Shown here one piece after another: positions 1 to 64,000 of a stretch of DNA of 64,000 nucleotides; the stretch's first letter is position 1; each line of letters begins with the position of its first letter. The position numbers and the translations under genes were made by a program. Where the stretch lies: NCBI RefSeq assembly GCF_018736065.1, contig NZ_CP076130.1, positions 10,001-74,000 on the forward strand. Direction: 5' to 3'. The notes under the pieces were generated by a model, which saw only the letters and a list, made by a program, of their open reading frames with translations, made no database searches and was not told the DNA's origin. The DNA is from Flammeovirga kamogawensis (GTDB lineage: Bacteria > Bacteroidota > Bacteroidia > Cytophagales > Flammeovirgaceae).

Positions 1-254
1 ATGAAGATCAACCTGCAATAATTGGTTTTTCTAAAACATACGATAATCCTTTTAATCCTCAGAATGGGTTTGGTGCAATCATGACATGTAATCATGCAGA
101 TGCTAATTGCCCAATAATTTTTGGTGCAGAACGCATTTCGTTACCATTTGAAGATCCTAAAGCATTTGATGGTACTCCAGAGCAAGAAGCAAAATACGAT
201 GAAAGGTGTCGTCAAGTTGCTAGAGAATTACTTTATGCCTTTTCAAAAATATAA
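1..254 (+). CDS. arsC: Arsenate reductase / low-molecular-weight phosphatase-like protein, C-terminal part
   Basis: The reading frame is open from base 3 and ends at 252-254; the true start lies before the window. The visible end contains the segments TCNHADANCP and PFEDPKAFDG and a Cys-containing C-terminal helix, as in the arsenate reductases of the low-molecular-weight tyrosine phosphatase family found in Bacteroidota. These enzymes reduce arsenate to arsenite in the cytoplasm. The acr3 arsenite-efflux gene starts only 15 bases downstream, so the two are almost certainly co-transcribed, which supports the call. The catalytic N-terminal Cys loop is outside the window and could not be checked. 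Confidence 0.75.
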   Translation, partial: EDQPAIIGFSKTYDNPFNPQNGFGAIMTCNHADANCPIIFGAERISLPFEDPKAFDGTPEQEAKYDERCRQVARELLYAFSKI

Positions 255-269
255 TTATTAAACCGAATC

Positions 270-1346
270 ATGAATAAATCTATTGAAGCGGATCCATTAT
301 GTCCGCAAAAGCAACCTAAAAAATTATCCTTTTTAGATAGTTATTTAACACTATGGATATTTCTTGCAATGGCAATTGGTGTAGGTATCGGATATTTCTT
401 TCCTGCTGGAGCTGACGCCATAAATAATATGTCTGTTGGAACTACAAATATTCCTTTAGCTATTGGGTTAATATTAATGATGTACCCACCATTGGCAAAA
501 GTGAAATATGAAGAAATGGGTAAAGTATTTAAAAATGTAAAAGTACTTTCGGTTTCTTTGGTTTTAAACTGGATAGTTGGACCAATTTTAATGTTTGCTC
601 TGGCTTTAATCTTTCTACATGATTATCCTGAGTATATGACTGGCTTAATCTTAATTGGTTTAGCACGTTGTATTGCAATGGTAGTTGTTTGGAATGACCT
701 TGCTGAAGGAAGCTCAGAATATGCGGCAGGTTTAATTGCTTTAAATAGTATTTTCCAAGTGTTATTTTACAGTGTATATGCTTATGTATTTATTACTGTT
801 TTACCTCCACTTTTTGGTTACGACGGTTTAGAAGTAAACATTACAATGCCTCAAATTGCCGAAAGTGTATTTATCTATTTGGGTATTCCTTTTATTGCAG
901 GTTTTTTGAGTCGTAAGATCTTAGTAAAAGCAAAAGGTAAAGAGTGGTACGATACTAAATTTGTTCCTACTATCTCTCCTATTACATTAATTGCACTATT
1001 ATCTACAATTGTATTAATGTTCTCTTTAAAAGGGCAAATGATTGTTGAGATACCAATGGATGTTGTGCGTATTGCCATTCCATTAGTAATTTATTTTGTA
1101 ATTATGTTTGTGTTTAGCTTCTTATTAGCAAGATACTTTGGTGCTGATTATGAAAAAGATGTAGCAATAGCTTTTACGGCAACAGGTAACAATTTTGAAT
1201 TGGCTATTGCAGTTGCTATTGGTGTATTTGGTATTAATTCTGGCCAAGCATTTACAGGAGTTATAGGACCTTTGGTTGAGGTTCCTGCATTGATTGCTCT
1301 TGTAAATTTAGCCTTCTGGTTTAGAAAAAAATATTATACAAAATAA
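270..1346 (+). CDS. acr3: ACR3-type arsenite efflux permease
   Basis: This 358-residue polytopic inner-membrane protein has about ten hydrophobic segments and the ACR3 signature around [20 protein letters not shown], with the conserved membrane Cys at about residue 134, which is needed for arsenite transport in the family. A second family segment, [19 protein letters not shown], lies near residue 310. It exports arsenite, the product of ArsC, using the proton motive force, and the length is normal for ACR3. It follows arsC by 15 bases and is closed by a terminator hairpin at 1353-1388. The tandem ArsA ATPase encoded 0.65 kb further on may serve the same resistance route. Confidence 0.93.
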
Positions 1347-1352
1347 ATCAAA

Positions 1353-1388
1353 GGTTAGGCAGCTGCTCTAATGTTGCCTAACTTTTTA
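1353..1388 (+). terminator. Rho-independent terminator after acr3
   Basis: The arms GTTAGGCA (1354-1361) and TGCCTAAC (1375-1382) form an 8-bp stem followed by five T. It ends the arsC-acr3 transcript, just before the convergent gene at 1386-1919. Confidence 0.7.
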
Positions 1389-1919
1389 ATATAACTTTGT
1401 GAGATAACTATCAATTGATTTGATATAACAGAATTTCTTATTCGTATCATCAATATAAAAAGATACTTCCAAATTTTTCTTCAAGCCTTTAATTCCTTTT
1501 TTAGAGACTTTTTTAAAAGTGCGGTTCTTAAAAGTTATCTCTCCAGACTGAGTAACAGAATTTCTTATTAGTTCTTCTGTAAGTGTTGGAGACTCACCTA
1601 TTTTATGTTGAACTATTATAAATTTAGTATTGTAGACATAGGTATCTTCTTCCTCAAATGACATTCCTTCGTATTTTAGCTGAATAAAATAGAAGGTGTA
1701 TTTAGGATAATGTAGAACAGCAATATTGCGAGATTCATCAAAATCAATATCGATATTTCCTGGTTCTCGACCAGACCAATAACCCCAGTCTCCAATTGCA
1801 CTTCCTTTCCACTCTGCTACTTTCATCCTATCAAATGTTACAGTAGATTGTGCAAACATAGGAGCTGAAAATAGAAGTGGTAAAAAAAGGAGTATTGTAT
1901 ATTTCGCTAAGCGAAGCAT
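1386..1919 (-). CDS. Secreted protein of unknown function
   Basis: The product is a 177-residue protein with a clear signal peptide (residues 1-23, ending MFAQ) and no recognised domain. The mature part is a mix of beta-rich segments with aromatic and charged residues and lacks further membrane spans, so it is probably periplasmic or outer-membrane associated. It lies on the opposite strand between acr3 and arsA, so it is not part of the ars transcripts. No Cys or metal-binding cluster links it to arsenic. Confidence 0.7.
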   Translation of the reverse strand: MLRLAKYTILLFLPLLFSAPMFAQSTVTFDRMKVAEWKGSAIGDWGYWSGREPGNIDIDFDESRNIAVLHYPKYTFYFIQLKYEGMSFEEEDTYVYNTKFIIVQHKIGESPTLTEELIRNSVTQSGEITFKNRTFKKVSKKGIKGLKKNLEVSFYIDDTNKKFCYIKSIDSYLTKLY

Positions 1920-2001
1920 CTCTTTTTATTGTTTAGTTTAAAATTAAGTTCTTCGAGTAAATTATTTGATTTATTCGATGGAATATATATAAAGATAAAT
2001 C

Positions 2002-3765
2002 ATGAAATTTAACGATACAAAATTCTTGTTCTTTACTGGTAAAGGTGGTGTAGGTAAAACATCTTTATCTAGTGCAGTTGCCGTACAATTGGCAGATGCT
2101 GGAAAACAAGTTTTATTAATTAGTACAGATCCTGCCTCTAACCTATCTGATGTTTTGGCTACAGATGTAAGTGATGTTATAAAGAAACACACTGTTTTAC
2201 CTCAATTATCAACAATAAATATTGATCCTGAACATGCTGGTGAGGCATACAAAGATAGAGCGATATCTTCTTTAGGAATGTTAGCTACACCTGCATATAA
2301 AAATAAAGTAAGAGAGCAATTGTCTGGAGCGTGTACTGTAGAGATTGCTTCTTTTGATGAATTTACGCGTTTTATATCAGGTGAGGCAAGTTATGAAGCA
2401 TATGATTATGTTGTGTTTGATACTGCTCCTACAGGCCATACATTACGCTTGTTAGAATTACCAGAAGCTTGGAGTTCTTTCTTAGATCATAATGAAGGTG
2501 CATCTTGTATAGGTCCATCAACAGCTTTAAAAAGTAATCATTTACGTTACAAAAATGTTGTTGATACGCTAAGAGATCCCAAACAAACAACGTTCTTTCT
2601 TGTAGCTAGACCAGATGCTGCATCTTTAAAAGAAGCTGACAGAACAAGTGAAGAATTATTTGAGCTGGGAATGGATAATCAGAAATTATTGATCAATGGT
2701 ATATTTTCTCCAGTTGATAATACTGATGAAATTGCGGTTAAAATTGCTGATAAATCAAAGGCTGCGATTGAAACATTACCTAAGCATTTAGCAAAACTTG
2801 AAAAAGAGGATTTTCCTTTATTACCTTATAATATTTTAGGATTAGAAAAACTTCGTTCTGTCTTTTCAAAAACAAAACAAACGGATATTTTATCCGAGGA
2901 AAGAGTTGAAGAAAGCCAAGGACATCAATTAAATAATCTAACTTCTTTAGTAGATGAATTTTCTAAAGATGGAAAAGGTTTAATTATGACAATGGGAAAA
3001 GGTGGTGTTGGTAAAACAACAACTGCTTCTGCTATTGCTGTAATGTTGGCACAAAGAGGACATAAGGTTACGCTAACAACTACAGACCCTGCAGCTCATT
3101 TATCTGACTTTATGGAACAATTAGATGAAGTTCCAGAGAGTTTGACTGTTGAACGTATTGACCCTAGGGTTGAAAAACAACGTTATATTGATAAAGTGAT
3201 GGTGCACAGAGGTGCTGGAAAAACTGATGAACAGAAGAAATTAATCTTAGAAGATTTAAACTCTCCATGTACAGAAGAAGTAGCGGTTTTTCATGCTTTC
3301 TCGAAAGTCACAAGAGCTGCAAAAAGACAGTTTGTAGTAATTGATACTGCGCCTACTGGACATACTTTATTACTTTTAGATACCACAGGAAGCTACCATA
3401 AAGAAGTAATGAAACATGATAAAGGAGATTCTGGTAAATTAACCACTCCATTTATGATGATTCAAGACCCTAAAGTAACTAAAGTTGTGATTGTAACGCT
3501 TGCAGAAACTACACCTATTCGTGAAGCCATGAGCTTACAAGGTGATTTAAAACGAGCCGGAATTACTCCTTATGCTTGGGTTGTAAATCAAGATTTATCT
3601 TTAACAGGTGCAATAAAAGACCCTATTTTAAAACAAAGAGCAACGCATCAAAATACCTTAATAAGTAGTTTAAATAACGAAGTAAGCGATAAGATTGTAA
3701 CGCTTCCTTATTTAGTTGAAGATAAAATTTTACCATCAATCATTCAATCAACTCAAGAAGTATAA
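2002..3765 (+). CDS. arsA: Arsenite-stimulated ATPase, tandem two-domain form
   Basis: The 587-residue protein consists of two homologous halves. Deviant Walker A motifs GKGGVGKT lie at residues 13-20 and 332-339, and each half has the DTAPTGHTL signature. Three cysteines, C111, C169 and C423, sit where the arsenite-binding cysteines of classical ArsA lie (C113, C172 and C422 in the E. coli plasmid protein). ArsA hydrolyses ATP to drive an arsenite permease and is cytosolic, bound to the membrane partner. No arsD chaperone gene is visible here, and the nearest permease is Acr3 rather than ArsB. A terminator follows at 3773-3803. Confidence 0.93.
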   Translation: MKFNDTKFLFFTGKGGVGKTSLSSAVAVQLADAGKQVLLISTDPASNLSDVLATDVSDVIKKHTVLPQLSTINIDPEHAGEAYKDRAISSLGMLATPAYKNKVREQLSGACTVEIASFDEFTRFISGEASYEAYDYVVFDTAPTGHTLRLLELPEAWSSFLDHNEGASCIGPSTALKSNHLRYKNVVDTLRDPKQTTFFLVARPDAASLKEADRTSEELFELGMDNQKLLINGIFSPVDNTDEIAVKIADKSKAAIETLPKHLAKLEKEDFPLLPYNILGLEKLRSVFSKTKQTDILSEERVEESQGHQLNNLTSLVDEFSKDGKGLIMTMGKGGVGKTTTASAIAVMLAQRGHKVTLTTTDPAAHLSDFMEQLDEVPESLTVERIDPRVEKQRYIDKVMVHRGAGKTDEQKKLILEDLNSPCTEEVAVFHAFSKVTRAAKRQFVVIDTAPTGHTLLLLDTTGSYHKEVMKHDKGDSGKLTTPFMMIQDPKVTKVVIVTLAETTPIREAMSLQGDLKRAGITPYAWVVNQDLSLTGAIKDPILKQRATHQNTLISSLNNEVSDKIVTLPYLVEDKILPSIIQSTQEV

Positions 3766-3772
3766 TATATAT

Positions 3773-3803
3773 GCACAAGTAGTTTATGCTGCTTGTGCTT
3801 TTT
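3773..3803 (+). terminator. Rho-independent terminator after arsA
   Basis: The arms GCACAAGTAG (3773-3782) and CTGCTTGTGC (3789-3798) pair with one G-U wobble around a 6-base loop and are followed by TTTTT. It separates arsA from the phosphoesterase gene that starts at 3815. Confidence 0.8.
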
Positions 3804-3814
3804 AATTTCCAATT

Positions 3815-4528
3815 ATGAAAATTGCTATTTTTTCTGATATACACGCTAATTTACCTGCATTCGAAGCTTTCCAAGAACATATTGCTACTCAAAATGTAGA
3901 TAAAATGTATTGTTTAGGTGATCTAGTAGGGTACAATATTTGGCCTAAAGAGATTATTGATTTTTTTATTCAAAATGATATTCCTTGTGTATTAGGCAAC
4001 CATGATGAAGCACAGCGTTTTCCGGATATAGAAGGAGAACATTCTAATAGAAGTATAACCAAAAGTTACCTTAAAAAAGAACATCTTGATTACTTATTAA
4101 AGCTTCCACGAGAAATTAAATTAGAAGAAAAAAAGGCAGCTCTTCTATTAGTACACGGAAGTACAAAAGCTATTAATGATTATCTTGTTGAAGATTACCC
4201 TGAAAAAGAAGTCATTCAAATGATGCATGATAACACAGCAGATGTTTTATTCTGCGGACATACACATAAACCTTATCATCGCATTATTTCTTCAGAAGGA
4301 AAATTTTTACATGTTATTAATGTAGGTTCTATAGGTAAACCAAAGGATGGAAACCCACAAGGTTGTTACGCAATATTGACTATAAATGATACTTACAAAT
4401 CAGATAAATCAGATAGTTTACAAATTGATTTTAAACGTTTTGATTATGACGTTCAGAAAGCTGCTGATGCCGTTTTAGAAAGTGAATTTGAAGATCGATT
4501 TGCCGATTTATTATTTAAAGCAAAATAA
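3815..4528 (+). CDS. YfcE/MJ0936-like metallophosphoesterase
   Basis: This 237-residue cytosolic protein has the calcineurin-like dimetal motifs in order: D8-x-H10 (FSDIHAN), GD36, GNHD at residues 61-64, a His in LLVHGS, and GHTH in LFCGHTHKPY. Proteins of this compact group act as phosphodiesterases on varied substrates, and the sequence does not define the substrate here. It lies 49 bases after arsA, but a strong hairpin terminator sits between them, so co-transcription is doubtful. A 13-bp-stem terminator follows the stop. Confidence 0.85.
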   Translation: MKIAIFSDIHANLPAFEAFQEHIATQNVDKMYCLGDLVGYNIWPKEIIDFFIQNDIPCVLGNHDEAQRFPDIEGEHSNRSITKSYLKKEHLDYLLKLPREIKLEEKKAALLLVHGSTKAINDYLVEDYPEKEVIQMMHDNTADVLFCGHTHKPYHRIISSEGKFLHVINVGSIGKPKDGNPQGCYAILTINDTYKSDKSDSLQIDFKRFDYDVQKAADAVLESEFEDRFADLLFKAK

Positions 4529-4554
4529 TAATTAGTTCACTATTTTCATTATAA

Positions 4555-4595
4555 AAACAGACAATATTGATTAAGTAGATATTGTCTGTTTCTTC
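4555..4595 (+). terminator. Rho-independent terminator after the phosphoesterase gene
   Basis: A perfect 13-bp stem, AAACAGACAATAT (4555-4567) with ATATTGTCTGTTT (4579-4591), has an 11-base loop and a following pyrimidine-rich tail. Confidence 0.75.
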
Positions 4596-4739
4596 TATTA
4601 AAACCCCTATATTCTAAAAAGTTATTTGTCAAAAAAATACAATATTTAAAACGTTAACTTAAGGTTCTATAAAAGTATTGGATAAGGCGTGTAGAACAGT
4701 GAAATTGTATGTACTAAATAAAGCAAACAATTTACTAAC

Positions 4740-7313
4740 ATGTTATCCCTAATAAATAACTTCACCAAATTCTGTATTGTATTTTTTATATGCATTCCGC
4801 ACATAATTAATGCCCAACAGCAACACTCAAGAAAAAATATTTATGCTTGGCCTTCTGCCGATGCTCCTAAAATTGACGGCATATTAGATGATCAGGTTTG
4901 GAGCGACCCTTACAATTTAAATGACTTAACAGCAGGTAATACAACCATGCTATTTGATAAAAAAGAGGACAACAAATATATTTCTGAAGGCTATTTTATA
5001 CAAAACTCTCCTAATAATAATACCCTATCTTCTCAAAAAAGTAAGATTCAGATAGCGTATGATAACTACGCAATTTACATAAGTGCTCAATTATACGACA
5101 CTGCTCCAGATTCTATTAGAACAAATATGGGCGAAAGAGATTCAGGTGGGAATGGCGGCGATTTCTTTATTGCTTCATTTGATACCTATAACACACAACA
5201 AGATGCTTATGAATTTGTAGTAAGTGCATCTGGAGTGCAAAGTGATAGAATACAGGGTACTTCTGGCTGGGATGGCAATTGGAATGAAATATGGAGCAGT
5301 GCAGTAAAAGTTAATGAAGATGGTTGGGCGGTAGAAATGGCAATTCCCTACAGAGCATTAAGAATGCCAAATGGAAATGAACAAATATGGGGGGTAAATT
5401 TTGGAAGAGTGATTGCTCGTACCGGAGAAGTAACCTATTGGAACCCGATTGATGCCAATAAATCAGGCTATGTAAATCAATTTGGTACTTTAAGAGGATT
5501 ATATGATCTAACTCCCCCACTCCGTTTATCCTTGTCGCCTTACATTAGTAATGTAGCAATGAGCAAACAAGGAGCTGAGCAAGTTGCAAATACATTTTCT
5601 GGAGGAGCCGATATTAAAGTCGGTTTAGGGCAAAGCTTTACTTTAGATGTCAGTTTAGTACCTGATTTCTCTCAAGTACAAGCCGATAATGAAGTGCTTA
5701 ATTTATCTGCTTATGAAGTCCAGTATGGAGAATTTCGTGAATTCTTTACACAAGGAACTACCATTTTCAATAAACATAATCAATTTTATTCTAGGCGAAT
5801 TGGGCAAAATCATTTTACATCTTCCGATAATTTATTACTTGAAAATGAAAGCTATAAATACAAACCTACAGATGCTCCAATTGTCAACAATACCAAGCTA
5901 ACTGGAATAACAGAAAAGGGTTTAGGTATTGGTATTTTAAATTCTATCACAAACGAAACGTATGCAATTATTGAAGATAGTGTAACGGGTGAAAGACGTG
6001 AAGTTATGGCTGACCCACTCACTAATTTTAATATGATTTCAATAGAGCAAAGTTTACCCAATAATTCTAAGGTTGGTGTAATGAACAATAACGTTTACAG
6101 AGGAGACGACTACAAATCATCAAACGTATCGTCTTTAGACATGCAACTTTTTGATAGAACAAATACCTACAAACTAAATGCTTTTGGATCTTTAAGTCAG
6201 GAATTTTTTCCTTCTGAATATACAGAAACAGAAGAAATATCATCATATACCTTATTAGGGCACAAAATCTCAACTAGCGGTGGTAAAGTAAGTGGTAACT
6301 GGCGGTATTGGGGTTCTTTAAATATTGAATCCGATACTTACAACCCAAATGATATGGGGTACAATAGTTCTAATAATGAGATCTATGCTAGTACAGATGT
6401 ATCCTACCATGAATTTATTGCTACAAATTTTTATCAAAAATACTGGTTGAGACTCGGTTATAACCAAAATTGGTTATACAGTACAAAAGACAATATAACA
6501 AAAAGAATTTGGGGTGATGGCTACCTACTTTTTAATAACTTTTGGAGTTTTAATTTTGATATGGCTTATCATCCAGGTTTATCTTATGATTACTTTGGAC
6601 CTAGAGAAGAGGGATATTATTTTAAAGAATATGCTTCTAATAATGGTGGAATAACTATAACTTCTGATGACAGACAAAAATATTATGGTAGTTTACGTTT
6701 GAGTTATTGGAACCGACCAGAATACCAACAACTTGATAATTATATCAGTTACTCTCAAACTTATAGAGCTACTGATAGGTTTGATCTTACCCATTCTGTA
6801 TCATGGAATAATCAAAGAGATGAAAAAGGCTACACTACAACATTATATACCTCTAATGGTAGTGTAGACCAAGTAATTTATGGAAATCGAGATGTAAAAA
6901 CCTTTGAAAATAACATTACTTCAAAATATTATTTCACTCCAAAAATGTCGTTAAAACTACGTTTAAGACATTATTGGAGAAGGGTAAATTATGATGAATT
7001 CTACCAATTATCTAAAGAAGGTGATTTATTCCCTACAGACTATACTGATATAGATGAGAATGGTAACCCAATTCAAAATACCAATTATAATACTTTCGAT
7101 CTTGAGATGTCTTATAGCTGGGAATTCTTACCCGGAAGTTTTCTTACTGCAATGTGGCGAAATGAATTAGGTTCTTCTAGCTATAATGCTGATTATAATT
7201 TCTCTCAGAATATGCAAGAAATGTGGACTGAACCCCAACTAAATACCGTTTCCATACGGTTAACCTATTTCTTAGACTATCAGCAATTAAAAAAACAATT
7301 AAGTAGAATCTAA
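4740..7313 (+). CDS. DUF5916-type outer-membrane protein with N-terminal CBM9-like domain
   Basis: The 857-residue protein has a signal peptide (about residues 1-25). An N-terminal domain of the CBM9-like type follows (residues about 35-235, with APKIDGILDDQVWSDP and AVEMAIPYRALRMP). The long remainder is rich in aromatic beta strands and ends in a typical outer-membrane strand (VSIRLTYFLDYQQ). This is the layout of the DUF5916 family common in Bacteroidota, thought to form a beta barrel; its substrate is not known. It stands alone after a terminator, and its stop overlaps the convergent gene at 7310-7627 by four bases. Confidence 0.8.
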   Translation: MLSLINNFTKFCIVFFICIPHIINAQQQHSRKNIYAWPSADAPKIDGILDDQVWSDPYNLNDLTAGNTTMLFDKKEDNKYISEGYFIQNSPNNNTLSSQKSKIQIAYDNYAIYISAQLYDTAPDSIRTNMGERDSGGNGGDFFIASFDTYNTQQDAYEFVVSASGVQSDRIQGTSGWDGNWNEIWSSAVKVNEDGWAVEMAIPYRALRMPNGNEQIWGVNFGRVIARTGEVTYWNPIDANKSGYVNQFGTLRGLYDLTPPLRLSLSPYISNVAMSKQGAEQVANTFSGGADIKVGLGQSFTLDVSLVPDFSQVQADNEVLNLSAYEVQYGEFREFFTQGTTIFNKHNQFYSRRIGQNHFTSSDNLLLENESYKYKPTDAPIVNNTKLTGITEKGLGIGILNSITNETYAIIEDSVTGERREVMADPLTNFNMISIEQSLPNNSKVGVMNNNVYRGDDYKSSNVSSLDMQLFDRTNTYKLNAFGSLSQEFFPSEYTETEEISSYTLLGHKISTSGGKVSGNWRYWGSLNIESDTYNPNDMGYNSSNNEIYASTDVSYHEFIATNFYQKYWLRLGYNQNWLYSTKDNITKRIWGDGYLLFNNFWSFNFDMAYHPGLSYDYFGPREEGYYFKEYASNNGGITITSDDRQKYYGSLRLSYWNRPEYQQLDNYISYSQTYRATDRFDLTHSVSWNNQRDEKGYTTTLYTSNGSVDQVIYGNRDVKTFENNITSKYYFTPKMSLKLRLRHYWRRVNYDEFYQLSKEGDLFPTDYTDIDENGNPIQNTNYNTFDLEMSYSWEFLPGSFLTAMWRNELGSSSYNADYNFSQNMQEMWTEPQLNTVSIRLTYFLDYQQLKKQLSRI

Positions 7314-7627
7314 TCAATTACCCCATTAAATAATTGCGATAAAGTATGGATTTCGTTTTCATTTTGAACGCTTTCTTCTGCTGAATCTAAAAAATGAGAA
7401 ATGGTACTTTCAGAAACTGCACTTTCTAATTCATTGTATCCTTGATATACAATTGCAGCCGTTCTACCACCATTATAACTATAAGATAAGGTATACAATC
7501 CATTATTTAGTGCTTCGATTGTATGTATTGTAACGGAACGGTTTTCAAGTTTTGCAACGATAGGTTCATTTGCAAATAAATATTGCCCACAAGCAAATAG
7601 AATTACTGATAAAAATAAATTTTTCAT
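7310..7627 (-). CDS. Small secreted protein of unknown function
   Basis: The product is 105 residues with a signal peptide (residues 1-19, ending LFAN). The short mature domain contains NNGLYTLSYSYNGGRTAA, which suggests beta hairpins. No family was recognised. It converges on the DUF5916 gene with a four-base overlap of the stop regions, so one transcript may run antisense to the end of the other. Confidence 0.65.
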   Translation of the reverse strand: MKNLFLSVILFACGQYLFANEPIVAKLENRSVTIHTIEALNNGLYTLSYSYNGGRTAAIVYQGYNELESAVSESTISHFLDSAEESVQNENEIHTLSQLFNGVID

Positions 7628-7706
7628 GTATAGTAGATAAAATGTAGTTAAGTACGACTGTCACTTTATAATAACATGCATGAAAAAATATCACTATTTC
7701 TAAAAG

Positions 7707-7758
7707 AAGATTATCACGAAATGGAGCATAGTCTGGAAGTTCTTTTCGTGATAATCTT
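7707..7758. terminator. Long inverted repeat, probable terminator
   Basis: Perfect 15-bp arms AAGATTATCACGAAA (7707-7721) and TTTCGTGATAATCTT (7744-7758) flank a 22-base loop. It lies between the 105-residue secreted protein gene and the 57-residue open frame, both read leftward, so it may end the transcript of the small frame. The T tract is weak, so a regulatory hairpin is also possible. Confidence 0.5.
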
Positions 7759-7777
7759 TACCATGAGCAATTAGACA

Positions 7778-7951
7778 TTATGCTCTACTTAGTACATTAA
7801 GATTATTAATGTCACTTTCTTTGTGTCCGGAAGTTCTTAAAACACTTTTTGCTTTGTTAATGATGACCTGATTTGAATCAGTTGATTTACAGATTACTGA
7901 AATTGTTCCAGAATACTTTCGTTCCACCGTGTACTTTACTTTAGCTATCAT
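7778..7951 (-). CDS. Small 57-residue protein of unknown function
   Basis: An ATG at 7951-7949 opens a 57-codon frame ending in TAA (7780-7778). The peptide starts MIAKVKYTVERKYSG and carries the segment VIINKAKSVLRTSG, giving a basic, soluble, compact composition without a signal peptide. It has balanced amino-acid use, unlike a random AT-rich frame, and an inverted repeat follows its end. Nothing identifies a function. It may be a genuine short cytosolic gene missed by length cut-offs. Confidence 0.5.
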   Translation of the reverse strand: MIAKVKYTVERKYSGTISVICKSTDSNQVIINKAKSVLRTSGHKESDINNLNVLSRA

Positions 7952-8513
7952 TTTAATTAAATTTTAGTTATAAATGCAATACAATAAAAAATTATTGTAC
8001 TGAAAGATTCTTCTGAAAAAGCGAAACTAATTTTTATATTAAAATTGGATACTTTTAAGAGAATAGTAAACAAGAGAAATGACAATTTTACTCCTGTATT
8101 TTAAGTTAAAAAAAAGTTATCCAATAGGCGTAGTTTTCGATTATGATACAAAACTATGGGAATAGTTTTATTTTTTTGATGAGTAGAATACTCGTTTAAC
8201 AGTTACTTTTATTATTGGTTTTAAGCAAAAAAACTATATATTATAATTGATAATCAGAACATTATGATTTGTAAATTGTACTACCATTAATAATTTTTGC
8301 TTCAAACTCTACTCATCAGTCTAAACATAATTTATTACATAGTATAAATTACTTCTACTAGCTTAAAATGTGATTTAATAAGGTTAAAAAACTTATTATT
8401 CACTTTGTTAATCAATAAAAAAGTTAAGAAATCATTTAAAAGTCAACCTTTTAGGTCTTTAATGCGACTATATAAGTAGTAGTCAAATTAATTAATGGCA
8501 TTAGCGAAATTAT
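7952..8513. other. Intergenic stretch without recognised gene
   Basis: These 562 AT-rich bases hold the upstream regions of the leftward 57-residue gene and the rightward lipoprotein gene. Only weak features are visible, such as a 7-base inverted repeat TAGTTTT/AAAACTA near 8131-8156. No RNA gene, repeat family or longer open frame was recognised. Confidence 0.5.
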
Positions 8514-8912
8514 ATGAAGAAAATTATACAGTTTATTATACTTATTTGTACGCTTTGGAGTGTTACCTCTTGTAGCCAACACGATGTAAATAATGCCTCT
8601 TTTACAGAAATAAAAGACATGTATGCTAATGTTACTAACTCAAATCAACAGTCTCATTTACTAGAAGTTATTGCTGATATTCAATACTTAGAGATGGGAT
8701 ATATAAAAGTAGATATTCATCCGTTAGAACTTTCTGCTATGGAAAGTAAACAATGGAGAGCTTCATTTATTTATGATCAATTTGATGAAGGAACGTTCCA
8801 TGCACAGTATAGCATTCCTGAATATGCAAAAGGAGAATATCAGATCGTTTTAAATGTAGTTGAAAAAAATAATAGTAAAGCGATTAAGAAAATCGACACT
8901 TACATTGATTAG
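8514..8912 (+). CDS. Small lipoprotein of unknown function
   Basis: The 132-residue product has a lipoprotein signal peptide with the lipobox SVTSC (Cys at residue 20), so it should be lipid-anchored. The rest is a single small domain with a beta-rich pattern (LEVIADIQYLEMGYIKVDIHP, YSIPEYAKGEYQIVLNVVEKN) that resembles an Ig-like or jelly-roll module but matches no family I recognise. It is monocistronic, flanked by long AT-rich spacers. Confidence 0.7.
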   Translation: MKKIIQFIILICTLWSVTSCSQHDVNNASFTEIKDMYANVTNSNQQSHLLEVIADIQYLEMGYIKVDIHPLELSAMESKQWRASFIYDQFDEGTFHAQYSIPEYAKGEYQIVLNVVEKNNSKAIKKIDTYID

Positions 8913-9083
8913 CTTTTTGTGATTTTTATTTAAGTAGAATCATAAAAAACAACGTTACATATAACTTGTTAATTAACATACTTTGATTAAATAATTCATC
9001 TTTTCGATAATTTTGAACGTATTAGTTACAACAGCTATAGTATTTATAGGGCCTTGCTAGGTTATTCATCTAAATGAACTAAT

Positions 9084-9179
9084 ATGAAGAAAATCGTTAA
9101 TTTTATCGACGAGATTATTAATCCGATTACAATAGTGGCATTTATGGCAATACTTGTTATAATAGAAAGATCACTTTAA
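9084..9179 (+). CDS. Small single-span membrane peptide, 31 residues
   Basis: ATG at 9084 begins a 31-codon frame ending at 9177-9179. The peptide has a basic start (MKKIVNFIDEI) and one hydrophobic helix (PITIVAFMAILVIIE). A clear intrinsic terminator follows 19 bases after the stop (9199-9228), so a short transcript with only this frame is likely. The function is unknown; small single-span regulators of membrane complexes have this appearance. Confidence 0.5.
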   Translation: MKKIVNFIDEIINPITIVAFMAILVIIERSL

Positions 9180-9198
9180 AATATAGTTTTCACAAACA

Positions 9199-9228
9199 GG
9201 AGGTAGATTAATTTCTATCTCCTTTTTT
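9199..9228 (+). terminator. Rho-independent terminator after the 31-residue frame
   Basis: The arms GGAGGTAGA (9199-9207) and TCTATCTCC (9214-9222) pair with one G-U wobble and a 6-base loop, followed by six T. Confidence 0.75.
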
Positions 9229-9340
9229 ATTAAAAAGACTTTACTAAAGAGCTTATTATTAGGAGATAAAAAATTCTTTCTGTATATTTCGTAATACTTA
9301 AATAAGTAAAACTAATTATAAAACTAAATAACTCACACCA

Positions 9341-9478
9341 ATGAGACAAGTTAAAAATTACGGAAGAGCTAAAGCAGCACCATCTACTTTACAACAAGTT
9401 GAAGAAACAAAAGTAGAAGCTACAAACGAAGCTACTGAAACTAAAACAGAGAAAAAGAAAAAATCTGAAAAGGCTTAA
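9341..9478 (+). CDS. Small highly charged 45-residue protein
   Basis: ATG at 9341 opens 45 codons ending at TAA 9476-9478. The peptide begins MRQVKNYGRAKAAPST and ends in a Glu/Thr/Lys-rich, probably disordered tail (TEKKKKSEKA). The bias toward Lys, Glu, Ala and Thr is far from random frames in this AT-rich DNA. A perfect 13-bp-stem terminator follows only four bases after the stop. No homologous family is recognised; it could be a nucleic-acid- or ribosome-associated small protein. Confidence 0.6.
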   Translation: MRQVKNYGRAKAAPSTLQQVEETKVEATNEATETKTEKKKKSEKA

Positions 9479-9482
9479 CAAA

Positions 9483-9525
9483 AGGTCATTTTATTATAAT
9501 AATAAAATGACCTCTTTATTTTTTT
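9483..9525. terminator. Strong intrinsic terminator
   Basis: A perfect 13-bp stem, AGGTCATTTTATT (9483-9495) with AATAAAATGACCT (9501-9513), has a 5-base loop and a T-rich tail. It lies between the 45-residue gene and the convergent hydrolase gene and may serve both. Confidence 0.85.
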
Positions 9526-9533
9526 ATCATGTT

Positions 9534-10412
9534 TTAAGCTTCTTTCAACACTTTAATTAAGGACTCTGGATCCTCTTCTTGTGGAAAATGACCAACTCTT
9601 TCTAACTTAATAACCTCTGGATTCTTCCAGTTATCGATCCAATAATTTAACTCAACTTCTCTAAATGCTGTATCTTTCATGCCCCATAAAATTACCATCG
9701 GAATATCCATAATTTTGTCTCTTTGCTCCCAAAGGCTATTAAACCAATCACTAGCTTCAATTATTTGTTTAGGAAAAACATAACATCCTTTCCTATCTTC
9801 TTTTGTTTCTAAATGGGCATAAAAGTGTTTGTGGATATGTTTTGAAAGCTTTATTTTATCACCTAAAACCGTTTTTAAAGCAATCTTACCAAAGAAATTA
9901 AAATTCTTGGTCAAAAATTTTCCTATCGGTCCCCCCATAAACTGACTAAACTTCTGGAAATGGTCTTCATTTTCAACAGACCACATCCATGAATTCATCA
10001 CTACAATTTTTTTAATTTTTTCAGGATGTTTAATAGCATAAGATAAACCAATAGGTCCTCCCCAATCATTTACAACTAAAGTTATATTTTTGAGGTCTAA
10101 GCTATCCAATAACATTTCTAAATTTTCTGCATGTTTACTAGGTAAGTAATCCCAGTCGTATGGTTTATCAGATAAACCAAAACCTATATGATCAACGGCA
10201 ATACATCTATTGGTTTTAGACATCTCTTTAATGATCTTTCTAAATTCGAATGACCATCCTGGGTTACCATGTACCATAACAATTGGATCTCCTTCACCAA
10301 CGTCTAAATAATGCATATTACCTACAGGTAATTTTATATAGTTACTTTCAAAAGGGTATTCCTTTCTATCTAGCCACTTTTTTTCTGTAATTTTTTGAGT
10401 TGATAAATTCAT
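9534..10412 (-). CDS. Alpha/beta hydrolase, haloalkane dehalogenase-like
   Basis: The 292-residue cytosolic protein has the alpha/beta-hydrolase elements HGNP (residues 48-51, oxyanion loop), an aspartate nucleophile D116 in VVNDWGGPIG, a likely acid D247 in WGMKDTAF and the catalytic H275 in VGHFPQEEDP. An Asp nucleophile followed by Trp is the haloalkane-dehalogenase pattern, where the Trp helps bind halide; epoxide hydrolases share the Asp. Dehalogenation or epoxide hydrolysis is therefore possible, and the substrate is not shown. It lies downstream of a small membrane protein gene and an AraC regulator gene on the same strand. Confidence 0.8.
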   Translation of the reverse strand: MNLSTQKITEKKWLDRKEYPFESNYIKLPVGNMHYLDVGEGDPIVMVHGNPGWSFEFRKIIKEMSKTNRCIAVDHIGFGLSDKPYDWDYLPSKHAENLEMLLDSLDLKNITLVVNDWGGPIGLSYAIKHPEKIKKIVVMNSWMWSVENEDHFQKFSQFMGGPIGKFLTKNFNFFGKIALKTVLGDKIKLSKHIHKHFYAHLETKEDRKGCYVFPKQIIEASDWFNSLWEQRDKIMDIPMVILWGMKDTAFREVELNYWIDNWKNPEVIKLERVGHFPQEEDPESLIKVLKEA

Positions 10413-10455
10413 AACAAATTGAGATTTAAATTGATGGGTAATTAAATGTGTATTT

Positions 10456-10896
10456 TTAGATTCTTCGAGATAATTTTAAACCTAACCTGGCATTCAATCC
10501 AATTAAGGTAAGGTTGCTAAGGCCAAATATAAACTCTGTTATTTGTGCAATCATGAAAGTAGAATCAATTGCTATATAATGAGAACGATAATAAAGGAAT
10601 ATAGCTAATGAGACTAAAATAATACCGTTGAACATCACTAATTTCATTCTTTTCAACTTCTTTAAAACAATTACATTTTTTGATTTCCCTGCTAACGTAT
10701 TCCCTGTAATCGAGAGTGTTGGCATTGCCATTAAAAGTATTGGTAAACAGTATAACACAATTGATTTAACTGTTTTAATAAATTCTTGATCACCTTTTAT
10801 TTCAGCATATAAAGAAATAATAAAAAATGAACTGATTGTAAATAATGCAACTGCTGTAGCAATGATATGTAATTTGAGAGTGCTCTTTCTTTTCAT
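10456..10896 (-). CDS. Four-span membrane protein of unknown function
   Basis: The product is a 146-residue protein with four predicted membrane helices (about residues 10-30, 45-62, 85-103 and 112-135) and basic ends (MKRKSTLK at the N-terminus, KLSRRI at the C-terminus). No family was recognised. It lies 43 bases upstream of the dehalogenase-like gene and 51 bases downstream of an AraC regulator gene, all leftward, so the three may form one operon. Confidence 0.65.
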   Translation of the reverse strand: MKRKSTLKLHIIATAVALFTISSFFIISLYAEIKGDQEFIKTVKSIVLYCLPILLMAMPTLSITGNTLAGKSKNVIVLKKLKRMKLVMFNGIILVSLAIFLYYRSHYIAIDSTFMIAQITEFIFGLSNLTLIGLNARLGLKLSRRI

Positions 10897-10947
10897 AGAT
10901 TTATAATTATTTGATTGATAATCACAAACTTCCGAAAATAATTAAGT

Positions 10948-11799
10948 TTAAAATTGTAGAAATCGGAAATCAGTAATCTTTTTCTGAATTTCCTTTGGAG
11001 AATATCCTGTAATTGTCTTCACTGAATTTGTAAAATGAGCCTGGTCTGAATAATTCTGTGCATAAGTAATTGTAGTTAAGGACTCATCTTCATTTTTCAT
11101 TTGATTCACTGACTGTTTTAATTTTAATAAATTAATGTATTCTTTTGGTGAGCATCCTACATGTTTATAAAAATGATTTCTTAATGTTCTATCAGATACT
11201 CCAATTGTATTGGCAACCTTTGTTATTTCAATGTTACCTCTGTTATTTTCAATAAGCTCAACAGCATTAATAATAGTACTCAAATCTTTATCAGGCAATT
11301 GAGTTTCAAAAAAGATATTATCCACTTCAACAAACATCTCTTCTGGGTTCTTACAATTATTAATTTTTTCTCTAAACCCTTTTGCTTTGTCTTTAAATAA
11401 AGAGATTGTATCAATCAACCATGGAAGAGTTGAAATATTTGTTTCTGTAAGTGCCGCTAAGGCATAAGGCCTAACATGTGCTCCAATTACTCTAACTCTA
11501 TCCGAAATGGGTTTAACAGTTATCTTATTCGTCGAAATCTTAGATATTATCATATCTATTTCTTGCGACTCATTTATATTATTATTGGTTACGAGAAATG
11601 GATGGTCGAAAAAATAACCAAATGTAATCCTTGGAAAAGGTAAAATATATTCATCCTTTAAAGCCAACTCTTTAACAGAAATATCTACATAAAAATAATA
11701 ATCAACAAAACTCTCCAAAAGCGGATTTGTAGGTTTATGGATAATAAATGATTTTTTCAAAAGGTTAATTTTAAATGGGTTATTCAGGTTACTTATCAA
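10948..11799 (-). CDS. AraC-family transcription regulator
   Basis: The 283-residue protein has a variable N-terminal sensing domain (HKPTNPLLESFVDYYFY near residue 20) and a C-terminal double helix-turn-helix (residues about 185-275). The latter carries the segment VANTIGVSDRTLRNHFYKHVGCSPKEYINLLKL and the closing YSDQAHFTNSVKTITGYSPKEI typical of AraC. It is the first gene of a leftward group with a membrane protein and an alpha/beta hydrolase and is their most likely regulator. The ligand is unknown. Confidence 0.85.
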   Translation of the reverse strand: MISNLNNPFKINLLKKSFIIHKPTNPLLESFVDYYFYVDISVKELALKDEYILPFPRITFGYFFDHPFLVTNNNINESQEIDMIISKISTNKITVKPISDRVRVIGAHVRPYALAALTETNISTLPWLIDTISLFKDKAKGFREKINNCKNPEEMFVEVDNIFFETQLPDKDLSTIINAVELIENNRGNIEITKVANTIGVSDRTLRNHFYKHVGCSPKEYINLLKLKQSVNQMKNEDESLTTITYAQNYSDQAHFTNSVKTITGYSPKEIQKKITDFRFLQF

Positions 11800-11873
11800 A
11801 TATAAAACATTCCAATAAGCTTAACAAGCTGTAGAATAGTAGTATTTATGTTTGAAATAATCGTTTAGATGAC

Positions 11874-12965
11874 TTAAAAAGCTTCTCCAAAACCGATATA
11901 AACGCCTGTTTCTCCTCGGTTATTCATTCCCAAGTCTAAGCGTATATTTGATTTATCTTTCTTATTAATATTAAAACGTAGTCCTGCTCCACCTGCTACA
12001 AGTACCTTAGAATAAGTAGATAGATCGTTCACATCATTAGCTATAACAGAACCTGAGGCAAAAATTACAGCACCTAATCGCCAAAATAAGTCGGTTCTAT
12101 ACTCTGTTTGTGCTTGTAATGCATGGTTATCTCTATAGTGTCCAGAAATATATCCTCTACCTATTTGTTTACCACCTACCATAGCAAGTTTTTGTATTGG
12201 TGCATCTCCTATTGTAAAATCAGTCTTTACCTGGATTGCTAGAATATTATAATCAGTATTTAAAGGGATATAACGTCTATAATCTACTACTACAGACATG
12301 AAATTATAATCACTACCGTATTTTGTTGAATACGACATTATAGAGGATTCAAAGTAATGCTTTTCTGTAGGGGTAACTCTACTGTTACGCTCATCATTAA
12401 CGTATAAACCACCCATACCCACTAATTGATAAGGAGTAAAACCATTAAGAAGAGGTCCTTCAATAGGGTTTCCTGTAACATTAAATTCATCATTTTTTTC
12501 GTATGTACCTTGTAAACCCAAATAGTTGTTGTTACCAACATTGTACAATACTTTCTGAAAAAGATACGTAGACTTAAAGTTTATATTGTTCTGTAACGTG
12601 TTATTTGCATTATAACCAATTCCATAGAAGTAATCATAAATATAATCATGTGATACAGCTCCTTCTAAGTAAAACTTATTGTTACGTGTATAAATATTGT
12701 ACCTCATATCTCCATAAAATTTACCTTCTAAATTGAAGGCTAACCATAAATGTGCATAAGATGCCCGTAGTATTTCATCAGCTTTATCTACTTTAAACTG
12801 ATATAGTCCAGCAACTCCAAGAATACTTCCATTCTCTGGAGTATGTGTAAATGTTGGTGTAGGAATAAAGTTATTACGGTAACAATATGTAGAATCGCTC
12901 TGCCCTATTGCATGCTCAGAAAAAAACATAGCAATAAAAAGCAGTAATAAATAATATTTTATCAA
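11874..12965 (-). CDS. Omp85/BamA-type surface-antigen beta-barrel protein without POTRA domains
   Basis: The 363-residue protein has a signal peptide (about residues 1-21). The rest looks like a 16-strand barrel of the bacterial surface antigen family. The hallmark loop-6 region is present as GGKQIGRGYISGHYRDNHALQAQTEYR, with the conserved R-G-[FY] motif. It is too short to hold POTRA domains, so it is unlikely to be the BamA assembly factor itself; such short forms are frequent in Bacteroidota with unknown cargo. A second member lies at 53360-54646. Confidence 0.75.
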   Translation of the reverse strand: MIKYYLLLLFIAMFFSEHAIGQSDSTYCYRNNFIPTPTFTHTPENGSILGVAGLYQFKVDKADEILRASYAHLWLAFNLEGKFYGDMRYNIYTRNNKFYLEGAVSHDYIYDYFYGIGYNANNTLQNNINFKSTYLFQKVLYNVGNNNYLGLQGTYEKNDEFNVTGNPIEGPLLNGFTPYQLVGMGGLYVNDERNSRVTPTEKHYFESSIMSYSTKYGSDYNFMSVVVDYRRYIPLNTDYNILAIQVKTDFTIGDAPIQKLAMVGGKQIGRGYISGHYRDNHALQAQTEYRTDLFWRLGAVIFASGSVIANDVNDLSTYSKVLVAGGAGLRFNINKKDKSNIRLDLGMNNRGETGVYIGFGEAF

Positions 12966-13006
12966 TGAATCTTAGGTCTATTTAAATAATGATAGTGGAT
13001 AGAAAT

Positions 13007-14170
13007 TTAGTCGTTTTCTTCAATCCATTTTTTTAAAGTATGTTTATTTGGAAAAGGTTGACCATCTCTAACGGCCATTTTAAGATTATTCATCTCTATC
13101 CAAATCTTTAATTTAGGATTCAGTTTATACTTTTTTACAGCAAGCTGAATCGTATTCTTGGGTAAACCAAGTTCAGAAAGGCGTAATTCTATTTTTTTAA
13201 CTTTAGAATCAAAATCATTTGCTGTAGTTTCTGTAGTAGGTGTAGCTTTTTGACTAAATAAATCTTGTTGTCCAATTGTAGAAGTCACTACCTCAGCATC
13301 CTCGATATCCTCTAAGACACTTTCTTTTTGTTGATTTAATAACTCTTTAATCGTTGCTTGAATAATCACATCTGATAAATTCATCGCTCGCATAGAATCA
13401 ACTTTTGCTGCATTTTCTGGCGTTAAACCATCAGCATTAGTTACTTCTAAATCATTGAGTTTAGGAAGGACTTTCTTTTTATGAAAATAAAAAATGATAT
13501 GAGTGTATTTACGTCCTCTTTCACGAATAGGCTCATAAGATAAATGGATATCAGTTGTTTTATCTATCCCTTTTACGGCTGGTTCTAGTACAGAATTTTT
13601 AAATGTGTTAAACACATTGTAAGATTTCTTTGTACTAACCCCTAAAACGCTCTTCAGTTCGTTCAATTCAACTTTGCGTCTATCATACTTACCAACACCT
13701 CCAGTAATGAAATCATACAAGCGTACAGCATGTGGTGATCTCATGTCTTTAAGGTTACTGTATAAATATTGAGTGTAGTTAGACGATGGACCTAAATATT
13801 GTTTAAATGTTCTATTAAATTTAAACGAAACCCTAGTTTTATTAATTTCAATGGTATCGAATAAAGTAATGTATTTTCTATTAAAGTCTTTAGAGTCATA
13901 GTCATTGTCCGTAATACCACTTCCATCTTTAATTTTAGAAGAAGATAATTCGTCACAAGCTTGATCTATATTCTTAATATCTTTTCCCCCAGGATTTCTA
14001 CCTAAAAAATCAGCAACACGAAACTCCAAAACTTTATCTACTTCTTGCTCTTTATGTGTAAAGGCAAAAAGTAAAAGCTTCTGAGCTGTTAAACTTAATG
14101 TTGTCTTTTGGTGAGCACGTACTAAGTTATTATGACGTTTCACCCATACTTTAGTTAAAATATTGTCCAT
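13007..14170 (-). CDS. Rep_3-family (RepB/RepE-like) replication initiator
   Basis: The 387-residue protein begins with the family hallmark NNLVRAHQKTTLSLTAQKLLLFAF and continues with the winged-helix pattern of plasmid initiators (YTQYLYSNLKDMRSPHAVRLYDFI at about residues 120-150, then ELKSVLGVSTKKSYNVFNTFKNSVLEPAVKGI). Such proteins bind iterons as monomers to open the origin and bind an inverted-repeat operator as dimers to repress their own gene. Its start faces 1.8 kb of repeat-rich DNA and an inverted repeat at 14284-14367. The C-terminal extension after about residue 230 is longer than in small plasmid Rep proteins. It probably controls replication of this replicon. Confidence 0.88.
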   Translation of the reverse strand: MDNILTKVWVKRHNNLVRAHQKTTLSLTAQKLLLFAFTHKEQEVDKVLEFRVADFLGRNPGGKDIKNIDQACDELSSSKIKDGSGITDNDYDSKDFNRKYITLFDTIEINKTRVSFKFNRTFKQYLGPSSNYTQYLYSNLKDMRSPHAVRLYDFITGGVGKYDRRKVELNELKSVLGVSTKKSYNVFNTFKNSVLEPAVKGIDKTTDIHLSYEPIRERGRKYTHIIFYFHKKKVLPKLNDLEVTNADGLTPENAAKVDSMRAMNLSDVIIQATIKELLNQQKESVLEDIEDAEVVTSTIGQQDLFSQKATPTTETTANDFDSKVKKIELRLSELGLPKNTIQLAVKKYKLNPKLKIWIEMNNLKMAVRDGQPFPNKHTLKKWIEEND

Positions 14171-14283
14171 AAGGCTAATATCAAGATCAACTACTAGTAG
14201 AAATGTTTACTTACTAGTACTTAGACCATACTTTTTTTATTTAATGATATGTTTCTACTGTAATCGGTACTTTAAGTCTTAAT

Positions 14284-14367
14284 TACAAGTATAAGTCCAC
14301 ACATATATACGGACTTGCTTTAGTATTTACAAGAAAATTAATATAAAATATTGGACTTATACTTGTA
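14284..14367. promoter_or_regulatory. Inverted repeat upstream of rep, candidate autorepression operator
   Basis: Perfect 16-base arms TACAAGTATAAGTCCA (14284-14299) and TGGACTTATACTTGTA (14352-14367) flank 52 bases, starting 114 bases upstream of the rep start. Each arm resembles an iteron half (GGACTTATACTTGTA versus GGTCTA...TACTNGTATTA). In Rep_3 replicons an inverted pair of iteron halves is the operator bound by Rep dimers. This role is inferred. Confidence 0.5.
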
Positions 14368-14682
14368 TTTACGATTTATTATGGTCTATCCACTAGGATT
14401 AAGAAAGTAAACTACTTGTATTTATAACTCTTAGACATGAAATGGATTAAATTAGAAGAAGAATTTAACTCGAAAATCTAAAGACAAGTAGTTTACACAT
14501 TAAAATAGCTTCAGATGCTATAATTTTCTTTAATTATATGGTCTACTCACTAGTATTAATAAAAAGTATATCCAAATTACTATTATTAATATCAAATTTT
14601 ATGGTGAAACTACTAGTATTAAGAAAAGGTACTTGTATTTAAATCTATAATTTTGATTGAAAGAATAAGAATTAGTTGTCAA

Positions 14683-14709
14683 AGTATTCCAGCTTAGTCT
14701 ATTTATAAA
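14683..14709 (+). repeat. Partial decayed copy of the conserved origin block
   Basis: The segment AGTATTCCAGCTTAGTCTAT, continuing to ATAAA at 14709, resembles the end block of the 201-bp repeats (AGTATTCCAGTTAGTTACAG). It appears to be a third, shorter and diverged copy of that block. Confidence 0.4.
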
Positions 14710-14755
14710 CCTTTTCTAGCATTTTAAAGTACTGAATTTATTCAAAGACTATAAA

Positions 14756-14956
14756 TATGGTCTATTCACTATGTTTTTGAGTAAACTACTATAGTTTAAT
14801 GCAATCTACTCGTATTAAAAGGTCTAAGTACTAGTAGTGTTGAAGTAGAGTACTTGTATTAATATGGTCTTACTACTATAGTTTACGCCTGTAAAATACA
14901 GTATTCCAGTTAGTTACAGTCACTATAAATAATAAGTATATATAAATACTATATAA
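14756..14956 (+). repeat. 201-bp direct repeat, copy 1, in the origin
   Basis: This segment matches 15239-15439 over 201 bases without gaps and with nine differences. It contains about five iteron-like elements and ends in a block of more than 60 bases (about 14893-14956) that is identical in both copies and includes GTATATATAAATACTATATA. Confidence 0.9.
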
Positions 14957-15238
14957 CAAGAGTATATATTTTATGATTAATTCTCTACTGATATTTATAT
15001 CTATTGTACTATAAATATGGTCTAAGTACTCGTATTAAGAGTAAACTACTATAGTTTTTCAATAAAAATCCTTTTAAAAATTAGAATAAGCTTCTCTAGA
15101 ATGTAAACTACTTGTATCAGTATGGTCTAAGTACTCGTATTAAATTAGTATAGTACTGATTATCATTGATTAAGGCTATTATTAGACCTATTTTGTTTTG
15201 AAGTATATTGTTCACTAAATATTTAGTATCATCAAATT

Positions 15239-15439
15239 TATGGTCTATCAACTATGCTTTTAAGTAAACTACTATAGTTTAATGCAATCTACTCGTATTA
15301 AAAGGTCTAAGTACTAGTAGTATTGGAGTAGAATACTTGTATTAATATGGTCTTACTACTATAGTTTATGTCTGTAAAATACAGTATTCCAGTTAGTTAC
15401 AGTCACTATAAATAATAAGTATATATAAATACTATATAA
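15239..15439 (+). repeat. 201-bp direct repeat, copy 2, in the origin
   Basis: This is the second copy of the 14756-14956 segment, starting 483 bases after the first. All nine differences fall in the first two thirds, within and between iterons, while the last 60 or so bases are identical, so that block seems most constrained. Confidence 0.9.
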
Positions 15440-15975
15440 GCAAAATATATATTTTTAGTTAAGATTTACTTTTTTCTTCAGGAATTTTAAATACATCTAT
15501 GGTCTAAGAACTAGTATTAAGAGAAAACTACTCGTATTTAACTTAATTAAAACTTATAGTTAGAATTATTAATGCAAACTCCTTGTATTATATGGTCTAC
15601 TCACTATGATTATTCTAAATATGATATTTTGTAACATTATTTATAAAACAGATTATCAAAATAGAACTGAAGTTATGGTCTATTTACTATACCTTGAGTA
15701 AAGGTACTTGTATTAAAGAATTTATATTGATATTCTGTCAACCTACTGGTATTCTTAAATATTTACGGTCTAATTACTAGGAGTTGATGAAGTTGAAAGT
15801 TTTATGAAAATTATATTTTAGTACATTTTTTGTATGATACAGATCATTAAAAGGTAAAATATTATCTATGTAGTTGTATTTTATGTATAAATAGTGAAAA
15901 TAATAACTTTATTCTTTTGTGTTTATAAAATTTTATCTTTCCTTTGTTATAAGATAAATACATAGAATAGTAAGC

Positions 15976-16968
15976 ATGACACAAAAAGACATACTCGATT
16001 TTTTAAGAGAAAATGAAATGTTGAAAGTTTCTGTTGTTGAAAAAAAAGCAGGAATACCGACAAGATCTCTATATAAAGCCCTAAATGGTGAGCAAAATTT
16101 AAAACCAGAGTACATTGAAAAGTTAATACAAGTACTAACCCCACTAGGTTTAAAACTTAAAGATAAGTTTAAAGTAATTTCAATTATTAATAATAAAGGT
16201 GGAGTTGCTAAAACTACAACTGCTTGTAATCTTGGAGCAGGGTTATCTAGATTAGGAAAAAAAGTACTTTTGATTGATGCTGATCCTCAAGGAAACTTAA
16301 CACAACATCTAGGTTATAAAGATGCTCAGTTTTTTGAAGGCAAGGAGTTGTCCGATATCATTGAAGGAAAGTGTGATGTAAATGATTCAATTTTACAATA
16401 TCAGGAAAACTTACACATTATTCCTTCTACTACTAATCTTGATTTTACTAATAAAACATTAAATAGAAATTCAGGACCTTCGTCTTATAAATTAGTAAGA
16501 AGAAATGTAATTGATAAATTGGAGAATGAGTACGATTATATCTTTTTCGATTTATCTCCTTCTTTTGCCTTAATTTCTAATGATGCCTGTCTAATTGCTT
16601 CGAATAGAGCTTTAATTCCTGTAGATGCTTCTGAATTTGCTTTTAGAGGGATTAATAATGTTTTGAGTCATATTAATGATTATAAAGAAGAAAACCCTAA
16701 TTTAGAAGTATTGGGTTTCTTGTTTACTAAAACAGGTAGAACTAAGGATATGAATAAGTATAAAGAAGCTTTACGTTCTACTAATTATAGAGTTTTTGAT
16801 ACAGAAATAGCTGTACGTGATATGGCTTACAATAAAGGTCCATTATTTGGAAAAGACATTTTTACTCTTTTTGAAGACGAATCTTTAAAGAAACAAGAGA
16901 AAGATGGTATTAAAAAAGCAATGGATGAGCATGTTAGTTTGGCAAAAGAAATTATAGAGTATGTCTAA
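15976..16968 (+). CDS. parA: ParA-type partition ATPase
   Basis: The 330-residue protein has an N-terminal helix-turn-helix-like region (residues 1-60, with VVEKKAGIPTRSLYKALNGE) followed by a ParA/MinD ATPase. The latter has a deviant Walker A NNKGGVAKTTT (residues 72-82), DADPQGNLTQHLG (Walker A', D101) and YIFFDLSPSFALISNDA (Walker B). An N-terminal DNA-binding part is typical of type Ia ParA proteins, which also repress their own operon. It starts next to the iteron region and overlaps parB by eight bases (16961-16968), so the pair is translationally coupled. It segregates the replicon by ATP-driven movement of the ParB-parS complex. Confidence 0.93.
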   Translation: MTQKDILDFLRENEMLKVSVVEKKAGIPTRSLYKALNGEQNLKPEYIEKLIQVLTPLGLKLKDKFKVISIINNKGGVAKTTTACNLGAGLSRLGKKVLLIDADPQGNLTQHLGYKDAQFFEGKELSDIIEGKCDVNDSILQYQENLHIIPSTTNLDFTNKTLNRNSGPSSYKLVRRNVIDKLENEYDYIFFDLSPSFALISNDACLIASNRALIPVDASEFAFRGINNVLSHINDYKEENPNLEVLGFLFTKTGRTKDMNKYKEALRSTNYRVFDTEIAVRDMAYNKGPLFGKDIFTLFEDESLKKQEKDGIKKAMDEHVSLAKEIIEYV

Positions 16969-17851
16969 TGGAATAAACATTGGAGATTTTTTACCGGATA
17001 ACAATAAATCTTCAAAATTAATCGGTTCAAAAAAAGAAGAAATGTCTTCTGATAAAATTCATGTATTAGAAGAATTAAAACGGTGGATCCGACCTTTAAC
17101 AGAGTCTGAAAGATCAAATCTAAAAACAAGTATTGAGAGTGAAGGTGTACGTGACCCTTTAACTTTTTTCTTTATGGATAATGGTCAGAAAGTCTTATTA
17201 GACGGACATAACCGTTATGAAATTTGTGAAGAATTAGGAGGAGCTGATTATGGTTATGAGTTTGAAGAAGTAATTGTTGATATTGATAATATTGATGATG
17301 CTAAACTTTGGATGATTAAAAATCAGGTTGGAAAACGTAATCTTTCTAAAAGAGAGATGTCTTTTTATAGAGGACATCATTACTTAACCAACAAAGGAAA
17401 GCAAGGTAATAAAACTGGAGATGGTAAACTTTATGATCAGTTAGCGAAAGATTATGGAGTAGGAAAAAGTACTATTATTCGGGATGCTAGAATTGCAGAA
17501 ATTTTAGATCAAGTGAGCGATGCATTTAAGCATTCTTATTTTGATGGTGAAATAGCGGTTACTCAATCAAAATTTGAAGACGCATTAAAAGCTTTAGCAT
17601 CTGAAGTATTGAATGTATCTGACTTAGAAGATTACCTAAGAGGCATCGAACCTTTACAACCTTCTACATCTAAAAGTACTACAAGAGCAATTAATAATAC
17701 TCCAAAACCATTTACTTTTAATAAAGTCAATAAAACAATTAGAACATTAATTGATACTCCTTTAGAAAAAGAATTGGGTAAGGTAGAAAAATTATCGATG
17801 GAAGAGTCGGTAAAAGAACTAATAGAAAAGTATAAATTAGATATCCAATAA
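16961..17851 (+). CDS. parB: ParB-like partition protein
   Basis: The 296-residue protein has a ParB/Srx-type N-terminal domain (residues about 35-115) with LLDGHNRYEICEELGG. This stands where chromosomal ParB has the GERRxxA CTP-binding box, so nucleotide binding may differ. A helix-turn-helix follows (LAKDYGVGKSTIIRDARIAEIL, residues about 160-181), then a C-terminal region that may dimerise. The start overlaps the end of parA by eight bases. It is expected to bind a centromere near this operon; candidate sites are the palindromes at 18812 and 18924. Confidence 0.85.
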   Translation: MSNGINIGDFLPDNNKSSKLIGSKKEEMSSDKIHVLEELKRWIRPLTESERSNLKTSIESEGVRDPLTFFFMDNGQKVLLDGHNRYEICEELGGADYGYEFEEVIVDIDNIDDAKLWMIKNQVGKRNLSKREMSFYRGHHYLTNKGKQGNKTGDGKLYDQLAKDYGVGKSTIIRDARIAEILDQVSDAFKHSYFDGEIAVTQSKFEDALKALASEVLNVSDLEDYLRGIEPLQPSTSKSTTRAINNTPKPFTFNKVNKTIRTLIDTPLEKELGKVEKLSMEESVKELIEKYKLDIQ

Positions 17852-17923
17852 AACTCACAAGAGTATTGGTATTTAGTATGTATAGATTGTTGCAGAACTA
17901 TTACTTCAACATTTATAAAAAAA

Positions 17924-18016
17924 TGGGTAGTCATCTCTGGCTACCCAATAACAAATCTCATTTAGTAATTACTGCTAATTATTGTAGATAGGCGCATCTC
18001 ACCTCAACTATCTACA
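17924..18016. promoter_or_regulatory. Two hairpins between parB and the downstream membrane protein gene
   Basis: TGGGTAG (17924-17930) pairs with CTACCCA (17941-17947), and TGTAGATAG (17983-17991) pairs with CTATCTACA (18008-18016). Neither is followed by a T tract, so they may be weak terminators, RNA-processing hairpins or protein-binding sites in the leader of the 18046 gene. Confidence 0.4.
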
Positions 18017-18045
18017 TTTGTTTCAATCCAAATATAATTAAAATA

Positions 18046-18792
18046 ATGAAACCCGTAAAAATTATCGATTACTCGCTTATAGTAGTATCGATGCTTTATA
18101 GTACGTATGTAACTTTTTTATTTTTCAGTGTACATACATCACTTATTTTAGCAAGCTTTATCTCTGTTTTTATTGTCTTTTTAGCACATCATTATACGTA
18201 TCAATTAATAGAATATTTTAAAAAAACAGGCCGTATTAATCAATATATTATCCTAGCTGTAACTTTAATTAGTATTGTTTTTTATGCTGAATGGAATGGA
18301 CAATTAGTTCATGCTAAGAATATATCAGGTATACCTACTACAGAAATATTAGATAAGCAAATAAATACTGTCCAAGAAACGATCAACCTATCTGCAAAGC
18401 ATACTATCAACGGGAAAACAAATTGGGCAAAATATCAAACATTTTTAGATTCTCAAAAACAATTAAAACGTTTAGAAGGAAAAAGAAGTGACTTATTATT
18501 GGTTATCAATACAAAGACAAGAGAAGCTGAAATAACAGCAAATAGTTTTAGGTTATTTTCTCTTATTTTATTTTTACTTGCATTTGTTGCTACCTCTATA
18601 AACCATTCTTACACATCAACTCCAGATAATTTTTTAGATAAAGTTGATGAAAAAAGAAATAAAATTATTTCTTTAATCAGAGATGGAGAAGTAAATAATG
18701 TAAAAATGTTGGTTGACTATTTTAATATTCCTCCAGATGAGGCATACGTTTTATTTCAAAAATTTAATCCAGATAAGAGTATTGGATTTTAA
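18046..18792 (+). CDS. Membrane protein with coiled-coil loop, next to parAB
   Basis: The 248-residue protein has three N-terminal membrane helices (about residues 9-27, 30-48 and 64-82), a hydrophilic helical stretch of about 80 residues (residues about 97-165), a fourth helix (about 167-185) and a polar C-terminal tail that looks like a small winged helix (ISLIRDGEVNNVKMLVDYFNIPPDEAYVLFQKF). No family was recognised. It follows parB in the same direction after 194 bases with hairpins and lies before two palindromes. Its place suggests a link with replicon maintenance, which is inference only. Confidence 0.65.
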   Translation: MKPVKIIDYSLIVVSMLYSTYVTFLFFSVHTSLILASFISVFIVFLAHHYTYQLIEYFKKTGRINQYIILAVTLISIVFYAEWNGQLVHAKNISGIPTTEILDKQINTVQETINLSAKHTINGKTNWAKYQTFLDSQKQLKRLEGKRSDLLLVINTKTREAEITANSFRLFSLILFLLAFVATSINHSYTSTPDNFLDKVDEKRNKIISLIRDGEVNNVKMLVDYFNIPPDEAYVLFQKFNPDKSIGF

Positions 18793-18811
18793 TACTTTCA
18801 ATAATTTTCAT

Positions 18812-18840
18812 AAGGTACCAATTTGGTACCTTTCTTTTTC
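18812..18840. promoter_or_regulatory. 21-bp palindrome, copy 1 (candidate parS or terminator)
   Basis: AAGGTACCAA and TTGGTACCTT flank a single central T (18812-18832) and are followed by a T/C run to 18840. The same unit recurs at 18924 with a central A. Lying just downstream of parA-parB and the membrane protein gene, it could be a centromere site. The pyrimidine tail would also allow a short-loop terminator of the 18046 gene. Confidence 0.5.
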
Positions 18841-18923
18841 TCTAATTAAATTACTGATTTTATATAAAGTTTTTAATTACGTATAACTAATTAAATAAAC
18901 TAAAAAAAACATAGGGTTTTTAT

Positions 18924-18952
18924 AAGGTACCAAATTGGTACCTTTTCTTTTT
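18924..18952. promoter_or_regulatory. 21-bp palindrome, copy 2 (candidate parS or terminator)
   Basis: AAGGTACCAA and TTGGTACCTT flank a central A (18924-18944), followed by TTCTTTTTC as in copy 1. The two copies are 112 bases apart. A second terminator of almost identical sequence with no gene between the two would be unusual, which favours a protein-binding role. Confidence 0.5.
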
Positions 18953-19145
18953 CACGAAGAAAAAATGTAAGTGGACAAATAGATTGAAATAACTTTATTG
19001 GTAAAAATAATAGAAAAACAACCTACTTAATATAGGTTAATATGTAAATGATAGAATGATTATACTATGCCTATACCCTTTCAATTCTTTATTTTTACAT
19101 AAGATATACCACGATTTAATTCTCGACTTAAGTTGAATTTTTAAG

Positions 19146-22100
19146 ATGATTGAAGATAAAACAGAACCCATAAAATATAGTAAAGCCTTAGTTAAAACCT
19201 TAGAACAAAAATTAAAAGTTGGAAATTTAAGAGCCATACATTTAAATGCAGTTCCTGGAAATTCTAGAAGTAGATTAGACATTACTGATTTGAATTCTTT
19301 ACAGAATAATTTATCGAGTGATTTTATAGCAACATTAACTTCAAAACAACAATTTAATTTTACTATTGGGGCTACTTATCAACAATTAGAAAATGATGAT
19401 AAAGTAGAAAGAGAATTATTGAATGAAAAAGTATTTAGAAAGCTTAAAAATATACACATTGATTATAAAACAGACTATCAGGATCATGGAGTAAATAGTT
19501 TAGGGTTTGGGTATCCTATGTTGGTATTCAGAAATCCAAAAGTAAATAAACAGGTGGTTTGTGCACCTCTTTTTATTTGGAGAGTAGACTTAAATAAAGA
19601 TCCTCAGAGTATATCTAATTGGACAATTACTAGAAATGAAGAACATTCTGTATTAATAAATGCACAACTAAGATCGTTTATAGAATCTGAATTTGATGGA
19701 TTAAAACTACCTCCTATTTCAGAAGAAATGCTTGCTGATGGTATAATTGATAGAGATGAAATTCTAGAGGTAGTTAATGCCACTTTATCTATTTTAGGTG
19801 TAGAGCAACAAGAAACGAACGGTGAATTAAAAGCACTATCTGATAAAAAAAGTTTAGATAAAATTACCCAGAAAGATAAACCTTGGATTTCATGGAGCGG
19901 TGTTTTAGGAATATATAAAGCACAAAGGGAAAGTATTATATCTGATTTAAAAGAAATCCAAGATAACTACGAAGAATTTGAAATGGACTACAGAGGTAAG
20001 ACATATCAAAAATTTTCTACTACCTCAATAACTGTTGATCCTAGTCAAGAACGTTTAATTCATCTTTTATCAACTGAAAAGAAACTAATAATACAAGGAC
20101 CTCCAGGTACAGGTAAAAGTCAGTCGTTAACAGCTATACTTACTAATGCTTTAGAGAATAAAGCAAAATGTTTAGTTGTATGTGAAAAGAAAACGGCACT
20201 TGAAGTCCTTAAATCAAATTTATCTGAATTAGGTTTAGGACACTTATGTGCTGTGATTGATGATGTAAATAAAGATCGGAAATATATAGTAGATGCAATT
20301 AGAGAAATTGTTGATGGAAAAACAGATGTAGCTTCTGTTACAATAAACACTTCTAATTATAAATCGATTCGAAATAAGTACGAAAAAGTAAAAGATAACC
20401 TACGTACAAAATATACAAATGCTACAATTAATGTTTTAGGCGATTATACGTGGAAAGATGCTATTGCAGAAACACTAGTAAATTATTCAATTGCAGACCG
20501 TTCAATAGTCCAACAAATGGGCTTTAAAAATGAACTGTATTTTACCTTACAAGAATTTGATACTTTAACTTCCTTTATAGAAGATGCAGATTATTTATAT
20601 AAAAGTATAGCAGGTTTAGAAGGCACAATAACTCAACTTGACGATAGCCTGTTTAAACAAAAATATAATCAAGCTGCTCGTTTAAAAATAATTTCTTTTA
20701 TAGAAGAAATGAATACTACAATTAGTACTATAGGAAATAGTTTTGATAGCGCTGAACAAAAATATGGTATAGACTTTTATGAAAAAGGAGTAGCTAATAA
20801 TTGGCTAGTTTATTTAAAATCTATTTTTAGCAGTAGGTTAAAATTAATGAGAAGTACTACAAAAGAATTGCAGTTAAAAATGTTTTCTTTTGCTAAGGAA
20901 TTTGATCAGATTATAGGTGGTAAGCAGAAAGAATATCTATTTGTACATTACGATTTGATAAAAGACTATTTAAATGAGTGCATAGAAATTTTAAATTGTT
21001 TAAATTCAAACATTTTAAATTATAAAGAATACCACAATTGGAGACATTTCAAATTCTCAATAGAGAAAGAAAATGCAAATAAGTTATTAGATCTATTTAT
21101 TAATACTGAAGTCCAAGATTGGAATGCAACTTTTAAATATTGGTATTTTAATGCGTTATTAATGCATGTAGAAGAACAAATTGATGCAGAACAAAACCAA
21201 GACAATCAATTACTTCATCAAGTACAAGCTCTAACAGAGGAAATTAAAAGAGAGCAAGCTAAATTTATCGTACAACAACATGGAGAGTACATTAAGAAAA
21301 CTCTTTTAGGGAAAACTAAACAAGAATTAAAACTCTTATTTAATTATAGGAAGAACAAGGTTCATGGTGCAAAAACATCCTTAAGAAAGATATTGGATAA
21401 GGAGTTTGAATTATTCACTGCATTTTTCCCTATTACAATGGTAAACCCTGTAGTATGTAGTTCTATACTTCCAATGCAAGCAGAATTATATGATGTGGTC
21501 ATCTTTGATGAAGCTTCTCAGATGCGCTTAGAGGATGCTTTTGCAGCGATGTTAAGAGGTAAGCACAAGATAATATCAGGAGACGTACATCAGATGCCTC
21601 CTTCTAGTTATTTTTCTAAAGGAGGAGATGTATTGTTAGGTGAAGAGGAAGAAGAGAGCGATGTTGTTTTAGCAGAAAGTGATTCTCTACTTACATTTGC
21701 TCAAAATTCGGCTTTTAAGTTTTCTTATTTAGATTTTCACTATAGATCTCAGCACCCACATTTGATTGATTTTTCTAATGCTGCATTTTATGGCACTCGA
21801 TTAATTCCAATGCCAAATGTAGATGAGTATTCTCCAATCACACTACATCAAGTAGATGGTAGTTATAAGGATAGATCAAATGGTGACGAAGCACAATGTA
21901 TTCTAGAATATTTAAAGGCATTAGAAGAAGATTTTAGAGAGAATTATCTTTCTGTAGGCATAGCGACCTTTAATATGGAGCAGAGAAATGTTATTTGGGA
22001 CCATATATATAAAGAGTGCGAATACTCTGCACAATTTAATAATAAAATGCAACGTTTAATTGCGGATGGTTTCTTTATTAAAAATTTAGAGAATATTCAA

Positions 22101-22799
22101 GGTGATGAAAGAGACATTATTTTATTATCAACAACTTTTGGTAAGAACAAAGAGGGAGTATTTAGACAGTTATTTGGGCAGCTAAATAATATAGAAAAAG
22201 GTTACAAATTACTTAATGTAATTGTTACCAGAGCAAAAAAAGAAATGCATGTATTTACATCTTTTCCTACAGAAGTATATAGCAGCTATGCACAAGAGAT
22301 TGCGATAGCAGGTAATAATGGTAAAGCAATTTTGTACGCTTATATTGCTTATGCTAAAGCTTGTTCTGAAAGGAATGATGAAGAAAGGGAGCAAATTTTA
22401 AACACGCTTAGAAATCATGTGCCAGAAGCTAAAAACTTAGTGGTTAAACATCAAAGTAAACACCTATTTGAGAGGGAGTTATCTACTTTTATAACATCAA
22501 TTTATCCAAAAGATCAAATTGAAATAAATTATAAATTAGGAGGTTTATACATAGATTTCATGTTAAAAGACACGGATGGAAGCCCTATAATAGCTTTAGA
22601 ATGTGATGGAAAGGAGTATCATGCTAGTAATGAGTCGTATAGATATGATTTACACCGAGAAGAAATTTTAGCTCGACATGGAATTGTCACTTACAGAATT
22701 TGGTCTACAAATTGGTGGCAAGATGTGGAAGGAGAGGTAAAAAAACTGACTCACTTTATCGCTTCTAAGCAAGAAGAACTAATCACTATTTTACCTTAG
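19146..22799 (+). CDS. Superfamily 1 (Upf1-like) helicase with C-terminal Vsr/MTES_1575-like nuclease domain
   Basis: The 1217-residue protein begins with a domain recalling DUF4011-type helicases (LGFGYPMLVF and CAPLFIWRVDL near residues 115-145). The helicase core has Walker A GPPGTGKS (318-325), a long helical insertion, Walker B DEAS (788-791), then DFHYRSQHP and NIQGDERDIILLSTTFG and NVIVTRAKKEMHVF, as in AAA_11/AAA_12 proteins. A PD-(D/E)xK-like nuclease ends it, with D1137 in YIDFML and the E1152-x-D1154 motif in ALECDGKEYH. Such helicase-nuclease fusions are frequent in anti-phage loci, so nucleic-acid unwinding and cleavage during defence is plausible. It is solitary, next to the partition genes. 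Target and trigger are unknown. Confidence 0.8.
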   Translation: MIEDKTEPIKYSKALVKTLEQKLKVGNLRAIHLNAVPGNSRSRLDITDLNSLQNNLSSDFIATLTSKQQFNFTIGATYQQLENDDKVERELLNEKVFRKLKNIHIDYKTDYQDHGVNSLGFGYPMLVFRNPKVNKQVVCAPLFIWRVDLNKDPQSISNWTITRNEEHSVLINAQLRSFIESEFDGLKLPPISEEMLADGIIDRDEILEVVNATLSILGVEQQETNGELKALSDKKSLDKITQKDKPWISWSGVLGIYKAQRESIISDLKEIQDNYEEFEMDYRGKTYQKFSTTSITVDPSQERLIHLLSTEKKLIIQGPPGTGKSQSLTAILTNALENKAKCLVVCEKKTALEVLKSNLSELGLGHLCAVIDDVNKDRKYIVDAIREIVDGKTDVASVTINTSNYKSIRNKYEKVKDNLRTKYTNATINVLGDYTWKDAIAETLVNYSIADRSIVQQMGFKNELYFTLQEFDTLTSFIEDADYLYKSIAGLEGTITQLDDSLFKQKYNQAARLKIISFIEEMNTTISTIGNSFDSAEQKYGIDFYEKGVANNWLVYLKSIFSSRLKLMRSTTKELQLKMFSFAKEFDQIIGGKQKEYLFVHYDLIKDYLNECIEILNCLNSNILNYKEYHNWRHFKFSIEKENANKLLDLFINTEVQDWNATFKYWYFNALLMHVEEQIDAEQNQDNQLLHQVQALTEEIKREQAKFIVQQHGEYIKKTLLGKTKQELKLLFNYRKNKVHGAKTSLRKILDKEFELFTAFFPITMVNPVVCSSILPMQAELYDVVIFDEASQMRLEDAFAAMLRGKHKIISGDVHQMPPSSYFSKGGDVLLGEEEEESDVVLAESDSLLTFAQNSAFKFSYLDFHYRSQHPHLIDFSNAAFYGTRLIPMPNVDEYSPITLHQVDGSYKDRSNGDEAQCILEYLKALEEDFRENYLSVGIATFNMEQRNVIWDHIYKECEYSAQFNNKMQRLIADGFFIKNLENIQGDERDIILLSTTFGKNKEGVFRQLFGQLNNIEKGYKLLNVIVTRAKKEMHVFTSFPTEVYSSYAQEIAIAGNNGKAILYAYIAYAKACSERNDEEREQILNTLRNHVPEAKNLVVKHQSKHLFERELSTFITSIYPKDQIEINYKLGGLYIDFMLKDTDGSPIIALECDGKEYHASNESYRYDLHREEILARHGIVTYRIWSTNWWQDVEGEVKKLTHFIASKQEELITILP

Positions 22800-22973
22800 T
22801 AAGAATACCACACTTCTAATTAATCATCAATTTTTAAAGTCAATGAGGATATTTTTGAGCTGTATTGTACATAATAACGTACAGTTTAAAGTTACTTTTT
22901 AATTTATAGTTCTGAATTCATTAAATATCTTTAAATTGGGTCTTCAAGTATTTATCTTTTACTATAACTACCT

Positions 22974-25166
22974 ATGACTTTCAACTTTTTAAAAGGAAAG
23001 CTGACTTTACTTATTTGCTTACTACATCTTTGCGTCTTTGCCAATTCTACTATTACAATTAATACAGAAGACGAAAGAGTACCTGATATTTCTTCAAGTA
23101 TTAGTGTTTTTCTAGATTCTACAAAGAATTTAGATTTTGAGCAAGTACTACAGAATGCAAATTTTAAAGTAAATCAGCAAGAGATTATTAACCAAGGTTT
23201 TAATGAAGCCCCATTATGGTTACACTTTTCATTGCATAATGAGAGTAACTCGTTAAGAAGCTTTATACTAGAAATTGGCAACAGTAGTTTAGATGTTGTG
23301 GAGGTTTTTGAAATGAAGAATGATGAACTTCTAAATTATCAATTGATAGGAGATAAGATTCCATTTTTTGAACGTAAAATACCTTTTAGAACACATTTGT
23401 ATCCTTTATCATTAGATGAGAGTGAAACAAAAGAATTTTATTTAAAGATACAAACAGATGGAGCATTACAGGTGCCTTTAACAATATCTACACCAACTAG
23501 TTTTTTTATTCAACATCTAAAAACAGAAACGGCATATGGTATTTATATTGGTATTATGTTGGTAATGATTATATATAACATACTGATTTTTATCTCTTTA
23601 AGAGATTTAAATTATTTGTATTATGCTTTTCCAATTATCTCAAATACAACGTTTTATTTATCGTTAAGTGGGCATCATTTCCAATATTTATTTCCAAATT
23701 ACCCTAGCATAGCAAACAACATTACGGTAATTTCTATTGGGGCATGGATCCTGACATCGTCTTTTTATGCAAAGTCTTCATTACAATCAGAAAAGTATTC
23801 TAAGTCGGCTAATTATGCCCTTATTGGTACTATGGTTTTAGGAGGTATAGGAATCATTTTACCATTTTTATCTTCCTACGGATTTGCGGTAAGGGTTAAC
23901 AGCAAAATGACTTTAGTAAACTCTTTAGTGATGTTTGTTGCAGGCCTAATGATATGGAGAAATGGTAATAAATCTGCCCGTTTTTTCATTCTTGCATGGA
24001 CTGCTTATTTGGTGGGAACATTCATCTTTGCACTCATGAAATTCAATTTTATAGAGAAAAATGCTTTTACAACCAATGTATTGGCGTATGGTGGAATAAT
24101 AGAAGTAATTTTCTTATCCTTAGCACTAAGTGACAAATACAAGATCTATAAAAAAGACAAAGAAAAGGCACAGAAAGCACTTTTAGAACAACAACTAAAA
24201 GAGAACATAGTACTGGAGGAAAAGGTAAAAGAACGTACCATAGAGCTCGAAGAGAAAAGAGCAGAAATTGCTAATGCATTCGATGAGATTAATTCTAAGA
24301 ATATAGAGTTAGAAATGCAAAACGAAGAGATTGCAGCTCAAAGAGATATGGTAGAATCTCAGAAAGTAAAGTTAGAAGATAATAACCTAAAGATAACTTC
24401 AAGTATTAATTATGCTGAACGTATTCAGATGGCCATGTTACCTACTTTAGAGAAGGTACGTGATTTATTTGCTGATTCTTTTATCATTTTTAAACCTAAG
24501 GATATTGTATCAGGTGATTTCTTTTGGTGTGCTGAAGTTGAGGGTAAGAAAATTGTAGCTGCAGTAGATTGTACAGGACATGGTGTTCCTGGTGCATTAA
24601 TGTCTTTAGTAGGTAATAATTTATTAAATGATATAGTTAAGAAAACAAGAATTACATCTCCAGAAATTATTTTACAAGCACTACATATTCAAATAAATAA
24701 TAGTCTTTATAATTCTGATAAGCAATTAAGAGACGGTATGGATATGAGTATTTTGGTATATGATACAAAAGCCAACACTGTAGAATATTCAGGAGCAAGA
24801 AACCCATTGGTTTATTGTATAGATGGGCAAATTCACTTAATTAAAGGGAATAGAAACTCAATAGGATCAATTAAGCCGCAAGTATCTTTTGATAAACACA
24901 CAATCAAAGTAGATAAGCCAACCTCATTTTATATCTATTCAGATGGTTTCCAAGATCAATTTGGAGGTACTAGAGATAGAAAATATGGCTCTAAACAGTT
25001 TAGAGAGAAGTTGGTAGATAATGCAGAGATGACCATGCCACTTCAGGAGCAAATACTTACAAAAAGCCTACAAGATTGGCTTACAAAAGAAGATGGTACT
25101 AATTACAGTCAGACGGATGATATTTTAGTGATCGGATTACGTTTATCTCCTCAGAATATATACTAA
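22974..25166 (+). CDS. 7TMR-DISM sensor with SpoIIE-type PP2C phosphatase
   Basis: The 730-residue protein has a signal peptide (about 1-22) and a periplasmic jelly-roll domain of the 7TMR-DISMED2 type (about 40-165, with APLWLHFSLHN). A seven-helix membrane region (about 180-390) and a long coiled coil (about 395-475) follow. A SpoIIE/PP2C phosphatase (about 490-727) has the metal-binding aspartates in DIVSGDFFW, AVDCTGHGVPGALMS and YSDGFQDQFGG. It would sense a periplasmic ligand and dephosphorylate a serine or threonine of an unknown partner, as in partner-switching control. No anti-sigma factor gene lies beside it. A terminator follows, and the next gene is convergent. Confidence 0.88.
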   Translation: MTFNFLKGKLTLLICLLHLCVFANSTITINTEDERVPDISSSISVFLDSTKNLDFEQVLQNANFKVNQQEIINQGFNEAPLWLHFSLHNESNSLRSFILEIGNSSLDVVEVFEMKNDELLNYQLIGDKIPFFERKIPFRTHLYPLSLDESETKEFYLKIQTDGALQVPLTISTPTSFFIQHLKTETAYGIYIGIMLVMIIYNILIFISLRDLNYLYYAFPIISNTTFYLSLSGHHFQYLFPNYPSIANNITVISIGAWILTSSFYAKSSLQSEKYSKSANYALIGTMVLGGIGIILPFLSSYGFAVRVNSKMTLVNSLVMFVAGLMIWRNGNKSARFFILAWTAYLVGTFIFALMKFNFIEKNAFTTNVLAYGGIIEVIFLSLALSDKYKIYKKDKEKAQKALLEQQLKENIVLEEKVKERTIELEEKRAEIANAFDEINSKNIELEMQNEEIAAQRDMVESQKVKLEDNNLKITSSINYAERIQMAMLPTLEKVRDLFADSFIIFKPKDIVSGDFFWCAEVEGKKIVAAVDCTGHGVPGALMSLVGNNLLNDIVKKTRITSPEIILQALHIQINNSLYNSDKQLRDGMDMSILVYDTKANTVEYSGARNPLVYCIDGQIHLIKGNRNSIGSIKPQVSFDKHTIKVDKPTSFYIYSDGFQDQFGGTRDRKYGSKQFREKLVDNAEMTMPLQEQILTKSLQDWLTKEDGTNYSQTDDILVIGLRLSPQNIY

Positions 25167-25207
25167 TATTCTTATTGAATACATTGGTAATTTCAATAAG
25201 AGAAATA

Positions 25208-25250
25208 AAAAAACGACATAATAATTTAATTTATTGTGTCGTTTTTTTTT
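25208..25250. terminator. Bidirectional intrinsic terminator
   Basis: CGACATAATA and TATTGTGTCG pair with one wobble, flanked by A and T runs on both sides. It separates the rightward phosphatase gene from the leftward CHAT gene. Confidence 0.8.
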
Positions 25251-25294
25251 CAAATTATTTAGTAACTGAATAGCGAAGGTTATACTACAAAATC

Positions 25295-28200
25295 TTAGTT
25301 AACCATAATAAAAGCACCCCAATAATACGGCTTAGAATATTTTTGCATTATGTCTAATTGTGCAAGCCTAAAGGCAGTATATTTATCGTTTGTAGCGGTC
25401 CATCTTTCGTAGAAATTATTCATAAGCATTTGGGTAGCATTATCGTCAACACTCCAAAGGCTCATGACAATGCTATTGGCACCTGCAATGCTAAAAGCAG
25501 ATTGTAAACCAGATACACCTTCTCCCTCTGTAATTTCTGAAACACCCGTTTGGCAGGCAGACAATATTAATAATTCAGTATTCGATAAATTTAAACTCTT
25601 AACCTCATACGCTGTTAAAATACCATCAATACCAGTTGAATAGGCAGCTTCTATATTCTCTCTTTTGTTTGTAATTTCTGTAAAGAAAAGACCAGATCTG
25701 AGTAGTACATTATTTGAAATGCCATACGGAATATCACTAATAAAAAAACCATGTGTAGCAATGTGAAGTACCTCTGGAGATGTCTCAATATTTTTAACAT
25801 ATGCTTCTGTAGCAGCATCTTTCATTACAGTAGTTACCTGCCAACCTTTACTTTTTAATAAACTAGCAGCATTGTTAATTTCAATTTCTGTACCTGGTAA
25901 TTCATCCAATTCTATCAACATTTCTTCCTCATCAAATTCTTCTTCTCCTCTGCTAGAATTTTGAGTACCATAGTTTTGAAATGTTGGATTCCCGATCATT
26001 AATGCCGTTTTGTTTTTAATTTTTGAAGGAGAATCAATTAATAACTCACTCGTAGAAGTAAGCGGAAGTATAAAATCTTCTTCGATTACATACTTCTGTG
26101 TAGTTGGGTTTTTTAGTGTATTTATGTTGATAAGGTTGTATACACCATCACAACTTATATAGATTTTTTGCACATCTGATGCTATTTTATTTTTAATAGG
26201 CGACCATAATGCATTGTATGTATTTACTCTTTTACTAGGAGCTGTATTCAAAACTAAACTACGTGACTTGGAAACCATAGCAGTTTTATATTCTTTATAT
26301 ACTTGATTTTCTAGAAGCTCCGAATTTCCAATATCAATCATTGTAGGAGAGGAGTTGTTATAAGTAACAATCAAAGCAAAATATTTAGTTTTGACCTTAT
26401 TTTTATCAGAAACTTTAATGATTTCAATAGCAATATCGTTGGCCTCTAATTTTGATTGAATATCTTTCCAAGTATCTAAATTCTGGACGTAAACGGTATC
26501 AGCAAAAGCATCAGCAGCAAATACCAAAGCCTTTTCTAAATTGTTTACTCTATCCATAATTTCTAGTCCATCTGCATTTAAAGAAGTACGTTGTTTAGGA
26601 GACATAAAGTTTAGAGATGCAACTTGTGAACGCATGTGATCCATTTGAGTGAGATAGGTAGGGAAATCATATTTTTTACGTTCAGACCTAAAATCAATAA
26701 CTTCTTTTTTTCGGTTTTTTCCCTCGTCTAAAAAAAAGTTTTTGTATTGAATTTGTAGGTTGTAACAAAGCTCAGATAAGGCAGGTAAAGTATTTTCACC
26801 TTCCATCATTATTAAGGCATAAAAAGTTTCGAAAACATAGCGTGTTTTTTTAAGGTAAAGACGCTTTTCATTTTCACTAGAATAGTTTAATGTGCTTCTA
26901 TATAAGTTTAAACGTTGGTTTACAGCTTCAATAATTAACTTTTCTGCTGCTTTCCAATTCCCAGTTCTAGCATATAAAGTTGCTAGATCGCTCTGAGTTC
27001 TGGTATGGAATAAGATGTCTTTTTTTGAAGCACTAAGAATTTCTAAGTACTGTTTTTCTTTATCTTGATAGTTACCCTCTTCAACATCTATTGTAAGTAA
27101 AACTTCTTTGGTTTTTAAGGTAACCGCATTTTTCTCATAGAATTGAAGTTTACCTGCAACGGTTATGCTTTTCTGATAATAAAACTTTGCCTTGTCTAGT
27201 TTTACTAGCTTATGATAGTTCTCTCCTAAGAGAATATTTAATCTGATATTTAAAAAATGAGCCTTCTTAAATTGTTGGTAGAGTTGGCTATCTACTTCTT
27301 CTAATAAAGCAATAGAGGCTGTATACTGTTCTTGTGAGGATAAAATTTTAGCTTTTGTAATCATAGCTCTGAAATACCAATTTGTTCTTTCCATGGTATT
27401 CTCAGTTAAGAAAGTAGTCCATTCATTTAAAAGAATTTCTGCACGGTTTATTCTACCTAGAATTACAGATAGATCAATTAGCATAGAGATAGCTTGTGCA
27501 TAATTGGGGGTAGATTGAAGGTTCTCTTTTTTTAAATTATTGACAAGCTCAGAAAGTATCAGTTCGGCATCAATATAATTACCATCTAGCATCTCAAAAC
27601 GAGCCTTATTTATGCTAAAATAATTTTGGTTTTCAATATCTCTATTGATAGTAAGGGCTACCTTATCAAAGTAAAGTTGTGCTTTATCGTACTTGCCTTC
27701 TTTAATATAAAGAGCAGTAAGATTTAGCATTACAGTATTATGGCGAGACAATTGATTTTGATCTTCTTCATAGATTTTATTGGCTTTTTTAAGTAATACT
27801 TTTGCTACAGAATATTTAGACTGAAGCATATAAATACTGGCAATTCTGGTAAGAACATTTGCAAAGGCATTATGATTTGGACCAAAAATTTTTGCTACTT
27901 TTCGCTCACATAGGTTATATATTAAAGTTGCTTTGCCATATTCTGTATTTTTTTTATACGCATCACCTAGAACTAATAGTATTCTTGTATAAACAAAAGA
28001 GTTAGTATAATCGAGGTCTTCAGCCTTCTTTTTAAGAAGTAATAAATTAGTAATTACTTGCTCTGTATTAGAGGAATGTAGGTATATCTGGTTGAGGTAC
28101 ACCTCAAAAAGCATGTATATTCTTTTAACAGGAAATTGTTTAGAGAGTTGAATTGCAGCCAAATAATTTTCTTCAGCTAAATCGTAATTTCCTAAAATTG

Positions 28201-28693
28201 ATTCATATAAACCTTGATTAAAGAGTGCTTGAGCATAATTTAAATTATTCTTACCAATTGTTTTTTCGTGAATTAGATTAATTTCTTTTAGTAAGTAAGG
28301 TACGTCATCAACCTCTTTAAGAAGTAATTTCCCTGTTATTAAATAGTTTGTAGCAATAGCATAATCAGGGTATAGCCAACCCGTTGTTTCTTTCATAATA
28401 CCTAAAGCCTCTTCCATATAATCAATTCCCTTAGAAAATTCTTGCATAAGGATATATGCTTTCCCTGCAGTTACTAAAGGAATTAATAACCTTACAGAAG
28501 ATGCTGTATAATTGTTGCGGGCTTCTTTTACCCATTTTTCTATTGTAACGGTAGCTTCTTGAAATTTACCTTGATCAATATAAGACCGAATTGAATCATT
28601 ATATATCTCTGTATTTTCTTGTGCAAAAGGCGTTGTTAAAAAATAGAAGTAGCAAAGTGTAGCAAGTAAGTATTTTATATTTATTGAAATCAT
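25295..28693 (-). CDS. Secreted TPR-CHAT protein (caspase-like fold)
   Basis: The 1132-residue protein starts with a signal peptide (about 1-24, ending PFAQ). A very long array of TPR-like helical repeats (about 30-640) and a helical linker with the region called HetF-associated (about 640-800) follow. The C-terminal CHAT domain (about 800-1132) has the catalytic dyad H981 in IATHGFF and C1047 in LSACQTGVSE, so it should be an active cysteine peptidase. The family includes separase-like and defence-linked proteases. A secretion signal means that it acts outside the cytoplasm, which argues against the known CRISPR-linked role. It is convergent with the 7TMR-DISM phosphatase gene. Confidence 0.85.
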   Translation of the reverse strand: MISINIKYLLATLCYFYFLTTPFAQENTEIYNDSIRSYIDQGKFQEATVTIEKWVKEARNNYTASSVRLLIPLVTAGKAYILMQEFSKGIDYMEEALGIMKETTGWLYPDYAIATNYLITGKLLLKEVDDVPYLLKEINLIHEKTIGKNNLNYAQALFNQGLYESILGNYDLAEENYLAAIQLSKQFPVKRIYMLFEVYLNQIYLHSSNTEQVITNLLLLKKKAEDLDYTNSFVYTRILLVLGDAYKKNTEYGKATLIYNLCERKVAKIFGPNHNAFANVLTRIASIYMLQSKYSVAKVLLKKANKIYEEDQNQLSRHNTVMLNLTALYIKEGKYDKAQLYFDKVALTINRDIENQNYFSINKARFEMLDGNYIDAELILSELVNNLKKENLQSTPNYAQAISMLIDLSVILGRINRAEILLNEWTTFLTENTMERTNWYFRAMITKAKILSSQEQYTASIALLEEVDSQLYQQFKKAHFLNIRLNILLGENYHKLVKLDKAKFYYQKSITVAGKLQFYEKNAVTLKTKEVLLTIDVEEGNYQDKEKQYLEILSASKKDILFHTRTQSDLATLYARTGNWKAAEKLIIEAVNQRLNLYRSTLNYSSENEKRLYLKKTRYVFETFYALIMMEGENTLPALSELCYNLQIQYKNFFLDEGKNRKKEVIDFRSERKKYDFPTYLTQMDHMRSQVASLNFMSPKQRTSLNADGLEIMDRVNNLEKALVFAADAFADTVYVQNLDTWKDIQSKLEANDIAIEIIKVSDKNKVKTKYFALIVTYNNSSPTMIDIGNSELLENQVYKEYKTAMVSKSRSLVLNTAPSKRVNTYNALWSPIKNKIASDVQKIYISCDGVYNLININTLKNPTTQKYVIEEDFILPLTSTSELLIDSPSKIKNKTALMIGNPTFQNYGTQNSSRGEEEFDEEEMLIELDELPGTEIEINNAASLLKSKGWQVTTVMKDAATEAYVKNIETSPEVLHIATHGFFISDIPYGISNNVLLRSGLFFTEITNKRENIEAAYSTGIDGILTAYEVKSLNLSNTELLILSACQTGVSEITEGEGVSGLQSAFSIAGANSIVMSLWSVDDNATQMLMNNFYERWTATNDKYTAFRLAQLDIMQKYSKPYYWGAFIMVN

Positions 28694-28939
28694 TGAGAAC
28701 TTTTCAAAGTGGGTGTTCTTTAATTTACTAAATAAGCAGAACTAAATAGGCATACTTTGTCAAGAATTTATTTTTTCAAAGAAGTAGCTTTAAACTGTCG
28801 GGGTAATAAAATTCTTCTTTCCATAAAGATCCGTTAATAAAATTAAAGTAATTGTAGCTCGTTTTCTTTCACTTGTCAAATTATTAACACCATACTTTAA
28901 AAGAATCGCAATAACGTTTAATTTAAAATTAACTTTCTC

Positions 28940-29815
28940 ATGCTTTATCTTAAGAATTTATTTTATATACTTCTACTTACAACTCTACCTATCAAATTTT
29001 TAATTCATATGATTGATAACGATCAGGAAGAGAAGAGAGTTAAATTTGCAATAGAACAAGAGTTAAATAAAAAACGAGAATTGTATAAATCTCCATCATT
29101 TTTATTTAAAAATGGGATAGAAAGTTCTAAATATGCACCTCAATACAACCCTAATCATGGAGTGTGTTATAGTAACGAGGTTTTGTTAGAAAATGGTACT
29201 TCATTTGACCTTCATGTAAGTGAAGAATATGTGCATGGCGTTTTTAAAAAGTACAAAAAGGTAGAGTTAAAAATTTACTTTGAGTTTACTGAAGACACTG
29301 CCAAAGTAAAACGATCTTTAGATAAAGTGTTATCTAATTTAACCGACTATTTAACTCCAGATCAGAAAAGGCGTATTTTAAATAGAAGTCATGAATATAT
29401 GTATTATAGACTATTTGTTAGTGATATTCTTTTAGAATCTACAGAACTTTGCCTTGCAGAATATATAACAAATAATGAGTTGTCTTTAAAAAGTTATCCA
29501 TGTATTGATGTAGAAACTCTTTACGAGAAAAAGAAGTATAGAAAGGAGATTAAAATAAACGATTTTGTAAAAGTAGATATACTTGTTTGGTATGAATCTG
29601 ACAATAAATTTAAGGTATACATAGATACCTATAGTTCTGATTATGAACATTCTGAACAAGCAGAATATTATGCCAATTATTATCGACATCATTTAAGCAG
29701 ACATATTCATTCTAAAGTTTGGTACGATCTAAGACACGCAGTATATAATGCTCAATATTATGTAAAGTCTACTGTTTCTGAAAATTTAAGAGATGTAGAT
29801 TTAAAAAGATTTTAG
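28940..29815 (+). CDS. Membrane-anchored protein of unknown function
   Basis: The 291-residue protein has one N-terminal hydrophobic segment (residues about 3-22), then a charged, Tyr- and Lys-rich soluble part without Cys clusters. Two internal stretches (starting at about residues 65 and 190) look alike in their alternating charged and aromatic pattern (LKIYFEFTEDTAKVKR and VDILVWYESDNKFKVYID), so it may contain a duplicated domain. No family was recognised. It is divergent from the TPR-CHAT gene across 246 bases and is closed by a terminator. Confidence 0.65.
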   Translation: MLYLKNLFYILLLTTLPIKFLIHMIDNDQEEKRVKFAIEQELNKKRELYKSPSFLFKNGIESSKYAPQYNPNHGVCYSNEVLLENGTSFDLHVSEEYVHGVFKKYKKVELKIYFEFTEDTAKVKRSLDKVLSNLTDYLTPDQKRRILNRSHEYMYYRLFVSDILLESTELCLAEYITNNELSLKSYPCIDVETLYEKKKYRKEIKINDFVKVDILVWYESDNKFKVYIDTYSSDYEHSEQAEYYANYYRHHLSRHIHSKVWYDLRHAVYNAQYYVKSTVSENLRDVDLKRF

Positions 29816-29817
29816 AG

Positions 29818-29875
29818 TAAAAACCCTACCTAATCCATTCGTTTTTTAATGGTATTAAGTAGGGTTTTATTTTTT
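29818..29875. terminator. Intrinsic terminator between convergent genes
   Basis: AAAACCCTAC at 29818-29828 pairs with GTAGGGTTTT at 29859-29868, with further pairing inside (CTAATCCATT with AATGGTATTAA) and a T-rich tail. It can serve both the unknown gene to the left and the sulfatase to the right. Confidence 0.75.
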
Positions 29876-29926
29876 ATGGATAGGTATTAATAGTGCATTC
29901 CCCTATATCATATTTGCACATTGATT

Positions 29927-31372
29927 TTAGTTGCTAACAGAAATCTTTTCTTTCAATGCAGCTCTCATAAGGTCTAAAGCATCCTTATAATTGTCTTTTT
30001 TAACCACATTTTCCCATTCATTAGGATCAATGTTATGGTCGTATAATTCCTCAGTACCATCAGGGTAAGAAATATATCTATATTGATTAGAACGAATAGT
30101 GTGGAAACCTTTATCTTTTGACGTAACAGCCATTTTGTTTGATTTCTTTTTTGGGTTTTTCACTAAATCATAAATACTACTACCTTCATTTGATTTATTT
30201 TGAGGGAGCCCACACATCTCTGTTAAGGTAGGGTAGATATCCAATAAAGAAACAATAGTTGTTACTTGCTTTCCTCCCTTAGTTCTAGGATCAAAAATAA
30301 TTAATGGTGTTTTTGCAGAACGTTCCCATAATGTATTCTTACCCCAGAACTCTTTTTCGCCAAGATGCCAACCGTGGTCGCCCATAATTACAATAATAGT
30401 ATTGTCTTTATATTGGCTATTGTCTAATGCATCTATAACTTGCCCAACACATTCATCGGCAAAAGTTAAACTTGCTAAGTAAGCTCTAACAGCCTCTTTC
30501 CAAAGTCCTTTTTCTACAAGCTCGCGGTGCAAAGTAGGGCTTGCTAATTTATTTCCACCTTTACCCAAGTCATTCAAATCGTTTTCAATAACAGCAGGAA
30601 GTTTAATTGTCTCAACATCATACATGTCAAAATATTTTTTTGGAGCATACCAAGGTAAATGTGGACGGAAAATTCCACAAGCTAAGAAGAAGGGTTTATC
30701 GTGATTTTCTTTTAAGAAATCGGCACAATATTCAGCATTTTGCCAATCGTTTGTTTCCTCTGTGGTATCTTCAATACCGTACCAATCAAAAGCTTTTTTA
30801 AAGTTCTTTTTAATACCCTTTTGATCAAAATTAATTCCATGCGATTGTCTAAGAGATTTATCAGGAAAAGTTGTTCCTAACTTAGAGTACTTTTCTGTTT
30901 GGAAAGACCCAGGGTCACTACCTGGTTTTGGTACTTCTTTATTTCCTCTAGGGCTATGGAAAATCTTACCTGATGCTACAGTAGTATAACCATTTGCTCC
31001 AAAATGCTGTGGTAAAGTAACTATATCAGCAAAACCTTCTTCATCTCTAAAATGTTCTACATTGCCATATACACCTGTTGTCGATGGTCTTAAACCTGTA
31101 AGCAAACTTGTTCTAGAAGGATTACAAAGAGGTGCAGAGCAATAGGCATTTTTAAACATGATGCCTTTTTTTGCCACTTTATCAATGTTAGGTGTAATTG
31201 CTTGCGGATGTCCTCCAAAAGCATTTACCCAATCATTCATATCATCAACCATAATAAATAAGACATTAGGTTTACTGTCTTTTTTAGATTGAGCAAGTAG
31301 TGAATTACTAAAAAATAAAGTCGATATAAAGCTAAAAAGTATAAGTAGATTTTTCATGTTAAGTTCATTCAT
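29927..31372 (-). CDS. Type I sulfatase (iduronate-2-sulfatase-like group)
   Basis: The 481-residue enzyme has a signal peptide; the better start may be Met6 (31357), because the typical signal sequence begins there. The sulfatase signature C83-N-P-S-R in CSAPLCNPSRTSLLTG supplies the Cys that must be converted to formylglycine. Metal ligands lie in FIMVDDMNDW and MGDHGWHLGE. The DDMNDW and HGWHLGE motifs are those of iduronate-2-sulfatase-like enzymes. In this locus it probably removes a sulfate from a carrageenan-type galactose. It is divergent from the sulfatase at 31681 and resembles the one at 33307. Confidence 0.9.
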   Translation of the reverse strand: MNELNMKNLLILFSFISTLFFSNSLLAQSKKDSKPNVLFIMVDDMNDWVNAFGGHPQAITPNIDKVAKKGIMFKNAYCSAPLCNPSRTSLLTGLRPSTTGVYGNVEHFRDEEGFADIVTLPQHFGANGYTTVASGKIFHSPRGNKEVPKPGSDPGSFQTEKYSKLGTTFPDKSLRQSHGINFDQKGIKKNFKKAFDWYGIEDTTEETNDWQNAEYCADFLKENHDKPFFLACGIFRPHLPWYAPKKYFDMYDVETIKLPAVIENDLNDLGKGGNKLASPTLHRELVEKGLWKEAVRAYLASLTFADECVGQVIDALDNSQYKDNTIIVIMGDHGWHLGEKEFWGKNTLWERSAKTPLIIFDPRTKGGKQVTTIVSLLDIYPTLTEMCGLPQNKSNEGSSIYDLVKNPKKKSNKMAVTSKDKGFHTIRSNQYRYISYPDGTEELYDHNIDPNEWENVVKKDNYKDALDLMRAALKEKISVSN

Positions 31373-31680
31373 TTCCGTTTTATTAGAGTACTAAATTCAG
31401 ATAATCAAAAATGCTTCTAATATCTGTCCGTATTAATTATGTACTCCTGTGTATAAGTAGCCATAAACTAGCTTATAAACCTCAAAAAGTTGATAAAAAC
31501 GTGTGTTTGTCTGTGGTAGTAAAGTTAATACTTTGTCTTTTTAAATTGTATATAGTGTAGAAGAAACACTAAAATTGAAACATAGATACATCAGCATTAT
31601 GTAGAAAGACCACCTTATAATTGATACAACTTAAATTTGCTTCATCGAAATGAAAGCACCAACGAATTATTATTTTAATT
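31373..31680. other. Divergent promoter region between two sulfatase genes
   Basis: These 308 bases hold the promoters of the leftward and rightward sulfatase genes. TAAATTTG at 31632-31639 fits the Bacteroidota -7 element TAnnTTTG for the rightward gene, although no clear -33 TTG is seen at normal distance. No gene was found. Confidence 0.4.
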
Positions 31681-33222
31681 ATGAAAGCAAAACTATTTTG
31701 GACTCTACTTCTAACATTATGTTTTTGTAAAGTACATGCATCAGATGATGCGCCTAAGAAAGCTACCGTAAAAAAGCATAAGACACCAAATTTATTGATT
31801 ATACTCACAGATGAGCATAATTTTAGAACACTGGGTATTTACAAAGATCTATTACTAGAAAAAGGATTGACAGAAATGGCGAATCCGTGGGGTGTAATTC
31901 CAAATTATAATACACCATTTATTGATAGGATTGGAAAAGAAGGAGCAGTTTTAACGAGTATGTATGCATCAACACCTTCATGTGCTCCATCAAGAAGCTC
32001 TATGTTTACTGGAAATTACCCACAAACTACAGGTGTATATAGAAATGGAATAGGTATAAAAGAAGATGCACAAACAATTGCTAAGGTTTTGAATAAAGTA
32101 GGTTATACTACTGGGTATTCTGGAAAATGGCACTTAGAGAATGGTGATCCTAAACCAGGATGGAACCCTCCTGTAAGTTATCATGGTTTTACGGACAACA
32201 GGTATATGTTTAATAGTGGACATTGGAAAAAGCTAACCTTTGAAACAGATGGGATTACTCCTAAAGTTGCAGAAGAGAAAGCTAAAAAAGCAATTGCTAC
32301 TGCAGACAAAGAAACATATACTACAGATTGGTTGGCAAATAGAACAATAGAGTTTATAGAAGAAAATAAAACTAAGCCATTTATGTATGTGGTAAGTATG
32401 CCAGACCCACATACACCTAATCTTGTTCGTGCACCTTATAATGACATGTACAATAAAAAAAATTTTCATTTACCAACTACTTATTCAACCACTGCATTAA
32501 GAGGTACTGAATACCCTAAATGGGTGAGCCAAAAACAAAGGTTTAAAGAAGGGTATGATTCTACCAAATTAATTGTTGATATTTCAAGATACCATGGAGC
32601 AGTAAAATGTATTGATGATAATGTAGGAAGAATAATCAAAAAGCTAGAAGACGAAGATTTATTAGACAATACGATTATTGTTTTCACTTCAGATCATGGT
32701 GATATGCTTGGTGAACTTGCTCACGAAAATAAAGGCACTCCATACGAGAGTTCTGCTAAAATTCCTTTTGTAATTAGGTATCCAAAGATGATTAAAGCTG
32801 GTACAGTGGTGAACAATGCAGTGAACACTACTGACTGGATGGATACATTTTTAGCTATGATTGATGTAGACAATAAATACTTCAACTCAATGTCTACACA
32901 AGGTAGAGACTTCTCAAAATTACTAAAAGGAGAAAATGAAAGTACTTTTGAAGATATCACTTTTGTAAGATTTCAATTTTGGGTTGCAGCGGTTACTAAT
33001 CGTTATAAATTAGTCTATGATAAATCGTTAACTAAGCCATGGTTTTTTGATTTAGAGAAAGACCCAACCGAAACAACCAACCTATTTGATCATCCTGAAT
33101 ACAAGGGAATTATCTCAGAATTATCTACAAAACTATTGGCCTATGGTGACAAAACCAATGATGATATCATTCATTATGAAAAATTAAGGGAAATGATAGT
33201 AGCTAATAGTCGAGAACAATAA
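31681..33222 (+). CDS. Type I sulfatase
   Basis: The 513-residue enzyme has a signal peptide (about 1-20) and the signature C101-A-P-S-R in STPSCAPSRSSMFTGNYP, with metal-site segments LTDEHNFRTLG and FTSDHGDMLGELAH. It differs clearly from its two neighbours (DEHNFR rather than DDMNDW), so it likely belongs to another sulfatase subfamily and removes a different sulfate group. It is co-oriented with the carbohydrate-binding and GH150-like genes further on, but a terminator at 33242 separates them. Confidence 0.9.
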   Translation: MKAKLFWTLLLTLCFCKVHASDDAPKKATVKKHKTPNLLIILTDEHNFRTLGIYKDLLLEKGLTEMANPWGVIPNYNTPFIDRIGKEGAVLTSMYASTPSCAPSRSSMFTGNYPQTTGVYRNGIGIKEDAQTIAKVLNKVGYTTGYSGKWHLENGDPKPGWNPPVSYHGFTDNRYMFNSGHWKKLTFETDGITPKVAEEKAKKAIATADKETYTTDWLANRTIEFIEENKTKPFMYVVSMPDPHTPNLVRAPYNDMYNKKNFHLPTTYSTTALRGTEYPKWVSQKQRFKEGYDSTKLIVDISRYHGAVKCIDDNVGRIIKKLEDEDLLDNTIIVFTSDHGDMLGELAHENKGTPYESSAKIPFVIRYPKMIKAGTVVNNAVNTTDWMDTFLAMIDVDNKYFNSMSTQGRDFSKLLKGENESTFEDITFVRFQFWVAAVTNRYKLVYDKSLTKPWFFDLEKDPTETTNLFDHPEYKGIISELSTKLLAYGDKTNDDIIHYEKLREMIVANSREQ

Positions 33223-33241
33223 GAATATAATCATTACAATT

Positions 33242-33289
33242 AAAAATCTCCTAGTAAATTTTAAAGAAAAAATACTAGGAGATTTTTTT
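33242..33289. terminator. Bidirectional terminator between sulfatase genes
   Basis: A perfect 15-bp stem, AAAAATCTCCTAGTA (33242-33256) with TACTAGGAGATTTTT (33273-33287), has A and T runs at both ends and serves two convergent sulfatase genes. Confidence 0.9.
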
Positions 33290-33306
33290 ATACTGTCATA
33301 AAAAAT

Positions 33307-34836
33307 TTATTGATTAACACTCAATATTCTACTAGGTTTTATTGTAGAATCTGCTGCAGCATCAACATAATTTTTAGGCTTTTTATACCGCTTCTTTGGT
33401 GCTACAATTCTTCCTGAAGGAACCCATTTTTTTAGGCTTTCAATTATAGCTTTATACTTTGGATCATTAATAAGGTTTGTCCATTCTAAAGGATCATCTT
33501 TAAGGTTATACAATTCTTCTGCACCAGAAAGGTTGTGGATATAATGCCATGTTTCATCTGTTACAGATGTACCAGTGGCAGAAATAGTTACTCCAGGATA
33601 ATCCCATTTTGCAGTGGGATCTAAAAGTAAGCTAGAAAAATCGTGTCCATCCAAATTCTCTTTTATAGGTAAGTTACACAGGTTATTTAAAGTAGGAAAT
33701 ATATCTATTAAACTTACCGTTCGACTACAATAAACAGGTGTTTTCATATTTGGCATTCGTACAATAAAAGGAGTTTTTGTTACTTCATTCCAAAGGGTAC
33801 TTTTTAAATAACGTTGCTTTTCTCCTAGGTGCCAACCATGATCCCCCCAAATAACAACAATAGTGTTATTGGCATATTTACTCTTTTCTAAAGCATCGAA
33901 AATTACTCCTAAACAAGCATCAGCATATGAGATATTTGCTAAGTATGCTCTTGTGGCTTCTTTTTCTAATCCATGTTTTTTTATCCATTTATATTCTTTT
34001 GAAGGTTGATGTAAAAGAGAACCATCTGGATTTAGAATATCATTTAAATCGTTTGTATTTACTTTAGGAGGTTGAATAGAATCTACAGCATACATTTCAA
34101 AAAAATCTTTGGGTACAAACCAAGGTAAATGAGGCTTTATAAGTCCAACAGCCATAAAGAAAGGAGTGTCAAAGTTTTTTTCTAATTGTTTTTTGGTCCA
34201 ATTAGCTACTTTGTAATCTACAGTTTCTTCAAAAGTTTTTTTTGTAGGTCCCCAACTAAGTTTTGCATTAGCTTTGTATTCTTCTTTTTTCTCGCCATTA
34301 ATGCAGCCATTTTTAGCACTATATAGTGTATTTGGGTTCGGGCTGTCTTTCATATAACGTCTCGCTCTAGCGTGCTCATCAAAAGCCCAATGCCCAAAAT
34401 CAACTCCATATTCTGTGGCATGTTTATGAAAAATTTTACCATTTGATAAAGTATAATAGCCATTATTAGAAAAGTATTCTGGTAGTGTGGCATTCTCTTT
34501 CACAATTTTAGAGTAGATCATATTGGTAGAATTACCATATACACCTGTTTTGTTGGGCATAAACCCAGATAAAATTGCAGATCTAGAGGGTCCACAAATT
34601 GGAGCAGCACAAACTGCATTATTAAAAATAACAGCACCTTCATTGCAAAATTTATCAATATTTGGAGTAATAGCTTGTGGGTTTCCTCCCAACGGCCCAA
34701 TCCAATCATTAATATCATCTATAGCAATAAAAAGGACATTTAATTGTTGCTCTTCTTGAGCATTTACAAACGTGGTATTGAGGGTGATTAATTGAATTAT
34801 CACCAGAAAAAAAATCTTATTTCGCCAGTTCATCAT
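33307..34836 (-). CDS. Type I sulfatase (iduronate-2-sulfatase-like group)
   Basis: A longer frame opens at 34926, but the ATG pair at 34836 and 34833 begins a standard signal peptide (MMNWRNKIFF, ending FVNAQ), so that start is chosen. With it the enzyme has about 509 residues. The signature C81-G-P-S-R lies in CAAPICGPSRSAILSG, and the metal motifs are AIDDINDWIG and WGDHGWHLGEKQ. It is similar in plan to the sulfatase at 29927, which suggests an old duplication. A desulfating role in the periplasm on a galactan is inferred from the locus. Confidence 0.88.
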   Translation of the reverse strand: MMNWRNKIFFLVIIQLITLNTTFVNAQEEQQLNVLFIAIDDINDWIGPLGGNPQAITPNIDKFCNEGAVIFNNAVCAAPICGPSRSAILSGFMPNKTGVYGNSTNMIYSKIVKENATLPEYFSNNGYYTLSNGKIFHKHATEYGVDFGHWAFDEHARARRYMKDSPNPNTLYSAKNGCINGEKKEEYKANAKLSWGPTKKTFEETVDYKVANWTKKQLEKNFDTPFFMAVGLIKPHLPWFVPKDFFEMYAVDSIQPPKVNTNDLNDILNPDGSLLHQPSKEYKWIKKHGLEKEATRAYLANISYADACLGVIFDALEKSKYANNTIVVIWGDHGWHLGEKQRYLKSTLWNEVTKTPFIVRMPNMKTPVYCSRTVSLIDIFPTLNNLCNLPIKENLDGHDFSSLLLDPTAKWDYPGVTISATGTSVTDETWHYIHNLSGAEELYNLKDDPLEWTNLINDPKYKAIIESLKKWVPSGRIVAPKKRYKKPKNYVDAAADSTIKPSRILSVNQ

Positions 34837-35111
34837 TTCATTTTTGTTTGTATTGATTAGTACTATGTCAGTATCAATGAAATGTATTCTAATAAATTGA
34901 TATTGTTGTCTTTGAGAGTTTATCAATTGTATAACCCCTCATAACAGTACTAATTTGTACATTTTTCTTTTTATTTAAAGTACTGATTACCCAAAGTGAC
35001 ACTTTAATTATTTGTGAATACATGATTTTAAATAAATAACCGTCTATTTGACTATTACAGAAATGAAGTACAAATCTTGAAGATTTTTCAACTTATTTAA
35101 TAACAGAAATT

Positions 35112-35669
35112 ATGAAAACTATTACTCTATTAACTATCATTCAACTGGCATTTATTTCTACTATATTTGCCCAAGAAGAATTTGTTTACAGAGCAAAAAA
35201 CAATCTAAATGAAAGTTTTTTTGGCTTTGAGGAAGGAGTAGAAAGTTGGTGGACATCTGATAGTGAATATTGGGGTATTACCGACGAAAAAAAAGCATCA
35301 GGCTCATTTTCACTAAAATATTCATGTGATGAAGTTCCTGATCAGAAGAACATTAAAATTAAAAGTTTGCCATTAATAACTACTCATAAAGTGAATATTA
35401 AGGCAGGTGTATATAATATGTATGCAAAAGTATGGTTAGGAGAACAACACCCTAAGAGTTTACTTATTAATATTACAGGAGATAATGAATGGGCTTCTGC
35501 ATCTATGAAATTCAAAAAAGTAGAAACAGGAAAATGGATAGAGGTGACGCAGAAGATTACGGTTAACACTGTAAAAAATGGAAATATGATAATGTCTATC
35601 CCCACAAGTACTACATATGGTGGACCAGGACTTATTTATGTTGACGATATTTATTTAGAAAAAATTTAA
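35112..35669 (+). CDS. Small secreted jelly-roll carbohydrate-binding protein
   Basis: The 185-residue protein has a signal peptide (about 1-21, ending IFAQ) and one domain with the pattern of CBM4/9-type beta-sandwiches: FGFEEGVESWWTSDSEYWG near the start, a central KASGSFSLKYSCDE and the closing LIYVDDIYLEKI. It carries no enzyme domain, so it may bind galactan chains or assist the enzyme encoded 117 bases downstream. The fold pattern recurs at the C-termini of the two surface lipoproteins in this locus. Confidence 0.7.
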   Translation: MKTITLLTIIQLAFISTIFAQEEFVYRAKNNLNESFFGFEEGVESWWTSDSEYWGITDEKKASGSFSLKYSCDEVPDQKNIKIKSLPLITTHKVNIKAGVYNMYAKVWLGEQHPKSLLINITGDNEWASASMKFKKVETGKWIEVTQKITVNTVKNGNMIMSIPTSTTYGGPGLIYVDDIYLEKI

Positions 35670-35786
35670 AACTAAGCGATGCATTTTGTTGAGGTGGCAA
35701 ATAAAAAAATCAACTTTTTGATGTGTGACTACAAATAAGAAAAGTTACTAACACTATAAACTTCCAACATTTTTTTATTACAGAAT

Positions 35787-38624
35787 ATGAATTTGAAAAC
35801 GAAATATCTAAAATTTATAATAGCATTACTTCTATTACCAGTGATGTTATTTGCAAAAGAAAAACCAAAGAAAGGAATTGTAAGTTTTTATACAGACTAT
35901 ACAATCAGTTTAGTACGCAATGCTCATATTGATGGAGGGAATTATATTGTTGCAAATAGTTATGAAGGAACAATTTTAGTTTTTACAGAAAGTGGTAAAA
36001 GAGTTTGGGAAAACAAGCTATCAGGTTTTGCCAATCATGATGTTTGGTGCGAAGATATTACTGGCAATGGTACAGACGAGATACTAACTGCAAATGCTGA
36101 TGGTAACCTTTATGTTTTAAATGCAAAAGGCAAATTAATGTGGCAATATCAACCGTCAGAAACACCACTAACAGCTGTAACAGTAATGAACGGCAAAAGT
36201 GGAAAATACATTGTTACTGGCGGAATGGATAAGAACTTGTATTACCTTTCTACTACGGGTAAAGTTCTTAAAACAATTGCTGCTGTAGATTATTCTATTG
36301 ATAAACCATGGGGTAAAAAAACAGAAAAAGTTTCTCCTAAGTTAAAAGAACATACCGCAAATTTTCTTCGTAAAGCAACGTATAAAAACAACGAAGAGGT
36401 ACTTGTTTTGCATGGTACTATAAACCAAAATAGCTCTACAGGTTCTATTTATCTTTTTAAAGCTGATGCAGATTTACCCTTTAAGAAGATTAAAGTTGGG
36501 GAAAAAGGAACAGTAGGAGATTTAAGAATTGCAGATACTAATAATGATGGTGTAGATGAACTATTTTTAGGTGCTTCTGGGATGATTCAAACAGCAAAAA
36601 TCACAAAAATTGATTTAGCATCTAGTGAAAAAATAAAACCTTCTTATTATAAATTTCAGCAGAGTTTTAGAAAACAACTTGATCATTTTGGCTACAGAGT
36701 AGTACAAACAGAATGGGTGACAGATGGGAAAACAGAGAAACTATTGACCCTTTTTGGAACAAGAATAATTCTTCAACCAGCATCTTTAGAAGTAGAGAAA
36801 GCGGAAATTTTAGCTACTAGTTATTCGTATAATGATTTATGGAAAGATACCTCTAATGGTAAAATTATATTAGCAAGTGCTCAAAGTGGGGGGAGTTGTA
36901 TTCATATTATTAATACAAAAGTACCTTCATGGAAAAAGGAATATATTGCTTTACAACCTAAAGGAAAACTTGCCAAAATTATACAGAATACAGCTGATTT
37001 TAGAACAAGTATCCAATCTTTTAAAAAAGGAAAATGGGAAGGAAAAGGTCAGGATGTTTATTTTATGACGGAATCTGTTAAAGAGGGAAATCAAGAAGTA
37101 ATTGAACGAATAGCAAAAACAAATGCATCTCCTTATTTCTTAAAAAGTCAGCATATAGCTAAAGTTGAAAATTGGGACAGATCAGCTTTTGGTAATGAAG
37201 TTTATGAGAAGAAACGTGATGGCCGTAAAAAGTATGTCAACTCTCAGGAGCAAATGTTGAATACATTACTTCCTTTATATAAAAATAATCCAGGAATTGC
37301 TTATTGGGGTGGTCATGGAAATGATCCTCTGATGATAAGTTTAGACACAGAAAAGAAAGTAATTGATGCTGGAGGAAAAGAGAAGAAATTAGTAATGATC
37401 TTCCCTGAATTAGAACATTATGATGAAAACTTCGAATATTACCTCAATAACTATTTGTATCCACTTGCAGAATATTCTGAAGGAAAGAATGCGAATATTT
37501 ACGTACGTTCTAAACATACATTTTGGCAAGCAATTATCTATAAACCAATGTGGAATGGACTACTTTCTGGAAAATATGCAGAGGTTTTTGTTCCATCTAT
37601 GGAAGAAACAACTGATAAATCTATGGATTTAAGTGTTGCTGGTAAAATGGGTATTTGGGCAAGTGGTGCAACAGAAAGCTGGGGTGCAAGAGGAGCAAGA
37701 GATAATGCAAGTTATTATAGATTGAGACAACATTCTCATCAGATGGTTCCCAATCACTTTTTAAGAATGTTAGTGTATAATATTGCAAGTGGTGCTCAAT
37801 ACATAAATAATTTTCCTGTAGATCAGAAATACATTAGTGTATTGTATGAAATGGTAGCTAATGGAGTAATTTACGTACCTAAAAAATCTGAAATAGTAAG
37901 TTTCAACCCTGTTCATTTAAGTATGACTGCCCCTAACCCTGTGTATTTAAATGAAGGGAATAATGCAAAATGGACAACATTTTATTCAAAAGAGCATGAA
38001 GAAGCAAACAAAATGGTGTTCTCTAGATTAAATGGTTCTTGGCCTGCATCACCTGTAAGGCATTATGATTTTTCTGCATATGCTTCTGGATCTAAAGAAA
38101 GAAGGTTAGATTTTCTGCCTAAATATTCTAACGGTTTAGTATTAATTACTCCACCTCAAGAAGGAGTTTATGCAGATAAAGATGCTCCAAGAGGAAAATT
38201 AGAAGATCACTTGCACCCTATGTATAAAGGAAATTTGCAAGAGTTTATTACTGATGGAAAGGACTACATTTCTGCAGATGGAAAAGAACATTATCCAGCA
38301 GATAAATACTATACAAATGTAGCTAAAGCGATAGCAGAAGGAGCTAAAAAGTTACCAATAATCGTATCAGGAGATGTAGCATGGGTGGCTGTGCAAACGG
38401 ATAAAAAACATCTTCGCTTAACATTAATCGATAATGGTTATATAAACCCTAATGATCGTTTAGCAGAAGTTACTTTTAACGGTATAAAAGTAACTAAAAT
38501 TACAGATGTTGTAAATAAGAAAGAATATAAAGTTAAAGGAAATAAGACATCAATTGATGTTCCGTGTGGACTGTTTAGATTTATAGATGTTGAATTATCT
38601 GAAGAGATGAAGCAAACAATGTAA
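35787..38624 (+). CDS. Probable lambda-carrageenase, family GH150
   Basis: The 945-residue protein has a signal peptide (about 1-23). The N-terminal half is a beta-propeller with PQQ-like repeats (ANSYEGTILVFTESGKRVWE, ANADGNLYVLNAKGKLMWQY, GGMDKNLYYLSTTGK). A C-terminal catalytic-looking module (about 430-945) is rich in Trp, His and acidic motifs (YWGGHGNDPL, FPELEHYDE, ASGATESWGARGARDNASYY). The characterised lambda-carrageenase of Pseudoalteromonas carrageenovora has the same length (942 residues) and the same propeller-plus-unique-module plan. Sulfatases and a GH110-like gene nearby support the call. It would cleave beta-1,4 bonds of highly sulfated galactan outside the cell. Confidence 0.65.
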   Translation: MNLKTKYLKFIIALLLLPVMLFAKEKPKKGIVSFYTDYTISLVRNAHIDGGNYIVANSYEGTILVFTESGKRVWENKLSGFANHDVWCEDITGNGTDEILTANADGNLYVLNAKGKLMWQYQPSETPLTAVTVMNGKSGKYIVTGGMDKNLYYLSTTGKVLKTIAAVDYSIDKPWGKKTEKVSPKLKEHTANFLRKATYKNNEEVLVLHGTINQNSSTGSIYLFKADADLPFKKIKVGEKGTVGDLRIADTNNDGVDELFLGASGMIQTAKITKIDLASSEKIKPSYYKFQQSFRKQLDHFGYRVVQTEWVTDGKTEKLLTLFGTRIILQPASLEVEKAEILATSYSYNDLWKDTSNGKIILASAQSGGSCIHIINTKVPSWKKEYIALQPKGKLAKIIQNTADFRTSIQSFKKGKWEGKGQDVYFMTESVKEGNQEVIERIAKTNASPYFLKSQHIAKVENWDRSAFGNEVYEKKRDGRKKYVNSQEQMLNTLLPLYKNNPGIAYWGGHGNDPLMISLDTEKKVIDAGGKEKKLVMIFPELEHYDENFEYYLNNYLYPLAEYSEGKNANIYVRSKHTFWQAIIYKPMWNGLLSGKYAEVFVPSMEETTDKSMDLSVAGKMGIWASGATESWGARGARDNASYYRLRQHSHQMVPNHFLRMLVYNIASGAQYINNFPVDQKYISVLYEMVANGVIYVPKKSEIVSFNPVHLSMTAPNPVYLNEGNNAKWTTFYSKEHEEANKMVFSRLNGSWPASPVRHYDFSAYASGSKERRLDFLPKYSNGLVLITPPQEGVYADKDAPRGKLEDHLHPMYKGNLQEFITDGKDYISADGKEHYPADKYYTNVAKAIAEGAKKLPIIVSGDVAWVAVQTDKKHLRLTLIDNGYINPNDRLAEVTFNGIKVTKITDVVNKKEYKVKGNKTSIDVPCGLFRFIDVELSEEMKQTM

Positions 38625-38648
38625 TCGTAAAATTACTACCCTTATTTT

Positions 38649-38694
38649 AAGTACAGTAGTGTTGTAAGTTTATTGCAACGTACTGTACTTTTTT
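38649..38694 (+). terminator. Intrinsic terminator after the GH150-like gene
   Basis: AAGTACAGTA (38649-38658) pairs with TACTGTACTT (38681-38690), with extra pairing of GTTG and CAAC inside and a T-rich tail. Confidence 0.8.
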
Positions 38695-39139
38695 ATTTTA
38701 AAATAGCTAATGCAATTATTGCTAGAAAATATATAAATTAACTAATAAATAGTTTAAAATTTCTATTTTTGAGTATTACTACATAATATCGATAAATACT
38801 TAACTACCACAATACATATGAAAGAGACTTTACTTCTATATATCAGCGTACTACAATTATATTTTAAGACAAATTCAGTAGAAAATGTTTTATAAAGTAA
38901 CTAATAGCTAGGCAAATGTCTTTGCTATTCAATAATAATTTGTTCAATATATTTTTTCAGGAAACAATTCTTTATTGGTAAGTACACTTCAAGTATTACG
39001 ATAAATTTTGTATCCACTTATTTTTTATTCATTTACCTAAAAATACACGAAAACAGCCTTTAAAGGTGTGTTTAAACGTTTTTATCCTGTCAGATACACT
39101 GTATAAATTCTTACAGACACATAAAATTCAGTTGTCACC

Positions 39140-39147
39140 TACTTTTG
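39140..39147 (+). promoter_or_regulatory. Candidate -7 element for the susCD operon
   Basis: TACTTTTG fits TAnnTTTG. It lies in the context TACTTTTGAGGTATCAAT, which resembles TACTTTTGAGTATTAAT before the partial sulfatase at 63617. No good -33 TTG is seen, so activation may be needed. The leader to susC would be about 190 bases. Confidence 0.35.
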
Positions 39148-39341
39148 AGGTATCAATAAGTGATCTTTTTACAATTGCAATTTTACTCAAGAATTACTTA
39201 CAATTTTAGTCTTCTAATTTTTTTAATAGATGAAAAAAAAGTGAACAAAAATGGGATACATCAAAACAGAGTTTATAGACTATAATATGCTGTTTTTGAT
39301 CTTTTTAGATGAAATGAATATCAATATGTATTTTAAACAAC

Positions 39342-42300
39342 ATGAAGCAAATTTATACTATTTATAAAACCTTTACTACTTACTATTCTCACTTAATTCT
39401 TTTAACAATTGTGCTATTATTTTCTTTTGATGCGACAGCACAATCAATAAGAATAAAAGGAAAGGTAGTAAGCGAAGAAGACAATATAGGTTTACCTGGG
39501 GTAAGTATCAGAATTAAAGGTACAACTCAGGGTACAGTAACCAATTTTGATGGTGATTACTCTATCTTCGCAGAAACAGGAGAGACGTTAGAATATAGCT
39601 TTATTGGGCTAGAAACTAAGGAAGTAAAAGTAACGTCTCAGAATATAATTAACGTAGCCTTAGTAGCAGATGTAGAAATGCTAGATGAGGTTGTAAAGAT
39701 TGGTTACGGAGAACAGAAAAAGAAAGAGGTTTCTGGTGCTGTTTCTCACGTTACTAGTGAGGCTATCGAAAATTATACATCAAGTGATGTTGCACAGGCA
39801 TTGCAAGGACAAATTGCAGGTGTGAATGTAACTACTTCTGGAGCGCCCGGTGCAGATGCAGTTATTCAGATAAGAGGGGTAAGTACAGTATCTGACATGG
39901 CTGGTGCTACTGAGCCTTTATATGTAGTAGACGGAATTCCGCAAAATGAAAACCCAAGATTAGCACCATCGGAAATAGAATCGATGGATGTACTAAAAGA
40001 TTTAGCATCTTGTGCAATTTATGGTACAAGAGGTGCAAATGGAGTAATACTAATTACAACAAAAAAAGGTTCAGCTGGTAAAATAAATGTGAGCTTAGAT
40101 GCTTCTTATGGAGTGAAAAATATCACTTCTGGTATAGACTTGATGAACACCAAAGAACAAGTTTATTTTGATATGATCACAGAAAGAAATAGGGGGTCTA
40201 ATGATTGGGATAATTCTACAAACCTTCCTATTCCAAGAAACCCAGCTTCTTTTGCAAATGATACTGATTTATCTAAAGTAGTAATTAAAGATAATCAGCC
40301 AACACAAAACTATAACCTTGGTATTAACGGTGGGGGTAAGAATTTAACTTACAATCTTACAGCAGGATTCTTTGATGAGAAAGGTTCTCTGATTAACTCA
40401 GGATTTACTCGTTATAATGCCCGTGGGGGAATGAGTTATAAAAAAGACAGATGGAACATAAATTCTTCTATTGCTGTAAGTTCTGAAGAATTAGCAAGAA
40501 CCTCTTCAAATTTACTTACGCAAACAATTCGTTATGCACCTTATAAACCTGTATTAGATCCAACGCAAGATCAAACGATTGTTGATGAATCTCAATGGAG
40601 TACTACTAACAATGTTCTGGAAGCAATGCGTTTTGAAGATGTAACGAATAGAACAAGATCACAAGCAAATGTTGGTATTGGATATACTATTGTTGATGGG
40701 TTAAAATTGAATACAAACATTGGTGTTAATTCTGTAAATGACTTTAGAATGAAGTTCAAGCCATTTATAGAAAACTATGATGAAGAAGTTAATTTACAAT
40801 CAGACCCTGCCAATTCTTATGTATCAAATGAGTCGTCTAGAAGAACGGGTTTTTCTATTGATGGGCGTCTGTCTTATGTAAAGAAGTTTGGTGATCATAA
40901 GGTGTCTGCAATTGTGGGTGTATCAAATGAGTCTTATACTAGAAATAGTTTTACAGCAACAAAATATGGTATTGTAGATAATTCAATTCGTGTGTTAGAT
41001 GGAGCTGTTTTAGCAGCTGCGGCAACAAATGGTTACGATTATGTATACAATATTATAGGTACTTTAGGCCGTTTTACTTACGATTACAAGAGCAAGTACA
41101 TGCTTTCTTTTAGTGGTAATTATAATGGCAATTCTAAATTTGCTGATGGCAGTAAATGGAAGTTTTTCCCATCGGCTTCAGTAGCATGGAATATATCGGA
41201 AGAAGGTTTTTGGGAAGGAATTTCTTCTGTAGCAAATGCATTTAAGGTACGTGCATCACATGGTCAGGTAGGCGGACAAAGCTTTTTACCTTATACCGAT
41301 AAAGCAACTATTCAAAACGGGATGGATTACCCATTTGGATCAGGAGGATTCCCGACACTTTATTATGGTGCTGCTCAACAAAACTTTGCTAATGGTGATG
41401 TACAATGGGAAACATCAATACAAAATAATATTGGTGTAGATTTAGGTTTTTTTGGAAACAGATTATCTCTAACAGCAGATGTTTATCATACAGAAAAATC
41501 TGATATGTTATTCCCTGTTCAGTTACCACCATCTGGCGGAGCTGGTTCTGGAGCAGATTCTAAAGTAACCATGAACATAGGTAATATGGTAAACCAAGGT
41601 TTAGAACTTTCTGCAACGTATAGAGGTAAAACAGGCAAATTTGATTGGAGTCTTACAGGTACTTTTACAAAAAACCAAAACGAGATTACAAGTCTTAATA
41701 CAGATGATTTTATTTATACTACAGACAATGGTTTAATAGCAGGAGCATCGGCAACATCTAAAGTTACAGTTTTTGCAGAGGGCTACGAAGCGGGAGCTTT
41801 CTTCCTTTATAAAACTGAGGGTGTAATTAAAACATCAGAGCAATTGGCAGCATATCAAAAGCTAAATCCAGGTGCTAAAATGGGAGATCTTATTTATAAA
41901 GATACCGATAACGATGGACAGATTACCGATAAAGATAGAGTGTATATGGGGTCTGGTTTCTCTGATTGGGAAAGTGGATTAATAATGAATGTTTCTTACA
42001 AAGGGTTTGATTTAATGATGCATTGGTATGCAGCTATCGGACATCAGGTAATGAATGGATCTAAAGCAATGGCATACTCAGAAGGTAGACATACCGAGCA
42101 AGTAAATACGTGGAACAGAGCCAATCCTTCATCAGACGTACCAGCTTATAGAGGAACAACAAAAGAACACGATAACTATAGAGCTTACACAGATTTATGG
42201 TTAGAAGATGGTTCTTATATCAGACTTAAAAATATTCAACTAGGGTATTCTTTACCAAGTAAAGTTTTGGACCGTTTAGGAATGAATAATTTTAGAATAT

Positions 42301-42449
42301 ATGTATCAGCTCAAAATCCATTAACCTTTACCAATTATACAGGTTACGATCCTGAAGCAGCAGGTAATGGAGTATCTTCAAGAGGTTTGGATAAAGGTAA
42401 CTATCCTATTTCAGCAATGTATTTAGCAGGCTTTAAGTTAAACTTCTAA
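39342..42449 (+). CDS. susC: SusC-like TonB-dependent transporter
   Basis: The 1035-residue protein has a signal peptide ending DATAQ and an N-terminal carboxypeptidase-regulatory-like domain (IRIKGKVVSEEDNIGLPGVS, about 35-110). A plug (VVKIGYGEQKKKEVSGAVSHV, about 115-230) and a long beta barrel with the usual end segment (FTNYTGYDPEA, then YPISAMYLAGFKLNF) complete it. It imports oligosaccharides across the outer membrane with TonB energy, capped by the SusD lipoprotein encoded nine bases downstream. Here the cargo is inferred to be sulfated galactan fragments. It heads the susCD-lipoprotein operon. Confidence 0.95.
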   Translation: MKQIYTIYKTFTTYYSHLILLTIVLLFSFDATAQSIRIKGKVVSEEDNIGLPGVSIRIKGTTQGTVTNFDGDYSIFAETGETLEYSFIGLETKEVKVTSQNIINVALVADVEMLDEVVKIGYGEQKKKEVSGAVSHVTSEAIENYTSSDVAQALQGQIAGVNVTTSGAPGADAVIQIRGVSTVSDMAGATEPLYVVDGIPQNENPRLAPSEIESMDVLKDLASCAIYGTRGANGVILITTKKGSAGKINVSLDASYGVKNITSGIDLMNTKEQVYFDMITERNRGSNDWDNSTNLPIPRNPASFANDTDLSKVVIKDNQPTQNYNLGINGGGKNLTYNLTAGFFDEKGSLINSGFTRYNARGGMSYKKDRWNINSSIAVSSEELARTSSNLLTQTIRYAPYKPVLDPTQDQTIVDESQWSTTNNVLEAMRFEDVTNRTRSQANVGIGYTIVDGLKLNTNIGVNSVNDFRMKFKPFIENYDEEVNLQSDPANSYVSNESSRRTGFSIDGRLSYVKKFGDHKVSAIVGVSNESYTRNSFTATKYGIVDNSIRVLDGAVLAAAATNGYDYVYNIIGTLGRFTYDYKSKYMLSFSGNYNGNSKFADGSKWKFFPSASVAWNISEEGFWEGISSVANAFKVRASHGQVGGQSFLPYTDKATIQNGMDYPFGSGGFPTLYYGAAQQNFANGDVQWETSIQNNIGVDLGFFGNRLSLTADVYHTEKSDMLFPVQLPPSGGAGSGADSKVTMNIGNMVNQGLELSATYRGKTGKFDWSLTGTFTKNQNEITSLNTDDFIYTTDNGLIAGASATSKVTVFAEGYEAGAFFLYKTEGVIKTSEQLAAYQKLNPGAKMGDLIYKDTDNDGQITDKDRVYMGSGFSDWESGLIMNVSYKGFDLMMHWYAAIGHQVMNGSKAMAYSEGRHTEQVNTWNRANPSSDVPAYRGTTKEHDNYRAYTDLWLEDGSYIRLKNIQLGYSLPSKVLDRLGMNNFRIYVSAQNPLTFTNYTGYDPEAAGNGVSSRGLDKGNYPISAMYLAGFKLNF

Positions 42450-42458
42450 ACGATTGAA

Positions 42459-44294
42459 ATGATGAAATTAATAAGAAAAAAACTACAACAATACTGCTTG
42501 TTCGCACTACTTTTACTTTTGGGTGTTAGTTGCCAAAGTGATTATTTGTCGGAAAGTAACCCAAATGCAAAACCTGTAGAAGATTATTTTACAAGTTTAG
42601 TAGAAGCGGATAAAGTTTTAACAGCAGCCTATTCTTCTTTACTTAACCACTATAATTTAAATATTTTAGAAGAGGCATGGAGATCAGATCTAGGCTACCC
42701 TTCTGTTGCAGCAGGTAGACCAAGAGTATCTGGACAGGGTGAACCATGGTATTATAAAACGTACACAAATTCACAAAATGAGATCAATAAAAAATGGGCA
42801 GCATTATATACAGGTATCTTTAGATGTAACCAACTTATTGAAGGTTTGGAAGGACCTTTAGCGGCTGAATCAGAAAATCCAATTTGGGTTTCTCAGATGG
42901 CACAAGTAAGAATGTTGAGAGGAATATTTCATTTTTACCTTTACCAAACTTATAATAATGGTAGAGTGATTATTAGAAATAGCGTTCCCATAGAACTAGA
43001 AGATTTTAATATTCCAGTATCTTCTAAAGAAGAAGTAAGAGCATTTATTCTAGAAGATCTTGAATATGGGTATGAAAATTTACCAATATTCTATGGGTCA
43101 GAATCTGAGAACGAACTATCATCTGGTAGAATGACTAAAGGAATTGCAACTATGTTTTTAGGCAACCTTTATTTATTAGAAGCGCCAGCAAATATAGATG
43201 GAGATGAGATTAACCCTGATTACGAAAAGGCTAAACTCTATTATGAAGAATTGATTTCGGGGGCATATCCTTATGCTTTAGAAACAGATGAATCAGCAAT
43301 GTTTACTCGTAAAGGTGAATTTAATACTGAATCTATCTTCGAGATAATTTATGATGACAATATGCGTCCTGAATTGGACCGTTGGGATGAACAATCACCA
43401 AGTAATAGATTGGCAAGGTATTCTGCGCCTGGTTCTCAAGGAGGGCAAAGAGCTTTTACACCAACAGCATGGATTGCATATGCTTATAAAACAGAGGTTA
43501 AAGACACAAAAGATCCTAGAAACTTCTATCTGGAAGAACAAGAAGATGGATCATTCCTTACTGTGGAACGCAACGTTTCTTTAAGAGCCTCTGCCTCTGT
43601 AGCATTAGTTAACGATGAGCAAACACAATATTATAGATCTGGTATTACACCAGAAGTTGTTTCTTTCGGAAAATATGAGTTCTCTTATTGGAAGAAATTC
43701 TCTAACCATGATATTGTAACCTCCGAAAATAACTTACCAAAAGGAGCTTATTATTCTGGTAAGAATGTAGTAGTAAATCGTTTGTCTGAGGCTTATTTAA
43801 ACCTTGCAGAATGTTACTTAGCTACAGGAAATGAAACAAAAGCAATGTCTTTAATTAATGAGGTAAGAAAGAAGTGGGGCTTACAATTAATAGGCTTATC
43901 TCAGGGAAATACAGCAAATGATTACGATGGTAAAATTTACAGCAATGAAGATTTATGGAACCATTTAATGTTTGTAGAAAAACCTTTAGAATTAGGTGTA
44001 GAAGGACATGCTATTCGTTGGATTGATTTGAGAAGGTGGGGTAAAATTCAAGAAAACTTTGAGAGAGTAGCCAATCAAACTTTCAGAGCAGAGACTTACT
44101 TTTTTACAAACTCAGAAGGAAAAACACAAAGAAGAAACAGATCGGATTTATTTCCATATAACCAAGGAGATGAGACCTTTAGTATTCCAATTATTGATTG
44201 TGAAGATGCTGTATTAAACTACAATCCAACACTTCATGATTATTACCCGTTGCCTTTGGAAGAAATTATCTCTAACCCTAATCTTGGTAAATAA
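42459..44294 (+). CDS. susD: SusD-like glycan-binding lipoprotein (RagB/SusD family)
   Basis: The 611-residue protein has a lipoprotein signal with GVSCQS, so it is lipid-anchored on the cell surface. It has the SusD features SNPNAKPVEDYFTS near the start, the helical TPR-like region (AALYTGIFRCNQLIEG, MLRGIFHFYLYQTYNNGR) and the conserved end (RLSEAYLNLAECYLATGNETKAMSLINEVRKKWG and RWIDLRRWGKIQ). It closes over the SusC pore and delivers glycan. It starts nine bases after susC and ends five bases before the next lipoprotein gene, which indicates one operon. Confidence 0.95.
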   Translation: MMKLIRKKLQQYCLFALLLLLGVSCQSDYLSESNPNAKPVEDYFTSLVEADKVLTAAYSSLLNHYNLNILEEAWRSDLGYPSVAAGRPRVSGQGEPWYYKTYTNSQNEINKKWAALYTGIFRCNQLIEGLEGPLAAESENPIWVSQMAQVRMLRGIFHFYLYQTYNNGRVIIRNSVPIELEDFNIPVSSKEEVRAFILEDLEYGYENLPIFYGSESENELSSGRMTKGIATMFLGNLYLLEAPANIDGDEINPDYEKAKLYYEELISGAYPYALETDESAMFTRKGEFNTESIFEIIYDDNMRPELDRWDEQSPSNRLARYSAPGSQGGQRAFTPTAWIAYAYKTEVKDTKDPRNFYLEEQEDGSFLTVERNVSLRASASVALVNDEQTQYYRSGITPEVVSFGKYEFSYWKKFSNHDIVTSENNLPKGAYYSGKNVVVNRLSEAYLNLAECYLATGNETKAMSLINEVRKKWGLQLIGLSQGNTANDYDGKIYSNEDLWNHLMFVEKPLELGVEGHAIRWIDLRRWGKIQENFERVANQTFRAETYFFTNSEGKTQRRNRSDLFPYNQGDETFSIPIIDCEDAVLNYNPTLHDYYPLPLEEIISNPNLGK

Positions 44295-44299
44295 TAGCT

Positions 44300-46492
44300 A
44301 TGAAGACATTAAAACTTATATCATTTTTACTATTTACTCTTTTTACCTTATTTGGTTGTAATAGAGAAAATGAACCGCAAGCACCAACATATTCAGATGT
44401 TTCTTGGTATACAGAAGCAGGTGGATTTGCACATAATAATTTGGTACGTAATATTGGAGAATCTATGGCATTCATGGATCTTTCTCAAGGGGTTAATACA
44501 CATGAGTGGATACTTGATAGTGGAAATTATTTTATTGAAGGTAATTTTCAAAGAGGAGATGATTTACGTGATTTTATCATTCCAGAATCGGGTGCAAATT
44601 CAGAAGAGTATTCTGTAAATGTATTGTTTACAGAAGGTGGTTTACAAGGCGTTCGGTTAAACAATACATTCTATAATCCAGTAACTTATATTGGCTTAGG
44701 AGCAGATGGAAATGCAGATACGTTAGTCTCGTTCCAACGCCCTGATGGCATGTGGGAAATTGATACAACTTTTTATGTAGATGTATATGCGGTATTAGAA
44801 CCCAGAGTACAAATTGAAAATGATGGTAAAATAATGGCCGAAATTTCGGTAGATTCAATTTATATTGACGGGCAAGAGCCGATACTCTATGATCCAGAAG
44901 ATAATACAACATGGCCATCTTTAACTGTTCCTTTAGGTGAAGGAGTTGTTTTTAGAGATGTATCAACAGTAGGGCGTCCGCAAGAGCGAGAATGGATATT
45001 CCCAAAATCAACTGAAATAATTGATTTTGAAGCAGAAAACGTGAAAGACCAAGCAGAAAACTCTCCAGTAGTAACGCTTAAATTTATTGCTATGAAAGAA
45101 GAACTCGGAGGTGCTATCACTGTTGCAAGAGAAAAACCAGATGCTATTGCTGCTACACAAAGAATGTCAATTCCTTTAGTTTTCAATCCTCAAATTGCAG
45201 ATGTACAAGCAGCTTTTGCAGTAGTTCATAAAGACGTTGTGATTTTAACCATCAACGCAGATGATCAACCTTCTACGGATGAATCGACTTGGGAAGAAAT
45301 TACTATAGAGAAAGGAGATAACTTACAATTAGTGGATTTATCTACAAAAGGACTATTAAACTATGATGTAGTTACAAGACTTTGGACTTTTGATGATGCA
45401 ACCACTTCTACAGATTCTATTGCTTATGTAGTTTATAATGAGCTTACAGATGGAGAAAATTACCATACTGTAGGTAAATTTAAAGTGTCTAGAGCAAAAG
45501 AAGGAACAATTCCTGCTGGAGAGGACGAGAAAGTTATTCCATTAAAAGTTAAAGTAGCTTTAGAAGCGAGACCTACTTTTAAAGATGGTGACATAGTAGC
45601 TATTAAGAATGAAATTAGTGCTGGTGTAACAGAAAAAGTAATTACTTTCCCTGTATCAGAAAATCTAAAAAATATTGTAGATCAAGATGTAGCAAAAGGT
45701 GCATTTACAGTTACAGTAACCAATCAGGAAGCAGGTTTCCCTGCAACAGTTTTTGATATTGCTTCTGTTCAAGTCAACGCTTCAAATAGAAAACAAATAG
45801 AACTTCGTTTAACGAATGACATCTATAATACTGATAATATAACTGTAGTATATAGTGGAGAAGCAAACAATGCAATCTCGTCTGAGGCAGGGGTAAGTCT
45901 AGAAGATTTTGGAACTGAATCTGTTACGATGTATGGAACTGCTAACATTCTAAATACAGAAATGGCTAGTTTTGAGTTAGAGAAAGATGTTAATGCTCCA
46001 TATGCTTCAGGGTGGTACAACCAACAGAATGTAACGACTTGGAACAGAACAGATGAAAAGAGTAGTACTGGTAGTTATGGGGTTAAGTTCTATGCAGAAA
46101 ATCAGGCAGCATTACATAAAAATAGAGATAGAATGCAGTCTGTAGATAGCGATCAGTCTATTAATGAAACACTCAAGGAAAACGATCAGGTGAGAATAAG
46201 TTTTGATATTTTTATTCCTGTATCAAATACAATGACAGATGGATTATCATGTCAGTTTATTAATCCTGTAGATGGTCTTACAAAAATATCTACAGCAAGT
46301 GATGCAAGAGGTGTATGGGTAACAAAAAATATTGATTTTGTAATGTCGACATCTTTACTACCTCCAAGTGGTAAAACATCAAGTTTTGCAATACAGTTGT
46401 CAACAAATGATTTAGCAGGAGTTACAGCAACAGACGCTATTGAGTTTTATATTGATAATATTAATATTAGAATACATGAGCTAAGACCTTAG
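44300..46492 (+). CDS. Surface glycan-binding-type lipoprotein with PKD-like repeats
   Basis: The 730-residue protein has a lipobox (LFGCNR), then several PKD/Ig-like repeats marked by VVFRDVSTVGRPQEREWIFP and LVDLSTKGLLNYDVVTRLWTFDD. A region shared with the gene at 46749 follows (DQDVAKGAFTVTVTNQEAGFPATVF, about 455-545). The C-terminal jelly-roll domain (about 550-730, NTEMASFELEKDVNAPYASG to AIEFYIDNINIRIHE) resembles carbohydrate-binding modules. It follows susD by five bases, the position of surface glycan-binding proteins in such loci. It should bind the polysaccharide at the surface. Confidence 0.8.
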   Translation: MKTLKLISFLLFTLFTLFGCNRENEPQAPTYSDVSWYTEAGGFAHNNLVRNIGESMAFMDLSQGVNTHEWILDSGNYFIEGNFQRGDDLRDFIIPESGANSEEYSVNVLFTEGGLQGVRLNNTFYNPVTYIGLGADGNADTLVSFQRPDGMWEIDTTFYVDVYAVLEPRVQIENDGKIMAEISVDSIYIDGQEPILYDPEDNTTWPSLTVPLGEGVVFRDVSTVGRPQEREWIFPKSTEIIDFEAENVKDQAENSPVVTLKFIAMKEELGGAITVAREKPDAIAATQRMSIPLVFNPQIADVQAAFAVVHKDVVILTINADDQPSTDESTWEEITIEKGDNLQLVDLSTKGLLNYDVVTRLWTFDDATTSTDSIAYVVYNELTDGENYHTVGKFKVSRAKEGTIPAGEDEKVIPLKVKVALEARPTFKDGDIVAIKNEISAGVTEKVITFPVSENLKNIVDQDVAKGAFTVTVTNQEAGFPATVFDIASVQVNASNRKQIELRLTNDIYNTDNITVVYSGEANNAISSEAGVSLEDFGTESVTMYGTANILNTEMASFELEKDVNAPYASGWYNQQNVTTWNRTDEKSSTGSYGVKFYAENQAALHKNRDRMQSVDSDQSINETLKENDQVRISFDIFIPVSNTMTDGLSCQFINPVDGLTKISTASDARGVWVTKNIDFVMSTSLLPPSGKTSSFAIQLSTNDLAGVTATDAIEFYIDNINIRIHELRP

Positions 46493-46516
46493 TATTTAGT
46501 TATTAAATAATTTAAT

Positions 46517-46557
46517 CATCCCAATCTTTCATTATGTAAAGGTTGGGATGTTTTTTT
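46517..46557 (+). terminator. Intrinsic terminator ending the susCD operon
   Basis: CATCCCAATCTTT (46517-46529) pairs with AAAGGTTGGGATG (46538-46550) with one wobble, followed by seven T. Confidence 0.88.
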
Positions 46558-46658
46558 ATACTCACTTTACTTGTTTTAAAGTGTCATTTTAATCAAATAA
46601 TTAAGTACAAAAAAGGCGAGTGACATTGAATGTGTTATATCTACGCTTTTGTATTCAA

Positions 46659-46690
46659 AAAGACACCAATTTTACACTCAAAGACACCAA
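46659..46690 (+). repeat. Direct repeat AAAGACACCAA, two copies one 21-base period apart
   Basis: AAAGACACCAA occurs at 46659-46669 and 46680-46690, two helical turns apart, 60-90 bases upstream of the second PKD lipoprotein gene. The spacing fits a dimeric activator binding one face of the helix; this is inference. Confidence 0.45.
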
Positions 46691-46748
46691 AAACCCCATT
46701 TCAAGCCAAATTTGACTATTCAAACTCCTCAGAGAGACAACTATTGAA

Positions 46749-49493
46749 ATGAATTATATACTAAAAAAACAGTCAATGAAACTCTTAAAAATACCTTTTT
46801 ACCTGATAGGTTTTCTGCTACTAACATTTGGTTGTACACCAAAAGATGAAGAAAACATCGAAAACGAAATCCCAGAATTATTACCTGTTTATGAGGTATA
46901 TCATAATGATGTAAAAATTGTAGAAGTCACTTTAGAAGACATTTTAAACCCATCAGAACAAGAAGATTGGCAAACAGTAAAACTTGTTTATGGCGACTCT
47001 TTGATCTTTAAAGATGTCACAACTGTAGGTGAACCCACTGGACGAACTTGGTTGTTCAATGGTTCAGAAACAACAACTTCTACTACTAAAGAAACTCACG
47101 TTATCTACACTATAGAAGGAGATCATTTAGCAGGAGAAGTTACTTTTATTAGAGAAGGGAGTGATTACCCAGACGCATCGATTACTTCTGAAATTCCATT
47201 AAAAATAAATGTATCCATCCCAGCATTATTACCTGCTTTTAAAGTAATGAATAATGACACTGAAGTGGTAGCAGTTGCTGAAGGAGATGACATTGAAACA
47301 GACGAAAGCAAATGGACTAAAGTAACAGTTTATGTTGGTGAATCATTAACTTTTAGTGATGTTACTACAACTGGCTTTGCAACAGACCGTACATGGACGT
47401 TAGGCGGTGTTGAAATAGATGATACGAATGCAAAAGAAGTAACAGCTACTTATACTACTGTAGGAACTTATTCTGCCGGAAAATTACAAGTAAACAGAAA
47501 AGGTACTGTATATCCTGATGCAGAAGTAGAAACAATTATTCCATTAAAAGTGGAAGTAATAACTCGCCCTCTTGTATCTGGAATACATGTTTTTAGAGGA
47601 GATGACCTTGACAATGCCATCTATCAAATTGCTTCGGGTAATGAAGGTGAAGCAAAAACGATTGCTTTAGAGAATGGAGAAAAATTAACTTTCAAACTAG
47701 TAAATGATGATACATCTGTAAAACATATTTGGAGCATAAATAATGGCACTGAACAAACTGCTGAAACAGTAGAATTTGGAGTCACTTTCTCAGAAGACAA
47801 TGACGGATTAGTAGGACATGCAATTACATTAAAAAGAGAAGGGCAAGAAGATGTCGTTATTCAAATACCTTTAACGGTTAAGGTAGTCACTTCTCCTTCT
47901 TTAAATGTGGGTGTGCGTGTGTATAAAAATGATGATATGCAAACAGCGCTCTATGAAGTTGTAGCGGGAGATGAGCCAGTTGCAGCATCAATTACTTTAG
48001 AAGCGGGTGATAAGCTATCTTTTGTAGATGCATCTACAGGTGAACCTACATCAAGAACTTGGACAATTGATAATAATGAGGAAATCACATCTTCAGAAGC
48101 AACTTTTGATGTTACCTATTCTACGGTAGGAACATTCGAATCATCAATATTAAAAATCATAAGAAATGGTCACTCAGACTATTCAGATCAAGAAAAAACA
48201 GTAACGTTACCACTTTCTATTAAAGTTATTGATACGCCAGAACTTAAACTTGGAATGGCTGTATACAAAAGCAATGATATGGAAACGGCACTTTATACTG
48301 TCAATTTAGGAGAAACTCCATCTGCAGGTACGATAGATTTAAATAACGGTGAAGAACTTATTTTTGTAGATAAATCGACAGGAAGTACTACAGGTATTTT
48401 ATGGACAATTGATAATGGAGAGGGTACTCCTTTAACATCTGCAGAAAGTAGCTTTGGAGTGACTTATGCAACTGATGGTAATTTTAGTGTTACAAAATTA
48501 AAATTAACAAGAAATGGGCATGCAGACTACGTAGATGTAGAAGAGGAGTTTGAAATTCCATTGACAGTAAATGTGTCGACAGTAATTACTGAAGTAAGCA
48601 AGAATAGTGATATTAGCTTAAGAAAAGTAGATAATAATAAGGTGATTTCATTTACAGTGGAAGAAGCTTTAGTAGCCATAACAGAACAAGAAACCGCTAA
48701 GGCAGGGTTTACAGTAACAGTTCAGAATGATGAGGCAGGGTTTGGACCTACAACCTTTACAGTTGCATCTGTAGCTATAAATACTGATAATACTAAACAA
48801 ATTGATATTACCGTAGCAGAAGAACTTTATAATTCTGATGTGGTGACAGTAGCTTTTACTGGAGCAGACGGAAATGCAATTGTTACTGCAGAAGGTGCAA
48901 GATTAGCTAATTTTGCATCAGAACAAATAGCGTCTTATTATAACCGAGGAAATATTCTAAACGCTGAAATGGCTTCTTTTTCTATTGAAAAAGAAAGTAA
49001 TGCACCATATGCAGCAGGATGGTATAACCAAAATAAGGTAATTACTTGGAATAGAGAAACTAGTGGGGCAATGATAAATACGTTGAAATTCTATGCTGCT
49101 TCTTCAGCTGATTTACACGGTACAAGAGATAGAGTACAGAGTGTAGATGCAGACCAATCTATTGAAGGAGCATTATCTGCTGGAGATTTAGTAAGAGTGG
49201 CAATGGATATTTACATTCCTGCAGGTAATGGTATGACTGATGGACTATCAATCCAGTTTTTGAATCCATCTATGAACTCAACTCCAATACCAACAGCAGA
49301 TTTAGAAAGAGGGAAATGGGTGACAACATATGTTGATATTATTATGACTTCTGATCTAATTCCACCATCAGGTAAAACAGCAGGTTTCTCCGTTCAACTT
49401 ACTAAAGATAGTGTTGTAGGTATAGGAGATGGTGAACCGATAGAATTCTATATTGATAATTTAGTTATTGAAAAATACGAAGTGAGACAATAA
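46749..49493 (+). CDS. Surface lipoprotein with five PKD-like repeats, paralogue of the 44300 gene
   Basis: The 914-residue protein has a lipobox (LTFGCT); translation could also start at Met10 (46776). Five repeats of about 95-100 residues follow, each opening with a motif such as VYHNDVKIVEV, FKVMNNDTEVV, IHVFRGDDLDNAIY, VRVYKNDDMQTALY and MAVYKSNDMETALY. Each repeat carries a FxDxST..G.xx.R.W-type core. Residues from about 615 to the end align well by eye with the end of the 44300 product, including NAEMASFSIEKESNAPYAAGW and PIEFYIDNLVIEKYE. It is probably a long surface stalk presenting a carbohydrate-binding tip. It has its own terminator-separated transcript. Confidence 0.8.
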   Translation: MNYILKKQSMKLLKIPFYLIGFLLLTFGCTPKDEENIENEIPELLPVYEVYHNDVKIVEVTLEDILNPSEQEDWQTVKLVYGDSLIFKDVTTVGEPTGRTWLFNGSETTTSTTKETHVIYTIEGDHLAGEVTFIREGSDYPDASITSEIPLKINVSIPALLPAFKVMNNDTEVVAVAEGDDIETDESKWTKVTVYVGESLTFSDVTTTGFATDRTWTLGGVEIDDTNAKEVTATYTTVGTYSAGKLQVNRKGTVYPDAEVETIIPLKVEVITRPLVSGIHVFRGDDLDNAIYQIASGNEGEAKTIALENGEKLTFKLVNDDTSVKHIWSINNGTEQTAETVEFGVTFSEDNDGLVGHAITLKREGQEDVVIQIPLTVKVVTSPSLNVGVRVYKNDDMQTALYEVVAGDEPVAASITLEAGDKLSFVDASTGEPTSRTWTIDNNEEITSSEATFDVTYSTVGTFESSILKIIRNGHSDYSDQEKTVTLPLSIKVIDTPELKLGMAVYKSNDMETALYTVNLGETPSAGTIDLNNGEELIFVDKSTGSTTGILWTIDNGEGTPLTSAESSFGVTYATDGNFSVTKLKLTRNGHADYVDVEEEFEIPLTVNVSTVITEVSKNSDISLRKVDNNKVISFTVEEALVAITEQETAKAGFTVTVQNDEAGFGPTTFTVASVAINTDNTKQIDITVAEELYNSDVVTVAFTGADGNAIVTAEGARLANFASEQIASYYNRGNILNAEMASFSIEKESNAPYAAGWYNQNKVITWNRETSGAMINTLKFYAASSADLHGTRDRVQSVDADQSIEGALSAGDLVRVAMDIYIPAGNGMTDGLSIQFLNPSMNSTPIPTADLERGKWVTTYVDIIMTSDLIPPSGKTAGFSVQLTKDSVVGIGDGEPIEFYIDNLVIEKYEVRQ

Positions 49494-49513
49494 CTCATCA
49501 AATACTAAATTTA

Positions 49514-49551
49514 GAAACTGCTGCCTATGTATGTGTGAGGGCAGCAGTTTC
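49514..49551 (+). terminator. GC-rich hairpin between lipoprotein and GH110-like genes
   Basis: A perfect 12-bp stem GAAACTGCTGCC (49514-49525) with GGCAGCAGTTTC (49540-49551) lacks a T tract. It may be a factor-assisted terminator or an mRNA-stabilising hairpin. AATACTAAAT occurs on both sides of it. Confidence 0.5.
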
Positions 49552-49641
49552 CAATACTAAATAATAATTGGTGTGACTACTAATTAAATTCTTTAAGTAA
49601 GAAATTTAAATACTTATTGATTCATTGAAAACAACAAAAAA

Positions 49642-51543
49642 ATGAGAACGCGTAGCGTATTAACCACCTTCGGATTAGGTTTAATGCTAACTGTAATTAC
49701 TACTGCAGTTTGGTCTTATAATAAAGTAAAGGAAACGGTAACTTTTACTACAGCAATTGCAGAAGATGCAACTCCAACGGTATTAAAACGAATTTTAGAA
49801 ATAGAAACTTCTCCTGTAGAAGTAATAAAATTCGAGAAAGGAACATACCATTTTTATCCAGAGAAGGGATTAGAAAAATTTTGGCATATTTCTAATCATA
49901 ATGATGTACTAATTCGTACTGCTTTTCCTATTATTAAAAAGGAAAATATTACAATTGATGGACAAGGGTCAACCTTTATTTTCCATGGTAAAATGATTCC
50001 TTTTCTTATTAATCAATCTAAAAATATTACAGTTAAAAATGTTTCTATAGATTGGCACGAAACGTTCCATAGCGAAGGGAAAATTATTGCTAGAAACGAA
50101 GAAGAAAACACTTTTGATATTCAAATTCCTGAAAGCTATCCATACATAATTCGTAACAATCAACTGATCTTTATCAAAGAATATTACGAACATACTATTG
50201 GACAATCTATTTTATATGATCCTGAAAGAGGAGGTGCAATTGCTTTTAATACAGAAGCATATACACCTATAACTTCTTATAAAAAAATAACCGTTTCACG
50301 TAATCTAGAGAGCATCAAATACAAATATAAGGTAGATAATAGAGCACCATTTTTAGGTAAAATGTTTCAGGAGAATAAAATATCTGTAAAAGAACTTAAG
50401 CCTGGAGTAGTACGAGTGTTTAATCATAAAAATAAGAAAAAAGATTTACCACCTGTTGGTTATACTATTGCCATGAAAGGGGCACAAGGAAAAAATAGAT
50501 TAGCACCGGCTTTTCATGTAACTTTTACAGATGGGTTTAACGGCTATAATGTCAATGTTCATCATGCAGGAGGGATGGGGTTAATAGCAGAAAATTCTTC
50601 TGATTTAATCTTAGAAAAATTTAATATTTTCCCTTCAAACGGACGAATGGTTTCGACAACTGCAGACGCTACACATTTTGTAGGTTGTAGAGGAAAAGTA
50701 CAATTAAAAGATTGTTTATTAAGTGGGCAGTTAGACGATGGCAGTAACATTCATGGTACGTATCAAGAAGTTGTAGATATTTTGGGCCCGAATAAGATTG
50801 GTGTTAGGATGGGGCATTTTCAGCAACAAGGTTTTGTTATTGGGAGAGAAGGAGATCAGATTGGGATTGTACGTATTCAAGATTCATTTTTCCCTTATGA
50901 AAAAGACTTGACTATTAAATCGATTGAATACCGTAGTGGACGTTATCAAGTAATTACTTTTAACCAAGAATTACCAAGTAAAATAAAAGCAGGTGATTTA
51001 ATAGAGAACCAAGATGCCTATCCAGAGGTATTAGTAGAAAATTGTACTTTTAAGAACAATAGGGCAAGAGGTTTATTACTTTCTGTACCAAGAAAAACGA
51101 TTGTAAGGAATAATTATTTCCACACCGAAATGGAAGCATTATTAATTCCTGTGGAAAGTGGTCATTGGTTTGAGGCGGGGAATCAGAAAAATTTGTTAGT
51201 AGAAAATAATGTATTCGAAGACTGCCAACATAGTGGGTTTAATAGAGGTGTAATTCGATTTGATACAGATGATGAAAATAAAAATATTGCCTTTTCAAAC
51301 ATTACAATTACTAAAAATATATTCAAACAATTTGACAATCTTATTTTACAGATAACCAATGTAGATGGATTAGAGTTTTCTGAAAATACAATTACTAATT
51401 CTCAAACTTTTCCTCAGTTACATAACGAAAATCCAGCTTTTAAAATAACGGCTTCAAAGAATGTAAATTTTAGCGATAATATCTATAAAGGCAAAGCAAC
51501 AAAAATTATTGAAACCGATGATAAACAAGTTGTTTTTCAATAA
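49642..51543 (+). CDS. GH110-like alpha-1,3-galactosidase (right-handed parallel beta-helix)
   Basis: The 633-residue protein has an N-terminal hydrophobic segment (about 8-24) and an N-terminal region with FEKGTYHFYPE, ISNHNDV, TIDGQGSTFIFHGKMIPFLI and KNITVKNVSIDW. These are the characteristic motifs of GH110 alpha-galactosidases. Beta-helix coils with acidic segments follow (VSTTADATHFVGCRG, LLSGQLDDGSNIHGTY, VENCTFKNNRARGLLLSVPRKTIVRNNYFH). GH110 enzymes remove terminal alpha-1,3-galactose, and marine members occur in carrageenan loci. It would trim the oligosaccharides made by the GH150-like enzyme after desulfation. The terminator is at 51578. Confidence 0.85.
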   Translation: MRTRSVLTTFGLGLMLTVITTAVWSYNKVKETVTFTTAIAEDATPTVLKRILEIETSPVEVIKFEKGTYHFYPEKGLEKFWHISNHNDVLIRTAFPIIKKENITIDGQGSTFIFHGKMIPFLINQSKNITVKNVSIDWHETFHSEGKIIARNEEENTFDIQIPESYPYIIRNNQLIFIKEYYEHTIGQSILYDPERGGAIAFNTEAYTPITSYKKITVSRNLESIKYKYKVDNRAPFLGKMFQENKISVKELKPGVVRVFNHKNKKKDLPPVGYTIAMKGAQGKNRLAPAFHVTFTDGFNGYNVNVHHAGGMGLIAENSSDLILEKFNIFPSNGRMVSTTADATHFVGCRGKVQLKDCLLSGQLDDGSNIHGTYQEVVDILGPNKIGVRMGHFQQQGFVIGREGDQIGIVRIQDSFFPYEKDLTIKSIEYRSGRYQVITFNQELPSKIKAGDLIENQDAYPEVLVENCTFKNNRARGLLLSVPRKTIVRNNYFHTEMEALLIPVESGHWFEAGNQKNLLVENNVFEDCQHSGFNRGVIRFDTDDENKNIAFSNITITKNIFKQFDNLILQITNVDGLEFSENTITNSQTFPQLHNENPAFKITASKNVNFSDNIYKGKATKIIETDDKQVVFQ

Positions 51544-51577
51544 GAACAGTTAATAATTGATTAGCTGTAGCCATAAG

Positions 51578-51614
51578 CTCCTCATTTTAGAAATAGAATG
51601 AGGAGTTTTATTTT
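51578..51614 (+). terminator. Intrinsic terminator after the GH110-like gene
   Basis: CTCCTCATT (51578-51586) pairs with AATGAGGAG (51597-51605), followed by a T-rich tail. Confidence 0.8.
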
Positions 51615-51658
51615 GTTGATAATTAGCGATTTATGGTAATGTATTTAAATTTTTAATA

Positions 51659-51676
51659 TATATCGTTTGCGATATA
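51659..51676. promoter_or_regulatory. Palindromic operator 1 upstream of ohr
   Basis: TATATCG-TTTG-CGATATA forms a dyad with 7-base arms. It shares the TATCG/CGATA half sites with operator 2, 36 bases away centre to centre. OhrR encoded at 52672 is the likely binder. Confidence 0.65.
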
Positions 51677-51696
51677 AAATAAAATCACCACATTTG

Positions 51697-51710
51697 TATC
51701 GTAAACGATA
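51697..51710. promoter_or_regulatory. Palindromic operator 2 upstream of ohr
   Basis: TATCGTAAACGATA is a dyad with TATCGT and ACGATA arms around AA, 23 bases before the ohr start. Binding by a MarR-type dimer here would block transcription of ohr. Confidence 0.65.
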
Positions 51711-51732
51711 TAAAAACAAAAAATTAAAAATT

Positions 51733-52143
51733 ATGAAAACGTTATATACAACACAAGCAACAGCAAAAGGTGGTAGAAATGGTAAAGTAGAAACTGCAGA
51801 TGGTGTGTTATCAGTAGAGGTACGTATGCCAAAAGAATTAGGTGGAGTGGGAGAAGGATATACCAATCCAGAACAATTATTTGCAGCTGGCTATTCTGCT
51901 TGTTTTGATAGTGCCTTAAATTTAGTAGCTCAACAAGCTAAGCAAAAGATTACATCTAAAGTAACTGCTGAAATCTCTTTAGGTGCAGTTGAAGGAGGCT
52001 TTGGTTTAGGTGCAGCGTTATTTGTAGAAATTGAAGGTGTAGAAAGAGAAATTGCTCAAGGATTAATGGAAGCAGCACACAAAGTATGTCCTTACTCTAA
52101 AGCTATTAATAACAATGTTGATGTAAAATTGACATTAGTATAA
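51733..52143 (+). CDS. ohr: Ohr-type organic hydroperoxide reductase (OsmC family)
   Basis: The ATG at 51733 is chosen because the longer frame would begin inside the operators and add a basic, non-conserved leader. The 136-residue protein has the two redox cysteines C57 (AGYSACFDSAL) and C119 (AHKVCPYSKA) and the family start MKTLYTTQATAKGGRNG. Ohr reduces fatty-acid and other organic hydroperoxides with lipoylated partners in the cytoplasm. Its own DoxX-like and OhrR genes follow, and two palindromic operators precede it, so it should be induced by organic peroxides. Confidence 0.93.
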   Translation: MKTLYTTQATAKGGRNGKVETADGVLSVEVRMPKELGGVGEGYTNPEQLFAAGYSACFDSALNLVAQQAKQKITSKVTAEISLGAVEGGFGLGAALFVEIEGVEREIAQGLMEAAHKVCPYSKAINNNVDVKLTLV

Positions 52144-52178
52144 AGAAAAAAGTGAGTATAATCCATTAAGCAATAGTT

Positions 52179-52610
52179 ATGAATTTAATATCTAAGTTAT
52201 TAGTACCTAACCAAATTTCTACAGCTCAGAAAGTAGCTAAAACAATATTAGGAGCAGCATTATTATACGCTGGTTTAGGTCATCTATTTTGGTTAAGACA
52301 GGAGTTTGTTGCTCAAGTGCCTGCTTGGGTTCCGTTAGAAGTAGATGTAGTAGTTGTACTTTCCGGATTTGTAGAAATAGCATTAGGACTCTCACTAATT
52401 TTCTTATCAAAATATAAAGCAATAGTGGGTGGAATTACTGCACTGTTTTTCATAGCTGTATTTCCTGGTAATATTTCGCAATATATTAACCAAGTAGATG
52501 CGTTTCATTTAAATACAGATAATGCAAGGTTTATAAGATTGTTATTTCAACCGTTACTAGTTGTTTGGGCGTTATGGTCTACCACAGCTTGGGAAGCACT
52601 AAAAAAATAA
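52179..52610 (+). CDS. DoxX-like membrane protein
   Basis: The 143-residue protein has four membrane segments (about 17-40, 54-78, 80-102 and 115-135) and the DoxX-type pattern GAALLYAGLGHLFWLRQEF near the start, with a following PAWVPLE segment. Its biochemical role is not settled; members sit in quinone-linked or stress-linked complexes. It lies 35 bases after ohr and 61 bases before ohrR, so it is probably part of the peroxide-response operon. Confidence 0.8.
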   Translation: MNLISKLLVPNQISTAQKVAKTILGAALLYAGLGHLFWLRQEFVAQVPAWVPLEVDVVVVLSGFVEIALGLSLIFLSKYKAIVGGITALFFIAVFPGNISQYINQVDAFHLNTDNARFIRLLFQPLLVVWALWSTTAWEALKK

Positions 52611-52671
52611 CCGAAGAGTTTTTTTTACAGCGTTCAACTTTTAATTTTGGTTAATTAAAAAAGAACAAAGG

Positions 52672-53121
52672 ATGGGACACGAACAATTAAAATTAGAAAA
52701 TCAGCTTTGCTTTCCTGTGTATGCAACATCTAGATTAATTACTAGGGAATACCAACCAATGTTGGATGAGTTAGGCATTACCTATCCGCAATATTTAGTT
52801 TTACTTACGTTATGGGAGCAAGATAAAATGCCTGTAAATGATATTGCAAAGAAACTGATTTTAAAAACGAATACTATTACTCCATTATTAAAAAGGATGG
52901 AAGTTTTAGGACTCGTAAAAAGAGAAAAAGACGAGGTTGATACTCGAAAAGTTCTTGTTTTCTTAACAGAAAAAAGTAAGGAAATGGAAACTAAAGCAGC
53001 AGAAATCCCTTCCAAAATATTTAATCAATTGCTAAAAGGAAATGTTGATGTAGATAAACTAATGGAATTGAAAAATCAGTTAGGTGACATTATCGCTCTT
53101 CTTAAAAGAGTAGATGATTAA
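52672..53121 (+). CDS. ohrR: OhrR peroxide-sensing regulator (MarR family)
   Basis: The 149-residue protein begins with the OhrR hallmark LENQLCFPVYATSRLITREY, holding the reactive Cys C13, and continues with ITYPQYLVLLTLWEQDKMPVNDIAKKL and the winged helix with LKRMEVLGLVKREKDEVDTRKVLV. Oxidation of the Cys by organic hydroperoxides releases it from DNA. Its likely operators are the two TATCG/CGATA palindromes upstream of ohr. A terminator at 53175 ends the operon. Confidence 0.92.
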   Translation: MGHEQLKLENQLCFPVYATSRLITREYQPMLDELGITYPQYLVLLTLWEQDKMPVNDIAKKLILKTNTITPLLKRMEVLGLVKREKDEVDTRKVLVFLTEKSKEMETKAAEIPSKIFNQLLKGNVDVDKLMELKNQLGDIIALLKRVDD

Positions 53122-53174
53122 TTAGATAGTATAATCAACATCTTAAAAAGACATTTATTGCTAATGTGAATAAT

Positions 53175-53216
53175 AAAAAGGAGTTAATTTAAATAATAAT
53201 TGACTCCTTTTTCTAT
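53175..53216 (+). terminator. Intrinsic terminator after ohrR
   Basis: AAAAAGGAGTTAATT (53175-53189) pairs with AATTGACTCCTTTTT (53198-53212) with one wobble and runs into T-rich DNA. Confidence 0.85.
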
Positions 53217-53359
53217 ATAGTTAAAGTAATAATAGGAGATGTATTTTGCCTGTTTTGTACAACTGATAGCTTGTTTTAGAAAAACGTTTACCAACTGCTT
53301 GCTAGTAATTTTGAAATGATAAAAAATCATGAATAATTTTAGAAAATATAGCAGCAGAT

Positions 53360-54646
53360 ATGATAAAAAAATTAGCAATAAAACTCATTGTTATTATCGT
53401 TATTTTAGGTAATCCTTTTGCCAGTAATTCCTTTGCTCAAGATACTACAAATACAGGGACTGAAGAGGGCAATAAACCTTTAAAAAAGAAGAAAAAAGAT
53501 AAAAACGCTCCCCCTGAAAAAGGTAAACTATATTCAGCTCCCCTTCCTGTAATTGCCTCTAATCCTACTTTTGGAGTACTTTATGGCTTTGCCGGTTCAT
53601 TTAATATGTTTACTGGCGATCCTAAAAACACAAGGATGTCAACCTCTTTAGGTACGCTTACTTATTCTACAAAGAACCAGCTGATGTTTACTTTTAAGAG
53701 TAACATATATCTACCTGAGGATAAGATGATTCTACTTGGGGATTGGCGTATGTTTGATACTTCTCAACCTACTTTTGGGTTAGGAACAGGCCCTGCTGGA
53801 GAAAAGTCGTTTGCAGGATATAAAGGAGAAGAATTTACACCTGGGTACGATGCCCAAATGATGGAATTTAAATATTTCCGTTTTCATGAAACAGCCTTAT
53901 TTAAGTTAAAGAAAAACTTCTATGCTGGAGTTGGGTATCATATGGATTACCATTATGATATTAAGGATAATTATTTGGAAGAGAATGGGCAATCGAGCCA
54001 CCAAGCATACTCCGAATATTATGGGTTTAATCCTGAAGAGTACATCTTATCTGGTGTTTCTCTTAACCTTATGTATGACAGTAGAGACAATGCCGCCAAT
54101 CCTTATTCTGGAAGGTATGCACTTTTAACGTATAGAATGAATCCTGAATGGTTAGGTAGCACAAAGAAATCTTCTTCATTATGGTTAGAATATAGAGATT
54201 ATTTTCAACTAGGACATAAGAAAACAGGTAATCAGCCTAATCATATGTTAGCTTTTTGGGCATACGGAAATTTTGTGACATCAGGTGTTACGCCTTACAT
54301 GAATTTACCCGCTTTAGGTTGGGATCAGTTTGGCAGATCGGGTAGAGCCTACACACAAGGTAGGTTTAGAGGTGAAGAGATTGTTTATTCTGAATTAGAA
54401 TATAGAGTACATCTTTTAGGAACACGAAAAAATCCTAATTTCTTAGGAGCAGTAGCCTTTGTTAATGCAACCACTGCTAGTAGTAAGCATGCTGATATAA
54501 ATTTATTTCAGAACTATAATTTCGGCTATGGAGCAGGCTTACGAGTAATGCTTAACAAAAAATCTAGAACAAACCTTACCCTTGATTATGCATGGGGTGA
54601 TTACGATGCAAAAGGATTGTTTTTAAGTTTAAATGAGACATTCTAA
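53360..54646 (+). CDS. Omp85/BamA-type surface-antigen beta-barrel protein
   Basis: The 428-residue protein has a signal peptide (about 1-26, ending SFAQ) and a short Lys-rich stretch (residues 40-55). A barrel domain follows, with family motifs GVSLNLMYDSRDNAANPYSGRYALLTYR and the loop region YTQGRFRGEEIVYSELEYRVHLLG. It lacks POTRA domains, like the 11874 product, and its function is unknown. It is preceded by the ohrR terminator and followed by 130 bases without features. Confidence 0.75.
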   Translation: MIKKLAIKLIVIIVILGNPFASNSFAQDTTNTGTEEGNKPLKKKKKDKNAPPEKGKLYSAPLPVIASNPTFGVLYGFAGSFNMFTGDPKNTRMSTSLGTLTYSTKNQLMFTFKSNIYLPEDKMILLGDWRMFDTSQPTFGLGTGPAGEKSFAGYKGEEFTPGYDAQMMEFKYFRFHETALFKLKKNFYAGVGYHMDYHYDIKDNYLEENGQSSHQAYSEYYGFNPEEYILSGVSLNLMYDSRDNAANPYSGRYALLTYRMNPEWLGSTKKSSSLWLEYRDYFQLGHKKTGNQPNHMLAFWAYGNFVTSGVTPYMNLPALGWDQFGRSGRAYTQGRFRGEEIVYSELEYRVHLLGTRKNPNFLGAVAFVNATTASSKHADINLFQNYNFGYGAGLRVMLNKKSRTNLTLDYAWGDYDAKGLFLSLNETF

Positions 54647-54776
54647 AAATAAATAGATAGAATTTTCATCATTTCTATTCTCAAATGTGAAGATAAAAAA
54701 ATACCAGAAGTAGAAGTCGTAGAAATAAAGTGGCTTATTAAATTTTTTTATTGAAAAAGGTGCAGTAGTATTTTAA

Positions 54777-55763
54777 CTATTGCACTTTTTTGTCTTGATG
54801 CTGTGTACGTTCATCAGAAGGTTTTATTCCTATATATTTTTTATACGATTTACTAAAATGAGAAATATCTGAGAACCCTAATTCGATGGCAATTTGTGTT
54901 AGATCTTTTTCTGTATTTTTTATTAAACGTTTTGCTTCTAGTACTCTTTGCAGATTAAAAAACTGTAGAATAGGTTGTTGAAATACCTTTTTAAACGTTC
55001 GTTGTAACTTGGATTCACTTAAACCAAAAGTACTACAAATGTTGTCTAGAACAGGTGGTGATGTATAATCATTTAATAGATAGTCTTTTATTTCTATCAT
55101 TAATGATAAATCTTTAGGATGAATGTTATAGGCTATATTTTTAAAATCATTTTGCTCATTGTATACTCTCAGTTGTGTAACCAACTCAATAGACTTTGAT
55201 AGAAAATAAGCCCTTCTTATTTCCTTTTGTTGTAAAATATGATAAACTTCCTTCAAAATTTGTTCAACCTTTGGCAACATTGGGCTGTAGAAAAACCAAG
55301 ATTTTGGGTTATTTATTAAATGATAAAAATTAGACGTTTTATCGGCAGACAATAGTTTATATTCATCAATAGGAAAGCGAATAAACAACCAACTCATTTG
55401 TACATTTTTGGGGTACGTAATTGTAAAATCATAACTATGGTTGTAGATATAAATACTATCTTTTATTGATTTGCTTAATGAGGTTTCGTCATTAAAACTT
55501 CCTACTTTTCCAATTCTAATACTAATGTATTTTTCATCGTGTTTGGGCTGATTAATGAAAATACTTTCTTGTTTTAAATTTAATTCTGTAACACCAATAT
55601 GTATATTCTCTGAATAAGAATAGAGAATAGATTTCATTACCCCATATTCAGAATTGTCCATGTAAAATTCTTCTCCATTCCAAGATGCACCAGTTTCTTT
55701 AGAAAGGTCTTCAAAAACAGATAAAGGACTAAACTCATCAGAAATAAAAATTGGTTTCTCCAT
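54777..55763 (-). CDS. AraC-family transcription regulator
   Basis: The 328-residue protein has an N-terminal ligand-binding region without clear family and a C-terminal AraC double helix-turn-helix (about 235-325, with LDNICSTFGLSESKLQRTFKKVF and IAIELGFSDISHFSKSYKKYIGIKPSDER). It is divergent from the amidohydrolase gene at 55929 across 165 bases and probably controls it. It is similar in plan to the regulator at 57296, so the pair may be paralogues around the same enzyme gene. Confidence 0.88.
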   Translation of the reverse strand: MEKPIFISDEFSPLSVFEDLSKETGASWNGEEFYMDNSEYGVMKSILYSYSENIHIGVTELNLKQESIFINQPKHDEKYISIRIGKVGSFNDETSLSKSIKDSIYIYNHSYDFTITYPKNVQMSWLFIRFPIDEYKLLSADKTSNFYHLINNPKSWFFYSPMLPKVEQILKEVYHILQQKEIRRAYFLSKSIELVTQLRVYNEQNDFKNIAYNIHPKDLSLMIEIKDYLLNDYTSPPVLDNICSTFGLSESKLQRTFKKVFQQPILQFFNLQRVLEAKRLIKNTEKDLTQIAIELGFSDISHFSKSYKKYIGIKPSDERTQHQDKKVQ

Positions 55764-55891
55764 ACATGAATATACTCTTCTTTTTTCTAAAACGTTACCT
55801 TATTCACCAATCACCACAAAATTACAAACCTCTTTATAGAAATGTATAATCATATTATAGGAATTTAAAAATGATTGCTTTTTAAGCAAGC

Positions 55892-55899
55892 TAGCTTTG
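55892..55899 (+). promoter_or_regulatory. Candidate -7 promoter element for the amidohydrolase gene
   Basis: TAGCTTTG matches TAnnTTTG 30 bases before the start codon. A TTG lies upstream at a shorter distance than ideal. Confidence 0.45.
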
Positions 55900-55928
55900 T
55901 ATTATCAATCAAATAAAACAATTCTAAT

Positions 55929-57257
55929 ATGAAAAATTTATTCATCACTATATGCTTATTAATGGGAATTTCATCTTCCTCAATTGGTCAAGAAAATTAT
56001 AAAATAGCAATTACAAATATACATTATTGGACGGCAGGAATGGAGCATTCTTCTCAGGAGACTACTACTATTATTATAGAAAACAACTTAATTAAGGCAA
56101 TAGGAGCAGAGATTAAAATTGACTCTTCTTATACTATTATTGATGGAAAGGAACATTATTTAATACCAGGTTTAATTGATACACATATTCATTTAATGGA
56201 TTCTGAAGGGCCTGCCGAAATGAAAGAAACAGAATTCTCTTATTTAAGTATTTTAGGAACCAAAAATGCCAATCGTGTTTTAATGAATGGAGTAACCACA
56301 GTTAGAGATGCTGCCGGACCTACATTTGGTTTAAAAAAAGCGATTGACGAGGAAATGACTGCAGGACCAAGAATTTACCCATCAGGAGCCGCTCTTACTC
56401 AGTCTGGTGGGCATGGCGACTTTAGAACATTATGTAATCATTCTCAAATAAAAGGTGGCTATATTGATGAAACGGAAAGTATGGGATTGGCTTTTATTGC
56501 TGATGGAAAAACTGAAATGTTAAAAGGTGCTAGAGAACAATTACGAAAAGGGGCAACTCAGGTAAAAGTTTTGGTAAGCGGGTCTATTAGTGGAAAACAT
56601 GACCCTATTGATGTAGTTGAATTTACTGAAGAAGAAGTGAATGAAGCTGTAAAGGCTGCTGAAAATTGGGGTACTTACGTGATGGTACATGCTTATAATG
56701 ATAAAAGTATTCAGATGGCACTAAATGCAGGGGTAAAATCTATTGAACATGCCACTTTAATCTCTGAAACAACTGCCAAAATGATAAAAGAAAAAGGAGC
56801 TGTTCTTTCTACTCAAACGTATGTTTTTAGTGTTGATTTGCCCTATTTTACAGCGGAACAAAAGCAGAAAAGAAAAGAAGCAGAAGAAGGTTTAAATACA
56901 CTTTTTTCTTTATCTAAAAAATATGACTTATTAGTGACACATAGTACAGATATTTACGGAGATCCTAACCAATTTAAAAATGCTCCAAAAGAGTTTACAC
57001 TCAGACAAAAATGGTTTTCTAATGTGGAAATTTTAGAACAAGCAACTATTAACGCTGCTCAGGTTTTGGAAATGTCTGGAGAAAGGAATCCCTATAAAGA
57101 GGGAAAGCTAGGTGTAATAAAAGAGGGGGCTTATGCTGATCTGATTATAATAAATCAAGATCCTACCGAAGATACAAAGGTACTTTCTAATCCTGATAAA
57201 AATATCAATTTTATAATGAAGAATGGAAAGGTCTTTAAAAATACACTAGACAAATAA
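55929..57257 (+). CDS. Secreted amidohydrolase-superfamily enzyme
   Basis: The 442-residue protein has a signal peptide (about 1-20) and the metal-dependent amidohydrolase plan: DTHIHLMD (HxH, about residues 84-90), a predicted Lys ligand in QVKVLVSGSISG, His residues in MVHAYNDKSIQ and SIEHATLISE, and the Asp in VTHSTDIYGDP. The end GVIKEGAYADLIIINQDP is typical of imidazolonepropionase- and prolidase-like members. The substrate may be a peptide or a cyclic amide; the sequence does not fix it. It is flanked by AraC regulator genes on both sides and read away from the first. Confidence 0.85.
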   Translation: MKNLFITICLLMGISSSSIGQENYKIAITNIHYWTAGMEHSSQETTTIIIENNLIKAIGAEIKIDSSYTIIDGKEHYLIPGLIDTHIHLMDSEGPAEMKETEFSYLSILGTKNANRVLMNGVTTVRDAAGPTFGLKKAIDEEMTAGPRIYPSGAALTQSGGHGDFRTLCNHSQIKGGYIDETESMGLAFIADGKTEMLKGAREQLRKGATQVKVLVSGSISGKHDPIDVVEFTEEEVNEAVKAAENWGTYVMVHAYNDKSIQMALNAGVKSIEHATLISETTAKMIKEKGAVLSTQTYVFSVDLPYFTAEQKQKRKEAEEGLNTLFSLSKKYDLLVTHSTDIYGDPNQFKNAPKEFTLRQKWFSNVEILEQATINAAQVLEMSGERNPYKEGKLGVIKEGAYADLIIINQDPTEDTKVLSNPDKNINFIMKNGKVFKNTLDK

Positions 57258-57295
57258 TAAAGTATCAAGCTCAGTAATACACCTTACTGGGCTTG

Positions 57296-58282
57296 TTATA
57301 GTTCCATATTTTTAAGTACATCAGTTGGTGATATACCGTATGTTTTAGTGAAATTTTTTGAGAAATGTTGTACACTACTGTATCCAAAATCAAAGGCTAC
57401 TTCTGTAATAGAAAACTTTTTAGTAACAATTGCTTCATACGCTTTTTGAATTCGTAAAGAGGTGTAGTAGTTATAAATTGTTTTCCCAAAAGTACTCTGA
57501 AAAATTGTCTGTAATAAGTTCTGATGAATTCCATATTTATAAACAAATTCCTGGACATTCGGTTTTGTTTCTAATTGTGCCTCAATTTTAGATTTTATAT
57601 CAAAAACAACTTTTAATTGATAGGCAGTAAGGTTATCTGAAGGGTTTTCTACAATGTCAATTTCAGAGAGATAATTGGTAAAGAGAAGAAATAATTCTTT
57701 TGTTTTCAACCTTAAAAAATACTCTTTACGGACATTAGAATAAGAGAAAACTTGCTGAAGTGTTTGTACCCATAACGACAACTCTTGCGTTCTATTAATA
57801 AAGTAATAGTAGTTTTCTTTCTGTATTAAAAAGTCTCTTACAGCCTCATTTTCTACCCATTGCAATCCCGAAATATCATAAAAAAATTGTACCGGACGAA
57901 ACGTTTTTCCTTTTGTTAAATTGATGGACAAGTGAATACCATTTGTAGTATTAACAATACCATGATAGTGAATTGGTAAATTGACATCGTCTTCAATAAA
58001 ACGAATAGCAATCCCTTCATTAAATAAAGAAGTATGATGGGTGAAAAATGATTGGGAGTTGAATGTTAAATCAAATTCTAACTGATTTATTAAAATATCT
58101 AGATGAAAAAACACCGCTTTTCCATGTCCTTTAAAACCCTCTAAAATAAAGATATTCCCTTTAGCAATTTTAGAGTTAACCTCCATAATTGTTGGGTGTA
58201 CCCATTCTCCTTGAAATAGCTTTTCAATAAATACTTTATACTCGTCGAATGTTGCAATTTTCATTTTACTAAAGTAATTCAC
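57296..58282 (-). CDS. AraC-family transcription regulator
   Basis: The 328-residue protein ends in an AraC domain (about 235-325, with VQEFVYKYGIHQNLLQTIFQSTFG and AFDFGYSSVQHFSKNFTKTYGISPTDV). The start could also be Met7. Its N-terminal part has no recognised fold. It converges on the amidohydrolase gene with only 38 bases between the stops. Confidence 0.87.
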   Translation of the reverse strand: MNYFSKMKIATFDEYKVFIEKLFQGEWVHPTIMEVNSKIAKGNIFILEGFKGHGKAVFFHLDILINQLEFDLTFNSQSFFTHHTSLFNEGIAIRFIEDDVNLPIHYHGIVNTTNGIHLSINLTKGKTFRPVQFFYDISGLQWVENEAVRDFLIQKENYYYFINRTQELSLWVQTLQQVFSYSNVRKEYFLRLKTKELFLLFTNYLSEIDIVENPSDNLTAYQLKVVFDIKSKIEAQLETKPNVQEFVYKYGIHQNLLQTIFQSTFGKTIYNYYTSLRIQKAYEAIVTKKFSITEVAFDFGYSSVQHFSKNFTKTYGISPTDVLKNMEL

Positions 58283-58357
58283 TTGTGTATATTCTAAATT
58301 TAGTTTAAACTATCGGAACATCCCAAATTTCGATAAACAAGTAAATTTTCGTAAATT

Positions 58358-58483
58358 ATGATTATGGAACAGAATAAAACAAGAATGTATCGTTCAAAAA
58401 CAGAAGCGGTTTTAGCGTTTTCTTTAGAAATAATTACAATTGCTTCTCTTCTTACAGGAATGCTAGTATTTGCCTTTAATTAA
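58358..58483 (+). CDS. Small single-span membrane peptide, 41 residues
   Basis: ATG at 58358 opens 41 codons ending at TAA 58481-58483, three bases before the convergent hydrolase stop. The peptide is MIMEQNKTRMYRSKTEAV, then one hydrophobic helix (LAFSLEIITIASLLTGMLVFAF). It lies in the upstream region of the AraC gene and reads away from it. No family was recognised. The charge layout (basic before the helix) fits an inserted membrane peptide. Confidence 0.5.
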   Translation: MIMEQNKTRMYRSKTEAVLAFSLEIITIASLLTGMLVFAFN

Positions 58484-58486
58484 ACC

Positions 58487-59248
58487 CTATTCAAGGTAGA
58501 TAGTTACCCATTGGGCAATCATTTTTCCAACGTAATTAGAGTATTTACTATCTGTTAGTAAATGGTCTGCACCATCTAGTGAGATAAAACTTTTTGGATG
58601 GTGAGCATAGCCATAAATTTCTGCTGCATTCTTAATGTCAACAGTAGTATCTTGTGGTGAATGAAGAATGATAATTGGCTTTCTCAAAGTATCCATTAAC
58701 TCCTTCATATTTGTATTAGAAATATCTTCTATAAATTGTTTAGAAATAGTAAACCCTCTCCCTCCTAATTGTACCAATGCTTTACCTTTTTCGAGTATTT
58801 CATCAATACTATGTTGGAAAAGATGTTGTACGTGATGTGGTGATGAAGGAGCTCCAACTGTTGCAATAGCTTTAATAGAAGCAATTTGTTTTCCTGCATA
58901 AATAGCTGCAGCACCTCCTAAAGAATGACCAATCATTAATTTAGGCGCATGGTATTCTTCCGCTAAATAAGAGGCTACATCAATTAAATCTTGCACATTA
59001 GAAGAAAAATCAGTTTCACTAAAATCCCCTCCACTTTGACCTAACCCTGTAAAATCGAAACGTAATACAGCAATTCCCATTGAGTTTAATGCTTTTGCAA
59101 TGTTTGTGACAGCATTTAGATTTTTACTACACGTAAAACAGTGTGCAAAAATTGCATATGTGGTGGTTTCTCTATTTTCTGGTAATTCTAATTTAGAAGA
59201 CAAAGTAATACCACTACTATTTTTAATTTTTAGATTGATGGATTTCAT
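58487..59248 (-). CDS. Alpha/beta hydrolase of the type fused to OsmC in other species
   Basis: The 253-residue protein has the serine nucleophile elbow GHSLGG, an oxyanion region FAHCFTCSKN, an Asp in ILHSPQDTTVDI and His in SLDGADHLL. It looks like the N-terminal half of the bifunctional alpha/beta hydrolase-OsmC proteins, here without the OsmC part. The ohr gene 7 kb away is a separate OsmC protein. It is probably a cytosolic esterase-like enzyme; the substrate is unknown. Confidence 0.82.
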   Translation of the reverse strand: MKSINLKIKNSSGITLSSKLELPENRETTTYAIFAHCFTCSKNLNAVTNIAKALNSMGIAVLRFDFTGLGQSGGDFSETDFSSNVQDLIDVASYLAEEYHAPKLMIGHSLGGAAAIYAGKQIASIKAIATVGAPSSPHHVQHLFQHSIDEILEKGKALVQLGGRGFTISKQFIEDISNTNMKELMDTLRKPIIILHSPQDTTVDIKNAAEIYGYAHHPKSFISLDGADHLLTDSKYSNYVGKMIAQWVTIYLE

Positions 59249-59583
59249 TTATATAATTATAATGTGTGCTCTACTTCAATGCTATGATTTTGATAATCAG
59301 ATCTACAACATCTTAATTTACAGTAAATATTTAAGAAGAATAAATCAGAAAATGGAATGCTTTTTATAAATATAAATAATCATTCCTTTTCTATTAAAAA
59401 TGCATTCAAACAATGAGTTTAAGATAGGCTTTTATAGACAGTTTATTCATAGGGAGGAAGGAATTGCATGGTAAGCAGTTTTTATCAGAATACAATTAAT
59501 ATTTTTGTACTCGTTAAATTTAAATGTACTTTTATTATTGCAAACAATTAACTAATTCAATAGAAAAAATTCTAAACTTACTT
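59249..59583. other. Divergent spacer between hydrolase and secreted protein genes
   Basis: The 335 bases hold the promoters of both genes. TATTTTTG at 59500-59507 fits the TAnnTTTG element for the rightward gene. No RNA or short gene was recognised. Confidence 0.4.
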
Positions 59584-61254
59584 ATGAAACAAATATTCAC
59601 TTCAATCTTATTATGTATACTTTTTGTTACGGCCAATGCACAAACATATCATCCAACTTTTAATGTAGGAGAAAAGGAAGGTAAAGGAGTTGCTGAAACT
59701 GATATTGGTGTAATTGGTAAAACGGACACTGAAATCATTCATCTTACCGCAAAAGGTAAAGGAGTAGCAATGGGTATCGACCCTTTTGGTTTTATTAATC
59801 CAGTTGGTATAAAAACCAAAGTAGAATTAAATATTCACCTCTATGATTATGCTCTTACTTTAAAAAAAGAATTACCATTAGGTGATATTAAAATTGCAGG
59901 TTTAAATAATCCTCCAGAGAAAAACTTTGAATTTACTTACCAAGATAAAAAGAAAAATATCTGGATTATTTATTCAACTAATTCCAAAGGAGCAAACCAT
60001 CTGTATAGAACAAAATTAAATGAATCAAGAACTGGGTTTGAAAAACCAATTTTGATTTCTAGACAACAAATTGGAGCAGATAAGATTAATAAACAATCTT
60101 CATATAGTATTGAACTTTCAGAAAGTAAAGATTTGATGTGTATTTATTCCTTTTCTTCAAATAAAAAAGGAAAGTCTACCTCTACATATGTCGAAGTGTT
60201 GGATGCAGATTTTAATAGAAAATGGATAATGTATTCAAAAGTACCACAATACGAAAAGAATAATTTTACCAATAAACTAGATAATACATATTCAAAATTA
60301 TTGAATGGAAAAAATAAGAACACGTTACTTTCAGAAATGGGTGTTTTTCATTATTTCAACAGCGTTACCGATAAGAAAAATAATAATATTACGCATATAT
60401 TATATTCTTTTTCTGAAGGGAAAAGAAATGCTATTATTAAACCAATCACAAATGATAAAATAAAAAAGAAGGGTTTACACTTAGTAGATTATAATAAACA
60501 ACTTTGCTTAATAGGTTTGTACTCTAATAAAGAAGAAAAAGAGTTTGTTATTGAGGGATTATTTATAGAAATAATGGATCCTGTTTTGTTAAAAACTACA
60601 TCTGAGAAGATGATTAAATTTACAAATAATCAAAAGAAGGATTTCTTAATATCAAATTATTTTCCAGAAACATCTTTTCAGCTCAATAAGTTTATATCCA
60701 AAGACAATAAGGTTGCTAAAAAACTAGAGAAGAAATCAAAAATTGAAATTGAAAATGATTTTATAGCCCACAACGTATTTATAAACAATAACCAGTCTTT
60801 TACTTTTGTTGTAGAAAGTTTTAAGGAATCTTCAATAATATCTTCAACTACTACTGGTGGGGTTGGATCTTCAAGGTTTTTGAACTATTATGAAGATTTA
60901 TGTTTTATAAATTTCACGAAAGAAGGAACCATAAATTGGGTGAGTAATTTTCATAAATATCAAAAAATAGACGATAATACTTTTTTTTCTAGAGGGTTAT
61001 TTTTAGAACAAAAAGAAGATCAATTACTATTTATGTATCCTAATTTAAATGTAGATCAAATTCAGTATGGAGAAGTGTCTTTAGATGGAAAAATTAAGGC
61101 AAAAGATATTTACACTCTAAAAAATAAGCGAATTGAGGGGTATTGGTTTGATCCAGGTTCTTTCGAACTTCTAACCGATCGTCAGTTTTTGGGAAATAGT
61201 ATTAGGTCATTTAAAAAGCGAATGATAATGATGGATTTGAAGACCGTAAATTAA
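59584..61254 (+). CDS. Secreted protein of unknown function
   Basis: A longer frame starts at 59524, but ATG 59584 begins a good signal peptide (MKQIFTSILLC, ending TANAQ), so it is chosen and gives 556 residues. The mature protein is beta-rich, with recurrent segments such as LKKELPLGDIKIAGLNN, IWIIYSTNSKG and DLMCIYSFSSNKKG that suggest propeller-like blades. No family was recognised. It is followed by a terminator and then the M61 peptidase gene in the same direction. Confidence 0.65.
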   Translation: MKQIFTSILLCILFVTANAQTYHPTFNVGEKEGKGVAETDIGVIGKTDTEIIHLTAKGKGVAMGIDPFGFINPVGIKTKVELNIHLYDYALTLKKELPLGDIKIAGLNNPPEKNFEFTYQDKKKNIWIIYSTNSKGANHLYRTKLNESRTGFEKPILISRQQIGADKINKQSSYSIELSESKDLMCIYSFSSNKKGKSTSTYVEVLDADFNRKWIMYSKVPQYEKNNFTNKLDNTYSKLLNGKNKNTLLSEMGVFHYFNSVTDKKNNNITHILYSFSEGKRNAIIKPITNDKIKKKGLHLVDYNKQLCLIGLYSNKEEKEFVIEGLFIEIMDPVLLKTTSEKMIKFTNNQKKDFLISNYFPETSFQLNKFISKDNKVAKKLEKKSKIEIENDFIAHNVFINNNQSFTFVVESFKESSIISSTTTGGVGSSRFLNYYEDLCFINFTKEGTINWVSNFHKYQKIDDNTFFSRGLFLEQKEDQLLFMYPNLNVDQIQYGEVSLDGKIKAKDIYTLKNKRIEGYWFDPGSFELLTDRQFLGNSIRSFKKRMIMMDLKTVN

Positions 61255-61281
61255 ATTTTTCAGTAAAAAGAAGTTCTATTA

Positions 61282-61319
61282 TAAGAGGGTCCATTTTAAA
61301 TGGTCTCTCTTATTTTTTT
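61282..61319 (+). terminator. Intrinsic terminator after the secreted protein gene
   Basis: TAAGAGGGTCCATTT pairs with AAATGGTCTCTCTTA, with one wobble and one mismatch inside, followed by a T run. Confidence 0.7.
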
Positions 61320-61475
61320 GATATTGGATTTTAGGTGAACTAAAAATGGTAAAAACTTTGAACCATTATTTTTGATAATTCAGAATTAACTAAATAGAAA
61401 AGAGTTATTACTTTTCATTAATTGAGAAACTTGTTTTAAGTTAGCAACAAAACTAATTAGAAGCTTAAAACTATT

Positions 61476-63329
61476 ATGAAAAAATTAATTTTGACGATAG
61501 GCATTTGTATCATTACGCCTTTTATTTTTGCTCAAAACCCAAAAGAAACTGTTGTAGAAATTGATCTAAAAACGATTCATGATCAAGAATTAGACGTAAC
61601 TGTTTTTACTCCTAAAGGCCAAAAAAAACTTGAATTTGTTATTCCTGTTATCGTGCCAGGTACATATATGGTTTTAGATCATATAGAATATTTTAAAAAA
61701 CTTAAAGCATATGATATCAATGGAGAGTTAGCCAAGGTGAAGAAAAAAAAGAATGTCTTTTTTATAGAAGGTAAGGACGAAATTTCTCGATTGGAGTATG
61801 CTGTAATTGATTGTAAGTCAAAAAAAGGTTTGGTAGGTAAACCGACAGAGGTAGAAGGGACTGTCTTTACAGAGAATAGTGCATTGATAAATTTTAATAT
61901 GCTGAATGGATATTTTGAGGGTTTTGAAAAAGAACCTTTTAAAGTAATTGTTCATAAGCCTATTGGTTATTATGGTGCAACTTCTATGACTAAACTAAAT
62001 GAGGAGGAGCAAAAAGATGTTCTTTATGCTGATAATTATTTTGGTCTAATTGATCAACCAGTACTCTATGCTCAGCCAGATACTACTTCTTTTGTTGTTA
62101 ATGGACAGAAATTTATTGTTGCAGTTCATAATGAAGATACAACACAAGTTGCTACGGCTGTTGCAAAAACATTGAAAAATGTAATGACAGACATTGATGA
62201 TTATTCTGGTCTAACATCAAAAGAGGATTATTACTTCTTAATGTACAGAATAAATCCAGATCGAATGAAAGGGTTATTTAAGTATTTTGGAACAGGAATG
62301 GCATTAGAACACCATAATTCATCTGTATATTTTGATACAAATTATGTAAGCGATAGTACTTATGTAGGATATACTCACATTGCAGCACATGAATACTATC
62401 ATACAATTACTCCATTGAGTTTACATAGTGAAGAAATTCATGATTTTCACTACAGAAACCCAAAGATGTCTCAGCATACTTGGATGTATGAGGGCTTTAC
62501 AGACTACTTCGCAAACAGGAGTGAAACACAAACTTTTGACGATCAGAATTATTTTGTAAATCAATTTGCATTTAGTATTGAAACATCAAAAAAGAGAAAT
62601 AAGCAAAGTATGACAGAAAGTAGTCGTGATATTATTAGAGATAAAAATGCATTAAGCTTTATTTCTAAGGTGATGGATCTAATGGCTTTTTATGAGAAAG
62701 GAGCTTTAATTGCTTTTTGTTTAGACCTAGAAATTATGGAGAGATCTAATGGTGAGAGAAGATTAATAGATGCAGTGTTAGAAATGAAAGAAGAGTATAA
62801 AGGGAAGTATTTTGAAGATGATAAACTTAGGGAAATTATGACGAAATATACCTACCCTGAATTTGGTGAGTTTTATGATAAATATATACAAGGGACAGCT
62901 ACTCCCGATATGGATGCTTATTGTGATAAACTAGGATGGGAGTATATAAAAAAAGGAAAAAAACAGCCAACTTATGGTACTATCATAACAAAAAAGAATA
63001 AAAATGAAGAATATAAAATTTCATACACCAAAAAAAATACATTAGGGTTAAAAAAAGGGGATATAGTACTCTCAATAAATGGTGGTGATCCTAAAGTGTT
63101 TTATGAAAATAGACGTGAATATTATAAAAAGAAGATATCTCCTAGTTTAGATGAAATACTAACAATAGAGGTAAAAAGAGGAGAGAAGTTGATTACATTA
63201 TCTGGTTCTCCAAAAATGAAAAAAACAGAGTTTCCAAAAATAAAAATTTATGAAGAAGTGACTCCTGAACAACAAAAAACAAGAGAATATTTCTTTCATG
63301 AAAAAGAGATAGTTGATGTAAAATTATAG
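61476..63329 (+). CDS. M61-family metallopeptidase with PDZ domain
   Basis: The 617-residue protein has a signal peptide (about 1-20), the M61 N-terminal domain (about 25-190) and a gluzincin core with H305-E-Y-Y-H309 and the third zinc ligand E339 in WMYEGFTDYFANR. A C-terminal PDZ-like domain (about 515-590, LGLKKGDIVLSINGGDP) follows. M61 peptidases of the glycyl-aminopeptidase type cleave small N-terminal residues in the periplasm. The length is normal for the family. A terminator follows at 63336. Confidence 0.92.
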   Translation: MKKLILTIGICIITPFIFAQNPKETVVEIDLKTIHDQELDVTVFTPKGQKKLEFVIPVIVPGTYMVLDHIEYFKKLKAYDINGELAKVKKKKNVFFIEGKDEISRLEYAVIDCKSKKGLVGKPTEVEGTVFTENSALINFNMLNGYFEGFEKEPFKVIVHKPIGYYGATSMTKLNEEEQKDVLYADNYFGLIDQPVLYAQPDTTSFVVNGQKFIVAVHNEDTTQVATAVAKTLKNVMTDIDDYSGLTSKEDYYFLMYRINPDRMKGLFKYFGTGMALEHHNSSVYFDTNYVSDSTYVGYTHIAAHEYYHTITPLSLHSEEIHDFHYRNPKMSQHTWMYEGFTDYFANRSETQTFDDQNYFVNQFAFSIETSKKRNKQSMTESSRDIIRDKNALSFISKVMDLMAFYEKGALIAFCLDLEIMERSNGERRLIDAVLEMKEEYKGKYFEDDKLREIMTKYTYPEFGEFYDKYIQGTATPDMDAYCDKLGWEYIKKGKKQPTYGTIITKKNKNEEYKISYTKKNTLGLKKGDIVLSINGGDPKVFYENRREYYKKKISPSLDEILTIEVKRGEKLITLSGSPKMKKTEFPKIKIYEEVTPEQQKTREYFFHEKEIVDVKL

Positions 63330-63335
63330 CAAAGT

Positions 63336-63370
63336 AAAGCCCAAGTAAAAATTATAACTTGGGCTTTTTT
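63336..63370 (+). terminator. Intrinsic terminator after the M61 gene
   Basis: AAAGCCCAAGT (63336-63346) pairs with ACTTGGGCTTT (63357-63367) and runs into a T tract. Confidence 0.88.
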
Positions 63371-63595
63371 AAAACTATTTTATTGATAATTTATGTAAAA
63401 AGGACCACCTAATCCCTAATTCTAGTAAAGTGGAAATGTTTATTTTCTATTAAGAACAGCTCCCTCACTTACACTTTTAGCTTTTTTATAATTTAAATAA
63501 ATTATAAGTGATTTCTACAGCTATTCTAAATACAATAACTTACTTACAGATACATCGATTGTATATACAAACACATCTTTACACCGCTTATCATG

Positions 63596-63603
63596 TACTT
63601 TTG
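63596..63603 (+). promoter_or_regulatory. Candidate -7 element for the partial sulfatase
   Basis: TACTTTTG fits TAnnTTTG, 13 bases before the start codon, so the leader would be very short. The context resembles the element before susC. Confidence 0.35.
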
Positions 63604-63616
63604 AGTATTAATTGAG

Positions 63617-64000
63617 ATGAATATGATGATGAAGCACTATTTAACTATTACATTATTTTTTGGCTTATTATTCTCGCTTACATTAAAAGCACAAGACAAG
63701 CCCAATATAGTTTTGCTATTTGTAGATGATTATGGATGGTCGGATCTAAACTATAGAAACAAGACCTTTACAACTCCAAACATTGATCAGCTAAAGAAGG
63801 AAAGTTTAGAATTTACAAGGGCTTATATTCCTACGCCTACATGTAGTCCGAGTAGGGCATCTATTCTAACTGGAAAAGAAGCGGCAAGACTACAAATGCC
63901 TAGACATATTAAAGATGAATTTCCTGATGGTTCTAATACAAAAGAGTTTGGAATTTGGTCTAAAGATCCAGCTAAAAGAGGTTCACGAAATTGGTTGCCT
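63617..64000 (+). CDS. Type I sulfatase, N-terminal part (cut by window end)
   Basis: ATG at 63617 opens a frame that runs to the last base. The visible 128 residues comprise a signal peptide (ending LKAQ), the metal-site segment IVLLFVDDYGWSDLNY and the signature C76-S-P-S-R in TPTCSPSRASILTGKEAA. The DDYGWSDL motif marks the arylsulfatase A-like group, distinct from the three sulfatases at 29927-34836. It may begin a further part of the galactan degradation locus to the right. Confidence 0.9.
   Translation, partial: MNMMMKHYLTITLFFGLLFSLTLKAQDKPNIVLLFVDDYGWSDLNYRNKTFTTPNIDQLKKESLEFTRAYIPTPTCSPSRASILTGKEAARLQMPRHIKDEFPDGSNTKEFGIWSKDPAKRGSRNWLP

Follow-up and report, generated by a model that had tools for sequence, protein, structure and literature searches.

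A Rep_3 iteron origin and partition locus on a 640-kb replicon of Flammeovirga kamogawensis YS10, and its probable IS-mediated fusion into chromosome I of F. pectinis L12M1

Anatomy of the rep, iteron and par locus

We examined a window of 64,000 nucleotides from the marine bacterium F. kamogawensis YS10, which is part of C3, a contig of 639,981 bp in a genome of 6,968,008 bp in four contigs (C1 to C4). Positions refer to the window unless preceded by C3, and comparisons are mainly with the sister species F. pectinis L12M1. We found the following features at the locus:

13007..14170, minus strand: rep, Rep_3-type initiator, 387 aa, with Rep3_N and Rep3_C above cut-off
14171..15975, plus strand: iteron array and putative replication origin, with GGTCTANNNACT copies among shorter sites with the core TACTNGTATTA
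14192..14229: candidate rep operator beside the rep start, formed by an inverted TACTAGTA pair (14192-14219) and the sole minus-strand iteron (14209-14229)
14289..14338: 50-bp non-iteron block with inverted AAGTCC/GGACTT, a candidate protein site, identical in L12M1
14921..14956, with a second copy at 15408-15442: AT-rich block, candidate unwinding element, identical in L12M1
15976..16968, plus strand: parA, Walker-type ATPase with an N-terminal HTH-like region, 330 aa (AAA_31, E 5.9e-44)
16961..17851, plus strand: parB-like gene, 296 aa, named from its position and a relative in MY04 annotated as ParB
17984..18015: inverted repeat preceding the gene for the membrane protein, recognised by covariation of its arms
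18046..18792, plus strand: third gene of the par cassette, 248 aa, membrane and coiled-coil by eye, recognised by conservation of the trio

The initial annotation had described a Rep_3 initiator, and both Rep_3 domains (WH1 and WH2) indeed score above their Pfam cut-offs (Rep3_N 63.3 bits against 22.4, Rep3_C 52.9 bits against 21.1). The best match among solved structures is 1rep (E 1.3e-5), which we take to be RepE of F. The YS10 and L12M1 Rep proteins share 96% amino acid identity, with a dN/dS of 0.027. A megablast search of the rep-array-par module against a plasmid collection, from which near records may be absent, returned no match.

Upon examining the array, which spans 1.8 kb at 24% GC, we observed 13 exact copies of GGTCTANNNACT (12 on the plus strand and one on the minus strand) and 15 with at most one mismatch, whereas 100 random sequences with matching neighbour frequencies contained a mean of 0.02 exact copies and a maximum of one. 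The core TACTNGTATTA occurs eight times exactly and 19 times with at most one mismatch, always on the plus strand (random means 0.12 and 1.59, respectively). The proposed 1.8 kb of iteron-like DNA and its second repeat class sharing a core are thus borne out, and the count of about 16 copies is adjusted to 13 or 15 depending on the mismatch allowed. The origin had also been called large for a Rep_3 replicon; its size is real but ordinary for the genus, in which nine of the ten other origin intervals compared measure 1.08-1.91 kb and that of C4 measures 0.54 kb. The array holds a 217-nt duplication, 94% identical and with a spacing of 483. Between YS10 and L12M1, iteron bases are 85.6% identical and those outside 69.2%, a value for the iterons reached by only one of 1804 mask rotations, and across the arrays compared the iteron type tracks the Rep type. 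Autoregulation by Rep is known from Rep_3 plasmids, and we therefore assign a putative autoregulatory role to the candidate operator. The inverted AAGTCC/GGACTT pair occurs only once in C3.

The parA and parB-like genes overlap by 8 nt, which together with the AAA_31 match of ParA and the ParB annotation in MY04 agrees with the coupled parA-parB pair reported initially. The N-terminal HTH match of ParA falls below the Pfam cut-off, and all 330 of its 330 residues are identical between YS10 and L12M1 (pS 0.30). Pfam matches of the ParB-like protein are likewise all below cut-off; in MY04, the annotation of its relative reads 'ParB N-terminal domain-containing protein'. The trio of ParA, ParB and third gene is present in 15 of 21 loci examined, which were picked via Rep or TM matches. 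Pfam, NCBIfam and PADLOC searches with the third protein gave nothing above cut-off, and a fold search with a low-confidence model (pLDDT 60.5) gave no hit among 75 matches at E 0.001 or better. Upstream of its gene, the arms of the inverted repeat covary across eight loci, seven of 12 predicted pairs being compensated in one or more sequences, and TCTCAC is constant in the loop. Downstream, the palindrome GGTACCAANTTGGTACC occurs at 18814 and 18926, its only two copies in C3; in the search for a parS centromere these were the candidates, but they may be terminators because a T run follows each.

Skew and gene content of the 640-kb replicon

Next, we investigated the GC skew of C3, as the initial annotation had suggested for positions 14200-15900. 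The detrended minimum falls at C3:24,310 (window position 14,310), inside the array, and the maximum at C3:364,880, 340 kb away, with a range of 7,814; none of 2,000 block shuffles exceeded 2,872. The raw minimum at C3:10,060 (-170) is almost tied with the array, purine and A-T skew both reach their lowest point near C3:12 kb and keto skew does so elsewhere, so that by skew the array is the best, not the sole, origin candidate. The origin had been attributed to a secondary replicon as opposed to a site within a single main chromosome, and in YS10 this attribution holds: the window lies on C3, which is separate from the main chromosome and whose own skew switches at the array, and the single DnaA match in the genome is on C1.

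We observed that the GC content of C3 is 32.3%, compared with 32.0% for the 820 kb of C1 that were sampled, a gap within 0.4 points. The dinucleotide distance (x1000) is 30.2 between C1 and C3, 19.6 between C1 and C2 (of which only a sample was used) and 33.0 between C1 and C4 (46 kb); by this measure C3 is further from C1 than C2 is, and almost as far as C4. A 5S rRNA gene and part of a large-subunit rRNA gene were detected on C3; they sit just beyond the window edge and, like the third par-cassette gene and the minus-strand iteron, go beyond the initial annotation. The 16S search of the whole YS10 genome, in which the C3 region was partly masked, matched only C2, and the 16S gene of C3 is therefore taken from the published count. 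A search of the readable part of C3 for tRNA genes found none; Table 1 of Feng et al. 2021 (PMC8653839) lists a 0.64-Mb plasmid with three rRNA genes and one tRNA. Additionally, the sole YS10 match to ahpF (526 aa, a name assigned by eye without a family search) is on C3. Each of the nine Flammeovirga genomes searched has one ahpF match at E 1e-60 or better; among the seven relatives outside the YS10/L12M1 pair, it is on the largest-chromosome contig C1 in two (G008 and G003), on the same contig as a rep-par module in two (G005 and G007), and on an unassigned contig in the other three, which are drafts. The rRNA genes and ahpF are the core genes identified to date on C3, which has 395 predicted ORFs.

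Plasmid-type rep and par genes, rRNA, the only ahpF match and a similar GC content are chromid traits open to sequence analysis, and by these the classification of C3 as a putative chromid, or secondary chromosome, is supported. Feng et al. 2021 (PMC8653839) class it as a plasmid ('plasmid I'), and an ordinary megaplasmid that acquired its rRNA operon by chance would also fit the 83-kb plasmid of MY04, which has the rep type and par cassette found on C3. Furthermore, in 404 kb searched of a 489-kb contig with the same rep type (contig C6 of G001), 93 of the 395 C3 ORFs have matches at E 1e-20 and 27 reach 65% identity over 60% of the length; with so few matches the gene content of C3 appears fluid, and that contig is ruled out as a full C3 orthologue. 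We nevertheless consider the megaplasmid reading unlikely, since C3 holds both the only ahpF match of the genome and rRNA genes, has a chromosome-like GC content and a full two-arm skew, and is collinear with a block in L12M1. Overall, we consider it probable (about 0.86) that from this stretch a circular 640-kb chromid of YS10 is replicated and partitioned, a replicon fused by IS into chromosome I of L12M1, and we suggest that this rRNA-bearing replicon, labelled a plasmid, be treated as a chromid.

The C3 block inside chromosome I of F. pectinis L12M1

In L12M1 (G004), the C3 replicon is a 588-kb circularly permuted block inside chromosome I (G004:C1 3,999,153-4,586,746), collinear in a single order and orientation with insertions and deletions, and its rep, iterons and par genes are all intact. 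The match crosses the C3 contig ends unbroken, which shows C3 to be circular. The block is bordered by two identical 989-nt IS copies in direct repeat, and the sequences on either side align to chromosome I of YS10, at 3,302,884 and 3,292,052. A cleanly empty site in YS10 is ruled out, as 10.8 kb of other genes lie between the matching flanks, which indicates that the insertion locus is variable in both species. A 3.8-kb query from an L12M1-specific insert inside the block gave only one short match in YS10. With the region inside the main chromosome of a sister species, the lineage has not become fixed for a free replicon.

The L12M1 assembly contains four full copies of the IS, C1 and C2 each holding one besides the two at the borders, and the YS10 genome shows none, which makes fusion in L12M1 the more parsimonious direction. 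The opposite direction, with the block originally part of chromosome I and C3 arising from it by excision in YS10, would be in keeping with the location of the block in L12M1 and of ahpF on contig C1 in G008 and G003, but is very unlikely: excision would be expected to leave IS copies in YS10, C3 has a complete skew cycle, and its rep type occurs on a free plasmid in MY04. Both borders coincide exactly with the identical IS, of which the assembly has several full copies, as would be expected if two circles had been joined artificially through it; we regard such an assembly artefact as improbable, since further identical copies on C1 and C2 left these two contigs unjoined. Recombination between rRNA operons, the route described for Cupriavidus necator KK10, draws on the presence of rRNA genes in the block, but these lie about 282 kb inside it and IS copies form the borders, and we rejected this route as extremely improbable.

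Under fusion in L12M1, the block has kept its own skew change within chromosome I. Its skew is nearly equal to that in YS10 for most pieces, with three of 11 differing by 0.05-0.08; because the IS copies are identical, the block skew is uninformative on whether the origin is silent. The L12M1 arms around the array measure 304 and 283 kb, an offset from the middle of 10.6 kb (chance 0.036, post hoc, the statistic having been prompted by the balanced arms described for Agrobacterium), and the corresponding breakpoint in YS10 coordinates divides the replicon into arms of 278 and 362 kb. It is conceivable, though we hold it only tentatively, that chromosome I of L12M1 is naturally a two-origin, two-centromere chromosome, in which the chromid origin and par trio stay active after IS-mediated fusion, at a distance of about 0.4-0.5 Mb from the origin of chromosome I, with fusion and separation being a possible route of rRNA and core-gene gain.

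Proposed mechanism and related systems

Rep monomers most likely bind the direct iteron repeats and would then open the AT-rich blocks of the array, with forks leaving in both directions and meeting near C3:365 kb. The rep gene is probably autorepressed, the inverted site next to its start serving as operator. ParA and ParB would segregate C3, and the membrane protein whose gene follows parB may assist them. In L12M1, the replicon probably entered chromosome I by IS-mediated cointegration or by recombination between IS copies.

Upon searching the other replicons for checkpoint sites, we found no iteron clusters on C1 or C2, and the 21-bp iteron pattern with zero or one mismatch had no copy outside the array in the whole YS10 genome. 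With up to three mismatches there were 52 genome-wide matches, 10 in the array and 42 scattered elsewhere with two or three mismatches, compared with 61 for the reversed-pattern control. The 42 are unclustered and below the control, and we do not regard them as crtS-like sites; this search used a plain iteron, which the crtS site of Vibrio is not known to be.

The second chromosomes of Flammeovirga described by Feng et al. 2021 (PMC8653839) share plasmid-type Rep, ParA and ParB and rRNA on the second replicon; the word 'iteron' is absent from that article, and its accessible portion mentions neither a third par gene nor C3 within L12M1 chromosome I. Chr2 of Vibrio cholerae likewise combines an iteron origin (RctB, ori2) with two site classes and parAB (PMC5603330, PMC6284228), although the initiator of C3 is a Rep_3 protein and no crtS-like site was found in YS10 by the plain-iteron pattern. 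The natural V. cholerae fusions NSCV1 and NSCV2 retain both origins (PMC5603330, PMC6284228); in L12M1, by comparison, an IS copy cleanly marks each border. Cupriavidus necator KK10 also represents a natural fusion of a chromid into the main chromosome, via rRNA operons rather than the IS copies of L12M1 (PMC8729776). In Agrobacterium, fused dicentric chromosomes arose via highly similar sequences and have balanced arms, as in L12M1; there, both origins were demonstrated to be active and XerCD to be required (PMC12153318).

The absorption of the C3 replicon into chromosome I between identical IS copies is new, and we found no report of such a fusion in Bacteroidota in the titles and abstracts retrieved by searches of the CC0, CC BY and CC BY-SA literature. 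A free and an absorbed chromid in sister species, with the origin intact, offer a direct test of origin activity after fusion outside Proteobacteria. Finally, Rep_3 plasmids such as F (RepE) share with C3 the WH1/WH2 organisation of Rep, direct iterons and adjacent par genes, from which C3 differs in being a 640-kb, rRNA-bearing replicon.

The rep-iteron-par module and its skew

We found that the rep gene, repeat array and parA-parB pair located in the initial annotation are all three in place on C3 (NZ_CP076130.1), the replicon of F. kamogawensis YS10 that holds the window, and that the repeats do form, as had been claimed, two classes with a common core, their right half being common to both. 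The features around the array are:

13,007-14,170, minus strand: rep, with both Rep_3 winged-helix domains exceeding Pfam cut-offs
14,171-15,975: iteron array between rep and parA
17984-18015, between parB and the membrane gene: hairpin-like inverted repeat, compared across 8 loci
18,046-18,792, after parB: membrane gene (membrane character judged by eye), third gene of the par cassette
18812-18832 and 18924-18944, 3' of the membrane gene: palindrome AAGGTACCAANTTGGTACCTT, its sole two copies in C3

The top solved-structure match of the C3 Rep is 1rep, which we take to be RepE of F. The array spans 1,805 bp up to parA at 24% GC and contains 13 copies of the iteron GGTCTANNNACT, 12 on the plus strand and one on the minus strand adjoining rep, against an expected mean of 0.02 and maximum of 1 (100 random sequences with matched neighbour frequencies). 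Exact matches to the core TACTNGTATTA number 8, rising to 19 when one mismatch is allowed, on the plus strand throughout; GGTCTA precedes the shared half in class A repeats, and sequences such as GTAAAC stand there in class B. The parA and parB genes overlap by 8 nt. Across the 8 loci, the arms of the inverted repeat covary around a constant loop, TCTCAC, with a compensated change in 7 of 12 predicted pairs; the repeat may act in an RNA leader or be bound by a protein. The AAGGTACCAANTTGGTACCTT palindromes are candidate terminators or candidate parS sites.

GC skew at the array had been proposed as a check, and the detrended cumulative minimum of C3 falls inside it, at C3:24,310 (window 14,310), with the maximum at 364,880. 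The detrended range is 7,814, whereas shuffling 1-kb blocks 2,000 times gave ranges that averaged 1,452 and never exceeded 2,872. Evidence to the contrary comes from the raw GC-skew minimum, which is at C3:10,060 and almost level with the array, and from the other skews: purine and A-T skew reach their minima near C3:12 kb, keto skew at another place. On the whole, the data agree with bidirectional replication that would start in the array.

In Rep_3 plasmids, Rep monomers act on iterons, dimers repress rep and iteron pairing restrains initiation. The mechanism proposed here builds on the observed gene order, repeats, skew, gene content, L12M1 block and block borders described in this work, and we infer its Rep-DNA steps from those plasmids: Rep monomers on the direct iterons would open the AT-rich blocks, repression of rep would come from Rep dimers at the inverted site, and iteron pairing would limit over-initiation. 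V. cholerae Chr2 operates in a manner similar to that proposed for the C3 origin (PMC6284228, PMC5603330). Timing of C3 by a plain iteron cluster on C1 (chromosome I) or C2 (chromosome II) appears unlikely, a genome-wide search with one 21-bp iteron pattern at up to 3 mismatches having found no such cluster there. Adjoining the origin, 19146-22799 encodes a 1,217-aa helicase/nuclease-like protein resembling, below NCBIfam cut-offs, parts of the anti-phage ProA/PDC-S37 and Hhe, and 270-3765 carries ACR3 arsenite exporter and ArsA ATPase genes, each over NCBIfam cut-offs.

Chromid or megaplasmid

The YS10 genome comprises 6,968,008 bp in four contigs, the window sitting in C3 (639,981 bp) as its bases 10,001-74,000; the available text of PMC8653839 gives the same total, with chromosome I of 4.67, chromosome II of 1.61, plasmid I of 0.64 and plasmid II of 0.05 Mb. 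A PF01051 search returned a single Rep on each of C2, C3 and the small plasmid C4 and zero on C1, where the one DnaA match is located. In its readable sequence C3 has a 5S gene, of which YS10 has ten, and a partial large-subunit rRNA gene whose best clan match among those printed was an archaeal model; the 16S search of the whole genome gave one match, on C2, with part of the C3 rRNA region masked. Table 1 of PMC8653839, a source available in part, assigns 3 rRNA genes and 1 tRNA gene to the 0.64-Mb replicon, and ARAGORN found no tRNA in the readable part of C3.

Each of the 9/9 Flammeovirga genomes has one match to AhpF, a name assigned by eye, at E 1e-60 or better. The gene lies on C3 in YS10 and within a C3-like block in chromosome I of the sister species F. 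pectinis L12M1. Among the 7 other genomes, G008 and G003 have it on contig C1, G005 and G007 on a contig that bears a rep-par module as well, and G001, G002 and G006 on contigs not assigned to a replicon. The GC content is 32.3% for C3 (N excluded) and 32.0% for C1 (820-kb sample), and dinucleotide distances to C1 (x1000) are 30.2 for C3, 19.6 for C2 (60-kb sample) and 33.0 for C4.

Because of the rRNA genes, ahpF and GC content, we regard C3 as a probable chromid, and the chromid reading of the initial annotation is supported by sequence criteria, with GC near that of C1. The joint best explanation, in which C3 would be a chromid with its origin/partition centre in the window, has in our estimate a probability of about 0.86. 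An ordinary megaplasmid that acquired an rRNA operon appears unlikely; this alternative is slightly strengthened and the best explanation slightly weakened because the 16S search gave no match in the readable part of C3, and because just 2 of 7 relatives have ahpF on a main-chromosome contig. In the available part of PMC12456017, a chromid is counted in 4/4 complete genomes of Flammeovirga, a tally that could be due to the known second chromosomes by themselves, and Flammeovirga is, per the accessible text of PMC13342612, a recently described multipartite lineage.

A C3-like block in L12M1 chromosome I

A relative of the C3 Rep, 96% identical, is on contig C1 of L12M1 (G004), its chromosome I; contig C3 of that genome has a length of 60,977 and a Rep position as in NZ_CP034564.1. 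We sampled G004:C1 in 25 pieces of 20 kb, 24 of them compared with C3 by blastn and the 25th (L103) used solely for module and ORF identity comparisons; the pieces cover the block in part. The block is collinear with C3, starting at G004:C1 3,999,153 (C3:303,454), running across the C3 contig ends at 4,279,480/4,279,483 and ending at 4,586,746 (C3:303,326), and pieces beyond these limits have zero or scattered C3 matches. It differs from C3 by insertions and deletions: for example, L12M1 lacks C3:312-328 kb and the greater part of C3:564-634 kb, and L12M1-only inserts occupy >17 kb from 4,442,624 and 11.7 kb before 4,025,884.

The outer flanks align to YS10 chromosome I at 89-92% identity, except for a 0.7-kb stretch at 76% and a stretch of ~5 kb confined to L12M1, and the flank matches in YS10 stop at 3,302,884 and 3,292,052, with 10.8 kb of other genes between; we read this insertion locus as a variable one. 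By eye, the 10.8 kb holds outer-membrane-efflux, secretion, ABC-transporter and DNA-methylase-like ORFs. A 5S-gene pair (paired by spacing) is 1,251.7 kb apart in L12M1 and 664.2 kb apart in YS10, and the difference of 587.5 kb fits an inserted block. We consider an assembly error in L12M1 an unlikely account of the block's placement.

The sequence at the ends is the same 989 nt, in the same orientation and 100% identical, an insertion sequence (IS) encoding a 289-aa DDE_Tnp_4 transposase with near-perfect inverted repeats at its ends. The identical stretch begins and finishes with ATT; if the element lies inside it, each of the four sides is bordered by ATT, as a 3-bp target duplication would leave it, a weak sign in AT-rich DNA. 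The IS search took in YS10, L12M1, G001-G003 and G008. L12M1 carries the element four times in full and once as a 108-nt piece, G002 and G008 have diverged relatives of it (71-77%), and YS10, G001 and G003 gave no match at E 1e-10. From this distribution among the searched genomes, the fusion more probably took place in the lineage of L12M1. Replicative cointegration and recombination of one IS copy with another are routes that are indistinguishable here.

The L12M1 fusion would join known chromosome-fusion cases, here in Bacteroidota, and we found no published account of it in the openly licensed papers searched. As described in the available parts of PMC6284228 and PMC5603330, V. cholerae strains with naturally fused chromosomes retained both origins; in NSCV1 both are active, and in NSCV2 ori2 is silent. 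The Cupriavidus necator KK10 fusion ran via rRNA operons (PMC8729776, seen in part), whereas IS copies stand at the L12M1 borders; in Agrobacterium, fused chromosomes retained two origins, both active, and had balanced arms (PMC12153318, likewise in part), and the L12M1 arms from the array to each IS copy measure 304 and 283 kb.

The module after the proposed fusion and in relatives

Between L12M1 and YS10, amino acid identity is 96% for Rep, 100% (330/330) for ParA, 95% for ParB and 85% for the membrane protein, with dN/dS of 0.027, 0.003, 0.053 and 0.105, respectively. The median identity is 91.9% among 123 C3 ORFs matched in L12M1 (>90% of length matched, >60% identity, within the 15 L12M1 pieces used), ParA being the most conserved. 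Iteron bases are 85.6% identical and other array bases 69.2%, a value of 85.6% being reached by 1 of 1,804 rotations of the iteron mask. A large part of the selection on the module may be older than the fusion. In YS10 chromosome I the skew changes sign near 3.1-3.18 Mb (41 sampled pieces), which would put the two origins of L12M1 chromosome I some 0.4-0.5 Mb apart.

L12M1 has 14 exact GGTCTANNNACT sites, the 489-kb contig of G001 has 9, the 83-kb plasmid of strain MY04 has 10 and G002:C424 has 11, and all arrays carrying them adjoin a C3-type Rep; exact sites are absent from the 6 other arrays compared (G007: 2 with one mismatch). The ParA-ParB-membrane-protein trio is present at 15 of 21 loci, which were picked by Rep or membrane-protein matches and some of which are the same replicon in sister species. 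At four of the loci, those of F. aprica, OC4, SJP92 and EKP202, the trio adjoins a different Rep, which suggests that the par cassette is exchanged as a whole. Among GTDB contigs, two peptide patterns taken from the membrane protein matched 4 loci, all in Flammeovirga, and in 20-kb pieces of G008, G003 and G001:C3 no membrane gene stands beside ParA2-ParB2 of chromosome II. The YS10 chromosome II origin (1,077,001-1,097,000) has its own ATGTATAGATATACCGT-like repeats, read by eye, and a rep flanked by two parAB pairs, one of them with a membrane gene; palindrome GGTGGTCAAACTGACCACC at this origin may be parS.
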